Shown piece after piece: positions 1 through 64,000 of a stretch of DNA of 64,000 nucleotides. Numbering within the stretch: the stretch's first letter is position 1; the number at the start of each line of letters is the position of its first letter. Under the pieces are notes generated by a model. The model was not told the DNA's origin. It was given only the letters and a program-made list of their open reading frames with translations, and made no database searches. The translations under genes were made by a program, and so were the position numbers. Source of the DNA: Actinomycetes bacterium (GTDB lineage: Bacteria > Actinomycetota > Acidimicrobiia > Acidimicrobiales > Acidimicrobiaceae); contig JAJZFV010000047.1 of NCBI GenBank assembly GCA_021805205.1, forward strand, positions 1 to 64,000, read 5' to 3'.

Positions 1-967
1 TTATAAATGCACCCAAATAGCTCGCAACTATTCACAAGTATCAACTAGAGAGATGCCGCCGGCGATCAAACAAGAGTTATACCCAATGGAAATTTGGATG
101 TGTCTCCCCGCTAGAAACGGAAGAGCCGTCAATCCCTGTATTTATTCAGTGGGTAAGTATCGAGTACCACCATTTGCTACACACTGCCGTTTATGGGATC
201 GACTGCTTCTTGGCGGGCCTGGCCTATACGGTGCATGTATCAGCGATCGTGGCAACTGATGGTCCCGATTCAGCTGTAGCAAAGATGAATGGGTTTTATC
301 GCAAGGGTGCGTTCTTTACCGTGGGTAGGCTTCCTGGTGCAGGGCTCGCATTTGTCTCGCCTTGGATCTCATATGTGATCTAGGAGGTGGTGACACTGCC
401 TTGGTGGATACGCGATCGGAGACTTGCGCTAGATTCAAAACGACCTAGCCAGTTCAATTTATCCACTCATTTCAATTGGTAACTACGTAGTGAAGTGGAA
501 TCTCTGGTTCTGGCTCACCTAAGTGTCAATCGAGTAGGAGTAACTAATTCTGCGGATTTTTGTTCGCGACTTGGTCAGATTAATTATCGTTCCAGGTGGA
601 GCCGCAGATTACTTTAATGCGGCAACGTCGCAACGTTAGGTTGTATCCAACTCTAAAGCGGTTGACTCAGAGCGTTGGAGTGTAATCATAACTGTCGTTT
701 GTCGTGGTTGAGATCTAGTACGGTCTCGGTCCAACCTCGTTGCAAAGCGCCTCTATTTTGCTAGTTTCCGATTTAGGGTGATTGAAGAGATTTATCGGTA
801 ACGCGATTTGACTTGAATCGATTGTTGGTGATGATGCGAGCTATAACGCCGTGCGTTTCTCGCCTTTGGCACCTTTTGGGATCTACTTTCGTGCCGCTCA
901 GGGATGTGTGCGGTTTTCCGTTACTGGAGTGGGTTGGTGTCGGTTAAGAAAATCCCGTGGTAGCAAT

Positions 968-2863
968 ATGGTAGATTTTGGTATGTTATCGTTTCGTTTA
1001 ATGCGAAGTTTATCTATATTTGCCCTGTTGAGCCTCGTTCTGGCAAGTTGCGGTTCGAGCGAGACTAACGCTGTGACAGATCGCCCTACCAACAAAGTGC
1101 TCGTCGGTAAAGTAACAAATTCATATGAATCGAAGATATCGGTTGGCGCCCCTGTAAGTGTTACACAACCTTCATCGCCGAATTTGAATCTGCACGGAGC
1201 GGAAGTTATCACCAAAGATGGCGCGATATTTGCTTCGCAATTTGATGGTGCCACGAGCCACGTCTACGTAAGACCGGCGCCAAAGGATAACTTTTCGGAC
1301 TTGAGTTCGATTAACGGAGAGATTATTCAGCTACAGTTCCCCAGCCAAAGTAATGGCTTCGCTCTAGTCCTAAATCAAAATTCAAATTCACCGAACTCTA
1401 CGACACTTTATTCGAGTAGCGATGGTGGAAAGAGTTGGGGCGTAGTTTCTACTGGATCGATAGCGCAGATTCACTTTTTTAATCCAACTGATGGGGTAGC
1501 GCTTACCTCCGTAGCGTCAACGACTCCAAATCAACCGCCACGTTACGCTATAGTAACAACGACTAATGGCGGAAGTAGCTGGAACGTAGCACAGGTACTT
1601 GGTGTAAGTGATCCTTTTATTCCTTCGTTGAATAGTTCAAGCTTTTCATTCCCGTCGCCAAACGTCGGATTTTTAGCAATTGCTATGGAACCGGGCGCAG
1701 GTTCTGAAGGTAAGACGTTGTTAGCAACGCAAGATGGTGGCGCCTCTTGGAAGGTTGTAGCCGATACCAACACAGCCGTTACCAATTCTTCGGCCACCAA
1801 CAGTAGTGGCTTGTCAATTGCTGGATACTTGGAAGAGATCATCTTCACATCGCCAACGACAGGCTACTTAGTCGTTGAAAGGGGTCCCCGTGGCGCGGTC
1901 TATATGAGCACTAATGGTGGCGTAAGTTGGTCCGCAAAGCAGATCCTGTCTGCATCGGTGAATCCGTCGCCCTCAATTTCCGCTTATCGACCTGATACTT
2001 CAGCTGGGCCTTTACTTATTACAAATTATGGCGCCATCTGGAGTGCAAATAATGCTGGTAACTGGAATCAAATCTTTCCATCCTTCTGGCCAAGCCAGCT
2101 CAGTTTCTCAGGCAATGAGCTCAGTGTTCTAACATTAAACGGCAGGATATTTGTTCTTCCGACTACGAACGCGATGTCGCCGGTAGCCGGGGTTAAGCCG
2201 CCTTCGAATTTGAACTATTTCAAGAGTTTTAGTAACGGCGATGTAGCTGTCTCTGCTAAAGACATTTGGTTGAAGATTAAATCTTCTCCGTGGAAGCGCG
2301 TAACGATTTCAAAATCCGGTCAAGTCCTCTTTGCAGACTTTGCCTCTTTGGAAAACGGCATCTTGGTAACGACGGGAAAAAGGTACAGCATCGTTGCAAC
2401 TTCTGATGGGGGAGTAAATTGGCAAGAGATTTCGGTGCCCTTTATGCCGCTCTCGGTCGATATGATATCGAGTAATGATTGGTGGGTCATCGGTGCTGTT
2501 CAAGGACCACTTCTTAACAATCCATACAAGAAGAACGTCCGAGTTAGTACCTATTCGTTGTATCACACGACCAACGGAGGTCGAACTTGGGAGAGTTTTC
2601 ACGCGTCTAGTTGGTCAAGCCCTACTCCAATTGGAGTCAAATTCCAGAGTGCACTCGTCGGTTATGTGTGGACGGGTCAACAACTTCTAGTAACGCTTGA
2701 TGGGGGAAAGTCATTTGAATCGCGAGCCCTTCCTGATGGTTTTCAGATAACATCCGATCACGGACTCGCCCCACTTGGTGGTACCTCGGCGGTGGTAACT
2801 GACGGCTTCCTTCCACTCTTTAAGACAAGCGACAATGGAGCTACTTTCAGCTCCTTTTACTAG
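968..2863 (+). CDS. Predicted lipoprotein with BNR/Ycf48-like Asp-box repeats (beta-propeller)
   Basis: Lipobox-like LVLASC after a hydrophobic N-terminus; about 8 repeated SxDGGxSW/TTNGGxTW motifs. The ORF opens at 851, but a start at 968 or 1001 fits the signal peptide better. Confidence 0.75.
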   Translation: MVDFGMLSFRLMRSLSIFALLSLVLASCGSSETNAVTDRPTNKVLVGKVTNSYESKISVGAPVSVTQPSSPNLNLHGAEVITKDGAIFASQFDGATSHVYVRPAPKDNFSDLSSINGEIIQLQFPSQSNGFALVLNQNSNSPNSTTLYSSSDGGKSWGVVSTGSIAQIHFFNPTDGVALTSVASTTPNQPPRYAIVTTTNGGSSWNVAQVLGVSDPFIPSLNSSSFSFPSPNVGFLAIAMEPGAGSEGKTLLATQDGGASWKVVADTNTAVTNSSATNSSGLSIAGYLEEIIFTSPTTGYLVVERGPRGAVYMSTNGGVSWSAKQILSASVNPSPSISAYRPDTSAGPLLITNYGAIWSANNAGNWNQIFPSFWPSQLSFSGNELSVLTLNGRIFVLPTTNAMSPVAGVKPPSNLNYFKSFSNGDVAVSAKDIWLKIKSSPWKRVTISKSGQVLFADFASLENGILVTTGKRYSIVATSDGGVNWQEISVPFMPLSVDMISSNDWWVIGAVQGPLLNNPYKKNVRVSTYSLYHTTNGGRTWESFHASSWSSPTPIGVKFQSALVGYVWTGQQLLVTLDGGKSFESRALPDGFQITSDHGLAPLGGTSAVVTDGFLPLFKTSDNGATFSSFY

Positions 2864-3425
2864 ATTTGCATATTGCTGGGTCGAAGAGAGGTCCGACTCC
2901 CTTTTTGGTTAGGGGTAATGAGTGCACACTTGATACCCAATAAATAGACGAATCAAGTGGGCGCCTTGTCCGTTGAAATAACCGTAGCCACGCCATTAGC
3001 TTTAGGTTTATAACCGTAATGGTGAGGACTGATCGAAAGTTATGCGATTTAAATCGTCGCTAAAGCTGACGATAACCGTTGTTCGATAGAGAAAATGAAT
3101 CAGGACGCAATTATGGTGCGTGGTATCGCGTGGTCTTAGAAAGATAGGTCCACCTGCAACGGCTTTAAGTGTATTGCGATCCTCGGAAGTTACAGTAGAT
3201 GGCCTTAACACCGATGGAGAAGGAAAACAATAGCAAGGACCTATTCTGAGCTGGAAAAATTTCGATATCTCGGTATTGATCATGACCAGATGGTGCGGCA
3301 TCGTTGAGCTGTGACGACCCCAACTTTGGTGATGCTCTCTTTTGGACTAATTGACTTCAAATTATTCTATAAGAAGATATATTCATCCAGATGAAGGCAG
3401 GTAGAGTCAAAAAACTGTGCTACTG

Positions 3426-4619
3426 CTATTCGATTACAATTGGAGTTACCCACTTGGGAACCTCTATTTCGCCCCCGGTAAGTAGTGCAATAATCTCCGG
3501 CGCATTTTTTGGACGATTGAGTGTCCACGCCGTCAAACCATCGGTAATAACGACAATCAGGTGAGGTCTTGGATTGAGTCTTAACGCTGCCTCAATTCCA
3601 ACTCGTAGATCCGTGCCTCCGCCACCTATTAGCCGAATTTGTGATGCGTTTCGAATCTTGCTTTCGAGACGGACCTCGCTATCGCAGGAGATAAGTGTGA
3701 GCGGCTCGCCGTGAAGACTATTGAGAATCAATGAGATTTCTGTAATGGCTCGGTCGAGTTCGGCCTCGCGCATTGAACCCGAGGTATCCACGATGATGGC
3801 TACGTTTGGCCTGTTTCTTTCAACGAGTTTTGGAAAGATAAATGGATCGCTACTTCTTCTTGACAAGGGTCCTAAACGGTAATCGGCCCTTTGCATTGGA
3901 TCTAACTCGCGACGAACTCGACGTAATAGGAGAGAAAGCCAGTTGACGTGAGGATTGATTCGCTTCCTCGCCCAGGTCTTTAGAAATTGCGGTGGGTTTG
4001 CTCCATCTTCAATACCCTCTAAAAGCTCTCGTGCAATTTGGTCGAGAAGTACTTCGGTATTTTCTTCGTTTGGCGTGATGGATGCCTCTTCGTAACTCCG
4101 AGTTGAGCCGTCGACACAGGAACCACAGTCGATATCGGGAAACATATTCTCCAGTTCACCTCTTCGTCCAGCTAGCTGAAGATAGATTGCTTCGGTAGAT
4201 TGGCCTTCTAGTACGCCAAGAAGGCCAGAGGTGACTCTGTGATCTGGGAGCTTTATCGAACTTCGAAGGAGGTCGTCATTGATTGCGGCGTCGGCTGCGA
4301 TGTTCCAAATAAAGCTATCTCTAGCACTAAAGTCTTTTTCCCGTTGGTGATGGCCGCGCAAAAGGTGTGATAATTCATGGATAAGAACTCCGGCTAACTC
4401 TAAATTTGAGGTCTCGTCAACGAAATTGGGGTTGAAGTACATCTTCCAATTTGCCGAGACAGCTATTGTTTTGACACCGTGGCTTTCTATCGGAAAGAGT
4501 TTGAAGAGACCGGTTGCGAGATAGGGGTGTGCGTAAACTGCAGTTGCTCGTGCAATCTTTAGCTTTTTTAATGGTTTTACGCTCCCCTTGTCACTCAATA
4601 GCTTTTCCTCGTTATTCAT
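3426..4619 (-). CDS. VWA-like domain protein with putative metallopeptidase N-terminus (DUF2201-like)
   Basis: HELSHLLRGHH zinc-binding motif; VWA MIDAS-like VDTSGSMREAELD and ITDGLTAW. Confidence 0.8.
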   Translation of the reverse strand: MNNEEKLLSDKGSVKPLKKLKIARATAVYAHPYLATGLFKLFPIESHGVKTIAVSANWKMYFNPNFVDETSNLELAGVLIHELSHLLRGHHQREKDFSARDSFIWNIAADAAINDDLLRSSIKLPDHRVTSGLLGVLEGQSTEAIYLQLAGRRGELENMFPDIDCGSCVDGSTRSYEEASITPNEENTEVLLDQIARELLEGIEDGANPPQFLKTWARKRINPHVNWLSLLLRRVRRELDPMQRADYRLGPLSRRSSDPFIFPKLVERNRPNVAIIVDTSGSMREAELDRAITEISLILNSLHGEPLTLISCDSEVRLESKIRNASQIRLIGGGGTDLRVGIEAALRLNPRPHLIVVITDGLTAWTLNRPKNAPEIIALLTGGEIEVPKWVTPIVIE

Positions 4620-5718
4620 CTGCTAAAGAGCTATTGGTAGAGATTGCGTTTAGGATCGGCGCAAGTGCGAGCATGGTCGATGGGGGAGGAAGTTGTCCAG
4701 TAGGACGTAACTTCATCCAAGACTTAGCGCTGTGAAGTGCAACATCGATATAGCCAAGTTCGATGACCCTCTCTAAGAGCTTTCCGAGAGAGATCCAAAG
4801 TTGAGCATCCTCGCTGCTCCTTACCTTAGAAATCCCCGCCGCGAGCGCTACGTAGACGATGTCACTTCTTGAAGCTGGAGGAGTAAAGCTATTTGGATCG
4901 GTAAGTAGGTTGGCGATGTCAATTGAATCTGTTCTGGCCATGAATGAAAGTAGTTCGGTTGCTGCCCCGACACCTACGCACCCTTTGAGCAGTCGAGATC
5001 GAATCGATTGAGGGGCATGCGCTAGTTCACACGCGGCGATCACTTTTGCTGCCATCTCCCAACTTCTAGGAGTTGGAAATGCTCGACGATCGCCGTCATC
5101 GTCTGGAAGTTGCAGGGCGAGATCGGGACGAGTTGCAATGAATGAACCTATTACCCCAAGAGCTTTGGTTAGTGACGTATCGTCGATCGTGAACGATTGA
5201 CCCGAGTTGGGCTTTGGCCATCCGCTCGTGAATCCGTTTGCTATCTCCGTTGCGTCGATCTTCCAGTCGAGATGAACGAACCTATTGGCTAGGGGCAAAG
5301 ATAGATCCCAACCGCCAGAGGCTTGATCGATTGGATTTGCTGCCGCAAGGGTGATCACAGAAGTCGGAAGCGCTAGATCCCCAACAAATCCATCTAGTAT
5401 CGGTCGCAGAAGTGCTGCTTGCACCGATGGTGGGGCGGTTGATATCTCGTCGTAGAAGATTATGCCCCTGCCTGCGTCGGCGATGTTTATCGCCCATTGT
5501 GGAGGGGCAAATCTAACGCCTTCGCCAACACGAATCGGCAGACCAGCAAAGTCGCTTGGTTCCCTAATCGATGCTATGACGATCTCTAATCTCAGATCGC
5601 GTGCTTTGGCAATCTCGGTTATTACGGAGGTCTTCCCAACTCCAGGTGGACCCCAAATTATCGTTGGTAGTCCAGCATCTACAAGTATCTCCAATGCCTT
5701 GATATTCGACGATGGCAA
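4612..5718 (-). CDS. MoxR-like AAA+ ATPase
   Basis: Walker A GPPGVGKTS, Walker B-like IIFYDEIST; overlaps the downstream VWA gene by 8 nt. Confidence 0.85.
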   Translation of the reverse strand: MPSSNIKALEILVDAGLPTIIWGPPGVGKTSVITEIAKARDLRLEIVIASIREPSDFAGLPIRVGEGVRFAPPQWAINIADAGRGIIFYDEISTAPPSVQAALLRPILDGFVGDLALPTSVITLAAANPIDQASGGWDLSLPLANRFVHLDWKIDATEIANGFTSGWPKPNSGQSFTIDDTSLTKALGVIGSFIATRPDLALQLPDDDGDRRAFPTPRSWEMAAKVIAACELAHAPQSIRSRLLKGCVGVGAATELLSFMARTDSIDIANLLTDPNSFTPPASRSDIVYVALAAGISKVRSSEDAQLWISLGKLLERVIELGYIDVALHSAKSWMKLRPTGQLPPPSTMLALAPILNAISTNSSLADE

Positions 5719-5776
5719 TTATTTGACTCCTTGACTTCCTTTTGTGTGCGTTGACTTGAAAAACGTTTTGAAATAT

Positions 5777-7162
5777 TCAGGGGTTCAGGTTTTTGGGGTT
5801 CAGGTCACCCTTCAGTAGAAGCGAAGCCTTTAATTCTTGCGAGATCTCTTTTCTGTCCCATATGCTACGTTTCACACAATCTATAGGGTCATCGGAGAGG
5901 TCCAAGAGAAGGCCATCTGGCGTCTTGGGATTTAGCACGACCCCTCTACGGACCATTGCTTCGCCGTCCTTGCTTAGTTCTTCAAGCATGGATAGGTCTA
6001 AGTTCGGATGTACCGAGACTGCCGTTCGGATAGAGGAATCACCATCTTTTGCTAGCTCTCTTAGAGCTACGAGTGGCGTAGAGTGATGGTTGGCCACTCG
6101 CAGGCGAACGGCGTAGTCGGTTGAGCTCGCTAGTTCAGCTAAGAGCCAAGGACTTGCCTCTGGGCTTTCGGTTATCATGAGAGCCATTCGCTCGTCATTC
6201 GGGTCGCAATTGTACGCGGCCTCAATTACGTCCTTTGATGCGTTGCGATCGCGAATAATCGCAAATCGCACGCTTCGCGAGGTATCGCTCGCAAGACGCA
6301 ACTTCGCACCAGCAGGCAAGTTAGGGTTTACAGCTATGGCCTCGCGGACCTTCTCGTCATGGTCCAAGGCTAGATTCGCTGCGATTTCAGGTGGTAAATC
6401 AAGGCGCTTTGATAGGCGAGCGCGGACTAATGAATTTGGTGAACTGCCCAGTAGGCTGATCAATTCGAATTGCAACTTATCGCGAGATAGGAGAGCAAGT
6501 TCTACTGTCTGATTCTGACTTTTAGCAATTTCAATTAGATCTTCTAGGTTTGACTCTTCATTCATGGCAACGGCCGCACTCACCTGAGGATTAGAGAGTG
6601 CGGCTAACGAAGATAGAGTCGATGGGGTGGTGGACGGGTCTCGCGCAACCTCTACCAATCGCCTGATTTCGCCTGTATCTAGAACGTTGTCTTGCTGTTT
6701 TGCAATTAGATCTTTATCCCTATCGCCATTGTTTAAGAGGGACGACAAAGTCCGGGTATCTTTTTGGTGGTCGAGTAGCTCGGTAATTAACTCTTGAAGT
6801 TGTGGGTCGAATGACAGAATTGAATTTGCCATGATCCAGTCGATAGAGATTTGATGCTGATCTAGGTATCCATCGAGTAGTCGAGTTAATTGATCTATCT
6901 GACGGGCTAGCTCGACCATCTTCTCAACCTCTGCCGATTGACTCTGAGAATTTAGGTCGAGATACGTCTGTAGCAAGGAGGAGGTGGCGTCAATTATCTC
7001 TTGGTCCCGCGTGGTTTTCTTGGGCGTCGATGAAAGTGCTTGTATGTGTTTAGAGAGATTGTTCAATTGCGATTTCTTGCCGTTGCCTTTTTCACAGATC
7101 GTAGCACCGACTATCGACGGTATGCTTCGGACCACCTCTGAGGTTGAACGTGCAGGCGGCAT
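5777..7162 (-). CDS. Leucine-rich-repeat-variant / HEAT-like repeat protein
   Basis: Tandem units of the type 'AVNPNLPAGAKLRLASDTSRSVRFAI', 'AVSVHPNLDLSMLEELSKDGEAMVRRGV'. Confidence 0.7.
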   Translation of the reverse strand: MPPARSTSEVVRSIPSIVGATICEKGNGKKSQLNNLSKHIQALSSTPKKTTRDQEIIDATSSLLQTYLDLNSQSQSAEVEKMVELARQIDQLTRLLDGYLDQHQISIDWIMANSILSFDPQLQELITELLDHQKDTRTLSSLLNNGDRDKDLIAKQQDNVLDTGEIRRLVEVARDPSTTPSTLSSLAALSNPQVSAAVAMNEESNLEDLIEIAKSQNQTVELALLSRDKLQFELISLLGSSPNSLVRARLSKRLDLPPEIAANLALDHDEKVREAIAVNPNLPAGAKLRLASDTSRSVRFAIIRDRNASKDVIEAAYNCDPNDERMALMITESPEASPWLLAELASSTDYAVRLRVANHHSTPLVALRELAKDGDSSIRTAVSVHPNLDLSMLEELSKDGEAMVRRGVVLNPKTPDGLLLDLSDDPIDCVKRSIWDRKEISQELKASLLLKGDLNPKNLNP

Positions 7163-7559
7163 CGCGAGCGGGATAGCTACTTCGCAATTTGACGATCTCC
7201 CATCACACTTCGGAACCGCCCCCGTGATTATCGACTTGAATAGGGAAATTGCGCCCGCCGATGACTATTTGGGCAACTATTGCCTGATTTAACGAACTGC
7301 ACCAATGAAGTAGTCTCATCTTCGACACAGAGGAGGTTGTTGTAAGCAATTTAGAAAGTTGCCGATAGCAAGGCCGAGTATCGTACTAGTTCGTTATCGC
7401 TAAGGCCCTGACCGATCGTCGGTGGGTCAACCGATAGTTTAGGTTCAAATTGAGCCCGTTGCAACGATTACCATGATCCTTTGTCCAGCGAACCAGAAAA
7501 AGTTACGCTGCTCAGTACTGATCGGAAGGGAGCTGTTGAATTGGGTCCTGAAAAAGTGA

Positions 7560-7958
7560 CTACACCCAGTTCTCAAGTTTGATGCCCCGTACTCGGGCAA
7601 ATTCCTTAGTGTTGTTTGTGACAAGAACCGATTCCGTTGCAATGGCATGAGCTGCGATCATTGTATCGAGAGCACCTATTCGCCGTCCTTTCTTATCTAA
7701 TTCTGTTCGGATTTTTCCGTGCGCTCAAAGGCAGCTGTGATCGAATAGTAGAACTTCAAATATCGATAAAAACATCTCCAAGGCAAGTCGATTTCTTTGC
7801 GATCCACTTTTCACAACTCCGAATGCCAATTCGGCTGAATTGATGCTCTATATCTTTAGAGTCTCAGGGATTTCTTAGCGGAATCGATCGATTACGTTTG
7901 GTGGCCTCTCGTTATTTATGTGGATGCAAAGGTTCGTATCGAACAAGTACTTAACTGG
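7560..7958 (-). pseudogene. Degenerate VapC-type PIN-domain toxin
   Basis: Minus-strand translation reads [130 protein letters not shown] motifs in a single frame, interrupted by three stops, no clear start codon. Confidence 0.8.
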
Positions 7959-8188
7959 CCAGCAATCTCTGGACGAACTTCGGCGATTTGATCTTCGCGA
8001 ATGATTTGAAATCCAGCTTCGAATTCAGCAAGGGCCGCTTCGAGCATTTGCATTGGTTGGTTTAGGGGAAGTAAAAGTACGCCGTTGCCGAAGTGCTGGA
8101 TCCATACCTCTTTTCCTTCGAAACGATATTCCTTTGGTAGCCGGACCGCTTGGCTGCGTCCATTTTGAAAAACTTTCGCGATGTCCAT
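7916..8188 (-). CDS. vapB: VapB/AbrB-type antitoxin
   Basis: [41 protein letters not shown] is typical VapB; lies immediately upstream of the vapC remnant. Start taken at the internal MDIAKVF methionine of ORF 7916..8242. Confidence 0.75.
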
Positions 8189-8958
8189 GCGAACTCCTTT
8201 TGGTAATAGTAAAGGTATACACCAAACCGATTCCCTCTTCAATAAAATCGTGAGTGCATCGTTAGTTGCTGGATTGCTAAACGTGAAGGGCGAAGTTTCA
8301 ATGTCGAGGATATGGTTTGGTTGCTCTGGAAATCAGATGTTTTGACGTTCTAGTTGATAGTTTCAGATTTATAAAATTTGGCTGAAATCAAACACTGACT
8401 TCTTTGAGTTAATCATCGCCAAATGGTGTAATCGACGATTGGGAACAGGATGTTAAAAGGGCCACCAAAAATGCAAGCTTGCAGCTATCCGGAAACACTG
8501 GGCCACACGGGCCTCAGGTGGCGTCACAATGCGGCCGCACTTCCGGAACGAATATTGCTCGCCATCGCGTTTACATGCTGCGCCTCGAGGGAAAGAAAAA
8601 GAATGGCGAGATCCTCAGAGTTCTTGTCAATGATATTAATTGCTGCTGAATGTACTTTTCGCCTTTGAGTGAGGACCGAGATAGAGGTACGGCAACGTGA
8701 GAATCGATAGCAATTTGGGTGTATCTTGCAAACTCACTGTAAATGATTCGGTCATTTCACTTTATTTCAGGGTATTTATCTGTTCTGGATAGTTTTATTT
8801 TGAAACTTATCAATGACGAGGATTATTAATTTGAAGGATGTTTATTTCCAATTAAAAAAGTACGAGATTAGCCTTTAGTAAAATTTTGCCTAATTATCAA
8901 ATTGTGCTGTAGATCCACGGTAAGGCTGAAGTGGCTGACTATTTTTATGGTATTTCTA

Positions 8959-8988
8959 TTGCAAGCGAACTCGGATTGTTGTTATACT
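8959..8988 (+). promoter_or_regulatory. Putative sigma70-like promoter of tracrRNA
   Basis: TTGCAA (8959-8964), 18 bp spacer, TATACT (8983-8988), just upstream of the anti-repeat. Confidence 0.6.
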
Positions 8989-8990
8989 GT

Positions 8991-9089
8991 CAAGTGGGTC
9001 TTGAGGAGACTTCCCAGTAAGAGATACAGTTTCGGCTGTATTCTTGAATTCTTCGCCCCCTTCTCGAAAGAGAGGGGGGCTCGTATTTT
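8991..9089 (+). ncRNA. tracrRNA of type II CRISPR-Cas
   Basis: Anti-repeat TTGAGGAGACTTCCCAG (9001-9017) is identical to 17 nt of the CRISPR repeat. It is followed by hairpin ATACAG-TTTCGG-CTGTAT and a GC-rich terminator-like hairpin GCCCCCTTCTC-GAAA-GAGAGGGGGGC (9055-9080) with TCGTATTTT. Lies 65 nt upstream of cas9. Confidence 0.92.
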
Positions 9090-9153
9090 AAGCACCGTCG
9101 AAAATACTTCGTTAAACTAACAAACTGTTACACGACTTCGCTATTGTAAGTTT

Positions 9154-19466: not shown

Positions 19467-22400
19467 CTAGACGTTTCTACGATAGACGCCACCGATTTCG
19501 AATAGGGCATCGGTGATCTGGCCCAAGCTCGCAACTCGCGTTGCCTTCATCAATTCCGCAAAGATATTGCCGTCCTCAAGGGCAACTCGTCGTAGTGACT
19601 CAAGTGCTCGTTCGGCCTCGCCGCGGTGAAGTTCCTTGAAGGCGTTAACTCGGTTGATTTGACCCATCTTTTCATCTTCGGTTGCCCTTGCGAGCTTTAC
19701 CTCTTGGATCACGTTCTCGTTGTCCGTCTCTGACCTAAAGGTATTTACACCGATTATGGGAAGTTCGCCAGAGTGCTTGCGCTCTTCGTAGTACATCGAA
19801 TCGTCCTGGATCTTGCTGCGCTGGTATCCCATCTCCATCGCTCCAAGTACGCCTCCTCGCTCGTTGATGCGCTCCAGCTCCGTAAGTACCGCCTCTTCGA
19901 CGAGGTCAGTCAGCTCCTCGATTACAAAGCTTCCTTGGAGCGAGTTCTCATTCATGGTCATACCCCACTCGCGGTTTATGATCATCTGAATCGCTAGTGC
20001 GCGACGCACAGACTCATCCGTAGGCGTAGTTATAGCCTCGTCATAGGCGTTGGTATGAAGGGAGTTGGCGTTGTCGTAGATCGCACAGAGTGCTTGAAGG
20101 GTAGTCCTGATGTCATTAAATGAGATCTCCTGTGCGTGAAGTGAACGCCCGGAGGTCTGGATGTGGTACTTGAGGCGTTGCGACCTTTCGTTTCCGCCAT
20201 AGATATCCCTTATAGCTATCGACCAGATCCTTCTAGCGACACGTCCAATCACGTTGTACTCGGGATCCATTCCATTAGAGAAGAAGAATGAAAGGTTCGG
20301 GGCGAAGTCGTCGATCTTCATTCCTCTCGCAAGATAAGCCTCCACATAGGTAAATGCGTTCGAGAGGGTAAATGCCAATTGGGTAATTGGATTAGCACCA
20401 GCCTCTGCGATGTGATAGCCCGAGATCGAAACCGAGTAGAAGTTTCGTACGTTCTTCTCGACGAAGTACTCTTGAATGTCCCCCATGACCTTCAGGGAAA
20501 ATTCGGTGGAGAAGATACAGGTATTTTGCCCCTGATCCTCTTTCAAGATATCGGCCTGTACCGTTCCGCGGACGGTACTTAGTACCTCTTTTGAGACCGA
20601 CTGCATCTCTTCATCGGTGGGGTGTCGACCATTTTCCGCCTCGAACTTTTCCAATCTTTGATCGATGGCGGTGTTGAAGAACATCGCCAAGATCGTTGGT
20701 GCGGGGCCATTTATAGTCATCGAGACAGAGGTCTTGGGGTCGCATAGGTCAAAGCCGGAGTACAAAACCTTCATGTCATCGAGTGTTGCGATCGAGACTC
20801 CAGATGTTCCGATCTTGCCATAGATATCGGGGCGAAGATCGGGATCTCTGCCATAAAGGGTAACTGAGTCAAATGCGGTTGAGAGGCGAGTGGCTGGTTG
20901 TCCCTCGGCTAACAGGTGGAAGCGACGATTGGTACGGTATGGGTCACCCTCTCCTGCAAACATTCTGGTGGGGTCTTCATTTCTCCTTCGAAATGGAAAG
21001 ACCCCAGCCGTAAATGGAAAGTGACCGGGAAGGTTCTCTCGTCGTACGAAGGAGTAGATGTCACCTTTGGCTACGTAGTGAGGAAAGCTGATCGAGGGAA
21101 TCTCGTTACCAGAAAGTGATACCTTGTTGTAGTCTTCACTGCGAAACTTATCTAATATTGCCGCCTTTGTTTTTTCGTATTGCTCGATTAGAGCTAATTC
21201 GTCGGAGGTGACCTTTTTGGTCAGCTCTTCGATTCGATTGGCGAGGATCGGAGCCGTCTCGGGCTCTAACTCAGCCGCCTTTGTTAGGGCGTCGAGCGAC
21301 GCTATCAGCCTTGCATTCTCATCCGTCTTGGCGTGATAACGCCGAACCGTAGTTGAGACATCGAGGAGGTAGCGAAGACGATCGTTCGGGATAATTTGTC
21401 GTTCCGCAGTTGAGTGGCGCACTTGCTTTCGTGGTAGAAGGCCGCCACCGAGGTCGCTGCGGCGCTTTTCGATCATCGATGCGATGTAACTATATAGGGC
21501 AGTCATACCGTCGTCGTTGAAGCGTGAAGCTATGGTTCCAAAGACGGGCGCATCCTTAGGTGAAAGGCCGGGCTTGAAGTGCTCTCGTACCCACTGTCGA
21601 GCGACTAAACGAAGGGCATCTTCGCCCCCTCTTCGATCGAATTTATTTATGGCGATGACGTCGGCGTAGTCGATCATGTCGATTTTTTCGAGCTGGCTGG
21701 CGGCGCCAAATTCAGGAGTCATTACGTAGAGGGATAGGTCGGAGACGTTGGTAATTGCGGTATCTCCTTGACCAATGCCTGGTGTCTCAACAATGATCAC
21801 GTCAAAGGCGGCGCCCTTTAGTACCTTTAGGACGTTTTTGGTGTAGTCAGGGATCTCACTTGCCGCTCCGCGGGTAGCTAGTGATCTAAAGAAGATGTTG
21901 GGTGAGTTAATGGCGTTCATTCGAATTCGGTCTCCAAGGAGCGCCCCTCCGCCGCGGCGCCGAGTGGGATCGATAGCAAGGACCGCTATCGATATCTTGT
22001 CTCCGTGGTCGATCCGAAATCGTCTTACCAACTCGTCGGTGAGTGAAGATTTACCAGCACCTCCGGTACCGGTGATTCCAAGCACTACGCTCTGGGGCTG
22101 ATTTGCGATACGCCCCTCTAACTCGGCTATGTACTCCTCGGTAAATTTTCCATCTTCGATGTTTGTTATGGCTCGAGCGATTGCGCCTTTATCTCGAAAC
22201 GAGATGGCGTGGAGCTCTTCGGGGGTGATAGTGGGCATGGGATGGTCCACCTCTTCGATGAGCATATTGATCATCTTTACTAGACCATACTTTTGCCCAT
22301 CTTCTGGGGAGAAGATCTTGGAGACTCCATAGGCCTGTAACTCCGCGATCTCACGTGGAACAATTACACCGCCACCGCCACCAAAAACCTTGATATCAGC

Positions 22401-22673
22401 CTTCTCTTCGCGTAGACGGTCGACCAAGAATTTGAAGTACTCGACGTGGCCACCTTGGTATGAACTAAGCGCGATGCCGTGGGCGTCCTCTTCAATAGCA
22501 GCCTCAACGATCTCTTCCACGGATCGGTTGTGACCTAAATGAATTACTTCAGCGCCCTGGGCCATGAGCAGGCGTCTCATTATGTTGATCGAGGCGTCGT
22601 GGCCGTCGAAGAGAGATGCCGCAGTAATGAAACGCACTGGCCCCTTGGGGCGATAAAGGTCATCGTTATTCAT
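19467..22673 (-). CDS. icmF: Fused isobutyryl-CoA mutase (B12-binding, MeaB-like GTPase, mutase domains)
   Basis: B12-binding [31 protein letters not shown]-loop [14 protein letters not shown]; mutase region [26 protein letters not shown]. Start at internal M (MNNDDLYRP). Confidence 0.92.
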
Positions 22674-22769
22674 AGGATATAAAATAGTCGGAAGTCCTAC
22701 TAATTTCAAGAGATTTTATTTAAATGTCACAACTGAGGACTTCTATCGCTAGCTGGATGTGGGGTGGAG

Positions 22770-23606
22770 CTAATCGAAGCTTTGAGCTTGCCTCTGTTGG
22801 CTTTGAGCTTGCGGCCAATTCCCAGTCCCCTCCTCCAGCTCTTCTACTAGGTGTGTGAGCTGAGCTTTCAGGCGAATAAGTGCACTTGAAGTGCGTGCTC
22901 CCCACCAAAAAAGGTCTTTACCGTCCACAAATTCAACCTTGGGAGCAACCTGCGTTAACTCCGGTAGCTGGCGTTTAGTGAACTTATATGGTTCACTTGG
23001 CGCCAAGACGACGTCTACTCTGCTCTTGAAGTCGTCAAGGTCAACCTTCGAGTACTCGCTGATTCCACCGATGACCTCAACTCCAATTCGTCTAAGCAGA
23101 TCACCAGCATAAGTATGAGAATTTATGACCATATAAGGGTTTCTCCATATTGGAACCAACGCCCGAATCGGCCGTTGAACCGCCCCGCTTGGGTCACACG
23201 GTGTTATCGGAAACTCTCTATTTGATAAGTACTTTGTGAGGTGAAGCCCTGTTATCTCTTTGCTTGGAACTGGAAGAGCCAAGTGAAATTTGAAATTTAG
23301 CTCTGAGAAGTCCCGATCAAGATCGTCGATGGAGGCGATTGAGGTCGCAAATACGGTTAGACCCGATGCAATCAGGGCCTCGTAGTCCTCGAGCCGGTTT
23401 TCGTGCTTATCTAAAATCACGAGGTCGGGATCTATTTCTACGATCCTATCGATTGCAGGATCTTTGGTTCCGCCGATGATTGGGTAGCCATCGACCTCGC
23501 AGTAGCGGGTGACTCCGACTACATCTATCGACGATGCGAGGAGGGTTTCGGTCATAGATGGAACTAGAGAGACGACGCGCACCCAATAAACCATAACAAA
23601 GACCAA
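22770..23606 (-). CDS. Helical-backbone substrate-binding protein, BtuF/cobalamin-binding-like
   Basis: RVVSLVPSMTETLLASSIDVVGVTRYCE...GGTKDPAIDRIVEIDPDLVILDKHEN. Confidence 0.8.
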   Translation of the reverse strand: MVFVMVYWVRVVSLVPSMTETLLASSIDVVGVTRYCEVDGYPIIGGTKDPAIDRIVEIDPDLVILDKHENRLEDYEALIASGLTVFATSIASIDDLDRDFSELNFKFHLALPVPSKEITGLHLTKYLSNREFPITPCDPSGAVQRPIRALVPIWRNPYMVINSHTYAGDLLRRIGVEVIGGISEYSKVDLDDFKSRVDVVLAPSEPYKFTKRQLPELTQVAPKVEFVDGKDLFWWGARTSSALIRLKAQLTHLVEELEEGTGNWPQAQSQQRQAQSFD

Positions 23607-23925
23607 GGAGCTTTAAACCATCGAAGCAGTCAGTCTCAAAGTGACTGCTTTCTCTACAGCCTTCTTTCTGCGGCTTTATCAGGTGGAAGACTAGGGATTA
23701 GCTAGAAGGCGACTATGTAGGAGATCCTTTGAGGCAATGGTAACGATTGAGGTTGGCGCTACACGCTATCTAACTTTGCCACCATCTTCTTTGTATTGGG
23801 GTATTCACCTACGACTTTTGGAGTTGGCATTTGCAGAGGCGGTCTCATCGCATTGAGGTTTTTTTCAGTTATATACTTCGAGAAGTTTTCAAAAGTTGTT
23901 CTTGGGTGCTGGCGTTAGAAATAAA

Positions 23926-23945
23926 ATATACCCTCTAGGGTATAT
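23926..23945. promoter_or_regulatory. Putative CsoR/CstR-family operator
   Basis: Palindrome ATATACCC-TCTA-GGGTATAT about 50 bp upstream of a CsoR-family gene. Confidence 0.65.
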
Positions 23946-23995
23946 ATAAAGATATTTAAAAAAGTTTGATTACAAAGACGAGTATGGTGCGATAG

Positions 23996-24265
23996 ATGAT
24001 TGAGATACCTAAGGACGACGTCGATAAACTGGCGCTTCGGTTGCGACGAATAGCGGGTCAAATAAACGGAATTGAAAAGATGCTCCTCGAGGGAAGGGAG
24101 TGTGAGTCGGTCATAAACCAAATAGCTGCGGCCTCCAAAGCTCTCGATCAGGTCGGATTCAAGTTGGTTGCTGCGGGTCTTAGAAATTGCATGTCGAGCC
24201 AGAGCGGAGCGGATGCCGCAGATGACATTGCGCGTCTAGAAAAGTACTTTAGCCGCCTCTCCTAG
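23996..24265 (+). CDS. CsoR/CstR-like metal- or persulfide-sensing repressor (DUF156)
   Basis: LALRLRRIAGQINGIEKMLLEGRECESVINQIAAASKALDQVGFKLVAAGLRNCM. Confidence 0.88.
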   Translation: MIEIPKDDVDKLALRLRRIAGQINGIEKMLLEGRECESVINQIAAASKALDQVGFKLVAAGLRNCMSSQSGADAADDIARLEKYFSRLS

Positions 24266-24363
24266 TGTGACGGCTATCGTATTTCGAAGCTGGACTATGG
24301 CGACCGAAAGATCGAGGTTCGTCGGTTAGCTTAGGCAGAAACAAATTATCTCCTTTTGCCAAT

Positions 24364-24678
24364 CTAGAGAGCTTGAAGGGCCAGATGGAGCATATCTTTG
24401 GTCGGAAATCCCACCCTCTCGCCAGAGCTTTGATCTAGGTAAATCCTGCATGAGAGACCAAATTCAGACTCGCTAGAGGTGAATGGGTCGATCCCATTTA
24501 GAAGTACTGTGGGTGAGCCATGAAAGTCATTCTCTCGCCCCTCCTCTTCGGTAGCGATCAACTTCACCTCTACCTCAAGTTGGAATTGATCTGAGAGCTG
24601 GTCGATTAGGTCTAGTAGCGGCTCTAAATTTGGACAATCTACGGTGTGTAACACCTTGACATCTATCATCTCTGGCAT
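24364..24678 (-). CDS. Thioredoxin-fold-like / alkylmercury-lyase-like small protein
   Basis: VKVLHTVDCPNLEPLLDLIDQL...GSPTVLLNGIDPF...CRIYLDQSSGERVGFPTKDML; family call tentative. Confidence 0.45.
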   Translation of the reverse strand: MPEMIDVKVLHTVDCPNLEPLLDLIDQLSDQFQLEVEVKLIATEEEGRENDFHGSPTVLLNGIDPFTSSESEFGLSCRIYLDQSSGERVGFPTKDMLHLALQAL

Positions 24679-25082
24679 CCTCCACTAAGAGGATAAACCT
24701 TCCAGTTAACTGGAATGTCAAGGGCATTTTTGATAAATTTATTGTAACTATTGCAAACTCAAAAGGAATGGAAGCTGTGATCCACTTTTCGTGATCGAAA
24801 AGGAAGGCCGTTGACCGGGTTGGGGTTTGAGTTATGCCCGATGGCCCGGGCTTTGCGCAATAATTTCGGAAATCGGGGAAGAGTCGCGATGGAATTTGCC
24901 TGTGCTCGAATTCGCCAATGCACCGAGACGCCAGCGCATAACTAGGAGCAGATGGCGCTAGATGCTTCCTGTCGAAGCCTACGACTTTTGCGAATTTGCA
25001 ACTAGCGCCAGTTGACTCTTTGGAGGGGCAATTTGAAATATCAGCTTCGGCAAGGTCCGAAGCTGTATCTTTGACCCTGTCT

Positions 25083-25373
25083 TTAGATCTCAGTTACCTC
25101 GTAGATCGTTATTGACGGGGGAGCTGCAAAGAATGATCCAAGATTTGTCTTTCCCTCGCCAGCTCTCCAAGCGGAATATCGACCGTAGTGCTCCTTGGTC
25201 TCCCAGCTTTCGAGAAGTACAAAGTGTTGTTCGTCTTTGACGTCTTGAATCACATCGATCCCAAGGCAGCCGTCGAATTTTCTGGTGTCGACCAAAATTT
25301 GGCTCAGCGTCTCTTTGCCTTCGGAGGTAATTTCTGGGTTGAACTTGAAGTCGAATATTATTTTCGCGGTCAT
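25083..25373 (-). CDS. ABM-type monooxygenase-like protein
   Basis: Small alpha/beta fold with DTRKFDGCLGIDVIQDVKDEQHFVLLESWETKEHYGRYSAWR. Confidence 0.75.
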   Translation of the reverse strand: MTAKIIFDFKFNPEITSEGKETLSQILVDTRKFDGCLGIDVIQDVKDEQHFVLLESWETKEHYGRYSAWRAGEGKTNLGSFFAAPPSITIYEVTEI

Positions 25374-25704
25374 CTTTTTGATCTCCTAATCTTCGATTGA
25401 CGCTAGGTGTTTCGGAAGAAACTTAGTAGGAGAAGGCGCCTTACCTTTGCGGGTACGCAAAGTATCGTTCAGTTTCTTGGTGGTATTAGTTGAGATGAAG
25501 CAATAACCTAGCCAATTCGATCAGTGGCCCATAGATCTAGCGCTCTAATGTTGGTTCTGGATCAATCTTCCTTGAAGATAATTACAGAACCCCATTTCAT
25601 GCCTATGGCTTAAATGGCATAGTTGGCGTTTATTTAGGGTCTCTAAGTGCTATTATTCACCCTCGCGATCGCTTCTTTCCGTCAATGACGGTTAGACTGT
25701 CCTA

Positions 25705-26616
25705 ATGTCCAAAGTACGTCTCGTAAACGAGCTTGCCCCCTCCGTCGAGAGGTTGATGAACCGTCATTTAGAGACGACTAAGGAATGGTTTCCTCATGAG
25801 TTAGTTCCGTGGTCCAAGGGTCGAGACTTTACTCAAGATGACCCATGGAACCCCGATGAGGTGAATCTAACTCCGGGTGTGAAGAGTGCATTATTTGTCA
25901 ATCTATTGACAGAGGACAACCTCCCCTACTACTTCAATGCACTTGCAACTACCTTCGGAGAAGGGATATGGGGTGAGTGGGCTCGGCGCTGGACTGCCGA
26001 GGAGCACCGTCACTCCATCGTCATACGAGACTATTTGACTGTAACAAGACTTCTAGATCCAGTAGCCCTTGAGAGGGCCAGAATGAATCAAGTATCAGGT
26101 GGGGCAGTCCCAGAGCCGGTAAATCCAACCGAGACTTTGGTCTATGTCACCTTGCAAGAGCTTGCTACTAGAGTTTCGCACCGAAACACAGGAAAGTTGA
26201 TTGGCGATCCGGCGGGATATGCGATCATGGCAAGGGTGGGTGCTGATGAAAATCTACACCACCTCTTCTACCGAGATCTAACCACTGACGCGATTGCCCT
26301 TGATCCATCTGCGACGATGATCGCTATCGAAAAGCAGGTTCGTACCTTTGCCATGCCCGGCCTTGGCATCGACGACTTTGATACGCATGCCGCCCTAATT
26401 GCGAAAGAGGGGATCTATGACCTCCCCCTCCACTACGACGTTGTCCTTAACCCAGTTTTGATGCGACAGTGGAAGGTCGACAAGGTTGAGGGTTTGAGTG
26501 GTGAAGCCGAAGAGGCCCGCGAAAAGCTTATGAAGTTTTTAGGTAGATTGAAAAAAGCTGCGGCCCGGATTACCGACCGACGCGGTGAGGTCGCTAGCGT
26601 CGAGGAAAAGCTCTAG
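25705..26616 (+). CDS. Acyl-ACP desaturase (ferritin-like)
   Basis: WTAEEHRHSIVIRDYL and ADENLHHLFYRDL di-iron EExxH-like motifs; VPWSKGRDF. Confidence 0.88.
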   Translation: MSKVRLVNELAPSVERLMNRHLETTKEWFPHELVPWSKGRDFTQDDPWNPDEVNLTPGVKSALFVNLLTEDNLPYYFNALATTFGEGIWGEWARRWTAEEHRHSIVIRDYLTVTRLLDPVALERARMNQVSGGAVPEPVNPTETLVYVTLQELATRVSHRNTGKLIGDPAGYAIMARVGADENLHHLFYRDLTTDAIALDPSATMIAIEKQVRTFAMPGLGIDDFDTHAALIAKEGIYDLPLHYDVVLNPVLMRQWKVDKVEGLSGEAEEAREKLMKFLGRLKKAAARITDRRGEVASVEEKL

Positions 26617-27062
26617 TTCTACTCCAACAACCGGGTTTTTCTAGGCGCAACTCTTCCTAAGTTAACCTCGACGAGGCGATAGGTGGATAATTTCTTCTAC
26701 CTTGTCGCAAATATTCGCTAGCGGTAGCGTTTTGCCACTCTTTCAGGCTGATTGCGGCTTCAAACAAAGTGTCGGGGCCTCTGTCTGGTAGCTATGGCTT
26801 GAAGAGGTATCGCTCTATGTCGTTGCCCGAAACTATGTGGAGATATTTTGGGGCAGGGACATGAACTAACCTAGTTAGAGCACGATACTCTCCGTCGCAA
26901 TACCATAAGTAGGAGGAGCCGTAAATCCTGGTTTTATCTGTTGTTTCAGGAGCACAAATGCCCTGGCCCGTAAGGATTTATGGTGGTTGTTGGTTGGGGA
27001 GTTCCTTATAACAACCACCGATCGGTGACCTTTAGGTACGCCAATGAAAGCAACTGCAGCTG

Positions 27063-28748
27063 CTACATACGTCGGCCTCTCGAAGTTTCGAGAAAGTCGT
27101 TGTAGGTGGTGATCCCACCGTCGAGGTTTCGAGCCTTGATTCCGAGGCCATTTAAGAACATAGCTGCGTTGTGACCTCTCTGTCCGACTTTACAAAATAC
27201 GATCGGGTCACTACTTTCGATCTCCTCTAGTCGTTGGAGAATCTCGTCTAAAGGTATGTTTTTGGAACCTGGTATGGTGCCAGCTGCAAATTCTTCCGGC
27301 GTTCTAACGTCAATGAACTCCTTGCCCTCTTCGATCAGATCTTCGATCTGGCTAAAGTAGACAGCTTGGGCGCCGTGGCGGAGGCGATTTTCTCCGATAT
27401 ATCCGATCAAGTTGATCGGATCTTTGGCGGAACCAAATTGAGGGGCGTAGGCTAGCTCCAACTCCGCAAGTTCGTCTACCGCCATCCCATTACCTAGAGC
27501 GGTTGCCAAAACGTCGATCCTTTTGTCAACTCCGTCCCTACCTACGATTTGAGCTCCGAGCAGTTCGCCGGTGGGGCGATATAGAACCTTGATAGCCATC
27601 TCTCTGGCGCCAGGGTAGTAGGTGGCGTGAGAGTTTGGATGGCTGTGGATGGCTTCGTAGGCGATATTGCGGCTCGCAAGCTTTCTCTCGCTCCATCCGG
27701 TTGATGCGACGGTTACGCCAAATGCGGAGATGATTGCGGTACCGATGGCAACCTTCGCATCTGACTTGTGGCCAAGGACGATAACATCTGCGACCCGCCT
27801 TCCTTGGCGATTTGCGACATTGGCTAGTGGAATCAGTGAATCGCTCTCGTCGAAGAAGTCGCTCTTTTCAATCACGTCGCCGACGGCAAATATCGAAGGA
27901 TCACTGGTTCGAAGATCCTGGTCGACCACTATTCCGCCCAGAGCTCCGATCTCGAGCCCTGCTTCGGCGGCCAATTTGGCATTTGGTCGCACCCCGGCGC
28001 TTGCCACCACGATATCGAATGGCAAAGAGCTGCCATTCGATAGCTTTACTAATTTCATCCCATGGTCTATCTTCTCTACCGAGGTGGAGGTCAAGACCTC
28101 TACACCCAAGGCTCGAGCCGCCCTCTCAAGGGGAGCGACCATCTCGATGTCCAAGGGCGGAAGCAGGTGATCAGCCGTCTCGACGATAGCTACCTCTAGG
28201 TTGCGGTGGAGTAGATTCTCGGCTACTTCTAGGCCGATGAAGCCGCCGCCTATAACTACCGCGCGCTTGGTGGTGGGTAGGATGGCGGCCATCATACTCC
28301 TAGCGTCTTCTACGTTTCGAAGCGTGAGAGCCCCCTCTAGCCCCTCAATTGGTGGGCGCGCCGGCGATGCACCGGTCGATATTATCAGATAGTCGTAGGA
28401 CTCGAGTCTTACCTCGTCGGTTGTCTTAGTGCGATCGCGCACTGTGATTACTTTTGCCGCTCGGTCTATCTGTATCACTTCAGAACCGACATTTACTTGA
28501 ATGTTGAATCGAAGGCCAAGGGACTCCGGAGTCTGTAGGAGGATTCGATCTTCATCGGTTATTACTCCTCCCACGAGGTAGGCAAGTCCGCAGTTGGCAT
28601 ATGAGACGAATCCTGACTTTTCAAAGACGATGATGTCGGCGATGGGATTGAGTCGTCGTAGTCGCGTGGCTGCCGACATTCCACCGGCTACGCCTCCGAT
28701 AATTACGAATCGTTTCTTGTGGTTATTTACTGCAACGTTATGCGTCAT
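27063..28748 (-). CDS. FAD-dependent CoA-disulfide reductase/pyridine nucleotide-disulfide oxidoreductase with C-terminal rhodanese
   Basis: GGVAGGMSAATRLRRLNP, FEKSGFVSYANCGLAYLVGG; C-terminal FIDVRTPEEFAAGTIPGSKNIPLDE...FCKVGQRGHNAA. Confidence 0.9.
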   Translation of the reverse strand: MTHNVAVNNHKKRFVIIGGVAGGMSAATRLRRLNPIADIIVFEKSGFVSYANCGLAYLVGGVITDEDRILLQTPESLGLRFNIQVNVGSEVIQIDRAAKVITVRDRTKTTDEVRLESYDYLIISTGASPARPPIEGLEGALTLRNVEDARSMMAAILPTTKRAVVIGGGFIGLEVAENLLHRNLEVAIVETADHLLPPLDIEMVAPLERAARALGVEVLTSTSVEKIDHGMKLVKLSNGSSLPFDIVVASAGVRPNAKLAAEAGLEIGALGGIVVDQDLRTSDPSIFAVGDVIEKSDFFDESDSLIPLANVANRQGRRVADVIVLGHKSDAKVAIGTAIISAFGVTVASTGWSERKLASRNIAYEAIHSHPNSHATYYPGAREMAIKVLYRPTGELLGAQIVGRDGVDKRIDVLATALGNGMAVDELAELELAYAPQFGSAKDPINLIGYIGENRLRHGAQAVYFSQIEDLIEEGKEFIDVRTPEEFAAGTIPGSKNIPLDEILQRLEEIESSDPIVFCKVGQRGHNAAMFLNGLGIKARNLDGGITTYNDFLETSRGRRM

Positions 28749-28833
28749 CTTCTAAAGCTTTCTATTGATGAGGTATCTTTTAATGGTGAAATAATTTGCC
28801 TTAGCCCTAGCCACAACGCTGCTATACGGAGTT

Positions 28834-28868
28834 GTAAGGGCGATTAGAAGAGTTCTGATCGCCCTTAC
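28834..28868 (-). terminator. Hairpin downstream of the SQR-like gene
   Basis: GTAAGGGCGAT...ATCGCCCTTAC, 11 bp stem. Confidence 0.6.
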
Positions 28869-28873
28869 GACCA

Positions 28874-30109
28874 CTACGGTAACGAGACGTGGCCGTTCCT
28901 TACCTTCCAAATGAAGTACTTCTCAAAGGCCAACTTCATAGCGTGAGCCTGAGGGCCGGGAATCAGGGCTCCGTGCTTTCGCGGAGGTAGCATGTGATCG
29001 GCCAAGATTACCACTCCGTTGTTTCCAGCATCCAGGACACAGATAGCAGTCATATCTTTAAATGCCTCGGTAGCCGTTGGCTCTTCGCCCTTTATCTGGG
29101 AGGCGATATTCTTGGCTGCAACGTGAGCCATCCTCTCTGTCGGAAAGCCCGTCTTTGGTATTCCAACTGGAGTAGGAGTCTGCCACGGTGCATCTACCGC
29201 AGCGGCGATTCCAACGGCATAGACGTTGTCGTAGGCCTCGGTCTGATAGGTGTCCTTTACCTTTACGTACCCTTTGACGTCGCTGATTTCGCTAGTCTGC
29301 TTTACCACATCGGCGCCGATGAATGGAGGGACGATCATAGAGTAGGCAAAGTTGATCTTGGATCCATCATTGAGGTTGATACGCCCCTCTTCGACGCTGT
29401 CGATGGCTACGTTTACATGAGCGGTGATCGCCTCCTTCTTGAGGAAGGCTCCAAGCATGGTCTCTCCATGGGGTAGCCCTCCAATGCCAAAGTGACCAAG
29501 GAAGGGTTCGCTGGTGACGAAGTGGAGGTTAACCTTCTTCTTGATACCAGCCTTTCTAAGTTGGTGCGATACGTTAAAGAGGTACTCATAGGCTGCACCA
29601 AAGCACCCTGCACCTTGGCTCGCCCCAACTACTATGTCGCCGGGCTCCTCGAGGAACCTTCGCCATCCCTTCCCGGCCTCAATAGCGTCGCCCAAGGTCG
29701 TAATTGTATATGCGTTTCCCTCTGGCCCAAGGCCATCGGCTACCGAGAAGTCGTTGCGATAACCCGTGGCGATTACGAGGTAGTCGTATGTGAAGTTCCC
29801 AGCCGTGGTCTTTACGACTTGACTCTTTAGATCGAACTCGGTTGCGGTTGCGTGAACGAAGTGGACCCCATTGGCGTCAAAGGTCGGATCAAGGGCGAAG
29901 GTAACGTCACCAACCGACCTCTTGCCAAATGGGAGCCAAATTAGAGAAGGATTGAATATAAAACGATCTTCAGTAGCAACAACGGTGACATTAACGTCGT
30001 CACCAAGATCGTGTTTGATCGCAATTGCGCCAGTAAGGCCTCCGAAGTTTCCACCTACTACCACTACTTTTTTAGTTGCCATATCTTCCACCAACTCTCG
30101 CCGTAACAT
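28874..30109 (-). CDS. Sulfide:quinone oxidoreductase-like FAD protein
   Basis: VVVVGGNFGGLTGAIAIKHDLGDDVNVTVV...GASQGAGCFGAAYEYLFN...VYAVGIAAAVDAPWQTPTPVGIPKTGFPTERMAHVAAKNI. Confidence 0.88.
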   Translation of the reverse strand: MLRRELVEDMATKKVVVVGGNFGGLTGAIAIKHDLGDDVNVTVVATEDRFIFNPSLIWLPFGKRSVGDVTFALDPTFDANGVHFVHATATEFDLKSQVVKTTAGNFTYDYLVIATGYRNDFSVADGLGPEGNAYTITTLGDAIEAGKGWRRFLEEPGDIVVGASQGAGCFGAAYEYLFNVSHQLRKAGIKKKVNLHFVTSEPFLGHFGIGGLPHGETMLGAFLKKEAITAHVNVAIDSVEEGRINLNDGSKINFAYSMIVPPFIGADVVKQTSEISDVKGYVKVKDTYQTEAYDNVYAVGIAAAVDAPWQTPTPVGIPKTGFPTERMAHVAAKNIASQIKGEEPTATEAFKDMTAICVLDAGNNGVVILADHMLPPRKHGALIPGPQAHAMKLAFEKYFIWKVRNGHVSLP

Positions 30110-30213
30110 CGTTACATTAGTAAAACTAACTTACGATTTTGGAGATATTTAGGGGCGATGTTCCTCTTTTTTTAACGGAACGATTTTTGGAGATACGCCC
30201 CTGAATATCATAT

Positions 30214-30516
30214 TTAGGCAACTACCGCAAAGCCTGCATTTTGCCAGCCGCTAGTTCCACCAACAACGCTCGCGGCATCGATTCCAGCGCGGTGCAAGAT
30301 GGTAGCGCCTGTGATAGAGCGGGATCCGCTCTGACAGATTACGTATACCTCCCTCTGCTTGGGTATCTCATCGATTCGATTTTGCAAGACCGGTAGTGGT
30401 ATGTTCACGGCTCCGTGAACATGGCCTTGTGCATATTCGTGGGCCTCTCTGACGTCGATTATGAGGTCGCCTCTAATTTGAGCACCACGAACTTCTTCAA
30501 GGTCGGCTAAGCGCAT
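30214..30516 (-). CDS. Single-domain rhodanese sulfurtransferase
   Basis: IDVREAHEYAQGHVHGAVNIPL...VICQSGSRS with active-site Cys. Confidence 0.9.
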   Translation of the reverse strand: MRLADLEEVRGAQIRGDLIIDVREAHEYAQGHVHGAVNIPLPVLQNRIDEIPKQREVYVICQSGSRSITGATILHRAGIDAASVVGGTSGWQNAGFAVVA

Positions 30517-30573
30517 GTGTTATTCCTTTCGGATACGAGATTTACTTTTGTGCCGAGATCCGGCATTACTTAA

Positions 30574-30595
30574 AATATACCCTAGGGGGTATATT
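30574..30595. promoter_or_regulatory. Putative CsoR/CstR-family operator upstream of rhodanese/SQR genes
   Basis: AATATACCC-TAGG-GGGTATATT palindrome; same arms as the site at 23926. Confidence 0.65.
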
Positions 30596-30733
30596 ATTCC
30601 GACATTTGTCATTACATTATTACTTTTGTCATTTTTTGAGGTCAGATCCACCCCACTGAATTGATTTGCCTTCGGCAACAGCACCTCCAATGAAATAGCA
30701 TCGATAGGACAAACTTTTGAGGTAGGAGTTGTA

Positions 30734-31921
30734 ATGGTTGAAGCTGAACTGAGCAAGGGGCCACTTGACGGAGTGGTCGTAGCAGACTTTTCTCGAGTCC
30801 TCGCTGGCCCCTATGCCACGATGCTCCTGGGGGACCTTGGAGCTGAGATTATTAAGGTCGAAGCCCCGGTAGGCGATGAAACTAGAAGTTGGAAGCCGCC
30901 ATTCTACGGAGATGACGCTACCTACTACTTGAGCATCAATCGCAATAAGCGCTCAGTCGTTCTCGACTTAGGCGACGATGGAGATCTAGAGCGGGCCAAG
31001 GAGTTGATCCGACGGGCTGACGTGATGATAGAGAACCACAAACCCGGTAGCCTTGGAAAGTTCGGCCTTGACTATTCGTCTGTTAAGGAGATAAATCCAG
31101 AGATAATCTACGCTTCGATCACCGGATTTGGAGTCGAAGGGGTAGGGGCGACCCTTCCTGGTTACGACCTAATGGTCCAAGCTATGAGTGGATTGATGAG
31201 TCTTACTGGAGACCCAGATGGTGAACCGATGCGCGCCGGCGTTGCAGTTATCGACGTGATGACTGGTCTTCACTGTGTAATCGGGATCCTCTCTGCCCTT
31301 TATGCACGGGATCGTGGGGTATCTGAAAGGCGTGAAGGTCAGTGGGTCTCGGTCTCGCTACTAGCCTCGGCGCTTTCGGGAATGGTAAATCAGACTGGGG
31401 CTAATGCCATAGCAGGGGTAGTACCGTTTCGTATGGGAAATGCCCACCCCAGCCTCTATCCCTATGAGCCGCTAGCCGCCAAGGATCAAAAGATAGTCAT
31501 TGCTGTTGGAAACAGTGGCCAATTTGAAAAGTTTGTCCGTGAGATTGGGGCGCCATGGCTCTCCACCGACGATCGCTTCAAGGACAACAACGGACGTAAT
31601 GTCAATCGCGACGAATTAAAGAAGATCCTCGAAGAGTACCTAGCAGCTAAGACTGCTAGGGAGTGGTTCGATATCTTGACCAAGGTGGGAGTACCAGCGG
31701 GACCGATAAATACGGTGGATGGGGGAGTAGCTTTCGCTGAAGAGATAGGGGTATCCCCCAAGGTTGAGGTCTCCTACAAGGGCGAGATGATAAGCACGAT
31801 ACGCAATCCCGTTACCTTCACCAAGACCAAGCCGACCTACCGAAGCGGCCCCCCTCTCTTAGGTGAACATAGCGATGAGATCAAGGCTTGGCTAGATGGC
31901 CCTCGTGCTCCTCTGCAATAG
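30734..31921 (+). CDS. CaiB/BaiF family CoA-transferase
   Basis: VADFSRVLAGPYATMLLGDLGAEIIKVEAPVGDETRSW...RNKRSVVLDL. Confidence 0.93.
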   Translation: MVEAELSKGPLDGVVVADFSRVLAGPYATMLLGDLGAEIIKVEAPVGDETRSWKPPFYGDDATYYLSINRNKRSVVLDLGDDGDLERAKELIRRADVMIENHKPGSLGKFGLDYSSVKEINPEIIYASITGFGVEGVGATLPGYDLMVQAMSGLMSLTGDPDGEPMRAGVAVIDVMTGLHCVIGILSALYARDRGVSERREGQWVSVSLLASALSGMVNQTGANAIAGVVPFRMGNAHPSLYPYEPLAAKDQKIVIAVGNSGQFEKFVREIGAPWLSTDDRFKDNNGRNVNRDELKKILEEYLAAKTAREWFDILTKVGVPAGPINTVDGGVAFAEEIGVSPKVEVSYKGEMISTIRNPVTFTKTKPTYRSGPPLLGEHSDEIKAWLDGPRAPLQ

Positions 31922-32184
31922 CGGTCGATTCTATCTGGTTGCAAGGTGTAGAAAAAGCGCCATTTAGCCTCGGTCCTGATTGTAACCTAAAGATAGCGAC
32001 GACGGAGTTAGCCAACGAGCGAAGACACCGAGCATAACGATAGATCTCTACCACTTGGGCATGTCAATTTCGGTGTTGATGATTCGATCTTGGGATGATC
32101 CGAGGTCGAAAGCTCTAATTGACTAGGTGCGAGATCGCAACTACACCTCAAGAATCTATCTTCTCTACGGCTGCTTTGGCCCAA

Positions 32185-32226
32185 ACTAGCGAGGGGAGCT
32201 TCGACCAACGAAGTTCCCCTCGCTAG
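32185..32226. terminator. Hairpin terminator downstream of CaiB/BaiF gene
   Basis: CTAGCGAGGGGA...TCCCCTCGCTAG. Confidence 0.6.
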
Positions 32227-32393
32227 GTATCGTCTCGCTTAGTTTTACCATTCGGAATCTCTGGGTCCTTTCACCACGCTTTTGGTTGACTCAAGCGTTG
32301 GTGGTATTTAGATAGAGCTGCGAAAACTAACCCAGATATAAATATCGTTCTAGTCGATTAAACCGTTTCATAATTTAGGTCGATAGCACCCTC

Positions 32394-34763
32394 ATGAAAG
32401 TATTGACTTCGCGGATTGCCAAGGTCTCGAAGAGGGTAAAGATCGTTATCGGCGTAGTCTTGGTGATTAACTTGAGCGTTGGTATGGCGCTGTCGGCAAA
32501 TTCACTTTTCGGAAGGGGCTTTGCTTCTGCAGCAAATATCGCCAACCTCAATCGGCTGCTAGGTGATGCCAATGCTCAAACCTCGTACCTAGTTCAAGCT
32601 ACAAATAGCGGTGAGATGGCATCTTCATTTGCACAAGCCGATGCGGTTGGGGTCGATTTAAGGGCAATTGCTAGCGCGCTGCACTCCACCATTGCCTACT
32701 CCCAATCACTCTCTAGGGCAATTGCCTCATTTCGCTCAGCGGCATCAGAGCTTCGTACTTCAATTGCAGATGCGAAGGTCCCACCTCGTGGATCTATTGC
32801 TGGGATCAACCGCGCCCTAGGTAATCTTCGGGTCCAAGTCGCCACCATGGTAGCTATCGAGAACTACAAGGTTAAAAAAGCGAAGTTAACTGCAGGTCTC
32901 GAGACGGTATTTATGATGGCCTTTGGATCTATCCTTGCCTTGGTACTCTACCGACGCTTCTCGCGAAGCCAAGTTCAGGGGGCTATCCGCGCCACAGCGG
33001 CCCGACTTCAAACCGCGAACAAGTATCAGACCTTGATCGATCGAAGTCAAGACCTTTTAGTAGTTGTAGATAGTAAGGGCAACGTTCAATTTGCCGCACC
33101 CTCGTGGGGGCGACTCTTTGGGTTTTCCAAAGAAAAGTTCATCGGCTCATACTTTGCCGATATCGTTGCAGCCAAGGATCAGTCGATCTTTTTGGCTGAA
33201 CTTCAGAGCGTGGGCGCCGATGAAGTGAGCGAAATTGAATTTTCCGTGGTCGATGTTGAGGGGAAGTTCCATTGCCTTTCTGCGACGATGGCCAACTACC
33301 TTGAATCGACGCAGCTGGCTGGGGTCATCATCAACGCTCGAGACATATCTGAGGCTAAGGCACTTCAAGAGGAGCTCATCCATAACGCCTTCTACGACTC
33401 CCTAACCTCGCTTCCCAATCGGGTCTTATTTACCGAGAGGCTAAAGAGCGAGATTGCTTTGGCTGACTTTGCCCCTTTGCATATCCTCTTTATCGACCTC
33501 GACGACTTTAAAGTTGTAAACGACACCTATAGCCATAGCGTTGGTGATGAACTCCTGACAGAGGTTGCCCTTAGGCTTCGCGAAGTAGTAGGGGATAGGG
33601 TAACTCTCGGGCGACTATCTGGTGACGAATTTGCGGTGATACTTTCATCTGGTGAGAAGCCATCGTTCGTGGCAGATGAGATAAAGTACGCCTTAGGTAA
33701 GCCATTTGAATTGAGCGTCGGCGAGATATTTGTCAGGGCCTCGATCGGCGGTGCGAGGTGCGATACGTCGAAGATGGACGCCGAGGCACTTCTTCGGGAT
33801 GCCGACGTAGCAATGTATGTAGCTAAGAAGGACGGTAAGAGTCGCTTCGCCCTCTTCGAGGCGAGGATGCACCAAGAGATCGCAGAGAGGTTGAAGTTGA
33901 AGGCCGATCTAGCTGGTGCAATCGAACGTGACGAGTTCTTCGTGGTCTACCAGCCGGTTGTCGACATGAATACAGGGGAGATTGCCGGTGTTGAAGCCCT
34001 TGTTAGGTGGCAACACCGTGAGTTGGGGCTGATTCCACCTGGGGTATTCATTCCGATCGCTGAGGAGTCGCGAGCAATCGTCGATATCGATCGTGGAGTA
34101 CTACTAAAAGCAACTACCCAACTGGCAAGTTGGAATCGCCTTCGACCAGAGGGGCGAAAGCTCTCCTTGAACGTCAATATCTCGGTGATTGAGCTATCCG
34201 AAGAAGACGTAGTCGAAGCGGTGTCCGAGATTATTACTAAAAGCGGAATCGATCCCAAACTACTGATCCTTGAAATTACTGAGACCGTTTTTATGGCCAA
34301 TCCAAAGGCATTCATCGACAAGATCAATCGAATTAAATCCCTCGGTGTCAGAATTGCGATAGATGACTTTGGAACTGGGTACTCATCCCTCTCCTTCCTA
34401 GAGGAGCTCCCGATTGACGTGTTGAAGGTAGATAAGTCCTTCACCGACCGTCTCACCGCCGGTGAGGTACCGGTGACGCTTCGGACCATCATTCAATTGG
34501 CAAAGGCCCTATCGCTCAAGTTGGTTATTGAAGGCATCGAAGAGGGAATTCAAATGGAGAAGTTGGTGGATCTGGGGTGCACCTTCGGGCAAGGATATCA
34601 CTTTTCAAAGCCCAAGAGCAGTGAAGACCTCGAAGGAATGATCTTTGGTGGCGACAGCGATGCCCTGAGGCGCTTTGCCTTGGACCGCAACAGCGAAGTT
34701 GATCACGACTATCGATATGAAGTGACTTTCGAAGGGAGGGCCAATGACAAAAGTTCAAAGTAA
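32394..34763 (+). CDS. PAS-GGDEF-EAL membrane-associated c-di-GMP signalling protein
   Basis: PAS region; GRLSGDEFAV (degenerate GGDEF); GVEALVRWQHRELG, DDFGTGYSSLSFLEELPIDVLKVDKSF (EAL). Confidence 0.9.
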   Translation: MKVLTSRIAKVSKRVKIVIGVVLVINLSVGMALSANSLFGRGFASAANIANLNRLLGDANAQTSYLVQATNSGEMASSFAQADAVGVDLRAIASALHSTIAYSQSLSRAIASFRSAASELRTSIADAKVPPRGSIAGINRALGNLRVQVATMVAIENYKVKKAKLTAGLETVFMMAFGSILALVLYRRFSRSQVQGAIRATAARLQTANKYQTLIDRSQDLLVVVDSKGNVQFAAPSWGRLFGFSKEKFIGSYFADIVAAKDQSIFLAELQSVGADEVSEIEFSVVDVEGKFHCLSATMANYLESTQLAGVIINARDISEAKALQEELIHNAFYDSLTSLPNRVLFTERLKSEIALADFAPLHILFIDLDDFKVVNDTYSHSVGDELLTEVALRLREVVGDRVTLGRLSGDEFAVILSSGEKPSFVADEIKYALGKPFELSVGEIFVRASIGGARCDTSKMDAEALLRDADVAMYVAKKDGKSRFALFEARMHQEIAERLKLKADLAGAIERDEFFVVYQPVVDMNTGEIAGVEALVRWQHRELGLIPPGVFIPIAEESRAIVDIDRGVLLKATTQLASWNRLRPEGRKLSLNVNISVIELSEEDVVEAVSEIITKSGIDPKLLILEITETVFMANPKAFIDKINRIKSLGVRIAIDDFGTGYSSLSFLEELPIDVLKVDKSFTDRLTAGEVPVTLRTIIQLAKALSLKLVIEGIEEGIQMEKLVDLGCTFGQGYHFSKPKSSEDLEGMIFGGDSDALRRFALDRNSEVDHDYRYEVTFEGRANDKSSK

Positions 34764-35271
34764 GGTAATCGCAATTGGAGCCAAGGAAGATAACGCCTTG
34801 GAGTTAGCTTCTCCAAAGGGTGAGACCAAAGAGAGGTGGATTCCAGCTCAACGCTTCGCTCTCATATTTGGGGTAATTTATCTCGCATCGGCGATAGCCG
34901 GTTACTTCATGATAGGAATCAAGCAATTTCCTCTTGTCCCCAACGGAGTATTGATGATCTTTGGGATGAACCCACTTCACATCTCAATTCACTTTGTAGT
35001 CGGGTGGGTCTGGATCTTCTCATCCTTTTCAAAGAGGTATGTAATCTGGGTAAATATCGCCTTTGGCATCGTCTTTGGTCTGCTGACGGTCTTTGGACTC
35101 TTGAACCTACTCCCATTTTTGGGGGTAACTGGACTTGCTGACCCCGACAATTACCTCCACCTATTTACCGGCATTCTCGGACTCTTCTACGGAACAGTAG
35201 GGGCTCGCGGTTCAAGTGACTTTGACATCGCAGACGAGCTACCTCTCGACACCTCAGAGACAAATTGGTAG
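34744..35271 (+). CDS. DUF4383-like membrane protein
   Basis: Four hydrophobic segments, NPLHISIHFVVGWVW, DNYLHLFTGILGLFYG. Confidence 0.7.
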   Translation: MTKVQSKVIAIGAKEDNALELASPKGETKERWIPAQRFALIFGVIYLASAIAGYFMIGIKQFPLVPNGVLMIFGMNPLHISIHFVVGWVWIFSSFSKRYVIWVNIAFGIVFGLLTVFGLLNLLPFLGVTGLADPDNYLHLFTGILGLFYGTVGARGSSDFDIADELPLDTSETNW

Positions 35272-35487
35272 GAGAGCTATAGCTATCGCTAAATTCTTAG
35301 TCGGCTCGTGATGGGTCGTGAAGATCTTAAAGATCCCCCAAGGGGGCTAATAAACTATGAGTCCTTTTCCCTGTTGACTTTCGATCCCATCAAGGTATGG
35401 CTACTTCGGCTCCGTGTGGAACGTTTTATGTAGGTGGTTTTTCCACTGTGGTTAAGAGTAGGTTACCGAAATTGCGGTTGGACTCAC

Positions 35488-37119
35488 TCAGAAGGTGTCG
35501 ATCAACTCCCGCACTCCTCGTCCGACCTCGATAGTTCCTAAGATGTCGCCGTCTGATCTTGGTACGATCCTCGCCTTTAGGTACTCGGTGGCGACCTCGT
35601 GGTAGCCACCTTCAACCAGGACCGATAGTTGCAGAGCCTTTGCCAAGCGGGTCGCCAATGACCTAGCGCGTGACTCTGATATCGCCTCGCCGATCGCAGC
35701 TTCCTCACAATCGCCAATCATTCTCTTTAGATGGATGTCGTCGATACTATGGCGCTTAAGGTAAGAAAAAAGTTGATCTCGGGCCATTTGATCCCTGTTC
35801 ATTACCCTAAGTAAGTCGAGTGCATTTACATTACCAGACCCTTCCCACATCCCATTTAGTGGTGATTCACGAAATAGTATCGCCCCGCGTGACTCCTCTA
35901 CGTAACCGTTTCCCCCAAGGCACTCGACCGCCTCTGCGATAAGCGTCGGTGCTCGCTTGCAGACCAAGAACTTGGCAAGAGGTACCCCAATCCTCCTTAG
36001 AGCTCCCTCCCCCTCGTCAAAGGGGGCGTTATCATCGCAGAGGGCGAGGCGCAGACTGGTCATCGTGGCAGCGATCGATTCGATGACCATGTCACCTAAG
36101 ACCGCCTCCATAAGTTCGGTGTCGATGAGCATCCTACCAAAGGCCATCCTGGCTCTGGCGTGGTCGATGGCATCTACAGTGGCCGATCGGATCTCTCCTG
36201 CCGACCCGATCAGTGAGTCGAGGCGACAGTGAGATACCATCTTTATGATTGTAGCTATTCCTCGCCCCTCTTCTCCAACTATATGTGCCTCGGATCCGTC
36301 GAAGACGACTTCGCTCGATGCATTTGACCTATTTCCGATCTTGCTCTTTAGGCGTTGGATCTGTATTGAGTTCAAGGCTCCGTCTTCACGTCGTCGGGCT
36401 ACGGTAAAGCAGGTAACTCCGCGATCGGTCTGGGCTGTTACTAGAAAGAGGTCTGATTGTGGAGCTGACATGAACCACTTGTGACCAAAGATCTGATATC
36501 GATCTCCGCCGACCTTGGTGGCAAAGGTGATATTTGCTCTTACGTCTGAGCCCCCTTGTCGCTCGGTCATTCCCATCCCCGATGTAATCGATTGCTTTTG
36601 AGATATGGGTACCTCTCTAGGGTCATAGCTTTGATGGCGAAGCTTTTCGATCAATGAGGATAGGTAGGTAGTTCGATCGCTCTTTTCCTCTTCTAGTGTT
36701 GCCACTGCCGCATATGTCATAGATATTGGACAGCCGTGGCCCGGCTCTATCTCTGAAAGCATGTGAAGTTTGAGTGCCCGTTCGAGGTGGCCCTTTCCAT
36801 TTTTTTCAGGGAATGACCCCACTCCACTCTTCATCGCCATATCCATGAAGTAGTTGTAACTAGGGTGGAAGTTGACTTGATCGATCCTCTCTCCTATTCG
36901 GTTAAAGGAATTCAAGACTGGAGAATTGTCGTTCGCCTCTCTCGCCATCTTGTCGGCCTCTTTGGTCCCCAAGAATTGCCCATATTGGATCAGGGAGGAC
37001 TCATCTAAGTTGCGTGCCTCTATGAACCTCTGTGCGTGGGTATTGCTAAGGTAGCGGTTTTTCTCCACTGGAAGATCGCTCTGGTTTTTTACTTCATATC
37101 GAGGATCAACTGCTGCCAT
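35488..37119 (-). CDS. Acyl-CoA dehydrogenase, AidB-like
   Basis: GMGMTERQGGSDVRANITFA, GHKWFMSAPQSDLFLV, VECLGGNGYVEESRGAILFRESPLNGMWEGSGNV. Confidence 0.88.
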   Translation of the reverse strand: MAAVDPRYEVKNQSDLPVEKNRYLSNTHAQRFIEARNLDESSLIQYGQFLGTKEADKMAREANDNSPVLNSFNRIGERIDQVNFHPSYNYFMDMAMKSGVGSFPEKNGKGHLERALKLHMLSEIEPGHGCPISMTYAAVATLEEEKSDRTTYLSSLIEKLRHQSYDPREVPISQKQSITSGMGMTERQGGSDVRANITFATKVGGDRYQIFGHKWFMSAPQSDLFLVTAQTDRGVTCFTVARRREDGALNSIQIQRLKSKIGNRSNASSEVVFDGSEAHIVGEEGRGIATIIKMVSHCRLDSLIGSAGEIRSATVDAIDHARARMAFGRMLIDTELMEAVLGDMVIESIAATMTSLRLALCDDNAPFDEGEGALRRIGVPLAKFLVCKRAPTLIAEAVECLGGNGYVEESRGAILFRESPLNGMWEGSGNVNALDLLRVMNRDQMARDQLFSYLKRHSIDDIHLKRMIGDCEEAAIGEAISESRARSLATRLAKALQLSVLVEGGYHEVATEYLKARIVPRSDGDILGTIEVGRGVRELIDTF

Positions 37120-37261
37120 CTACCCCGCCGATCTGCTCATCTGACTTATTGACTCACCATAGCTCATCGCCGACTTCGAAATGGATAATTGTTGACTTGG
37201 TACCAGAGTGCCATTGCTAGGCGATCGCCACCTGGCCGTGCTGTATTCTCTTTAGTAACTT

Positions 37262-38017
37262 ATGACACTAAAAGCTCTGATCTTTGATGTTGATGGAACC
37301 TTGGCCGAATCTGAGGCGATTCATCGAACTGCCTTCAATCTCGCATTTAGTGAATTTGGACTTACCACCGATTGGGATGAAGCGACCTACATAAATACTC
37401 ACCTCAAGACAGCGGGAGGCTTTGAACGCCTGATAGTAGCAGCTAAAAGCGATCCCCAATTGGCAGGTGTAGATCTCATGGCGTTACATTGGCGAAAGAA
37501 CGAACTATATATCGAGATGGTAAAGTCGGGTCAATTGGCGATGAAGAGGGGAGTGAAGCGATTAATCGAGGCGGCCAAAGCCGAACAAATTAAAGTAGCG
37601 GTGGCTACTACTACCTCAATTGAGAATGTAGCTACCCTAATTAATTCAAACTTTTCAAAAGATCTCTACGAGGTAGTCGACTTTGTCGGCGCTGGTGACG
37701 TGGTAGAAACAAAGAAGCCGTCGCCCCTGATATATAACTACGTTCTTGATGGCCTTGGACTGAAACTTAGTGAAGGCCTTGCAATTGAAGACTCCGATAA
37801 TGGCATACTTGCATCAACTGGTGCCTCGCTTGCAACCCTGGTTGTCCAAAGTCGCTTCTCCCCAATTGAAAAACCTCACGTGGTTGGAGCTTATGTCAAG
37901 GACTTAGGAGATGATCAAGATCGAGATCTTCTTATCTCGGGACCACCCCTAGATGGGGTCGTTGACCTCGACTATCTACGACAAGTTCACCTAAATGGAA
38001 ACAGATTTAGCATCTAA
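37262..38017 (+). CDS. HAD-family hydrolase (CbbY-like)
   Basis: LIFDVDGTLAESEAIHRTAFN...AIEDSDNGILAS. Confidence 0.88.
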   Translation: MTLKALIFDVDGTLAESEAIHRTAFNLAFSEFGLTTDWDEATYINTHLKTAGGFERLIVAAKSDPQLAGVDLMALHWRKNELYIEMVKSGQLAMKRGVKRLIEAAKAEQIKVAVATTTSIENVATLINSNFSKDLYEVVDFVGAGDVVETKKPSPLIYNYVLDGLGLKLSEGLAIEDSDNGILASTGASLATLVVQSRFSPIEKPHVVGAYVKDLGDDQDRDLLISGPPLDGVVDLDYLRQVHLNGNRFSI

Positions 38018-38379
38018 GCGTAAGCCGGCCTATTCCAGAAATAGGTGACGGTCTCCTCTTTGGTAAAGGGCCAATAATAAGTTAATTCTCACAAAGTTTG
38101 TTCTTTGTAATTACCATCTATCAGGGCTGGCTTTTGGTTTGCTTGGGCATAGCGTTACTTTAAATTTTCCATTCATGAGCAATTTAATGTATCTCTTATC
38201 TCCCCATTGACGTGGGATAATAATTAATGAAGGCTTATATTGGCTCCATTTTGCCGCAGCAGGGTCGAAATCGAGGCTAAGGTATCTTATATATTTGGTT
38301 GAGTCACTCGTTTTTGGAACTCTCCGCCCACCTAAATGTGGCCACGGAGCCCTGAAGAGGGTGGATCCCGGAAAGTTAT

Positions 38380-39393
38380 ATGCTAGAAAACCGTCAGAGG
38401 CTAGTTGGCCGCGTAGTCGCATCGATTGCTGGCCTAATCGTCTTAGTATCACCGCCAGCATTCCAAGTAGCAGCATATGGAGCAACTCAGTCGTCGCTTC
38501 AAGCCCAAGTTGCATCGATAACCTCTCAGATATCGAATCAGAGCGTTCAGATCCACCAATTAGCTGTCAATCGTTCAATCGCCCAGTCGCAATTGGTTAC
38601 CTTGAATGCGCAATTAGCGGGAGAGCAAAAGCAACTCGCTGAAGCTAGTGCCACTGTCAACTCAAAGAGGCAATTGCTAGGTAGGATTGCGATCTCACAG
38701 TATATGAACTTGAATAACGCCTCTTCTGTCTTCTCCGAGCTCTCGATGAGCCAAGCTGAATTCTTGGCTCGAAGTGAGTACGAGAGGGTTATGGGTCTGG
38801 ATGTCTCCTCAGCGATTGCTAGCTATAACGCATCTTTGAAGAACCTTAATCAAAAGCTTGCAGCTACCAAGCGTCTTCAACAGGCTGTAGTCTCGGATGA
38901 AGCTCAAATAGATAACGAGAGTACCTCTCTTAGCCAAACGATTTCAAAAGAGCAGTCGGTCATTTCATCACTAAATGGCCAGATCCAGCAGCTGGTTCAA
39001 CAACAACTAGCACAGCAGTTAGCGGCTGAGGTTAGAGCGCAGAGACCAAAGGCCCAAGTAATCCAATCTCAGGGCACCCCATCTCCTGCTGGCATCTCTC
39101 AAACCCCATCAAATGGAGGTTCGGTTGGAAATTGGGGAGGACACCCAGCGCCAGTTACCGCTGCGGCCTTATCTGCCCTTCGCAACTGTGAGTCGGGCGG
39201 TAACTATCAGGACGATACCGGCAATGGCTACTACGGTGCCTATCAATTCTCAGCTTCGACCTGGCATGCAATGGGATATCCAGGATTGCCCTATCAGGCC
39301 CCTCCCTCGGTGCAAGATCAAGCTGCATCACGCTTAGCCGCTAATGGTTGGTACTCTTGGCCTGAGTGCGCACTGCTGATTGGTCTAAACTAA
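38380..39393 (+). CDS. Secreted coiled-coil protein with C-terminal resuscitation-promoting-factor/transglycosylase-like domain
   Basis: N-terminal signal, Q-rich coiled coil, LRNCESGGNYQDDTGNGYYGAYQFSASTWHAMGYPG. Confidence 0.85.
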   Translation: MLENRQRLVGRVVASIAGLIVLVSPPAFQVAAYGATQSSLQAQVASITSQISNQSVQIHQLAVNRSIAQSQLVTLNAQLAGEQKQLAEASATVNSKRQLLGRIAISQYMNLNNASSVFSELSMSQAEFLARSEYERVMGLDVSSAIASYNASLKNLNQKLAATKRLQQAVVSDEAQIDNESTSLSQTISKEQSVISSLNGQIQQLVQQQLAQQLAAEVRAQRPKAQVIQSQGTPSPAGISQTPSNGGSVGNWGGHPAPVTAAALSALRNCESGGNYQDDTGNGYYGAYQFSASTWHAMGYPGLPYQAPPSVQDQAASRLAANGWYSWPECALLIGLN

Positions 39394-39472
39394 CAAACCT
39401 GCATAGTACTCCCGATAACTTGCATAAGGCTAATTGCCCGCTAGCAAGTCAAAGGACCAAAGGGGGTCATAG

Positions 39473-40207
39473 GTGGCAACTCGAAATATAACGATCATTC
39501 AGTACATCGAAAAGAGTCGTCCGCGAAGGTTTATAGGCGAGGTAGTTGGGACCTTCCTTCTGGTATCAATTGCAATGGCAGCCTCTTTGAGCGATGCTAT
39601 CACTGGCTTTGGTGGTGAACCGGCCCGCCTTCTAGGACCAGGTTTAACTGTAATGGCAGTCATTTTGGCTACTGGTAATATCTCGGGAGCGCACCTCAAT
39701 CCAGTGGTGACACTTGCCTTCTTCCTCCGTGGCGAATTTCCAGCTAAGCGAATTGGGGACTACATCTTTGGACAGTTGATTGGGGGATTAGCTGGAGGTC
39801 TCTTCGTTCGTTTCGCCCTAGCTTCGGGAAAGGTGATAGGCCTTACCCAGATCGGCCATGTCGCGATATGGCAGGCAATTCTGGTCGAGGTAGTCGCTAC
39901 TTTTTTCTTGGTAAGTGTTATCCTCGGCACTGCTTCAGGGTCTCAAAACGTCGGACCCCTCTCGGCACTGGCAGTAGGTGGAACAATTATCGTCGACACC
40001 GTAGTCTTTGCTCCATTTAGCGGAGCATCGATGAATCCGGTGCGCTCCTTGGCGGCTGAGATAGTCGATAATAACTACCTGCACTTCTACATATATTTGA
40101 TTGGCCCTTTGATGGGGTCTCTAATTGCAGTTGGGGTTGCGTACGCTTTAAGGGGCGGTGGCCACGATCCAGTGGCATCTCAAGCAGCTCAAGGGAAGTT
40201 GGAGTAG
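39473..40207 (+). CDS. Aquaporin/MIP family channel
   Basis: SGAHLNPVVTLAF and GASMNPVRSLA NPA/NPV motifs. Confidence 0.88.
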   Translation: MATRNITIIQYIEKSRPRRFIGEVVGTFLLVSIAMAASLSDAITGFGGEPARLLGPGLTVMAVILATGNISGAHLNPVVTLAFFLRGEFPAKRIGDYIFGQLIGGLAGGLFVRFALASGKVIGLTQIGHVAIWQAILVEVVATFFLVSVILGTASGSQNVGPLSALAVGGTIIVDTVVFAPFSGASMNPVRSLAAEIVDNNYLHFYIYLIGPLMGSLIAVGVAYALRGGGHDPVASQAAQGKLE

Positions 40208-40484
40208 CGCCAGCAATTCTGCTCACCAGACGACTTTCTTTTAATCATCAATGCCAATGCCGATATCGACCCTTCTTGATCGATGTCTTGGAGTGACGAT
40301 TGCTGGCTGGAAGATAGCGAAGTAAGCCCATCTTCTCACCTAAGTCGGTAACGCCTCGGTAAAGCTACAGTGACACGGTTGGCACCGCTAAGAACCGAAT
40401 AAGAGGATATCTTCATCAGCGCTTTTACTCGAGGGGTTATGGATCGTTGCGAAGTGTTTTGCACGTCGCCTTCGCTAAATTCGC

Positions 40485-40520
40485 AAAAGGACGTGTCTCA
40501 ATAGGAGACACGTCCTTTTT
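40485..40520. terminator. Bidirectional intrinsic terminator
   Basis: AAAAGGACGTGTCTC-AATAG-GAGACACGTCCTTTTT between convergent genes. Confidence 0.85.
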
Positions 40521-40563
40521 CTTGGCAGGAGGAGTAATTTGCTGATATGACAGTTTGACTATC

Positions 40564-41781
40564 TTAGTATGAGCGCGGCAGCCCCAGATCGTGCTCTGCT
40601 ACGAAATTTAGGACCATCTCATTGTTGATAGGAGCAGTCTTAGAGAGCCTTGCCCCAGCTAAAAATTGAATTAGGAGGTTCTCTTCGACAAATCCACTAC
40701 CTCCAAAGGTTTGGATTGCTCGATCCGCTGCGTCAAAGCAGGTCTCTGAGGCGAGGTACTTGGCCATGTTGGCAAGGGTGCCAACCCTCTGAGGTGGAGC
40801 ACCCTTATCGTAGAGGGCGGCAGCCTCATAAAAGAGAAGGCGGGCCGCCTCTTGGGTGGTGCGAAGCTTAGCTAGTGGGTGAGATACACCTTGGTACGAA
40901 CCGATCGGTCGATCGCCGAAGACCACCCTCTCCTTTGAGTAGTCGACGGCTTTGGAGATGAAGTAGTCGCACATCCCAACCGAGAAGGATGCGCCTAGGA
41001 TCCTCTCTGGGTTGAGTGCCATAAAGAGAATCCTCGCTCCTTGATCTACCTCTCCCACCACGTCGCTCTCGGGTACGAATAGGTCGTCGAAGTAGAGTTG
41101 AAACTGAGAAAAGCCCTCGATCCCAGCTGTATTCATCTTGTTCTTATTTAGAGCTGGATCCTTGGGGTCAACCAAGAAGAGAGTTAGGCCGAAGGACTTA
41201 GGAAGGTTCTTCTCTTTAATCTCTTCTCGAGATGTAGTTCGGGCCACTACCAAGATTCGGTTAGCGCGATCGATACCGGTGATCCAAGCCTTCTCACCTC
41301 GCAGGCGAAAGCCACCCTCGGCCTTATGGGCGCGGAGGCTCATATTGAATGAGTTAGTTCCAGCGCCAGGTTCGGTGATGGCAAAGGCCATATGGTAGTT
41401 TCCAGTAGCAACCTTAGGGAGTATCTCTCTCTTTTGCTCCTGGGTGCCACCTGCGATGATAGCCAAAGTATCCATAGTGGTTAGGAGGGCGAGAGTGTTC
41501 TCGAGGCCATAAGCGGCAAAACGCTCCATCGCTAGTGCCATTGAGAGTAGGCCGACATTTGAACCGCCGTACTCTTCGGGGATTAAAGCCCCGTATAGGC
41601 CAAGTTCGCCCATCGCCTCTAGAAGTTCGTCTGGGTAGTAGTGGTTTGTTGCGAGCTCCATCAACATCTTCTCTTTTCGATCACCGAGGTGATCGAGGTA
41701 ACCATCTACAGCCTCACAGATGGCTATGTGCTCTTCTGTAAAGAAAGTCGCTGATGTTGTAGCGCTACTTCGCCCCTTCAT
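40564..41781 (-). CDS. Acyl-CoA dehydrogenase
   Basis: MAFAITEPGAGTNSFNM, LRGEKAWITGIDRA, QTFGGSGFVEENL. Confidence 0.92.
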   Translation of the reverse strand: MKGRSSATTSATFFTEEHIAICEAVDGYLDHLGDRKEKMLMELATNHYYPDELLEAMGELGLYGALIPEEYGGSNVGLLSMALAMERFAAYGLENTLALLTTMDTLAIIAGGTQEQKREILPKVATGNYHMAFAITEPGAGTNSFNMSLRAHKAEGGFRLRGEKAWITGIDRANRILVVARTTSREEIKEKNLPKSFGLTLFLVDPKDPALNKNKMNTAGIEGFSQFQLYFDDLFVPESDVVGEVDQGARILFMALNPERILGASFSVGMCDYFISKAVDYSKERVVFGDRPIGSYQGVSHPLAKLRTTQEAARLLFYEAAALYDKGAPPQRVGTLANMAKYLASETCFDAADRAIQTFGGSGFVEENLLIQFLAGARLSKTAPINNEMVLNFVAEHDLGLPRSY

Positions 41782-42705
41782 TTAAATCCCCCAGATTCCT
41801 GATCCAGTTGAAGCAACTAGGTCCTTTCTTGAAGATATCGCACTTGTCCCTCTGAAATGTCTCATTTGGTACTTCCATGGAATTTCAAAGGAGACGACTC
41901 GTCCTAGCATCTGTACTTCAATGGCACGAACCGTATCCCTAAGAGTCGTCTGAACCCTCTCGGCTACTTGGAAGACTGAGCGTAGATCTCCTTGAGACCA
42001 ACTTGCGATGTAGGGGAATGAGTATTCACCGCTATCGATTCCAAAGTGGGCTAGGAGTAGGTGACACAGCGTCTCGGCCTCGATCTCGGCGATGTATCGA
42101 TCCACCCTTGCTCCGTTTGAGTGCATTATGGTATGCGCTAGTTCGTGGGCCAAGGTCTTTAGTCGCTGCGGTGGTAGGAGTTCGTTATTGATTATCACCT
42201 TGTTCATTGAAAAGTCAGTTAATCCATTAGCCCCTTCGATATGTTCTAATGAAAGTCGAAAGCCGTGATCGGCTATTTGGCTCGATATGGCATGATATAG
42301 GTCATCGCGGTAGGCACTTGGGGCAGTGATAGTCAAAGGCTTTGGTACGTCGAACTCTTCTCCGTCGGTCTGTTCAAGATCAAAGACGTAAACCCACTTG
42401 AAGTATGAGACCTCTTTTCTCTCTCCCTCGTGTTTAGACTCCTTGAAGATTGGCGCCAAAATTGCATACCCCTCCTCTCCCTTCTTTACGTACCTTCCAA
42501 TCTTCTTCCAATTGTGGTATCCCGCTAGCGAAGTGACGGTCTTTCCGCGTCTAGAGGCCTGCATCGAAATCAAAAGTGCATTACGTGGAGAGAAGTTATT
42601 GAGCAGCGATGCCGCTACTGATATTCGAACCCAGTCAACCCCAGTTACGATCTCCGAGACCTCGTTCTTTAGGCGATCAATGATTTTGTCGTAGGTGCTT
42701 TCCAT
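41782..42705 (-). CDS. ArdC-like ssDNA-binding / ImmA-IrrE-like metallopeptidase protein
   Basis: N-terminal ArdC-like region (NALLISMQASRRGKTVTSLAGYHNWKKIGRYVKKGEEGYAILAPI) and HELAHTIMH zinc motif; start at MESTYDK. Confidence 0.75.
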   Translation of the reverse strand: MESTYDKIIDRLKNEVSEIVTGVDWVRISVAASLLNNFSPRNALLISMQASRRGKTVTSLAGYHNWKKIGRYVKKGEEGYAILAPIFKESKHEGERKEVSYFKWVYVFDLEQTDGEEFDVPKPLTITAPSAYRDDLYHAISSQIADHGFRLSLEHIEGANGLTDFSMNKVIINNELLPPQRLKTLAHELAHTIMHSNGARVDRYIAEIEAETLCHLLLAHFGIDSGEYSFPYIASWSQGDLRSVFQVAERVQTTLRDTVRAIEVQMLGRVVSFEIPWKYQMRHFRGTSAISSRKDLVASTGSGIWGI

Positions 42706-43445
42706 CTCATCTCCAGCTCTTTTGCGATCTCTACTCAAAGAGGCTGTTGCGATACTGGCCTCTCTTTGGCTAGTTGGGAAAGTGCTAAAGGGAGGCAAAA
42801 GAGGCTTCAGGTATGCTGTGCAATGGGAGCAATTAGTACAGGGCCTGATTTAGGTCAAGTTGCGAAGAGGACTTCTACCCCAAGTTGCACCACTAACTTG
42901 CGCATTTGGCAGCGCTCTTTCCCTGAAATAGGCGGGTAGGTTTTGCGACTTGGAGAATTCAACTTTGAGGTCTATGCAAAGAGGTAACTACGAATTGCTC
43001 GGCAAATATCTAGGTGGTTGGACTTTTTTTTCGCTATTTCCGCACCCGCCGTTTGATGACCTTTGCGATCTAGAGTTATCCTAACCACGACACTACAATA
43101 CTTTAGACCGTGGATGATCGAAATAGGCATTATGCAATTCTCGTTAGCAATGCCAAGCAGTGGTAGATCTCGAGGCGGAGCACTAGTTCAATTTGTTCAC
43201 TGGATCATCTAGGGCACGTTAGGTAACTTGGCAGTTGAGGTTTTTTGACAGTGTCAAGCCGAAGTCATCCTTTATAGATATCTTAATCGGGCCAATGAAG
43301 ATCGCCCGATAACGCCCACTCGATACCTCAAACCAGATAGACCAATCAAGTTCAGTTAAAATCAGAAGCCCCATGATTGACCTGGGTATCTGGGGCTTCA
43401 TTTATTTATTGGTAATTTTCTGCCGCATATAGTTGCAGCGATGAC

Positions 43446-43829
43446 TTAGGCTCCCGCGCGAGAGGTTGGTGTGATTTTTACTATTACCCGCTCCTCGCCC
43501 TCTTGGAGGTAGGGGTACTCATCGACTCCTAGGTACTTCTTTGCGAGCTTATTAATATGTTCGTTTGCACCCTCTTCAATCAATTCCGCAGTTCCGGTAA
43601 CACTTACCCAGCGGAACGGGTTTTTGCTGTCGACGACGCAGATCGAGACGTTGGGATCGGCTGCGATCAGCTTTTGCTTGATACGCCCCTTTGAGGTGTT
43701 GAAGATTACAGCGGCGCCGTCGGTATCTACCCATACCGGTGTAAGCTGTGCCCCCTTGTCGCTGCGATTTGCAGCAATGATGCCAATCTGTGGCTCATTA
43801 ATAAGTTCAATGTCACCTTCGGTTAGCAA
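43446..43829 (-). CDS. PPOX-class/F420-type flavin oxidoreductase
   Basis: IGIIAANRSDKGAQLTPVWVDTDGAAVIFNTSKGRIKQKLIAADPNVSICVVD. Confidence 0.85.
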   Translation of the reverse strand: MLTEGDIELINEPQIGIIAANRSDKGAQLTPVWVDTDGAAVIFNTSKGRIKQKLIAADPNVSICVVDSKNPFRWVSVTGTAELIEEGANEHINKLAKKYLGVDEYPYLQEGEERVIVKITPTSRAGA

Positions 43830-43955
43830 CTGATCTCCCCTGTCTCTTTATTTCTGGATTCGTGTATTAGTAATAGCATGCAAAGGTTAACTATTCCTAA
43901 CTATCTCCAAGTTATTCAAATTATTTTGGTATAAGTTTCACTGGCTTTTAAAGAT

Positions 43956-43989
43956 CAATGGCTTAGAGAGGAGGATCTCTAAGCCATTG
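43956..43989. terminator. Perfect hairpin, 14 bp stem
   Basis: CAATGGCTTAGAGA-GGAGGA-TCTCTAAGCCATTG. Confidence 0.6.
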
Positions 43990-44029
43990 TCTGCGTAACC
44001 AACGTCGCGGAGGGGGATATCTCTGCGCG

Positions 44030-44779
44030 CTAGTAGACCGATGAGACTATTGGTGTGGAGGTGGGGGCGGGACTTCCACCCATTGGTTCTTGGGTTACAG
44101 CTATCTGGGCAAAGCCGGCATCTGATGGAAGTGAGAATGAAACCCCCTTTATATGCGATCCAAAGACCATGATTGAGACCATGCCATTGCCCCTAATTCC
44201 CCATACTTGGTAGCTCTTTTGCCCATTCAACGGAGGTAGATCCCCTCCGGTTATATAGGCCTTACCGTCCTTGGTGATCACTATGTCGAGGCTGTACTTA
44301 TTAGAAGCACTGGTGAGATGAAGCATCTTAGAACCTGGGCTCGCAATTGCATTTGCTAGGATCTGAGACTCCATCGCAGCGTTGTTTTTGACGAATGAGG
44401 CCTTCGACGAGTTCATACCTATGGCAGTTGCCGTGGAAATGAAGGCCACAACAAGTGCTATGGCGGCGACCGCACTCGATGGCCTAAGCCAAATCGAACC
44501 GCGCCGTCTGGTTGAGATGTCTACTATCGAGCCACCCGTCTCATCAACACTCTTTGGCGCGATCTGACTTTCAATCTTGGCCCACAAGGTGTCGTGCTTG
44601 TCCACTTGTGCAGTTGGTGCAACCTCAGCTAAGGCTTCGTGGAAGCTAGCTACTTCATTAGCGCAGTTATCACAGCTTGCTAGGTGCTCTTCCATCAGAG
44701 ATGTCTCTTCTTCACCTAGGGCATCAATTGCGTAAGGGGCGACCAGTTCCTCGTAAATGTTGTGGTCAGTGGCTGTCAT
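44030..44779 (-). CDS. Anti-sigma factor (zinc-finger type, RskA-like)
   Basis: ZAS motif HLASCDNCANE; TM segment; RskA-like SYQVWGIRGNGMVSI. Start at MTATDHN. Confidence 0.85.
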   Translation of the reverse strand: MTATDHNIYEELVAPYAIDALGEEETSLMEEHLASCDNCANEVASFHEALAEVAPTAQVDKHDTLWAKIESQIAPKSVDETGGSIVDISTRRRGSIWLRPSSAVAAIALVVAFISTATAIGMNSSKASFVKNNAAMESQILANAIASPGSKMLHLTSASNKYSLDIVITKDGKAYITGGDLPPLNGQKSYQVWGIRGNGMVSIMVFGSHIKGVSFSLPSDAGFAQIAVTQEPMGGSPAPTSTPIVSSVY

Positions 44780-45392
44780 CCTGAACCCCATCTCGACTCT
44801 TTTCTCTCTCCAACGTCTCTTTAATCTTTCGGAGCCCAGTGCGTATTCGGCTTTTGATAGTTCCATCTGGTTCGCGAAGTATCTTCGCTACCTCGGTATA
44901 GGTGTAACCGTGGAAGTAGGCTAACTCGATCGCCATCCGCTCTGCCTCGGTTAAATTAGCTAGTGCTATCAAGATCGATCGCATCTGAACTTGGTCGACG
45001 ACCATGTCTTCAAAGCGTGTCGACTCGTTCTCCTTGAAGGAGGCGACCTTTTCTTGGCGTTTGGTGCGGGCTACTTCGCTTCGAACTAAGTCGATCGCCC
45101 TTCGGTGAGTCTGCACTAGCAAAAAAGCTTTGAGGCTACCTCTGGTCGAGTCGAATTTTTCAGGTTCGTTCCAGAGCTTTACTATTACCTCTTGAACTAC
45201 CTCTTCGGCTAACTGCTGTGACTTGGTCACCTTGGCGGCGGTGGCCACCAATATAGCCCCGGTTCGCCGATATACCTCAGCTAGGGCGTTCTGGTTCCTA
45301 TTAGATACTTCATCCACCAATTCCTTGTCGTCAAGGTTTGCTAGTTGAGCTATCTCCTTATTCGCATTCGGTATCGGCGTTATTCGAGCCAT
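44766..45392 (-). CDS. ECF RNA polymerase sigma factor
   Basis: QQLAEEVVQEVIVKLW; LTEAERMAIELAYFHGYTYTEVAKILREPDGTIKSRIRTGLRKI. Confidence 0.92.
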   Translation of the reverse strand: MARITPIPNANKEIAQLANLDDKELVDEVSNRNQNALAEVYRRTGAILVATAAKVTKSQQLAEEVVQEVIVKLWNEPEKFDSTRGSLKAFLLVQTHRRAIDLVRSEVARTKRQEKVASFKENESTRFEDMVVDQVQMRSILIALANLTEAERMAIELAYFHGYTYTEVAKILREPDGTIKSRIRTGLRKIKETLEREKSRDGVQDDSH

Positions 45393-45588
45393 TCAAATCC
45401 TTCCAGATGACTCCTATGTGGCACGCACTACAACATGACCCAATTGTCATATTATGCCCGCCGCTTTACTCTCCCTTGTCAAAGGGGACTTTCAGAGACA
45501 TTTACATAAATCTTAATCCGAATCACATCGGCGTAATCGAATAAGTGCCGTTGATGATACGAAATCGAATACGTGAAAGGAGTCGTAG

Positions 45589-45981
45589 ATGAACAAGCGA
45601 CTAGCACTTGGAGTAATCGTTGGATCCCTTAGTCTAGGTGCCTGTGGAACCACATCTACCTCATCGTCGGCAACGACGGCTTCCAGCGCCCCCAAAGCTT
45701 CCAGCACCGCTGCACCCCAAGTCGTCGATGTCACGATTCACAACTTTGCATTTTCGCCATCGACGATCACCGTTGCCGCTGGCGGTGAGATAAAGGTGAC
45801 AAATAATGACACAGTCATTCACACCTTTACTGCAACGAATAACTCGTTCAACACCGGCAATATCCTTCCTGGCCAGACTGTGACTGTAAAGGTTGGAAGT
45901 AGCTCAAGCGGTATAACCGAGAATGCCCTGTGCACCATCCATCAGTACATGACTGCGACCGTACACGTCGTAGCAGCTTGA
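45589..45981 (+). CDS. Secreted cupredoxin-like copper protein (lipoprotein)
   Basis: LSLGACGTTS lipobox; VDVTIHNFAFSPSTITVAAGGEIKVTNNDTVIHTFTA...CTIHQYM. Confidence 0.82.
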   Translation: MNKRLALGVIVGSLSLGACGTTSTSSSATTASSAPKASSTAAPQVVDVTIHNFAFSPSTITVAAGGEIKVTNNDTVIHTFTATNNSFNTGNILPGQTVTVKVGSSSSGITENALCTIHQYMTATVHVVAA

Positions 45982-45989
45982 GTAAGTAA

Positions 45990-46859
45990 ATGCAATCAAA
46001 GGAGATAACTGTGCACATAGACGACTATGCGTTGAATGCACTCATCGAGGAGTCAGCCGATCTTCATTCAGACTCAATGAAGTCAATGGATGAGGCGGTC
46101 GACGAGACGATCGAGTTGGGCCACGAGTTGAGTGGTATCGAAAAGATGGAGAGAGAGGCCTTCGCAAGCGAGCAGATCTCAACCATTCGAAAGAGCGCCT
46201 TTAGCATGGGAGCCCTGGGAGCTCTCGGAGTTGGTGCAGCCCTGGTTGGAGTCCTTTCGACCCCCGCCTTTGCAGCTACCAATCCCGATGTTCAAATCCT
46301 TCAGACCGCAGCTTCGATAGAGGCTCTGGCTGTTGCAACATATAATGTCGCCCTTGGCCTACCCTTTATCGGTGGTTCAACTGCTAATGCAACCGTAACC
46401 GCCTTTGTCAAGATGACTGTAGCGCAGCATCAGCAGCACTTGGCCGCCTTCAACGCCGCCGTCAAGGGACTCGGAGGTCAAGCCCAGACGAGTCCAGACC
46501 CGGTACTGCTACAAGTGGTGAACAATGCTAAGCCAACTTTGACTACGCCGCTCGCAGTGGTGAATCTAGCCCTCGAGCTAGAGCAAGGTGCAGCTGAGAC
46601 CTACGTCAAGGACGTAGCGATGTTTAGCTCCTCTGCAAAGTCGGCTCGTGCAACCACGGCCTCCATAATGGGTGTAGAGGCACAGCACGCCTCGGTCTTA
46701 CGGGCGGTAGCAGCTCTCCTACAGGCGAATGCTCCGCAATTGATCGCACTTTCGCCAACCGTCGTTTCACAACTTCCGGCCGCTGCCGGATCCGTGGGAT
46801 TCCCTGCAAGTTTCTTCCCAACGGATCAGGCTCGACCGGCTACAGAAGGAGCTATGTAA
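45990..46859 (+). CDS. Ferritin-like-fold (DUF4439-like) exported protein
   Basis: Helical protein with EALAVATYNVAL, LELEQGAAETYVKDV, GVEAQHASVLRAV. Confidence 0.7.
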   Translation: MQSKEITVHIDDYALNALIEESADLHSDSMKSMDEAVDETIELGHELSGIEKMEREAFASEQISTIRKSAFSMGALGALGVGAALVGVLSTPAFAATNPDVQILQTAASIEALAVATYNVALGLPFIGGSTANATVTAFVKMTVAQHQQHLAAFNAAVKGLGGQAQTSPDPVLLQVVNNAKPTLTTPLAVVNLALELEQGAAETYVKDVAMFSSSAKSARATTASIMGVEAQHASVLRAVAALLQANAPQLIALSPTVVSQLPAAAGSVGFPASFFPTDQARPATEGAM

Positions 46860-47666
46860 ATGATAAAGCATAATCGACTTGATATTTCAAATTCCGAGCT
46901 TCAAAGTGCGGTCGATGACCTTAAAGATCGTCACTTCGATGAGGCGCTACCCAATATGAAGGCTGCAATTGCTAGTTGGGTAGAGGAGAATCGTGACGAA
47001 GAGGTGCTTTCAAAGCGCTTTGAAAGGTCGATGGATCGACGTAAATTTCTCTTCGGTATCGGCGGTACAGTACTCGGTGGAGCTGCCCTAGCAGCTTGTG
47101 GTTCGGGTGCTGCGGCCTCTTCGACCTCGACTACGGTTGCAGCGACGACTTCGACGACCTCTGCGGCACAGATGCAGCTATCTTCGGATCTAAAGATTGC
47201 GGGGGTCGCGGCATCGCTTGAAAACCTCGGTGTTTACGCATACAATGCCGGTATCACCGCTGCTCAAGCCGGCAAGCTTGGTACGGTTCCGCCAGCGGTA
47301 GTCACCTTTGCTCAGACCGCTATGGCCCAGCATAAGGATCACGCGGCTGCTTGGAATGCGGTACTTACTGGAGCGGGAAAGCCAGCCATCACTGCCACCG
47401 ATGCAACCTTGACTCCTACTGTAAACTCCCTCTTTGCCAAGGTGACGGACGTTACAGGCCTAGCTAACCTCGCACTCCAGATAGAAGATATCGCAGCGGC
47501 TACCTACCTCTCTGCTATTAGCCAGCTTTATAGCGATAAAGCTGTCGCCGCAGCGGCTACGATCCAGCCAGTTGAGATGCAGCACGCTGCAATTCTGAAC
47601 TACGTCCTGGGACAATATCCAGTACCTCAGGCATTTGCGACTATCACAAATGCTGCTAAGGGTTAG
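46860..47666 (+). CDS. Ferritin-like-fold exported lipoprotein (paralogue of upstream gene)
   Basis: Tat/lipoprotein signal DRRKFLFGIGGTVLGGAALAACGSG; ALQIEDIAAATYLSAI, PVEMQHAAILNYVLGQ. Confidence 0.72.
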   Translation: MIKHNRLDISNSELQSAVDDLKDRHFDEALPNMKAAIASWVEENRDEEVLSKRFERSMDRRKFLFGIGGTVLGGAALAACGSGAAASSTSTTVAATTSTTSAAQMQLSSDLKIAGVAASLENLGVYAYNAGITAAQAGKLGTVPPAVVTFAQTAMAQHKDHAAAWNAVLTGAGKPAITATDATLTPTVNSLFAKVTDVTGLANLALQIEDIAAATYLSAISQLYSDKAVAAAATIQPVEMQHAAILNYVLGQYPVPQAFATITNAAKG

Positions 47667-47721
47667 GAAGTAGCTATATCGGCGAAATCTGATTGAGATA
47701 AAAGTAACTTCTAAGTGGGCT

Positions 47722-47758
47722 AAGAGCCGGCGACATATTTAGTCGCCGGCTCTTTTTT
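47722..47758 (+). terminator. Intrinsic terminator
   Basis: AAGAGCCGGCGAC-ATATTTA-GTCGCCGGCTCTTTTTT. Confidence 0.85.
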
Positions 47759-47850
47759 GCTTTTTAGCCCTAGTAGCCCTGCTTCTGGATTACTAAATCG
47801 TCTTGGCGCCTCTAGTGTTGGGTTATTGATTTGTAGGTGGAGCCTATATT

Positions 47851-48414
47851 TTGAAGTGGCTGTTGGAGGTGGCGAAGATGATCTCGCGAAAGCTACTGCG
47901 CCTCTACTTTGATGCGGTGATCGACCTTCGTAGGTCACCTGAGGCTCGATGGCACAGAATCTATGAAAATCGATCTATGGTCGAGGACCAGATTGGCGAG
48001 TTTTTAGATAGCTCCAATCGGGCCGGCCTAGATCCGCAACTAGATATCGCCCTCAATCTTGGAGCTAACTTAGGTCAGATAGGTCAAAGATCTCTCGCCA
48101 TCGTTACGGCGTGGAACCCTTTGGGTGTCGAGGTTTCAAATGAGATAAACCAAGCATCCAATAGACGACTCTTTCATGATCTGTGCTCAAGGGGATATAG
48201 CTACGGCAGTTCACTTTTCGATGCCCGGGGCCTCGATCCATCGCCAAATCACAACTATCAAGAGATCGGATTCGCTTTCTTCGAGGACGATCCGCTATCA
48301 GCAATAGATCTTGGCGGGAGATATCGGCAATTAGCTATCTACAAGGTGACTACCAGCCAACTATTGGTGGTCTCTTGTCTTGATGGTGCTATCTACACCT
48401 CTGCAGATGGTTAG
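47851..48414 (+). CDS. Hypothetical protein
   Basis: ORF of 187 aa, no family recognised. Confidence 0.45.
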   Translation: MKWLLEVAKMISRKLLRLYFDAVIDLRRSPEARWHRIYENRSMVEDQIGEFLDSSNRAGLDPQLDIALNLGANLGQIGQRSLAIVTAWNPLGVEVSNEINQASNRRLFHDLCSRGYSYGSSLFDARGLDPSPNHNYQEIGFAFFEDDPLSAIDLGGRYRQLAIYKVTTSQLLVVSCLDGAIYTSADG

Positions 48415-48510
48415 ATTTTTAGTACGATATGACTCTTAAAAGTCCCATATGAATTAATTGCCCACGGCAACCGACTTAATAAATTTTGTATATTTGTCGA
48501 TCATAAGGGT

Positions 48511-48924
48511 GTGGTTGGCCCCCTTAAATACACTCCTCAACGCATAGAAGTTATGGTCCGCAAGATTGCTGACGATAACTACTTGGCCTACCTCTGCGTT
48601 GACGAAGAGATTGTTGCCTTCGGAAGGAGTGATCAAGAGGCGCTAACTGCACTATGTGAGGTGGTCGAAGTTGAGCTGGGAGTCTTTCCTGGCCAATATA
48701 ACTTAGACGTGGTAACTCCCAGGATAAAGTTGCCCATCTACGTTAACCAAGATGACGATCCAGCAAAGGCGGCAATTCGTCGCTCGAGCGACGAGACTTT
48801 GAGGATAGCTCGGCGTGCGCTGCGCAAACTTGTGGTAGAGGATAACCTAACCCTAGCCCAAGCCGCTGCCCGTTTGGGCATATCTCCAATCCAAGCTCAA
48901 GCCCTGGTGGACCATGAAAATTAG
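48511..48924 (+). CDS. Hypothetical protein with C-terminal HTH-like segment
   Basis: LVVEDNLTLAQAAARLGISPIQAQALVDHEN. Confidence 0.5.
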   Translation: MVGPLKYTPQRIEVMVRKIADDNYLAYLCVDEEIVAFGRSDQEALTALCEVVEVELGVFPGQYNLDVVTPRIKLPIYVNQDDDPAKAAIRRSSDETLRIARRALRKLVVEDNLTLAQAAARLGISPIQAQALVDHEN

Positions 48925-49006
48925 GGAGTGCCTTTGAATTTTCGTAGAAATGTTAAATCGAAAGACACCGACTTAGGGATTTGTCAAAAATTACCGATAG
49001 CTAGAT

Positions 49007-50488
49007 GTGGCAACGAAAGCACGGCGATCTTCGGAGTTAGTAATGCGCGTTAAGTTCAAGAGCAATCAATTGACCCAAAGAGCTGGACCGAGTGGTGATG
49101 GGCGCATGGGGGCTGACCCCGCAGCCGTTCTCGCCGCTATGGTAGAGGCATCTTCAAAGCTAGGAATTGACCTAGTAGATATGTGGGGGACACTAGAGGC
49201 ACTTACGTTTCGCTTTGGATCGCAAGTAAATTACGTTCGAGGAATCGACCAGATATCTAAGTCCAACAGTCAGGCCAACGAGCGGGTTGCGGAACTTTCT
49301 CAAATTGCGCTAAGCAACACCAATGAAGCCGACCGAGTTCTGAGTGAATCTAAAGATGGACTAGCTGAGAGCTTGGTAAATATCGGTAATTTAGCAACCT
49401 GGGTTGCAAAGACATCCAGTGATCTAGTGGCGCTAAAGGGTGAGTTGAGTATGGTTACCCAAGCGGTTGCCTCGATCGATCAGATTGCTCAACAGACCCA
49501 CATCCTCGCCTTGAATGCCCGTATCGAGGCGGTACGGGCTGGCCGTTACGGTGCATCGTTTGCGGTTATTGCAAATTCGATTCGCGAATTAGCAGATGAG
49601 ACTATCAGGATGGCGGCATCAATGGATGTAAAGATCCAAAGCGCCAACGTTACAATTAGCGCGATTGAAGGTTCTGCGATCGCAGCTCGAAGCGATGCCG
49701 CCGAGACCGAAGATTCGACTCACAAGATTAGAGAGGTCATCGACTCTGTAGCCGATGCAATTTCGATTGTTGATGCTAGTGTGAGCGAAATTAGTGAGGC
49801 GGCCGAGACCTCTCGAAGGGGTGCGGTAGACCTGGCTAGTGCACTTGACTCGGTGGTGGTCGAGATCGACGCCTCATCAGGAGACCTTGGAGCTATCAAG
49901 GAGGTCTCCTCTAACCTCTTGGATCAAGTGGAAGGACTTCTCCAGCTTGGAAACACGGCTGGGATCACAACCGTCGACACAACAATTATTAACCTAGCGC
50001 TAGCTACGGCGGCACAGATGCAACAGGTGATGGAGGCGGCGATTGGGGCCGGAACCATAAGCGAATCTGACTTCTTCGATGAGAATTACCTTCCGATAGA
50101 TGGTACAAGTCCGCCCCAGCATATGACCAGATTTGTCCGATTCACCGACGAAAATTTCACCCCGATTCAAGAGCGAGTCCTCGAAGTTGACAAGCGCATC
50201 GTCTTTTGCGCCGGTGTTGATCGAAATGGTTATCTTCCAACCCATAACTTGAAGTTCTCAAAACCACAGGGAAATGACCCGGTTTGGAATGCTGCAAATT
50301 GTAGAAATCGCCGCATATTCAATGATCGTACTGGTCTTTCTGCTGGTAGAAACCGTGAGAAGTATCTACTTCAAACCTATCGTCGTGACATGGGCGGGGG
50401 TAGATATGTGTTAATGAAAGACGTTTCTGCTCCGATATTTATAAATGGCCGTCACTTCGGTGGCGTAAGAATTGGCTATAGCGCTTAA
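49007..50488 (+). CDS. Soluble methyl-accepting chemotaxis-like signalling protein
   Basis: MCP core IDQIAQQTHILALNARIEAVRAGRYGASFAVIANSIRELADET; no obvious TM segment. Confidence 0.82.
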   Translation: MATKARRSSELVMRVKFKSNQLTQRAGPSGDGRMGADPAAVLAAMVEASSKLGIDLVDMWGTLEALTFRFGSQVNYVRGIDQISKSNSQANERVAELSQIALSNTNEADRVLSESKDGLAESLVNIGNLATWVAKTSSDLVALKGELSMVTQAVASIDQIAQQTHILALNARIEAVRAGRYGASFAVIANSIRELADETIRMAASMDVKIQSANVTISAIEGSAIAARSDAAETEDSTHKIREVIDSVADAISIVDASVSEISEAAETSRRGAVDLASALDSVVVEIDASSGDLGAIKEVSSNLLDQVEGLLQLGNTAGITTVDTTIINLALATAAQMQQVMEAAIGAGTISESDFFDENYLPIDGTSPPQHMTRFVRFTDENFTPIQERVLEVDKRIVFCAGVDRNGYLPTHNLKFSKPQGNDPVWNAANCRNRRIFNDRTGLSAGRNREKYLLQTYRRDMGGGRYVLMKDVSAPIFINGRHFGGVRIGYSA

Positions 50489-50571
50489 TCGCCCTCTAGC
50501 TGATTTAGAACAAGTTCTTTTGAATTCAACGAGGAAACCTCTGAAAATTTACTTGACGCAGAGAGGGCGAA

Positions 50572-52500
50572 ATGAAGAGTTATCGAGGTAAGAGGCTTGC
50601 CGCTGCTATTGCGGTAGCGGCAAGCGTAGTCTTGCCAGTTGGCCTCTCAACTGCAAGCGCAAGTGTCGTTTCGAATGCAAGTATCTCATCGGGTGGTCCT
50701 AATAATGGGAGTACTCTTAGGAAGTTTTCTCTGACGCAAAGCACAATGAGCTCCTCACAACTACCCGATGGATATTGGATGGTGGCATCTGACGGTGGAG
50801 TATTTTCTTTTGGCGATGCCCAATTCTACGGCTCCACCGGCAGTATGCACTTAAATAAGCCGATCGTGGGAATGGCTTCTACCCCAGATGGCCGCGGATA
50901 TTGGCTAGTGGCATCCGATGGAGGAATATTCGCCTTTGGCGATGCCCAATTCTACGGCTCCACTGGTAGCTTGACCCTGAATAAGCCGATCGTGGGAATG
51001 GCCTCTACCCCAGATGGCCGTGGATATTGGCTAGTGGCATCCGATGGAGGAATATTCGCCTTTGGCGATGCAGGTTACTTTGGATCGTTGGGATCGATGC
51101 CGATCGGTCAGTCGGTAGTTGGCATCGCTCCTACCCCAGATGGTGGTGGCTATTGGTTGGCTACCTCGGGGGGTGCGGTCTTCAACTTCGGTGATGCGAA
51201 GTTTGGGGGATCGATGGGTGGTAAGCCTCTCGTCTCGCCAGTAGTAGGAATTCACGCTTCTGCAGATGGCCGTGGCTACTATCTTGTAGCCGCCGATGGT
51301 GGAATCTTCTCTTACGGAGATTCGCAGTTCTTTGGCTCAATAGGAGGCCGCGTTCTAAATAAGCCGGTAGTTGGTTTCGGTGTCGATAAGGGTTCTGATG
51401 GATACTGGGAGTTTGCCTCCGACGGGGGAGTCTTTAGCTATGGTGGAGCACAATTCCACGGTTCTCTCGGGTCGCTTAACTTGAATAAGCCGGTAGTGGG
51501 TGGCTCTATCGTTGGTCAAAACCCCGTCATTTCGCTCCCTGGACCTGGCCTTGTCGCGCCAGCTACTCGACCGGTCTCTATCTTCTACTATCCGTGGTGG
51601 GGCACGGTGCCCCCTGACCTCACCTATGAGCATTGGAATCAAAATGGCCACAATCCTCCAGCCAACGATATCGCCTCGGACTTCTTCCCATTAGGCGGAA
51701 TCTATTCCGAGTCGGATCAGACTACGTTGAACCGCCAAATGCAACAGATCTCATCTGCTGGCATCACTCAAATAAACTCCTCCTGGTGGGGTCGGGGATC
51801 TATCGAAGATGGTCGGCTGGCCCTTGTGGTTCCCACGGCACGAAGCTATGGTCTAAAGGTCGCAATTCACTTAGAGGACTACGTGGGTAGGACGCCAGCT
51901 AGTGTCGAGAGTGATATCAACTACCTCAAAAACACCTACAACATCACCACCTTTTACATCTGGGATTCACAGCAGTTCACAGCTGCTCAGTGGGCACCAT
52001 ACATAAAGGCATTGAGTGGGGTCACCATATATGCAACAGGCGATCCCGGACAGATGGAGACCGGGCAATTCGAGCAATTTGCCGTTGCAAGTGGCTTCAA
52101 CGGTATCTATACCTACGAGGTCTACGACGAGCAGGGAAGCAACTTTGCTCCCACCTGCAACCAGGCGCATAACTACGGCCTACTCTGCTCGGCTAGTGTC
52201 GGCCCAGGGTTTATAGATGACAGGGCCAACAACGATTCAAGAGTCCGTTCGCGACAAAATGGCCAAGTCTACGACTCTATGTGGCAGGGGGCGGTCAACT
52301 CCTCGGCCGACGAGGTCAGCATCACAAGTTACAACGAGTGGCACGAGGGAACTCAAATAGAGCCGGCCCAAGATATGTGTATCCCCGGTTATTGCTACCA
52401 TAACTACGATGGGGCATGGGGTCAGAGTGGAGCTGCTGCTTCGTATGCATACCTCAATCGAACTGCGCAGTGGACTGCACTCTGGAGAAATGGCCTTTAG
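50572..52500 (+). CDS. Secreted protein: N-terminal WLVA-DGG-FAFGDA repeats and C-terminal GH99-like glycoside hydrolase domain
   Basis: Repeats GYWLVASDGGIFAFGDAQFYGSTGS; FYYPWWG...YEHWNQNG...SSWWGRGSIEDG...SITSYNEWHEGTQIEPAQ. Confidence 0.8.
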   Translation: MKSYRGKRLAAAIAVAASVVLPVGLSTASASVVSNASISSGGPNNGSTLRKFSLTQSTMSSSQLPDGYWMVASDGGVFSFGDAQFYGSTGSMHLNKPIVGMASTPDGRGYWLVASDGGIFAFGDAQFYGSTGSLTLNKPIVGMASTPDGRGYWLVASDGGIFAFGDAGYFGSLGSMPIGQSVVGIAPTPDGGGYWLATSGGAVFNFGDAKFGGSMGGKPLVSPVVGIHASADGRGYYLVAADGGIFSYGDSQFFGSIGGRVLNKPVVGFGVDKGSDGYWEFASDGGVFSYGGAQFHGSLGSLNLNKPVVGGSIVGQNPVISLPGPGLVAPATRPVSIFYYPWWGTVPPDLTYEHWNQNGHNPPANDIASDFFPLGGIYSESDQTTLNRQMQQISSAGITQINSSWWGRGSIEDGRLALVVPTARSYGLKVAIHLEDYVGRTPASVESDINYLKNTYNITTFYIWDSQQFTAAQWAPYIKALSGVTIYATGDPGQMETGQFEQFAVASGFNGIYTYEVYDEQGSNFAPTCNQAHNYGLLCSASVGPGFIDDRANNDSRVRSRQNGQVYDSMWQGAVNSSADEVSITSYNEWHEGTQIEPAQDMCIPGYCYHNYDGAWGQSGAAASYAYLNRTAQWTALWRNGL

Positions 52501-52581
52501 GCATTAAAGGTCGCATCGGCCTTTGACCCGATCGATACGTTGCCGGTCTCGGCAGCGCCTTCTAAGGGGATCGTTTTACAA

Positions 52582-52619
52582 AGATAGGCGATGGCTTAGT
52601 ACTAAGCCATCGCCTATCT
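52582..52619. terminator. 38-nt perfect palindrome between convergent genes
   Basis: AGATAGGCGATGGCTTAGTACTAAGCCATCGCCTATCT. Confidence 0.65.
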
Positions 52620-52763
52620 ACCGTTAATTAAAGATCGATCGCCGTTCTACTCTTGGCTAAGGGCTTTTCCATCGATGTAATCAGTCTTTAAAATTGAGAA
52701 GAGCCGAAGTATTCTTCGGCTCTTCTCTAAAGGTGAGAGTCACCTTTTATCTAAAGTTTTTGA

Positions 52764-55079
52764 CTACGCTACCGATGTGATTGGAGCATTTAGATGCAGA
52801 TTGCCAAGCGATCCATCGAAGGAGGAGCCAAAGGCGAAGACCCCACCATCTGCAGCCACGAGATCATAACCACCACTTTGATAGCTGTGGACGATTCCTA
52901 CAATCGGAGCGTTTAGCTTCATACCACCGAGTGATCCCTGGAAGGCTGCATCACCAAAGGCGAAGACCCCACCATCTGCAGCCACGAGCCAGTAGCCGTT
53001 GCCCGTGCCATCGGTTGTAATTCCTACAATCGGAGCGTTCAGCTTCATACCACCGAGTGATCCCTGGAAGACTGCATCACCAAAGGCGAAGACCCCACCA
53101 TCTGCAGCCACGAGCCAGTAGCCTTTGCCATCTGGGGTTGACGCTATGCCAACGATTGGTTGATTCAGCTTCATACCACCGAGTGATCCCTGGAAGGCTG
53201 CATCACCAAAGGCGAAGACCCCACCATCTGCAGCCACGAGCCAGTAGCCTTTGCCATCTGGGGTTGACGCTATGCCAACGATTGGTTGGTTCAGCTTCAT
53301 ACCACCGAGTGATCCCTGGAAGGCTGCATCACCAAAGGCGAAGACCCCACCGTCAGATCCTGCTAGCCAGTAGCCATTACCATCTGGGGTTCTTGCGACT
53401 CCGACGATCTTGCCATTTAGGTTTAGGTTAGCCGCAGACCCTCTAAAGGTATTGTTGAAGCTAAAGACCCCACCATCAGATGCAGCTAAGAGATACCCGC
53501 TAGCAAAGTGGGAGAGTGGCGAACCTGGATTGAATGATCCAGTATCGAAGGAGGGTGGCGACGAGTAGAGGTCCGCACCATTTCCACGCGGAGAAGTATC
53601 TGCTGTCACCTGGAATTGGCTTGCACTGTAGTTTGCATTGGCATATGCGTTTAACGCAGCTGGCGTAGCAGCACTCCAACTTCCGGTGGTCACTCTGGTC
53701 ATCAAGCCATGGATCGCGGAAAGATACTCTGCTGATGTAAATGCACAGTGACCGGGATGGCTAACAAATACCTGCTTCAATAACGAGCTGTTTCCAGCAG
53801 CCGCTACTGCATTTGCGTACGTCGTTTCATTCGCCGGAGCGACCAATCCGTCGTACTCTGTGTGCATCGTGAGTACGGGAATCGATATCTTTCCGTTGTA
53901 GGTGAAGTAATTCTCAAGATACTTTGTTGCACTTGGGCTGGCCGTAATCGGAGTTGTTTGTTGAATCTTGCTTAGATCGCTAGACAGATTCAACCCCGCT
54001 GCCGCATACAGCGCTTTTACCTCTGAGTAGTCAGGTGAATTGGCGAGTAGTTGGGCGTAGTTAGCTCCATTGGTCCAACTCGGATTTCCACCTGCAACTG
54101 CTTCAAGGTCAGCTCGTCCTGGTCCAAACGCAAATGGAAAGTCCACATAGTAGAGCCAGTCTGCTTGCGCCAAGACTGCTTGGCTAAGCCCTGCGCTAGT
54201 GGTTAGATCAGGTGGGGTAGTGGAGGATTGAAATGGAATTTGTCCCGTAGTCGGGGTTCCAGCCGGTGCTTCGGAGAACCAGGTTGGGATGTCACCTAAT
54301 GCTGACACTAAAGCGAGACGCGCTGCATTTGCAGGTGACGAGTTGGCTAGAGCTCCACCAAGTATGGTATCTGCCGCCACGTAATTAGCCTGCGATGAGC
54401 TAAGCGGTATGCCGGTGAGCGAGAGTGAATTGGATGGGTCGAAGAGTGTCTTGAATGCAACCTCACTATATAGTGCTCGGTTCCATGCGGGAACACCATT
54501 TCCAACCACCCCACAGGCCGGAAGGGCGCCATTGAAGGTGCTTGGGTTATCCTGGACCAACGCTGCTGTAATCATTCCACCCAAAGAAACTCCGGTGGCA
54601 TATACATTGGTTATTGCATTCGAAGCCAGTGTTTGGCCAAGTACTGCGCTACTATTGTTGGCTATTATCGACTTTGTGTCGTTCAGAGTATTTATCTGAT
54701 CTGTTAGGGCTGCTTTAACGGCTCCCCAACCATTTACTGCGTAGCTTGAACCCGCTAATGCGTCGCCTTCAGCAAGAAGCGTAGCTACCACGACACTATT
54801 GAATCCATCTACTGCAGTCAGTGGTTGTCCATCAAAGACGTAGCCGTGGCTGTACAAAATTACATTTCCGTTGAAGTTTGACGGAATCTGCATCAGTTCC
54901 TTCGAACCGTCGCTAGCGGTCAACGTACAAGTTGAAACCGTAACCGAGCCTTGAGCAGCAGTTGCGCAACTTGGAGAAGTTGCGGTTGAAGACGCCTGAC
55001 TCGAACTAATCGAGATAAGTTGCAATGTACCAGTCATTAGGGCCGTTGCAAGCGCCAATTTTGGAAACTTTTTTAGCAT
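52764..55079 (-). CDS. Secreted alpha/beta-hydrolase-like enzyme with C-terminal WLVA-DGG-FAFGDA repeat domain
   Basis: ATGVSLGGMITAAL nucleophile elbow; C-terminal tandem units GYWLVAADGGVFAFGDAAFQGSLGGMKLNQPIVGIASTPDGK. Confidence 0.8.
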   Translation of the reverse strand: MLKKFPKLALATALMTGTLQLISISSSQASSTATSPSCATAAQGSVTVSTCTLTASDGSKELMQIPSNFNGNVILYSHGYVFDGQPLTAVDGFNSVVVATLLAEGDALAGSSYAVNGWGAVKAALTDQINTLNDTKSIIANNSSAVLGQTLASNAITNVYATGVSLGGMITAALVQDNPSTFNGALPACGVVGNGVPAWNRALYSEVAFKTLFDPSNSLSLTGIPLSSSQANYVAADTILGGALANSSPANAARLALVSALGDIPTWFSEAPAGTPTTGQIPFQSSTTPPDLTTSAGLSQAVLAQADWLYYVDFPFAFGPGRADLEAVAGGNPSWTNGANYAQLLANSPDYSEVKALYAAAGLNLSSDLSKIQQTTPITASPSATKYLENYFTYNGKISIPVLTMHTEYDGLVAPANETTYANAVAAAGNSSLLKQVFVSHPGHCAFTSAEYLSAIHGLMTRVTTGSWSAATPAALNAYANANYSASQFQVTADTSPRGNGADLYSSPPSFDTGSFNPGSPLSHFASGYLLAASDGGVFSFNNTFRGSAANLNLNGKIVGVARTPDGNGYWLAGSDGGVFAFGDAAFQGSLGGMKLNQPIVGIASTPDGKGYWLVAADGGVFAFGDAAFQGSLGGMKLNQPIVGIASTPDGKGYWLVAADGGVFAFGDAVFQGSLGGMKLNAPIVGITTDGTGNGYWLVAADGGVFAFGDAAFQGSLGGMKLNAPIVGIVHSYQSGGYDLVAADGGVFAFGSSFDGSLGNLHLNAPITSVA
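52921..53350 (-). repeat. Tandem 126-bp (42-aa) near-identical coding repeats
   Basis: 'accaccgagtgatccctggaag' recurs at 126 bp spacing near 52923, 53050, 53176 and 53302. Confidence 0.9.
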
Positions 55080-55250
55080 TTTCCCCCTTAAATAATTTGC
55101 TTCTCTGAACCTAGCAACTTAATTACATAGATGCGAGACAATTTGATACCCAGTGGTAACTTTTTGATATTGTTGCAATATTTAATGAGGATCGATCTGA
55201 ATAAAATCTTTGATTGAAGGTGGAAACAAGAGATATTGTTTGCTATGAAG

Positions 55251-55298
55251 TCGGTAGATAATGGCACTTTAAGGGCATAAAGTGCCATTATCTACCGA
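55251..55298. repeat. Perfect 21-bp inverted repeat (hairpin)
   Basis: TCGGTAGATAATGGCACTTTA-AGGGCA-TAAAGTGCCATTATCTACCGA. Confidence 0.85.
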
Positions 55299-55529
55299 AA
55301 CGATCTGGGATATGAAGATTCACGTCGACTGTAAAGGGAAATCTGATTCCTGGAGACCCTATTGATTGTTGAGATATGTAAATAAAATTTAAATTTGAAG
55401 CCTGCCCCGTTTTAGACATATCTTATAAACTCACTTCCAAAAGTGGAAAACTTTCTCTTCAGTACGACTTTAATTTGGCTCTATTGACCTTCACGTGGAT
55501 CAACTCGCCCTCTCATAGGGAAGTTTGAG

Positions 55530-56640
55530 ATCAATTGGTCCACAAGAAAGCATCACCAAAGCTAGAGTCGCCTCAGCAGAATGAAGTCCATAGCATCTAG
55601 CAATGATTGATCGGATCTTGGTGTTCAAACCTTCAACTCGACCATTTGATACACCGAGTTCAATTGCAGCCATGATGCCCGCCTTATGGGTCCGGATCGT
55701 CTTTGATAATCGGACAAAGGTTTCAATCCGAGATCGAGCTGCACGCGAACACCATCTTTCTAAGGGAGTTCACTTACCTCATCGTTAGAGAGATCTCCAG
55801 CAAATACAGCTCTTAGGGATTCTTTCATCTCGTATGCCCGCCAGAGTTTTCCACCGGTACGCTTGATTTTGAGTAGGGTTTCACCCTGACGTTCCGTTAG
55901 ATCACCAGGATTCTTTAGTAGTGCCCACCGCGCACCTGCGAACTTGCGGGAATAGTCGGGTGAAGGAAGCTTTCTCATCTGACGATGAGAGATCGCATCT
56001 AACCTCTTCTAGGGCTTTTCGTTCCCAACTTGACCACGTGAAATGGATCGTGACAGATGGTTGCATCTGGGCAATGATCATTAAATGCTTCTGAAAAAGC
56101 AGGGCCCATATCCATAGTTGCCGCGGTAATCTTGGCGGCTCTATCCGGGCCGAGTTCGTCGAAGAACCTATTCAAGCTACTTGCACTTTTGCCTTTTGCC
56201 CCATAGATAATCTTTCCGGTTTCGTGGTTGGTGACCAGAGTGAGGTAATTGTGATGCTTTCGATAGGAGATCTCATCCACCCCTACCAGGAAGAGGTTCT
56301 CTAGTCACCTGCGATCGAGCTCTTCAGCTACTACCCGCTCACATATCATCCCTACCACCCTCCACGCAATGCGGGTGAGCTTGGTAACTGTGGTTTTGTC
56401 CATTTTGGATGTGCACCAGGCAACCAGGTGCTCGAAGTCTCTGGTAAAACGTGATTCACTTACTGGTCGTGCAAATGGAACCGATTCAGTTATCACTCCG
56501 TGGCTTGGACACTTGAGTCGTCTAAGTTGACAACAGAGCCATGTCTGGCGGACTCCCATGTCCATATGCCTCCAGCGGGAGCTGACTGTTTTGGTGTCGT
56601 AGCGGAAGGTACGTACTGTAGTTGCAATTCGGACATACAA
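55530..56640 (-). pseudogene. Degenerate ISL3-like transposase
   Basis: Fragmented minus-strand ORFs: RTFRYDTKTVSSRWRHMDMGVRQTWLCCQLRRLKCPSHGV; DEISYRKHHNYLTLVTNHETGKIIYGAKGKS...ATICHDPFHVVKL; ARWALLKNPGDLTERQ. Boundaries approximate. Confidence 0.8.
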
Positions 56641-57133
56641 GCTTGGTACGAGTGAGCTTGAGCTATAGAACTATCTCTCCTTGTGAGAGAGAAACTTCAA
56701 TTATAACGACACCTTTTAAGCCAAGAATCTGCTTAACTAGAGTGGTAGCATGCACGGGTCCGGTCTCCCTCTTTGAATGTTTCGCAACTATAAAATTTAG
56801 GGGCTTGGATGTAGTCAAGTTTCTTAAGGGGCTATTTCAGCTCCGAGAGTTAGGTTTGTACTGGGATTGTCACTTGCTTTAGTGATACCTGGGACCCACA
56901 TCTATGTCAATAGAGCCTCTAATTTAGTGTTAGGTCAAGTTGGAAGTTGCATCGCATAGCTTCTTAGTGCTGGATCCCGCTCGGGGATAATCGCTAGCTT
57001 GAGCAACTTTGATTGGAGATCTAGGCCAGTAGATCGTGTCGAACGGAAGTGCCAATGCCAATCTACGGCCGCGTCAGCCTTTGGTACAATGCTTGCAGTT
57101 GAGGGAGATCAAAAGCGCCTATCATCGTAAGCG

Positions 57134-58021
57134 GTGACTGTAAATTTTTCTAATATCTACTCAGATATAACCAACTGGATAAAGAGTGTCGGCCTCTTGG
57201 TGCTTTTGATTGCATTGGGGTCGATCCTTGCTTCTCGCCTAGTCCACTGGTTCGGGGATAAGGTGTCCGATTCAATAAAGAAGTCTGCCAGGGCACAAAT
57301 CCGCGACGACTTCGTTCTTTCTGAGAGAAATAAGCACACCGCTGCAGTGGTCCAAGCGGTCGAGTGGGCAGCTGTAGCTCTGATCTACTCTGTCGCAATC
57401 ATTCTTGGCCTAATGGCGATAAAGATCCCAATCACCTCTCTAGTCGCCCCTGCTACGGTACTTGGGGTGGCACTTGGATTTGGCGCCCAAAAGGTGGTGG
57501 CGGACTTAGTAGCTGGCTTTTTTGTCTTTGCTGAGCGACAGTTTGGAGTAGGTGACATCATCAGGATCTCCGCTCCTGGAACACTTGGTGGCATCGCTGG
57601 AACGGTTGAAGAGGTGACGCTAAGGATTACCAGGATAAGAAATCTTGCGGGTGAACAGATAATTCTTCCAAACTCTGAAATTCGCCAGGTAGTTAACCTC
57701 TCGCGAGAGTGGTCTCAGGTGGTAGTTGACTTTCCCATTAACCCTTCGGTTGACTTGAGTGAAGTTCGACGGCGCCTCGACGATCTCGCCATTGATCTGA
57801 CGAAATCGGAGTCTTTGGCAAACCAATTGGCCGGAGCGATCGTTGTAACCGGAATTGAGTCGATCTCGCCTGGAGTGGTTACGATTCGAATGTTGGCAAA
57901 GACCCTTCCGGCTCAGCAGTGGGAGGTTGCTCGTGTAATTAGGGCTAAGGGTGTAGAAGTACTGGCCGATCTCAATGCGCTTGTTCGACCTGAATCAATT
58001 AACCTGAATTATGGACCATGA
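57134..58021 (+). CDS. MscS-family mechanosensitive channel
   Basis: VLGVALGFGAQKVVADLVAGFFVFAERQFGVGDIIRI...GTVEEVTLRITRIRNLAGEQIILPNSEI. Confidence 0.92.
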   Translation: MTVNFSNIYSDITNWIKSVGLLVLLIALGSILASRLVHWFGDKVSDSIKKSARAQIRDDFVLSERNKHTAAVVQAVEWAAVALIYSVAIILGLMAIKIPITSLVAPATVLGVALGFGAQKVVADLVAGFFVFAERQFGVGDIIRISAPGTLGGIAGTVEEVTLRITRIRNLAGEQIILPNSEIRQVVNLSREWSQVVVDFPINPSVDLSEVRRRLDDLAIDLTKSESLANQLAGAIVVTGIESISPGVVTIRMLAKTLPAQQWEVARVIRAKGVEVLADLNALVRPESINLNYGP

Positions 58022-58482
58022 CCTTGGAATCTACTGGTGAAATTAAAGTACCAACTCCAATAAAGGAGAGAATTAAGCGCCGACTGCCGCGACGTTCAAC
58101 TGTGATTTTGGCGGTTTTATTTACAGCGGCTTTATTTGCTTATCTTGGAAATCGACCAAGGTACTATCCAGTAGTTGTGAATCAGCCGACGACAACTACG
58201 GTAACGTTGCCTCCCCCGTCAACAACTGAACCCAGAGCTGTTGCCCCGGTTGCGACCACTTCAACTTCGACCACCTCCTCTTCTACAACGACTACCTCCT
58301 CGTCTACAACGACTACCACGACAAATCTCTCCTCCACGTCAACTACCGGTGTCGGAGTTAGCTCCACTACTACCTCAACACCCGCGACAGCTTCTACCAC
58401 CACTGTCGCCGGCAGATCTACTTCCACCTCGACGACGACAAAGGCCGGAGCCCCCACCACCTCGACGACGACTTTAGGCTAG
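58018..58482 (+). CDS. Single-TM protein with Ser/Thr-rich low-complexity tail
   Basis: TM segment STVILAVLFTAALFAYLG followed by TTSTSTTSSSTTTT tail; start overlaps the mscS stop. Confidence 0.65.
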   Translation: MTLESTGEIKVPTPIKERIKRRLPRRSTVILAVLFTAALFAYLGNRPRYYPVVVNQPTTTTVTLPPPSTTEPRAVAPVATTSTSTTSSSTTTTSSSTTTTTTNLSSTSTTGVGVSSTTTSTPATASTTTVAGRSTSTSTTTKAGAPTTSTTTLG

Positions 58483-58605
58483 GTATTGTAACTCTGACAA
58501 GATCATCTCAAAGACGAAACGGTGTAGAAGCGCCATTGGGTAATCGGAGCTAGGAGCAAGGCAGCGATTGTCTTAGTTTGGCTAGGGCGTTTTACCAAAG
58601 GTGAA

Positions 58606-59451
58606 CTAGGAATAAGGGTGAGCAGAGAGGTTTTGAGGGGCTCCCAAGCGTCGGGTTGACCATCTTTCTATCGCCTCTAGTAGCGGCTCTGAGTTGTTAT
58701 CTGAATCAAGGGAAAGGATCGACGGATCGTCTCGCATCTTAGAGCGAGCATTTGCCACTGCAAAGCCGTGGCCGACTGCGCGAAGCAGCTCGAGGTCGTT
58801 TAAGTCATTTCCAATTGCGATACAATCTGAGATGCTAAAGCCGTAGTGTTTTGCGGCCTCGATCGCACCTGTAGCCTTTGAAATCTTCGCGGGGGAAAAG
58901 TCCAACCACTCTTCACCCGATGTTGAGAGATATGAGTGGTTCGAAAGCCGCGCCTCGAAGATGTGGTGAAGCTGCGAGGAGCTATGACTTTCGGTCCTGA
59001 GAATTAGCTTCGAAGCTAAATCTTGGTAGTTTCGTACTTCGCCGACCTTGTGAGGGATTACAAAGTCGACGTTGTCCATGAATCCCGATTCAATAATGAA
59101 CTCGTTCCGATGCTGTAGGGCTAGGTAGTGTCTTCCGAGCTCAGCTGCTTCGATGGTCTCGACGATGTATTTGAAGTTGTTGTTAGGCAGCGTTGACTCA
59201 TAGATGATCTCATCTCTTGCAAGGTCGATTACCAGAGCGCCATTCAAGGATACCAATATGGGGTCGAAGTCCAGTCCCTCAATCGCCTCAATGGCTCCTA
59301 ATGGCGATCGCGCGGTAGCGACGATGACTCGCACACCGCCTTCTTTGAGTTGAGAAAGAAGGCGCGCGCTAGTTTTATCCACCCTGCCGTCGTCGTTTAG
59401 TATTGTTCCATCTAAGTCGACAAAGATCGCCGGAAGTTTCTCCACTCCTAC
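58606..59451 (-). CDS. HAD-superfamily (Cof-type) phosphatase
   Basis: AIFVDLDGTILNDDGRV...VIVATARSPLGAIEAIEGL...IAIGNDLNDLELLRAVGHGFAVANA. Likely GTG start downstream of the ORF-track start. Confidence 0.85.
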   Translation of the reverse strand, partial: VGVEKLPAIFVDLDGTILNDDGRVDKTSARLLSQLKEGGVRVIVATARSPLGAIEAIEGLDFDPILVSLNGALVIDLARDEIIYESTLPNNNFKYIVETIEAAELGRHYLALQHRNEFIIESGFMDNVDFVIPHKVGEVRNYQDLASKLILRTESHSSSQLHHIFEARLSNHSYLSTSGEEWLDFSPAKISKATGAIEAAKHYGFSISDCIAIGNDLNDLELLRAVGHGFAVANARSKMRDDPSILSLDSDNNSEPLLEAIERWSTRRLGAPQNLSAHPYS

Positions 59452-59465
59452 TTTAAAGACCTCCA

Positions 59466-59846
59466 CTAGCCGCCATTTCCAGAAGGGATCGTTGCTTGTA
59501 CGAAGACACCACCGCCATTGGGGTTCCCCCCGCCCCCTTGGCACTCTTGGCTAAGTGCACTAACGAGATTGGATAGCGGAACTCTGTTGGTCTCAGAAAG
59601 AGTCGCCTCTAGCGGTTGCCAGCTTCCATCAGTTCCGGCAGCGATTGCGGCAAATGGAAGCGCCTCTCGAATCAGATTTAGCGCCTGTTGCGAGTTGGAG
59701 TGGTTCTTGGCGTAGATTGAAAGCCCCTTATTGACCAATCCACACGCCTTTGCCCCATTGGATGAAGCTGAAGCACCACATGAAGATGCGGTTACTGCGA
59801 CGACCAGCACAGCGATAGTGTACTTTATGCCACCTCGTTTTATCAT
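59466..59846 (-). CDS. Small predicted lipoprotein
   Basis: MIKRGGIKYTIAVLVVAVTASSCGAS lipobox. Confidence 0.6.
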   Translation of the reverse strand: MIKRGGIKYTIAVLVVAVTASSCGASASSNGAKACGLVNKGLSIYAKNHSNSQQALNLIREALPFAAIAAGTDGSWQPLEATLSETNRVPLSNLVSALSQECQGGGGNPNGGGVFVQATIPSGNGG

Positions 59847-59965
59847 CGTCGTCACACCTAATCTCCGGGTACTGCTAGGTACCAAGTCGTTACCACTTGC
59901 CACAAGGACTAACTTCGATCTTAGTACCGTTATACGACTTAGATTATTTTCTCTTTGTCCACTAA

Positions 59966-60847
59966 GTGGGTGTCGGCAATTACCCAAATAAGTGTCATAG
60001 GCTTTATCTGGATCTACAAGGAGATTTTGACGTGTCGAGCTTTTCGGAATATGGGCCATCTTCGATGTCGTGGAGAGTCCACGCGGATCCGACCTCACTT
60101 GTAGGGGGTATTCGTGCCCTCTTGTTGCAGGCGCTTTCGATTCCATCAATGGTGGCAGTCGATACTTTTTCCAAGTATCACGATGACCCACTGGGGCGTT
60201 TCCATAGGACGACCATGTTCGTTGCTGAAACTACCTTTGGGAGTAGTGATGATGCGATGCGAGCGATCGATTCAGTTCGCGCTATGCACGAGAGGGTAAA
60301 GGGCGTTGATAGCGAGACCGGGGTGGAATTTGCCGCAGGCGATCCTCATCTCCTCGCCTTTATTCATAACTGCTACACCGACTCGATGCTAGATTGCTAT
60401 AGCCGTTTCGTGACGAAGCTCTCAGATGGTGAAAAGGATCAGTACTTGGAGGAGCAGGCGCAAGTTGCACTCCTGTTAGGCGCTAACCCGGATGAGGTAG
60501 TAACTGACCACCGGCTTCTCGCTTCGAAGATAGGCTCGATGGACAACCTTGGGGTGGTCGATGCAACACTTCGCGGATTTTCACAACTCAAAAACTTCCC
60601 CGTTCCTAGTGGTGCCAGATTCTTGTTGATCCCGTGGAGGATAGCCTTCGAAGGCGCTACTGACTCCCTTCCTCCATTTGCGAAGGAGTTCTATCGAATT
60701 TCAGGTGATCCGATCGGGGCTACCCTTAGAAATCCAGTAGTGACTGGCCTCGGATTTGTTCTTAGGAATTATCTGCCGGGTCACCCGATCTATAGAAGTG
60801 CCAAGTATCGTTACTACGAAGGTCACAGCAAGAAGGGTGTTGTTTGA
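59966..60847 (+). CDS. DUF2236 (MpaB-like oxygenase) family protein
   Basis: SWRVHADPTSLVGGIRALLLQALSIPSMVAVDTFSKYHDDPLGRFHRTTMFVAETTFG. Confidence 0.85.
   Translation: MGVGNYPNKCHRLYLDLQGDFDVSSFSEYGPSSMSWRVHADPTSLVGGIRALLLQALSIPSMVAVDTFSKYHDDPLGRFHRTTMFVAETTFGSSDDAMRAIDSVRAMHERVKGVDSETGVEFAAGDPHLLAFIHNCYTDSMLDCYSRFVTKLSDGEKDQYLEEQAQVALLLGANPDEVVTDHRLLASKIGSMDNLGVVDATLRGFSQLKNFPVPSGARFLLIPWRIAFEGATDSLPPFAKEFYRISGDPIGATLRNPVVTGLGFVLRNYLPGHPIYRSAKYRYYEGHSKKGVV

Positions 60848-64000: not shown

Follow-up and report, generated by a model that had tools for sequence, protein, structure and literature searches.

A predicted tracrRNA gene in a type II-C CRISPR-Cas9 locus with an AceCas9-like nuclease

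Organization of the CRISPR-Cas9 locus

The analyzed window, a stretch of 64,000 nucleotides, contains a complete CRISPR-Cas9 locus with the gene order tracrRNA, cas9, cas1, cas2 and array. Cas9, Cas1 and Cas2 were all matched. The protein genes and the array are located as follows:

9154..12516, plus strand: cas9, 1120 amino acids, AceCas9-like, RuvC and HNH present
12513..13400, plus strand: type II cas1; the ORF opens at 12450, the likely start is the ATG at 12513, which overlaps the cas9 stop codon
13387..13710, plus strand: cas2; the ORF opens at 13375, the likely start is the ATG at 13387
13762..18917, minus strand (crRNA strand): CRISPR array with 81 repeats of 36 bp and 80 distinct spacers

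Among the ORFs of the window no csn2 or cas4 was found between cas9 and the array. The combination of cas9, cas1 and cas2 without csn2 or cas4, with repeats of 36 bp beside the cas genes, places the locus in type II-C. The catalytic motifs of Cas9 are in place: the RuvC-I aspartate D14 aligns to D18 of AceCas9, and the HNH motif ELDHIVPR is conserved. A gene for RNase III is encoded in the same genome. On the crRNA strand the repeat reads GCTGGGAAGTCTCCTCAAAACCCCCAGCTAGACTTG, and 78 of the 80 distinct spacers have a length of 28 nt. Among the 81 copies a single variant repeat occurs, at 17025-17060 (GGGTAATGAGG instead of GGGTTTTGAGG); it lies inside the array, and all other repeats are identical.

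Anti-repeat and tail of the candidate tracrRNA

Upstream of cas9 and on the same strand, the following elements were assigned:

8959..8964, plus strand: -35-like hexamer TTGCAA (TTGCAA-18-TATACT, 9 of 12 matches, TG before the -10)
8983..8988, plus strand: -10 hexamer TATACT of the putative tracrRNA promoter, extended (TGtTATACT), at a fixed spacing to the anti-repeat
8996..9018, plus strand: anti-repeat, pairing with nucleotides 1-23 of the crRNA repeat (18 bp, an A.C mismatch at C9000, 4 bp)
9019..9020, plus strand: connecting loop 1 (AA), equivalent to A49-A50 of AceCas9 (PMC7733487)
9021..9045, plus strand: stem-loop 1, predicted to contain a single bulged A; compensatory changes in relatives
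9046..9054, plus strand: connecting loop 2, GAAUUCUUC, 9 nt; G and UCU match G68 and U72-C73-U74 of AceCas9
9055..9080, plus strand: stem-loop 2, an intrinsic-terminator-like hairpin of 11 bp with a GAAA loop, from folding and a terminator scan
9081..9092, plus strand: TCGTATTTTAAG, the T-rich end; 7 of 8 systems have CGT after the hairpin

The core of the anti-repeat, TTGAGGAGACTTCCCAG at 9001-9017, is present exactly in 80 of the 81 array repeats and differs by one base from the remaining one. Apart from the array, the window contains no further copy; 0.23 sites are expected there by chance even if 3 mismatches are allowed. A search of the entire assembly (2.62 Mb, 89% complete) gave no additional site outside the array with fewer than 3 mismatches. 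The exact repeat match reported in the initial annotation was therefore confirmed. The segment 9001-9018 pairs without interruption with the first 18 nt of the repeat, and the final pair is a G-U pair. Beyond the mismatch of crRNA A19 with C9000 four more pairs follow at 8996-8999, which gives a total of 22 pairs over 8996-9018. The continuous 18-bp duplex with its terminal G-U pair described earlier is thus correct, but the duplex does not end there. The sequence complementary to the repeat lies outside of the array and close to cas9, as expected for a tracrRNA.

The predicted fold of the tail agrees with the earlier description of one bulged hairpin followed by an 11-bp terminator-like hairpin with a GAAA loop, and the terminator scan found the latter as well. 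Stem-loop 2 is followed by UCGUAUUUUA, with a short run of T behind the terminator. In the free fold the AA at 9019-9020 pairs with the UU at 9044-9045, whereas the corresponding nucleotides are unpaired in AceCas9. An Rfam scan of the window revealed no tracrRNA-like model above the gathering score; only a tRNA was found. The transcript is predicted to extend from about 8995 to 9092, both ends being predictions from the sequence, so that the previously proposed span of 8991-9089 is right within a few bases. The opposite strand was set aside as a source of the tracrRNA, because promoter, tail hairpins and terminator are all oriented along the plus strand.

Conservation in relatives and the putative promoter

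TracrRNAs with the same plan were identified upstream of cas9 in 7 relatives (G010, G011, G425, G321, G021, G019 and G923), whose Cas9 proteins show 38-86% identity to the Cas9 of the window. They share with it the position upstream of cas9, the AA linker, stem-loop 1, the UCU linker, stem-loop 2 and mostly the CGT; the AAG at connecting loop 1 is invariant in all 7. The tails of G425 and G923 are shorter than in the window. In G021 the cas9 on the tracrRNA contig is limited to its N-terminal part, and a different contig of that genome supplied the repeat. For G923 no repeat was available, and for G010, whose array lies off the contig, the repeat of the window was used.

A plain MAFFT alignment of the tails misplaced the stems, so the elements were arranged according to structure, and cross-pairing of the arms served as the test. 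Each arm in six systems is completely paired with the partner from its own genome, but between genomes only 51% (stem-loop 1) and 79% (stem-loop 2) of the pairing is retained, which indicates compensatory changes in both stems. In the congener G011, TTAT replaces the TTTT of the window repeat, the anti-repeat there likewise shows TTAT, and the duplex continues without that mismatch. Since the change is present in both partners, repeat and anti-repeat have changed together.

In the window TATACT is located 7 nt ahead of the first paired base of the anti-repeat, and for all 7 systems whose repeat could be used, the distance from a -10-like hexamer to the first pairing base is 6-8 nt, independent of the length of the anti-repeat (14-16 or 23 nt). 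As the hexamers of the relatives were selected for the best match in the vicinity, this spacing test is partly circular and is supportive, no proof. The -35-like hexamer TTGCAA is weak when considered alone, with 3 promoter-like sites found versus 1.8 expected.

The anti-repeat comprises 23 nt in four systems and 14-16 nt in three (G425, G321 and G021). One could imagine that a genus-specific promoter, shifted upstream by about 8 bp compared with the relatives with short anti-repeats, extends the native duplex to 22-23 nt instead of 14-16, and that the pairing and trimming of crRNA and tracrRNA have thereby changed in a lineage-specific manner, in an enzyme of the AceCas9 type whose PAM has also changed. 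We regard this as possible, with the chances clearly against it.

Because the predicted tracrRNA end and the cas9 ATG are separated by about 60 bases on the same strand, a shared regulation is possible, and a longer form of the tracrRNA could also repress cas9, as the long form of Streptococcus pyogenes does. However, the only supported start lies directly at the anti-repeat, and a scan of both strands found no upstream repeat-like sequence able to fold back on the anti-repeat; such a form is very improbable.

Comparison with AceCas9 and other known systems

The nearest solved structure to the Cas9 of the window is AceCas9 from Acidothermus cellulolyticus (8d2k, 689 bits over residues 5-1113). 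The proteins align over the full length, and the RNA elements occur in the same order as in the AceCas9 structures (PDB 8d2k, 6wbr). The sgRNA94 of AceCas9 consists of a bulge-free duplex of 12 bp (G21-U32 with A37-C48), AA, stem-loop 1, a linker from G68 to C76 and stem-loop 2; there is a strong requirement for A49, A50, G68, U72 and C73, and position U74 must be U or C (PMC7733487). In the register of AceCas9 the RNA of the window shows AA at 9019-9020, G at 9046 and UCU at 9050-9052. Linker 2 has 9 nt in both RNAs, with G in the first and C in the last position and UCU at positions 5-7. The RNAs differ in that stem-loop 1 comprises 25 nt with a bulge in the window and 17 nt in AceCas9, and the native duplex is predicted to have 22 pairs compared to 12 bp in the truncated crystal construct.

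On the protein side all six residues of AceCas9 that contact the linkers are retained (D48, R830, G835, D971, V972 and R1115, corresponding to D45, R830, G836, D967, V968 and R1099). In contrast, only one of the three PAM residues is kept (R1091, corresponding to R1075), whereas E1044 is replaced by Y1040 and R1088 by P1072. The Cas9 of the window therefore lacks the full residue set for the AceCas9-type PAM NNNCC, and judged from these exchanges its PAM is probably not NNNCC. With six of six linker contacts but one of three PAM contacts retained, the reading of the RNA appears to be conserved and that of the PAM probably not.

The Cas9 of Corynebacterium diphtheriae (CdCas9; PDB 6joo; PMC6488586) also shares the bulge-free duplex, stem-loop 1, a linker read by its bases and stem-loop 2. 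In the structure its duplex is bulge-free and comprises 12 bp, from A21:U48 to G32:C37 (PMC6488586). CdCas9 is more distant (422 bits), its stem-loop 2 is larger and its PAM is NNRHHHY.

These comparisons bear on the proposal of the initial annotation that the bulge-free duplex and the minimal two-hairpin tail are distinctive and may permit a very short sgRNA scaffold. The unbroken 18-bp duplex is indeed among the longest within the sampled relatives, and the duplex of G321 has a bulge of one base and that of G019 an internal loop, so the bulge-free state is a variable trait. But AceCas9 and CdCas9 have bulge-free duplexes and the same two stem-loops as well, and each trait is already contained in a catalogue of 79 Cas9 orthologues, in which one clade has fully complementary duplexes and another only two hairpins (clades X and V; PMC7606464). 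Furthermore, with a 12-bp duplex the scaffold of the window would comprise 90 nt, and is longer than the working 74-nt scaffold of the AceCas9 sgRNA94 (PMC7733487) and the 77 nt of G425. An architecturally unusual tracrRNA is accordingly hardly credible, and neither the unusual design nor the very short scaffold was upheld. Since bulge-free pairing and a two-hairpin tail are usual for this Cas9 branch, the RNA is an ordinary new AceCas9-like tracrRNA and no new design.

Even less probable is a stray or degenerate CRISPR repeat upstream of cas9 that yields no tracrRNA. In favor of it, the match is repeat-like and the case for a tracrRNA is built from sequence; against it, the repeat match stops exactly at the start of the tracrRNA-specific sequence, and 7 relatives retain a promoter element, both stems with their compensatory changes and the invariant linkers.

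Proposed function and surroundings of the array

Taken together, the locus is a complete type II-C CRISPR-Cas9 system with a Cas9 of the AceCas9/CdCas9/AnaCas9 branch, and the region is almost certainly its tracrRNA gene. The earlier identification of a tracrRNA with crRNAs from the minus strand is well supported by position and plan in eight genomes, the -10 spacing, the compensatory stems and the matching Cas9 residues. The promoter at 8959-8988 would start the transcript near 8995-8996, directly at the anti-repeat, and transcription would end after the hairpin at 9055-9080. The anti-repeat would pair with the first ~23 nt of each repeat in the crRNA produced from the minus strand of the array. 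Cas9 would hold this duplex and read the linkers on either side of stem-loop 1 (AA and UCU), and the guide would then direct DNA cleavage by Cas9. The locus provides a clean set of guide RNAs with comparative support from eight genomes for an AceCas9-like group of uncultured actinobacteria. The retained RNA contacts together with the changed PAM contacts are useful for the choice of orthologues; no idea about Cas9 is changed.

Transcription of the crRNAs probably proceeds in part from a -10-like element within each repeat, by analogy to internal promoters in other type II-C arrays (PMC7038990, PMC5052741). The type II-C systems of Neisseria and Clostridium cellulolyticum have a -10-like element at the 3' end of the repeat (PMC7038990, PMC5052741), and in the window TAGACT is located at repeat positions 29-34 of the crRNA strand; relatives show TATACT, TAAACT or TAGAAT there. 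No convincing -35 or extended -10 (TG) was found before TAGACT in the window. As predicted for the window, the array of C. cellulolyticum is transcribed opposite to the cas genes (PMC7038990).

No protospacers were found, either by comparing the 5.1-kb array with phage genomes or by looking in viral contigs for exact matches to 21-mers from three cas2-proximal spacers. No relative of the Cas9 of the window was confirmed in viral contigs.

At 13724-13761 a hairpin of 16 bp followed by GACCT abuts the first repeat beside cas2. A hairpin at this edge of the array is also present in four relatives (L023, L024, L026 and L027). ACCT follows in three of the four; L024 ends with CTCGT instead. The hairpin may mark the end of cas gene transcription, of array transcription or of both, or the integration site. 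In L024 and L026 the degenerate terminal repeat lies at the array end far from cas2, which suggests that new spacers enter at the cas2 side, while the crRNAs would be transcribed towards that side. The usual polarity is the reverse of spacer entry at the side towards which the crRNAs are transcribed.

Beyond the array, a MarR regulator (18939-19430) adjoins a single ORF at 19467-22709, which combines a B12-binding, a MeaB GTPase and a methylmalonyl-CoA mutase domain in an IcmF-like fusion.
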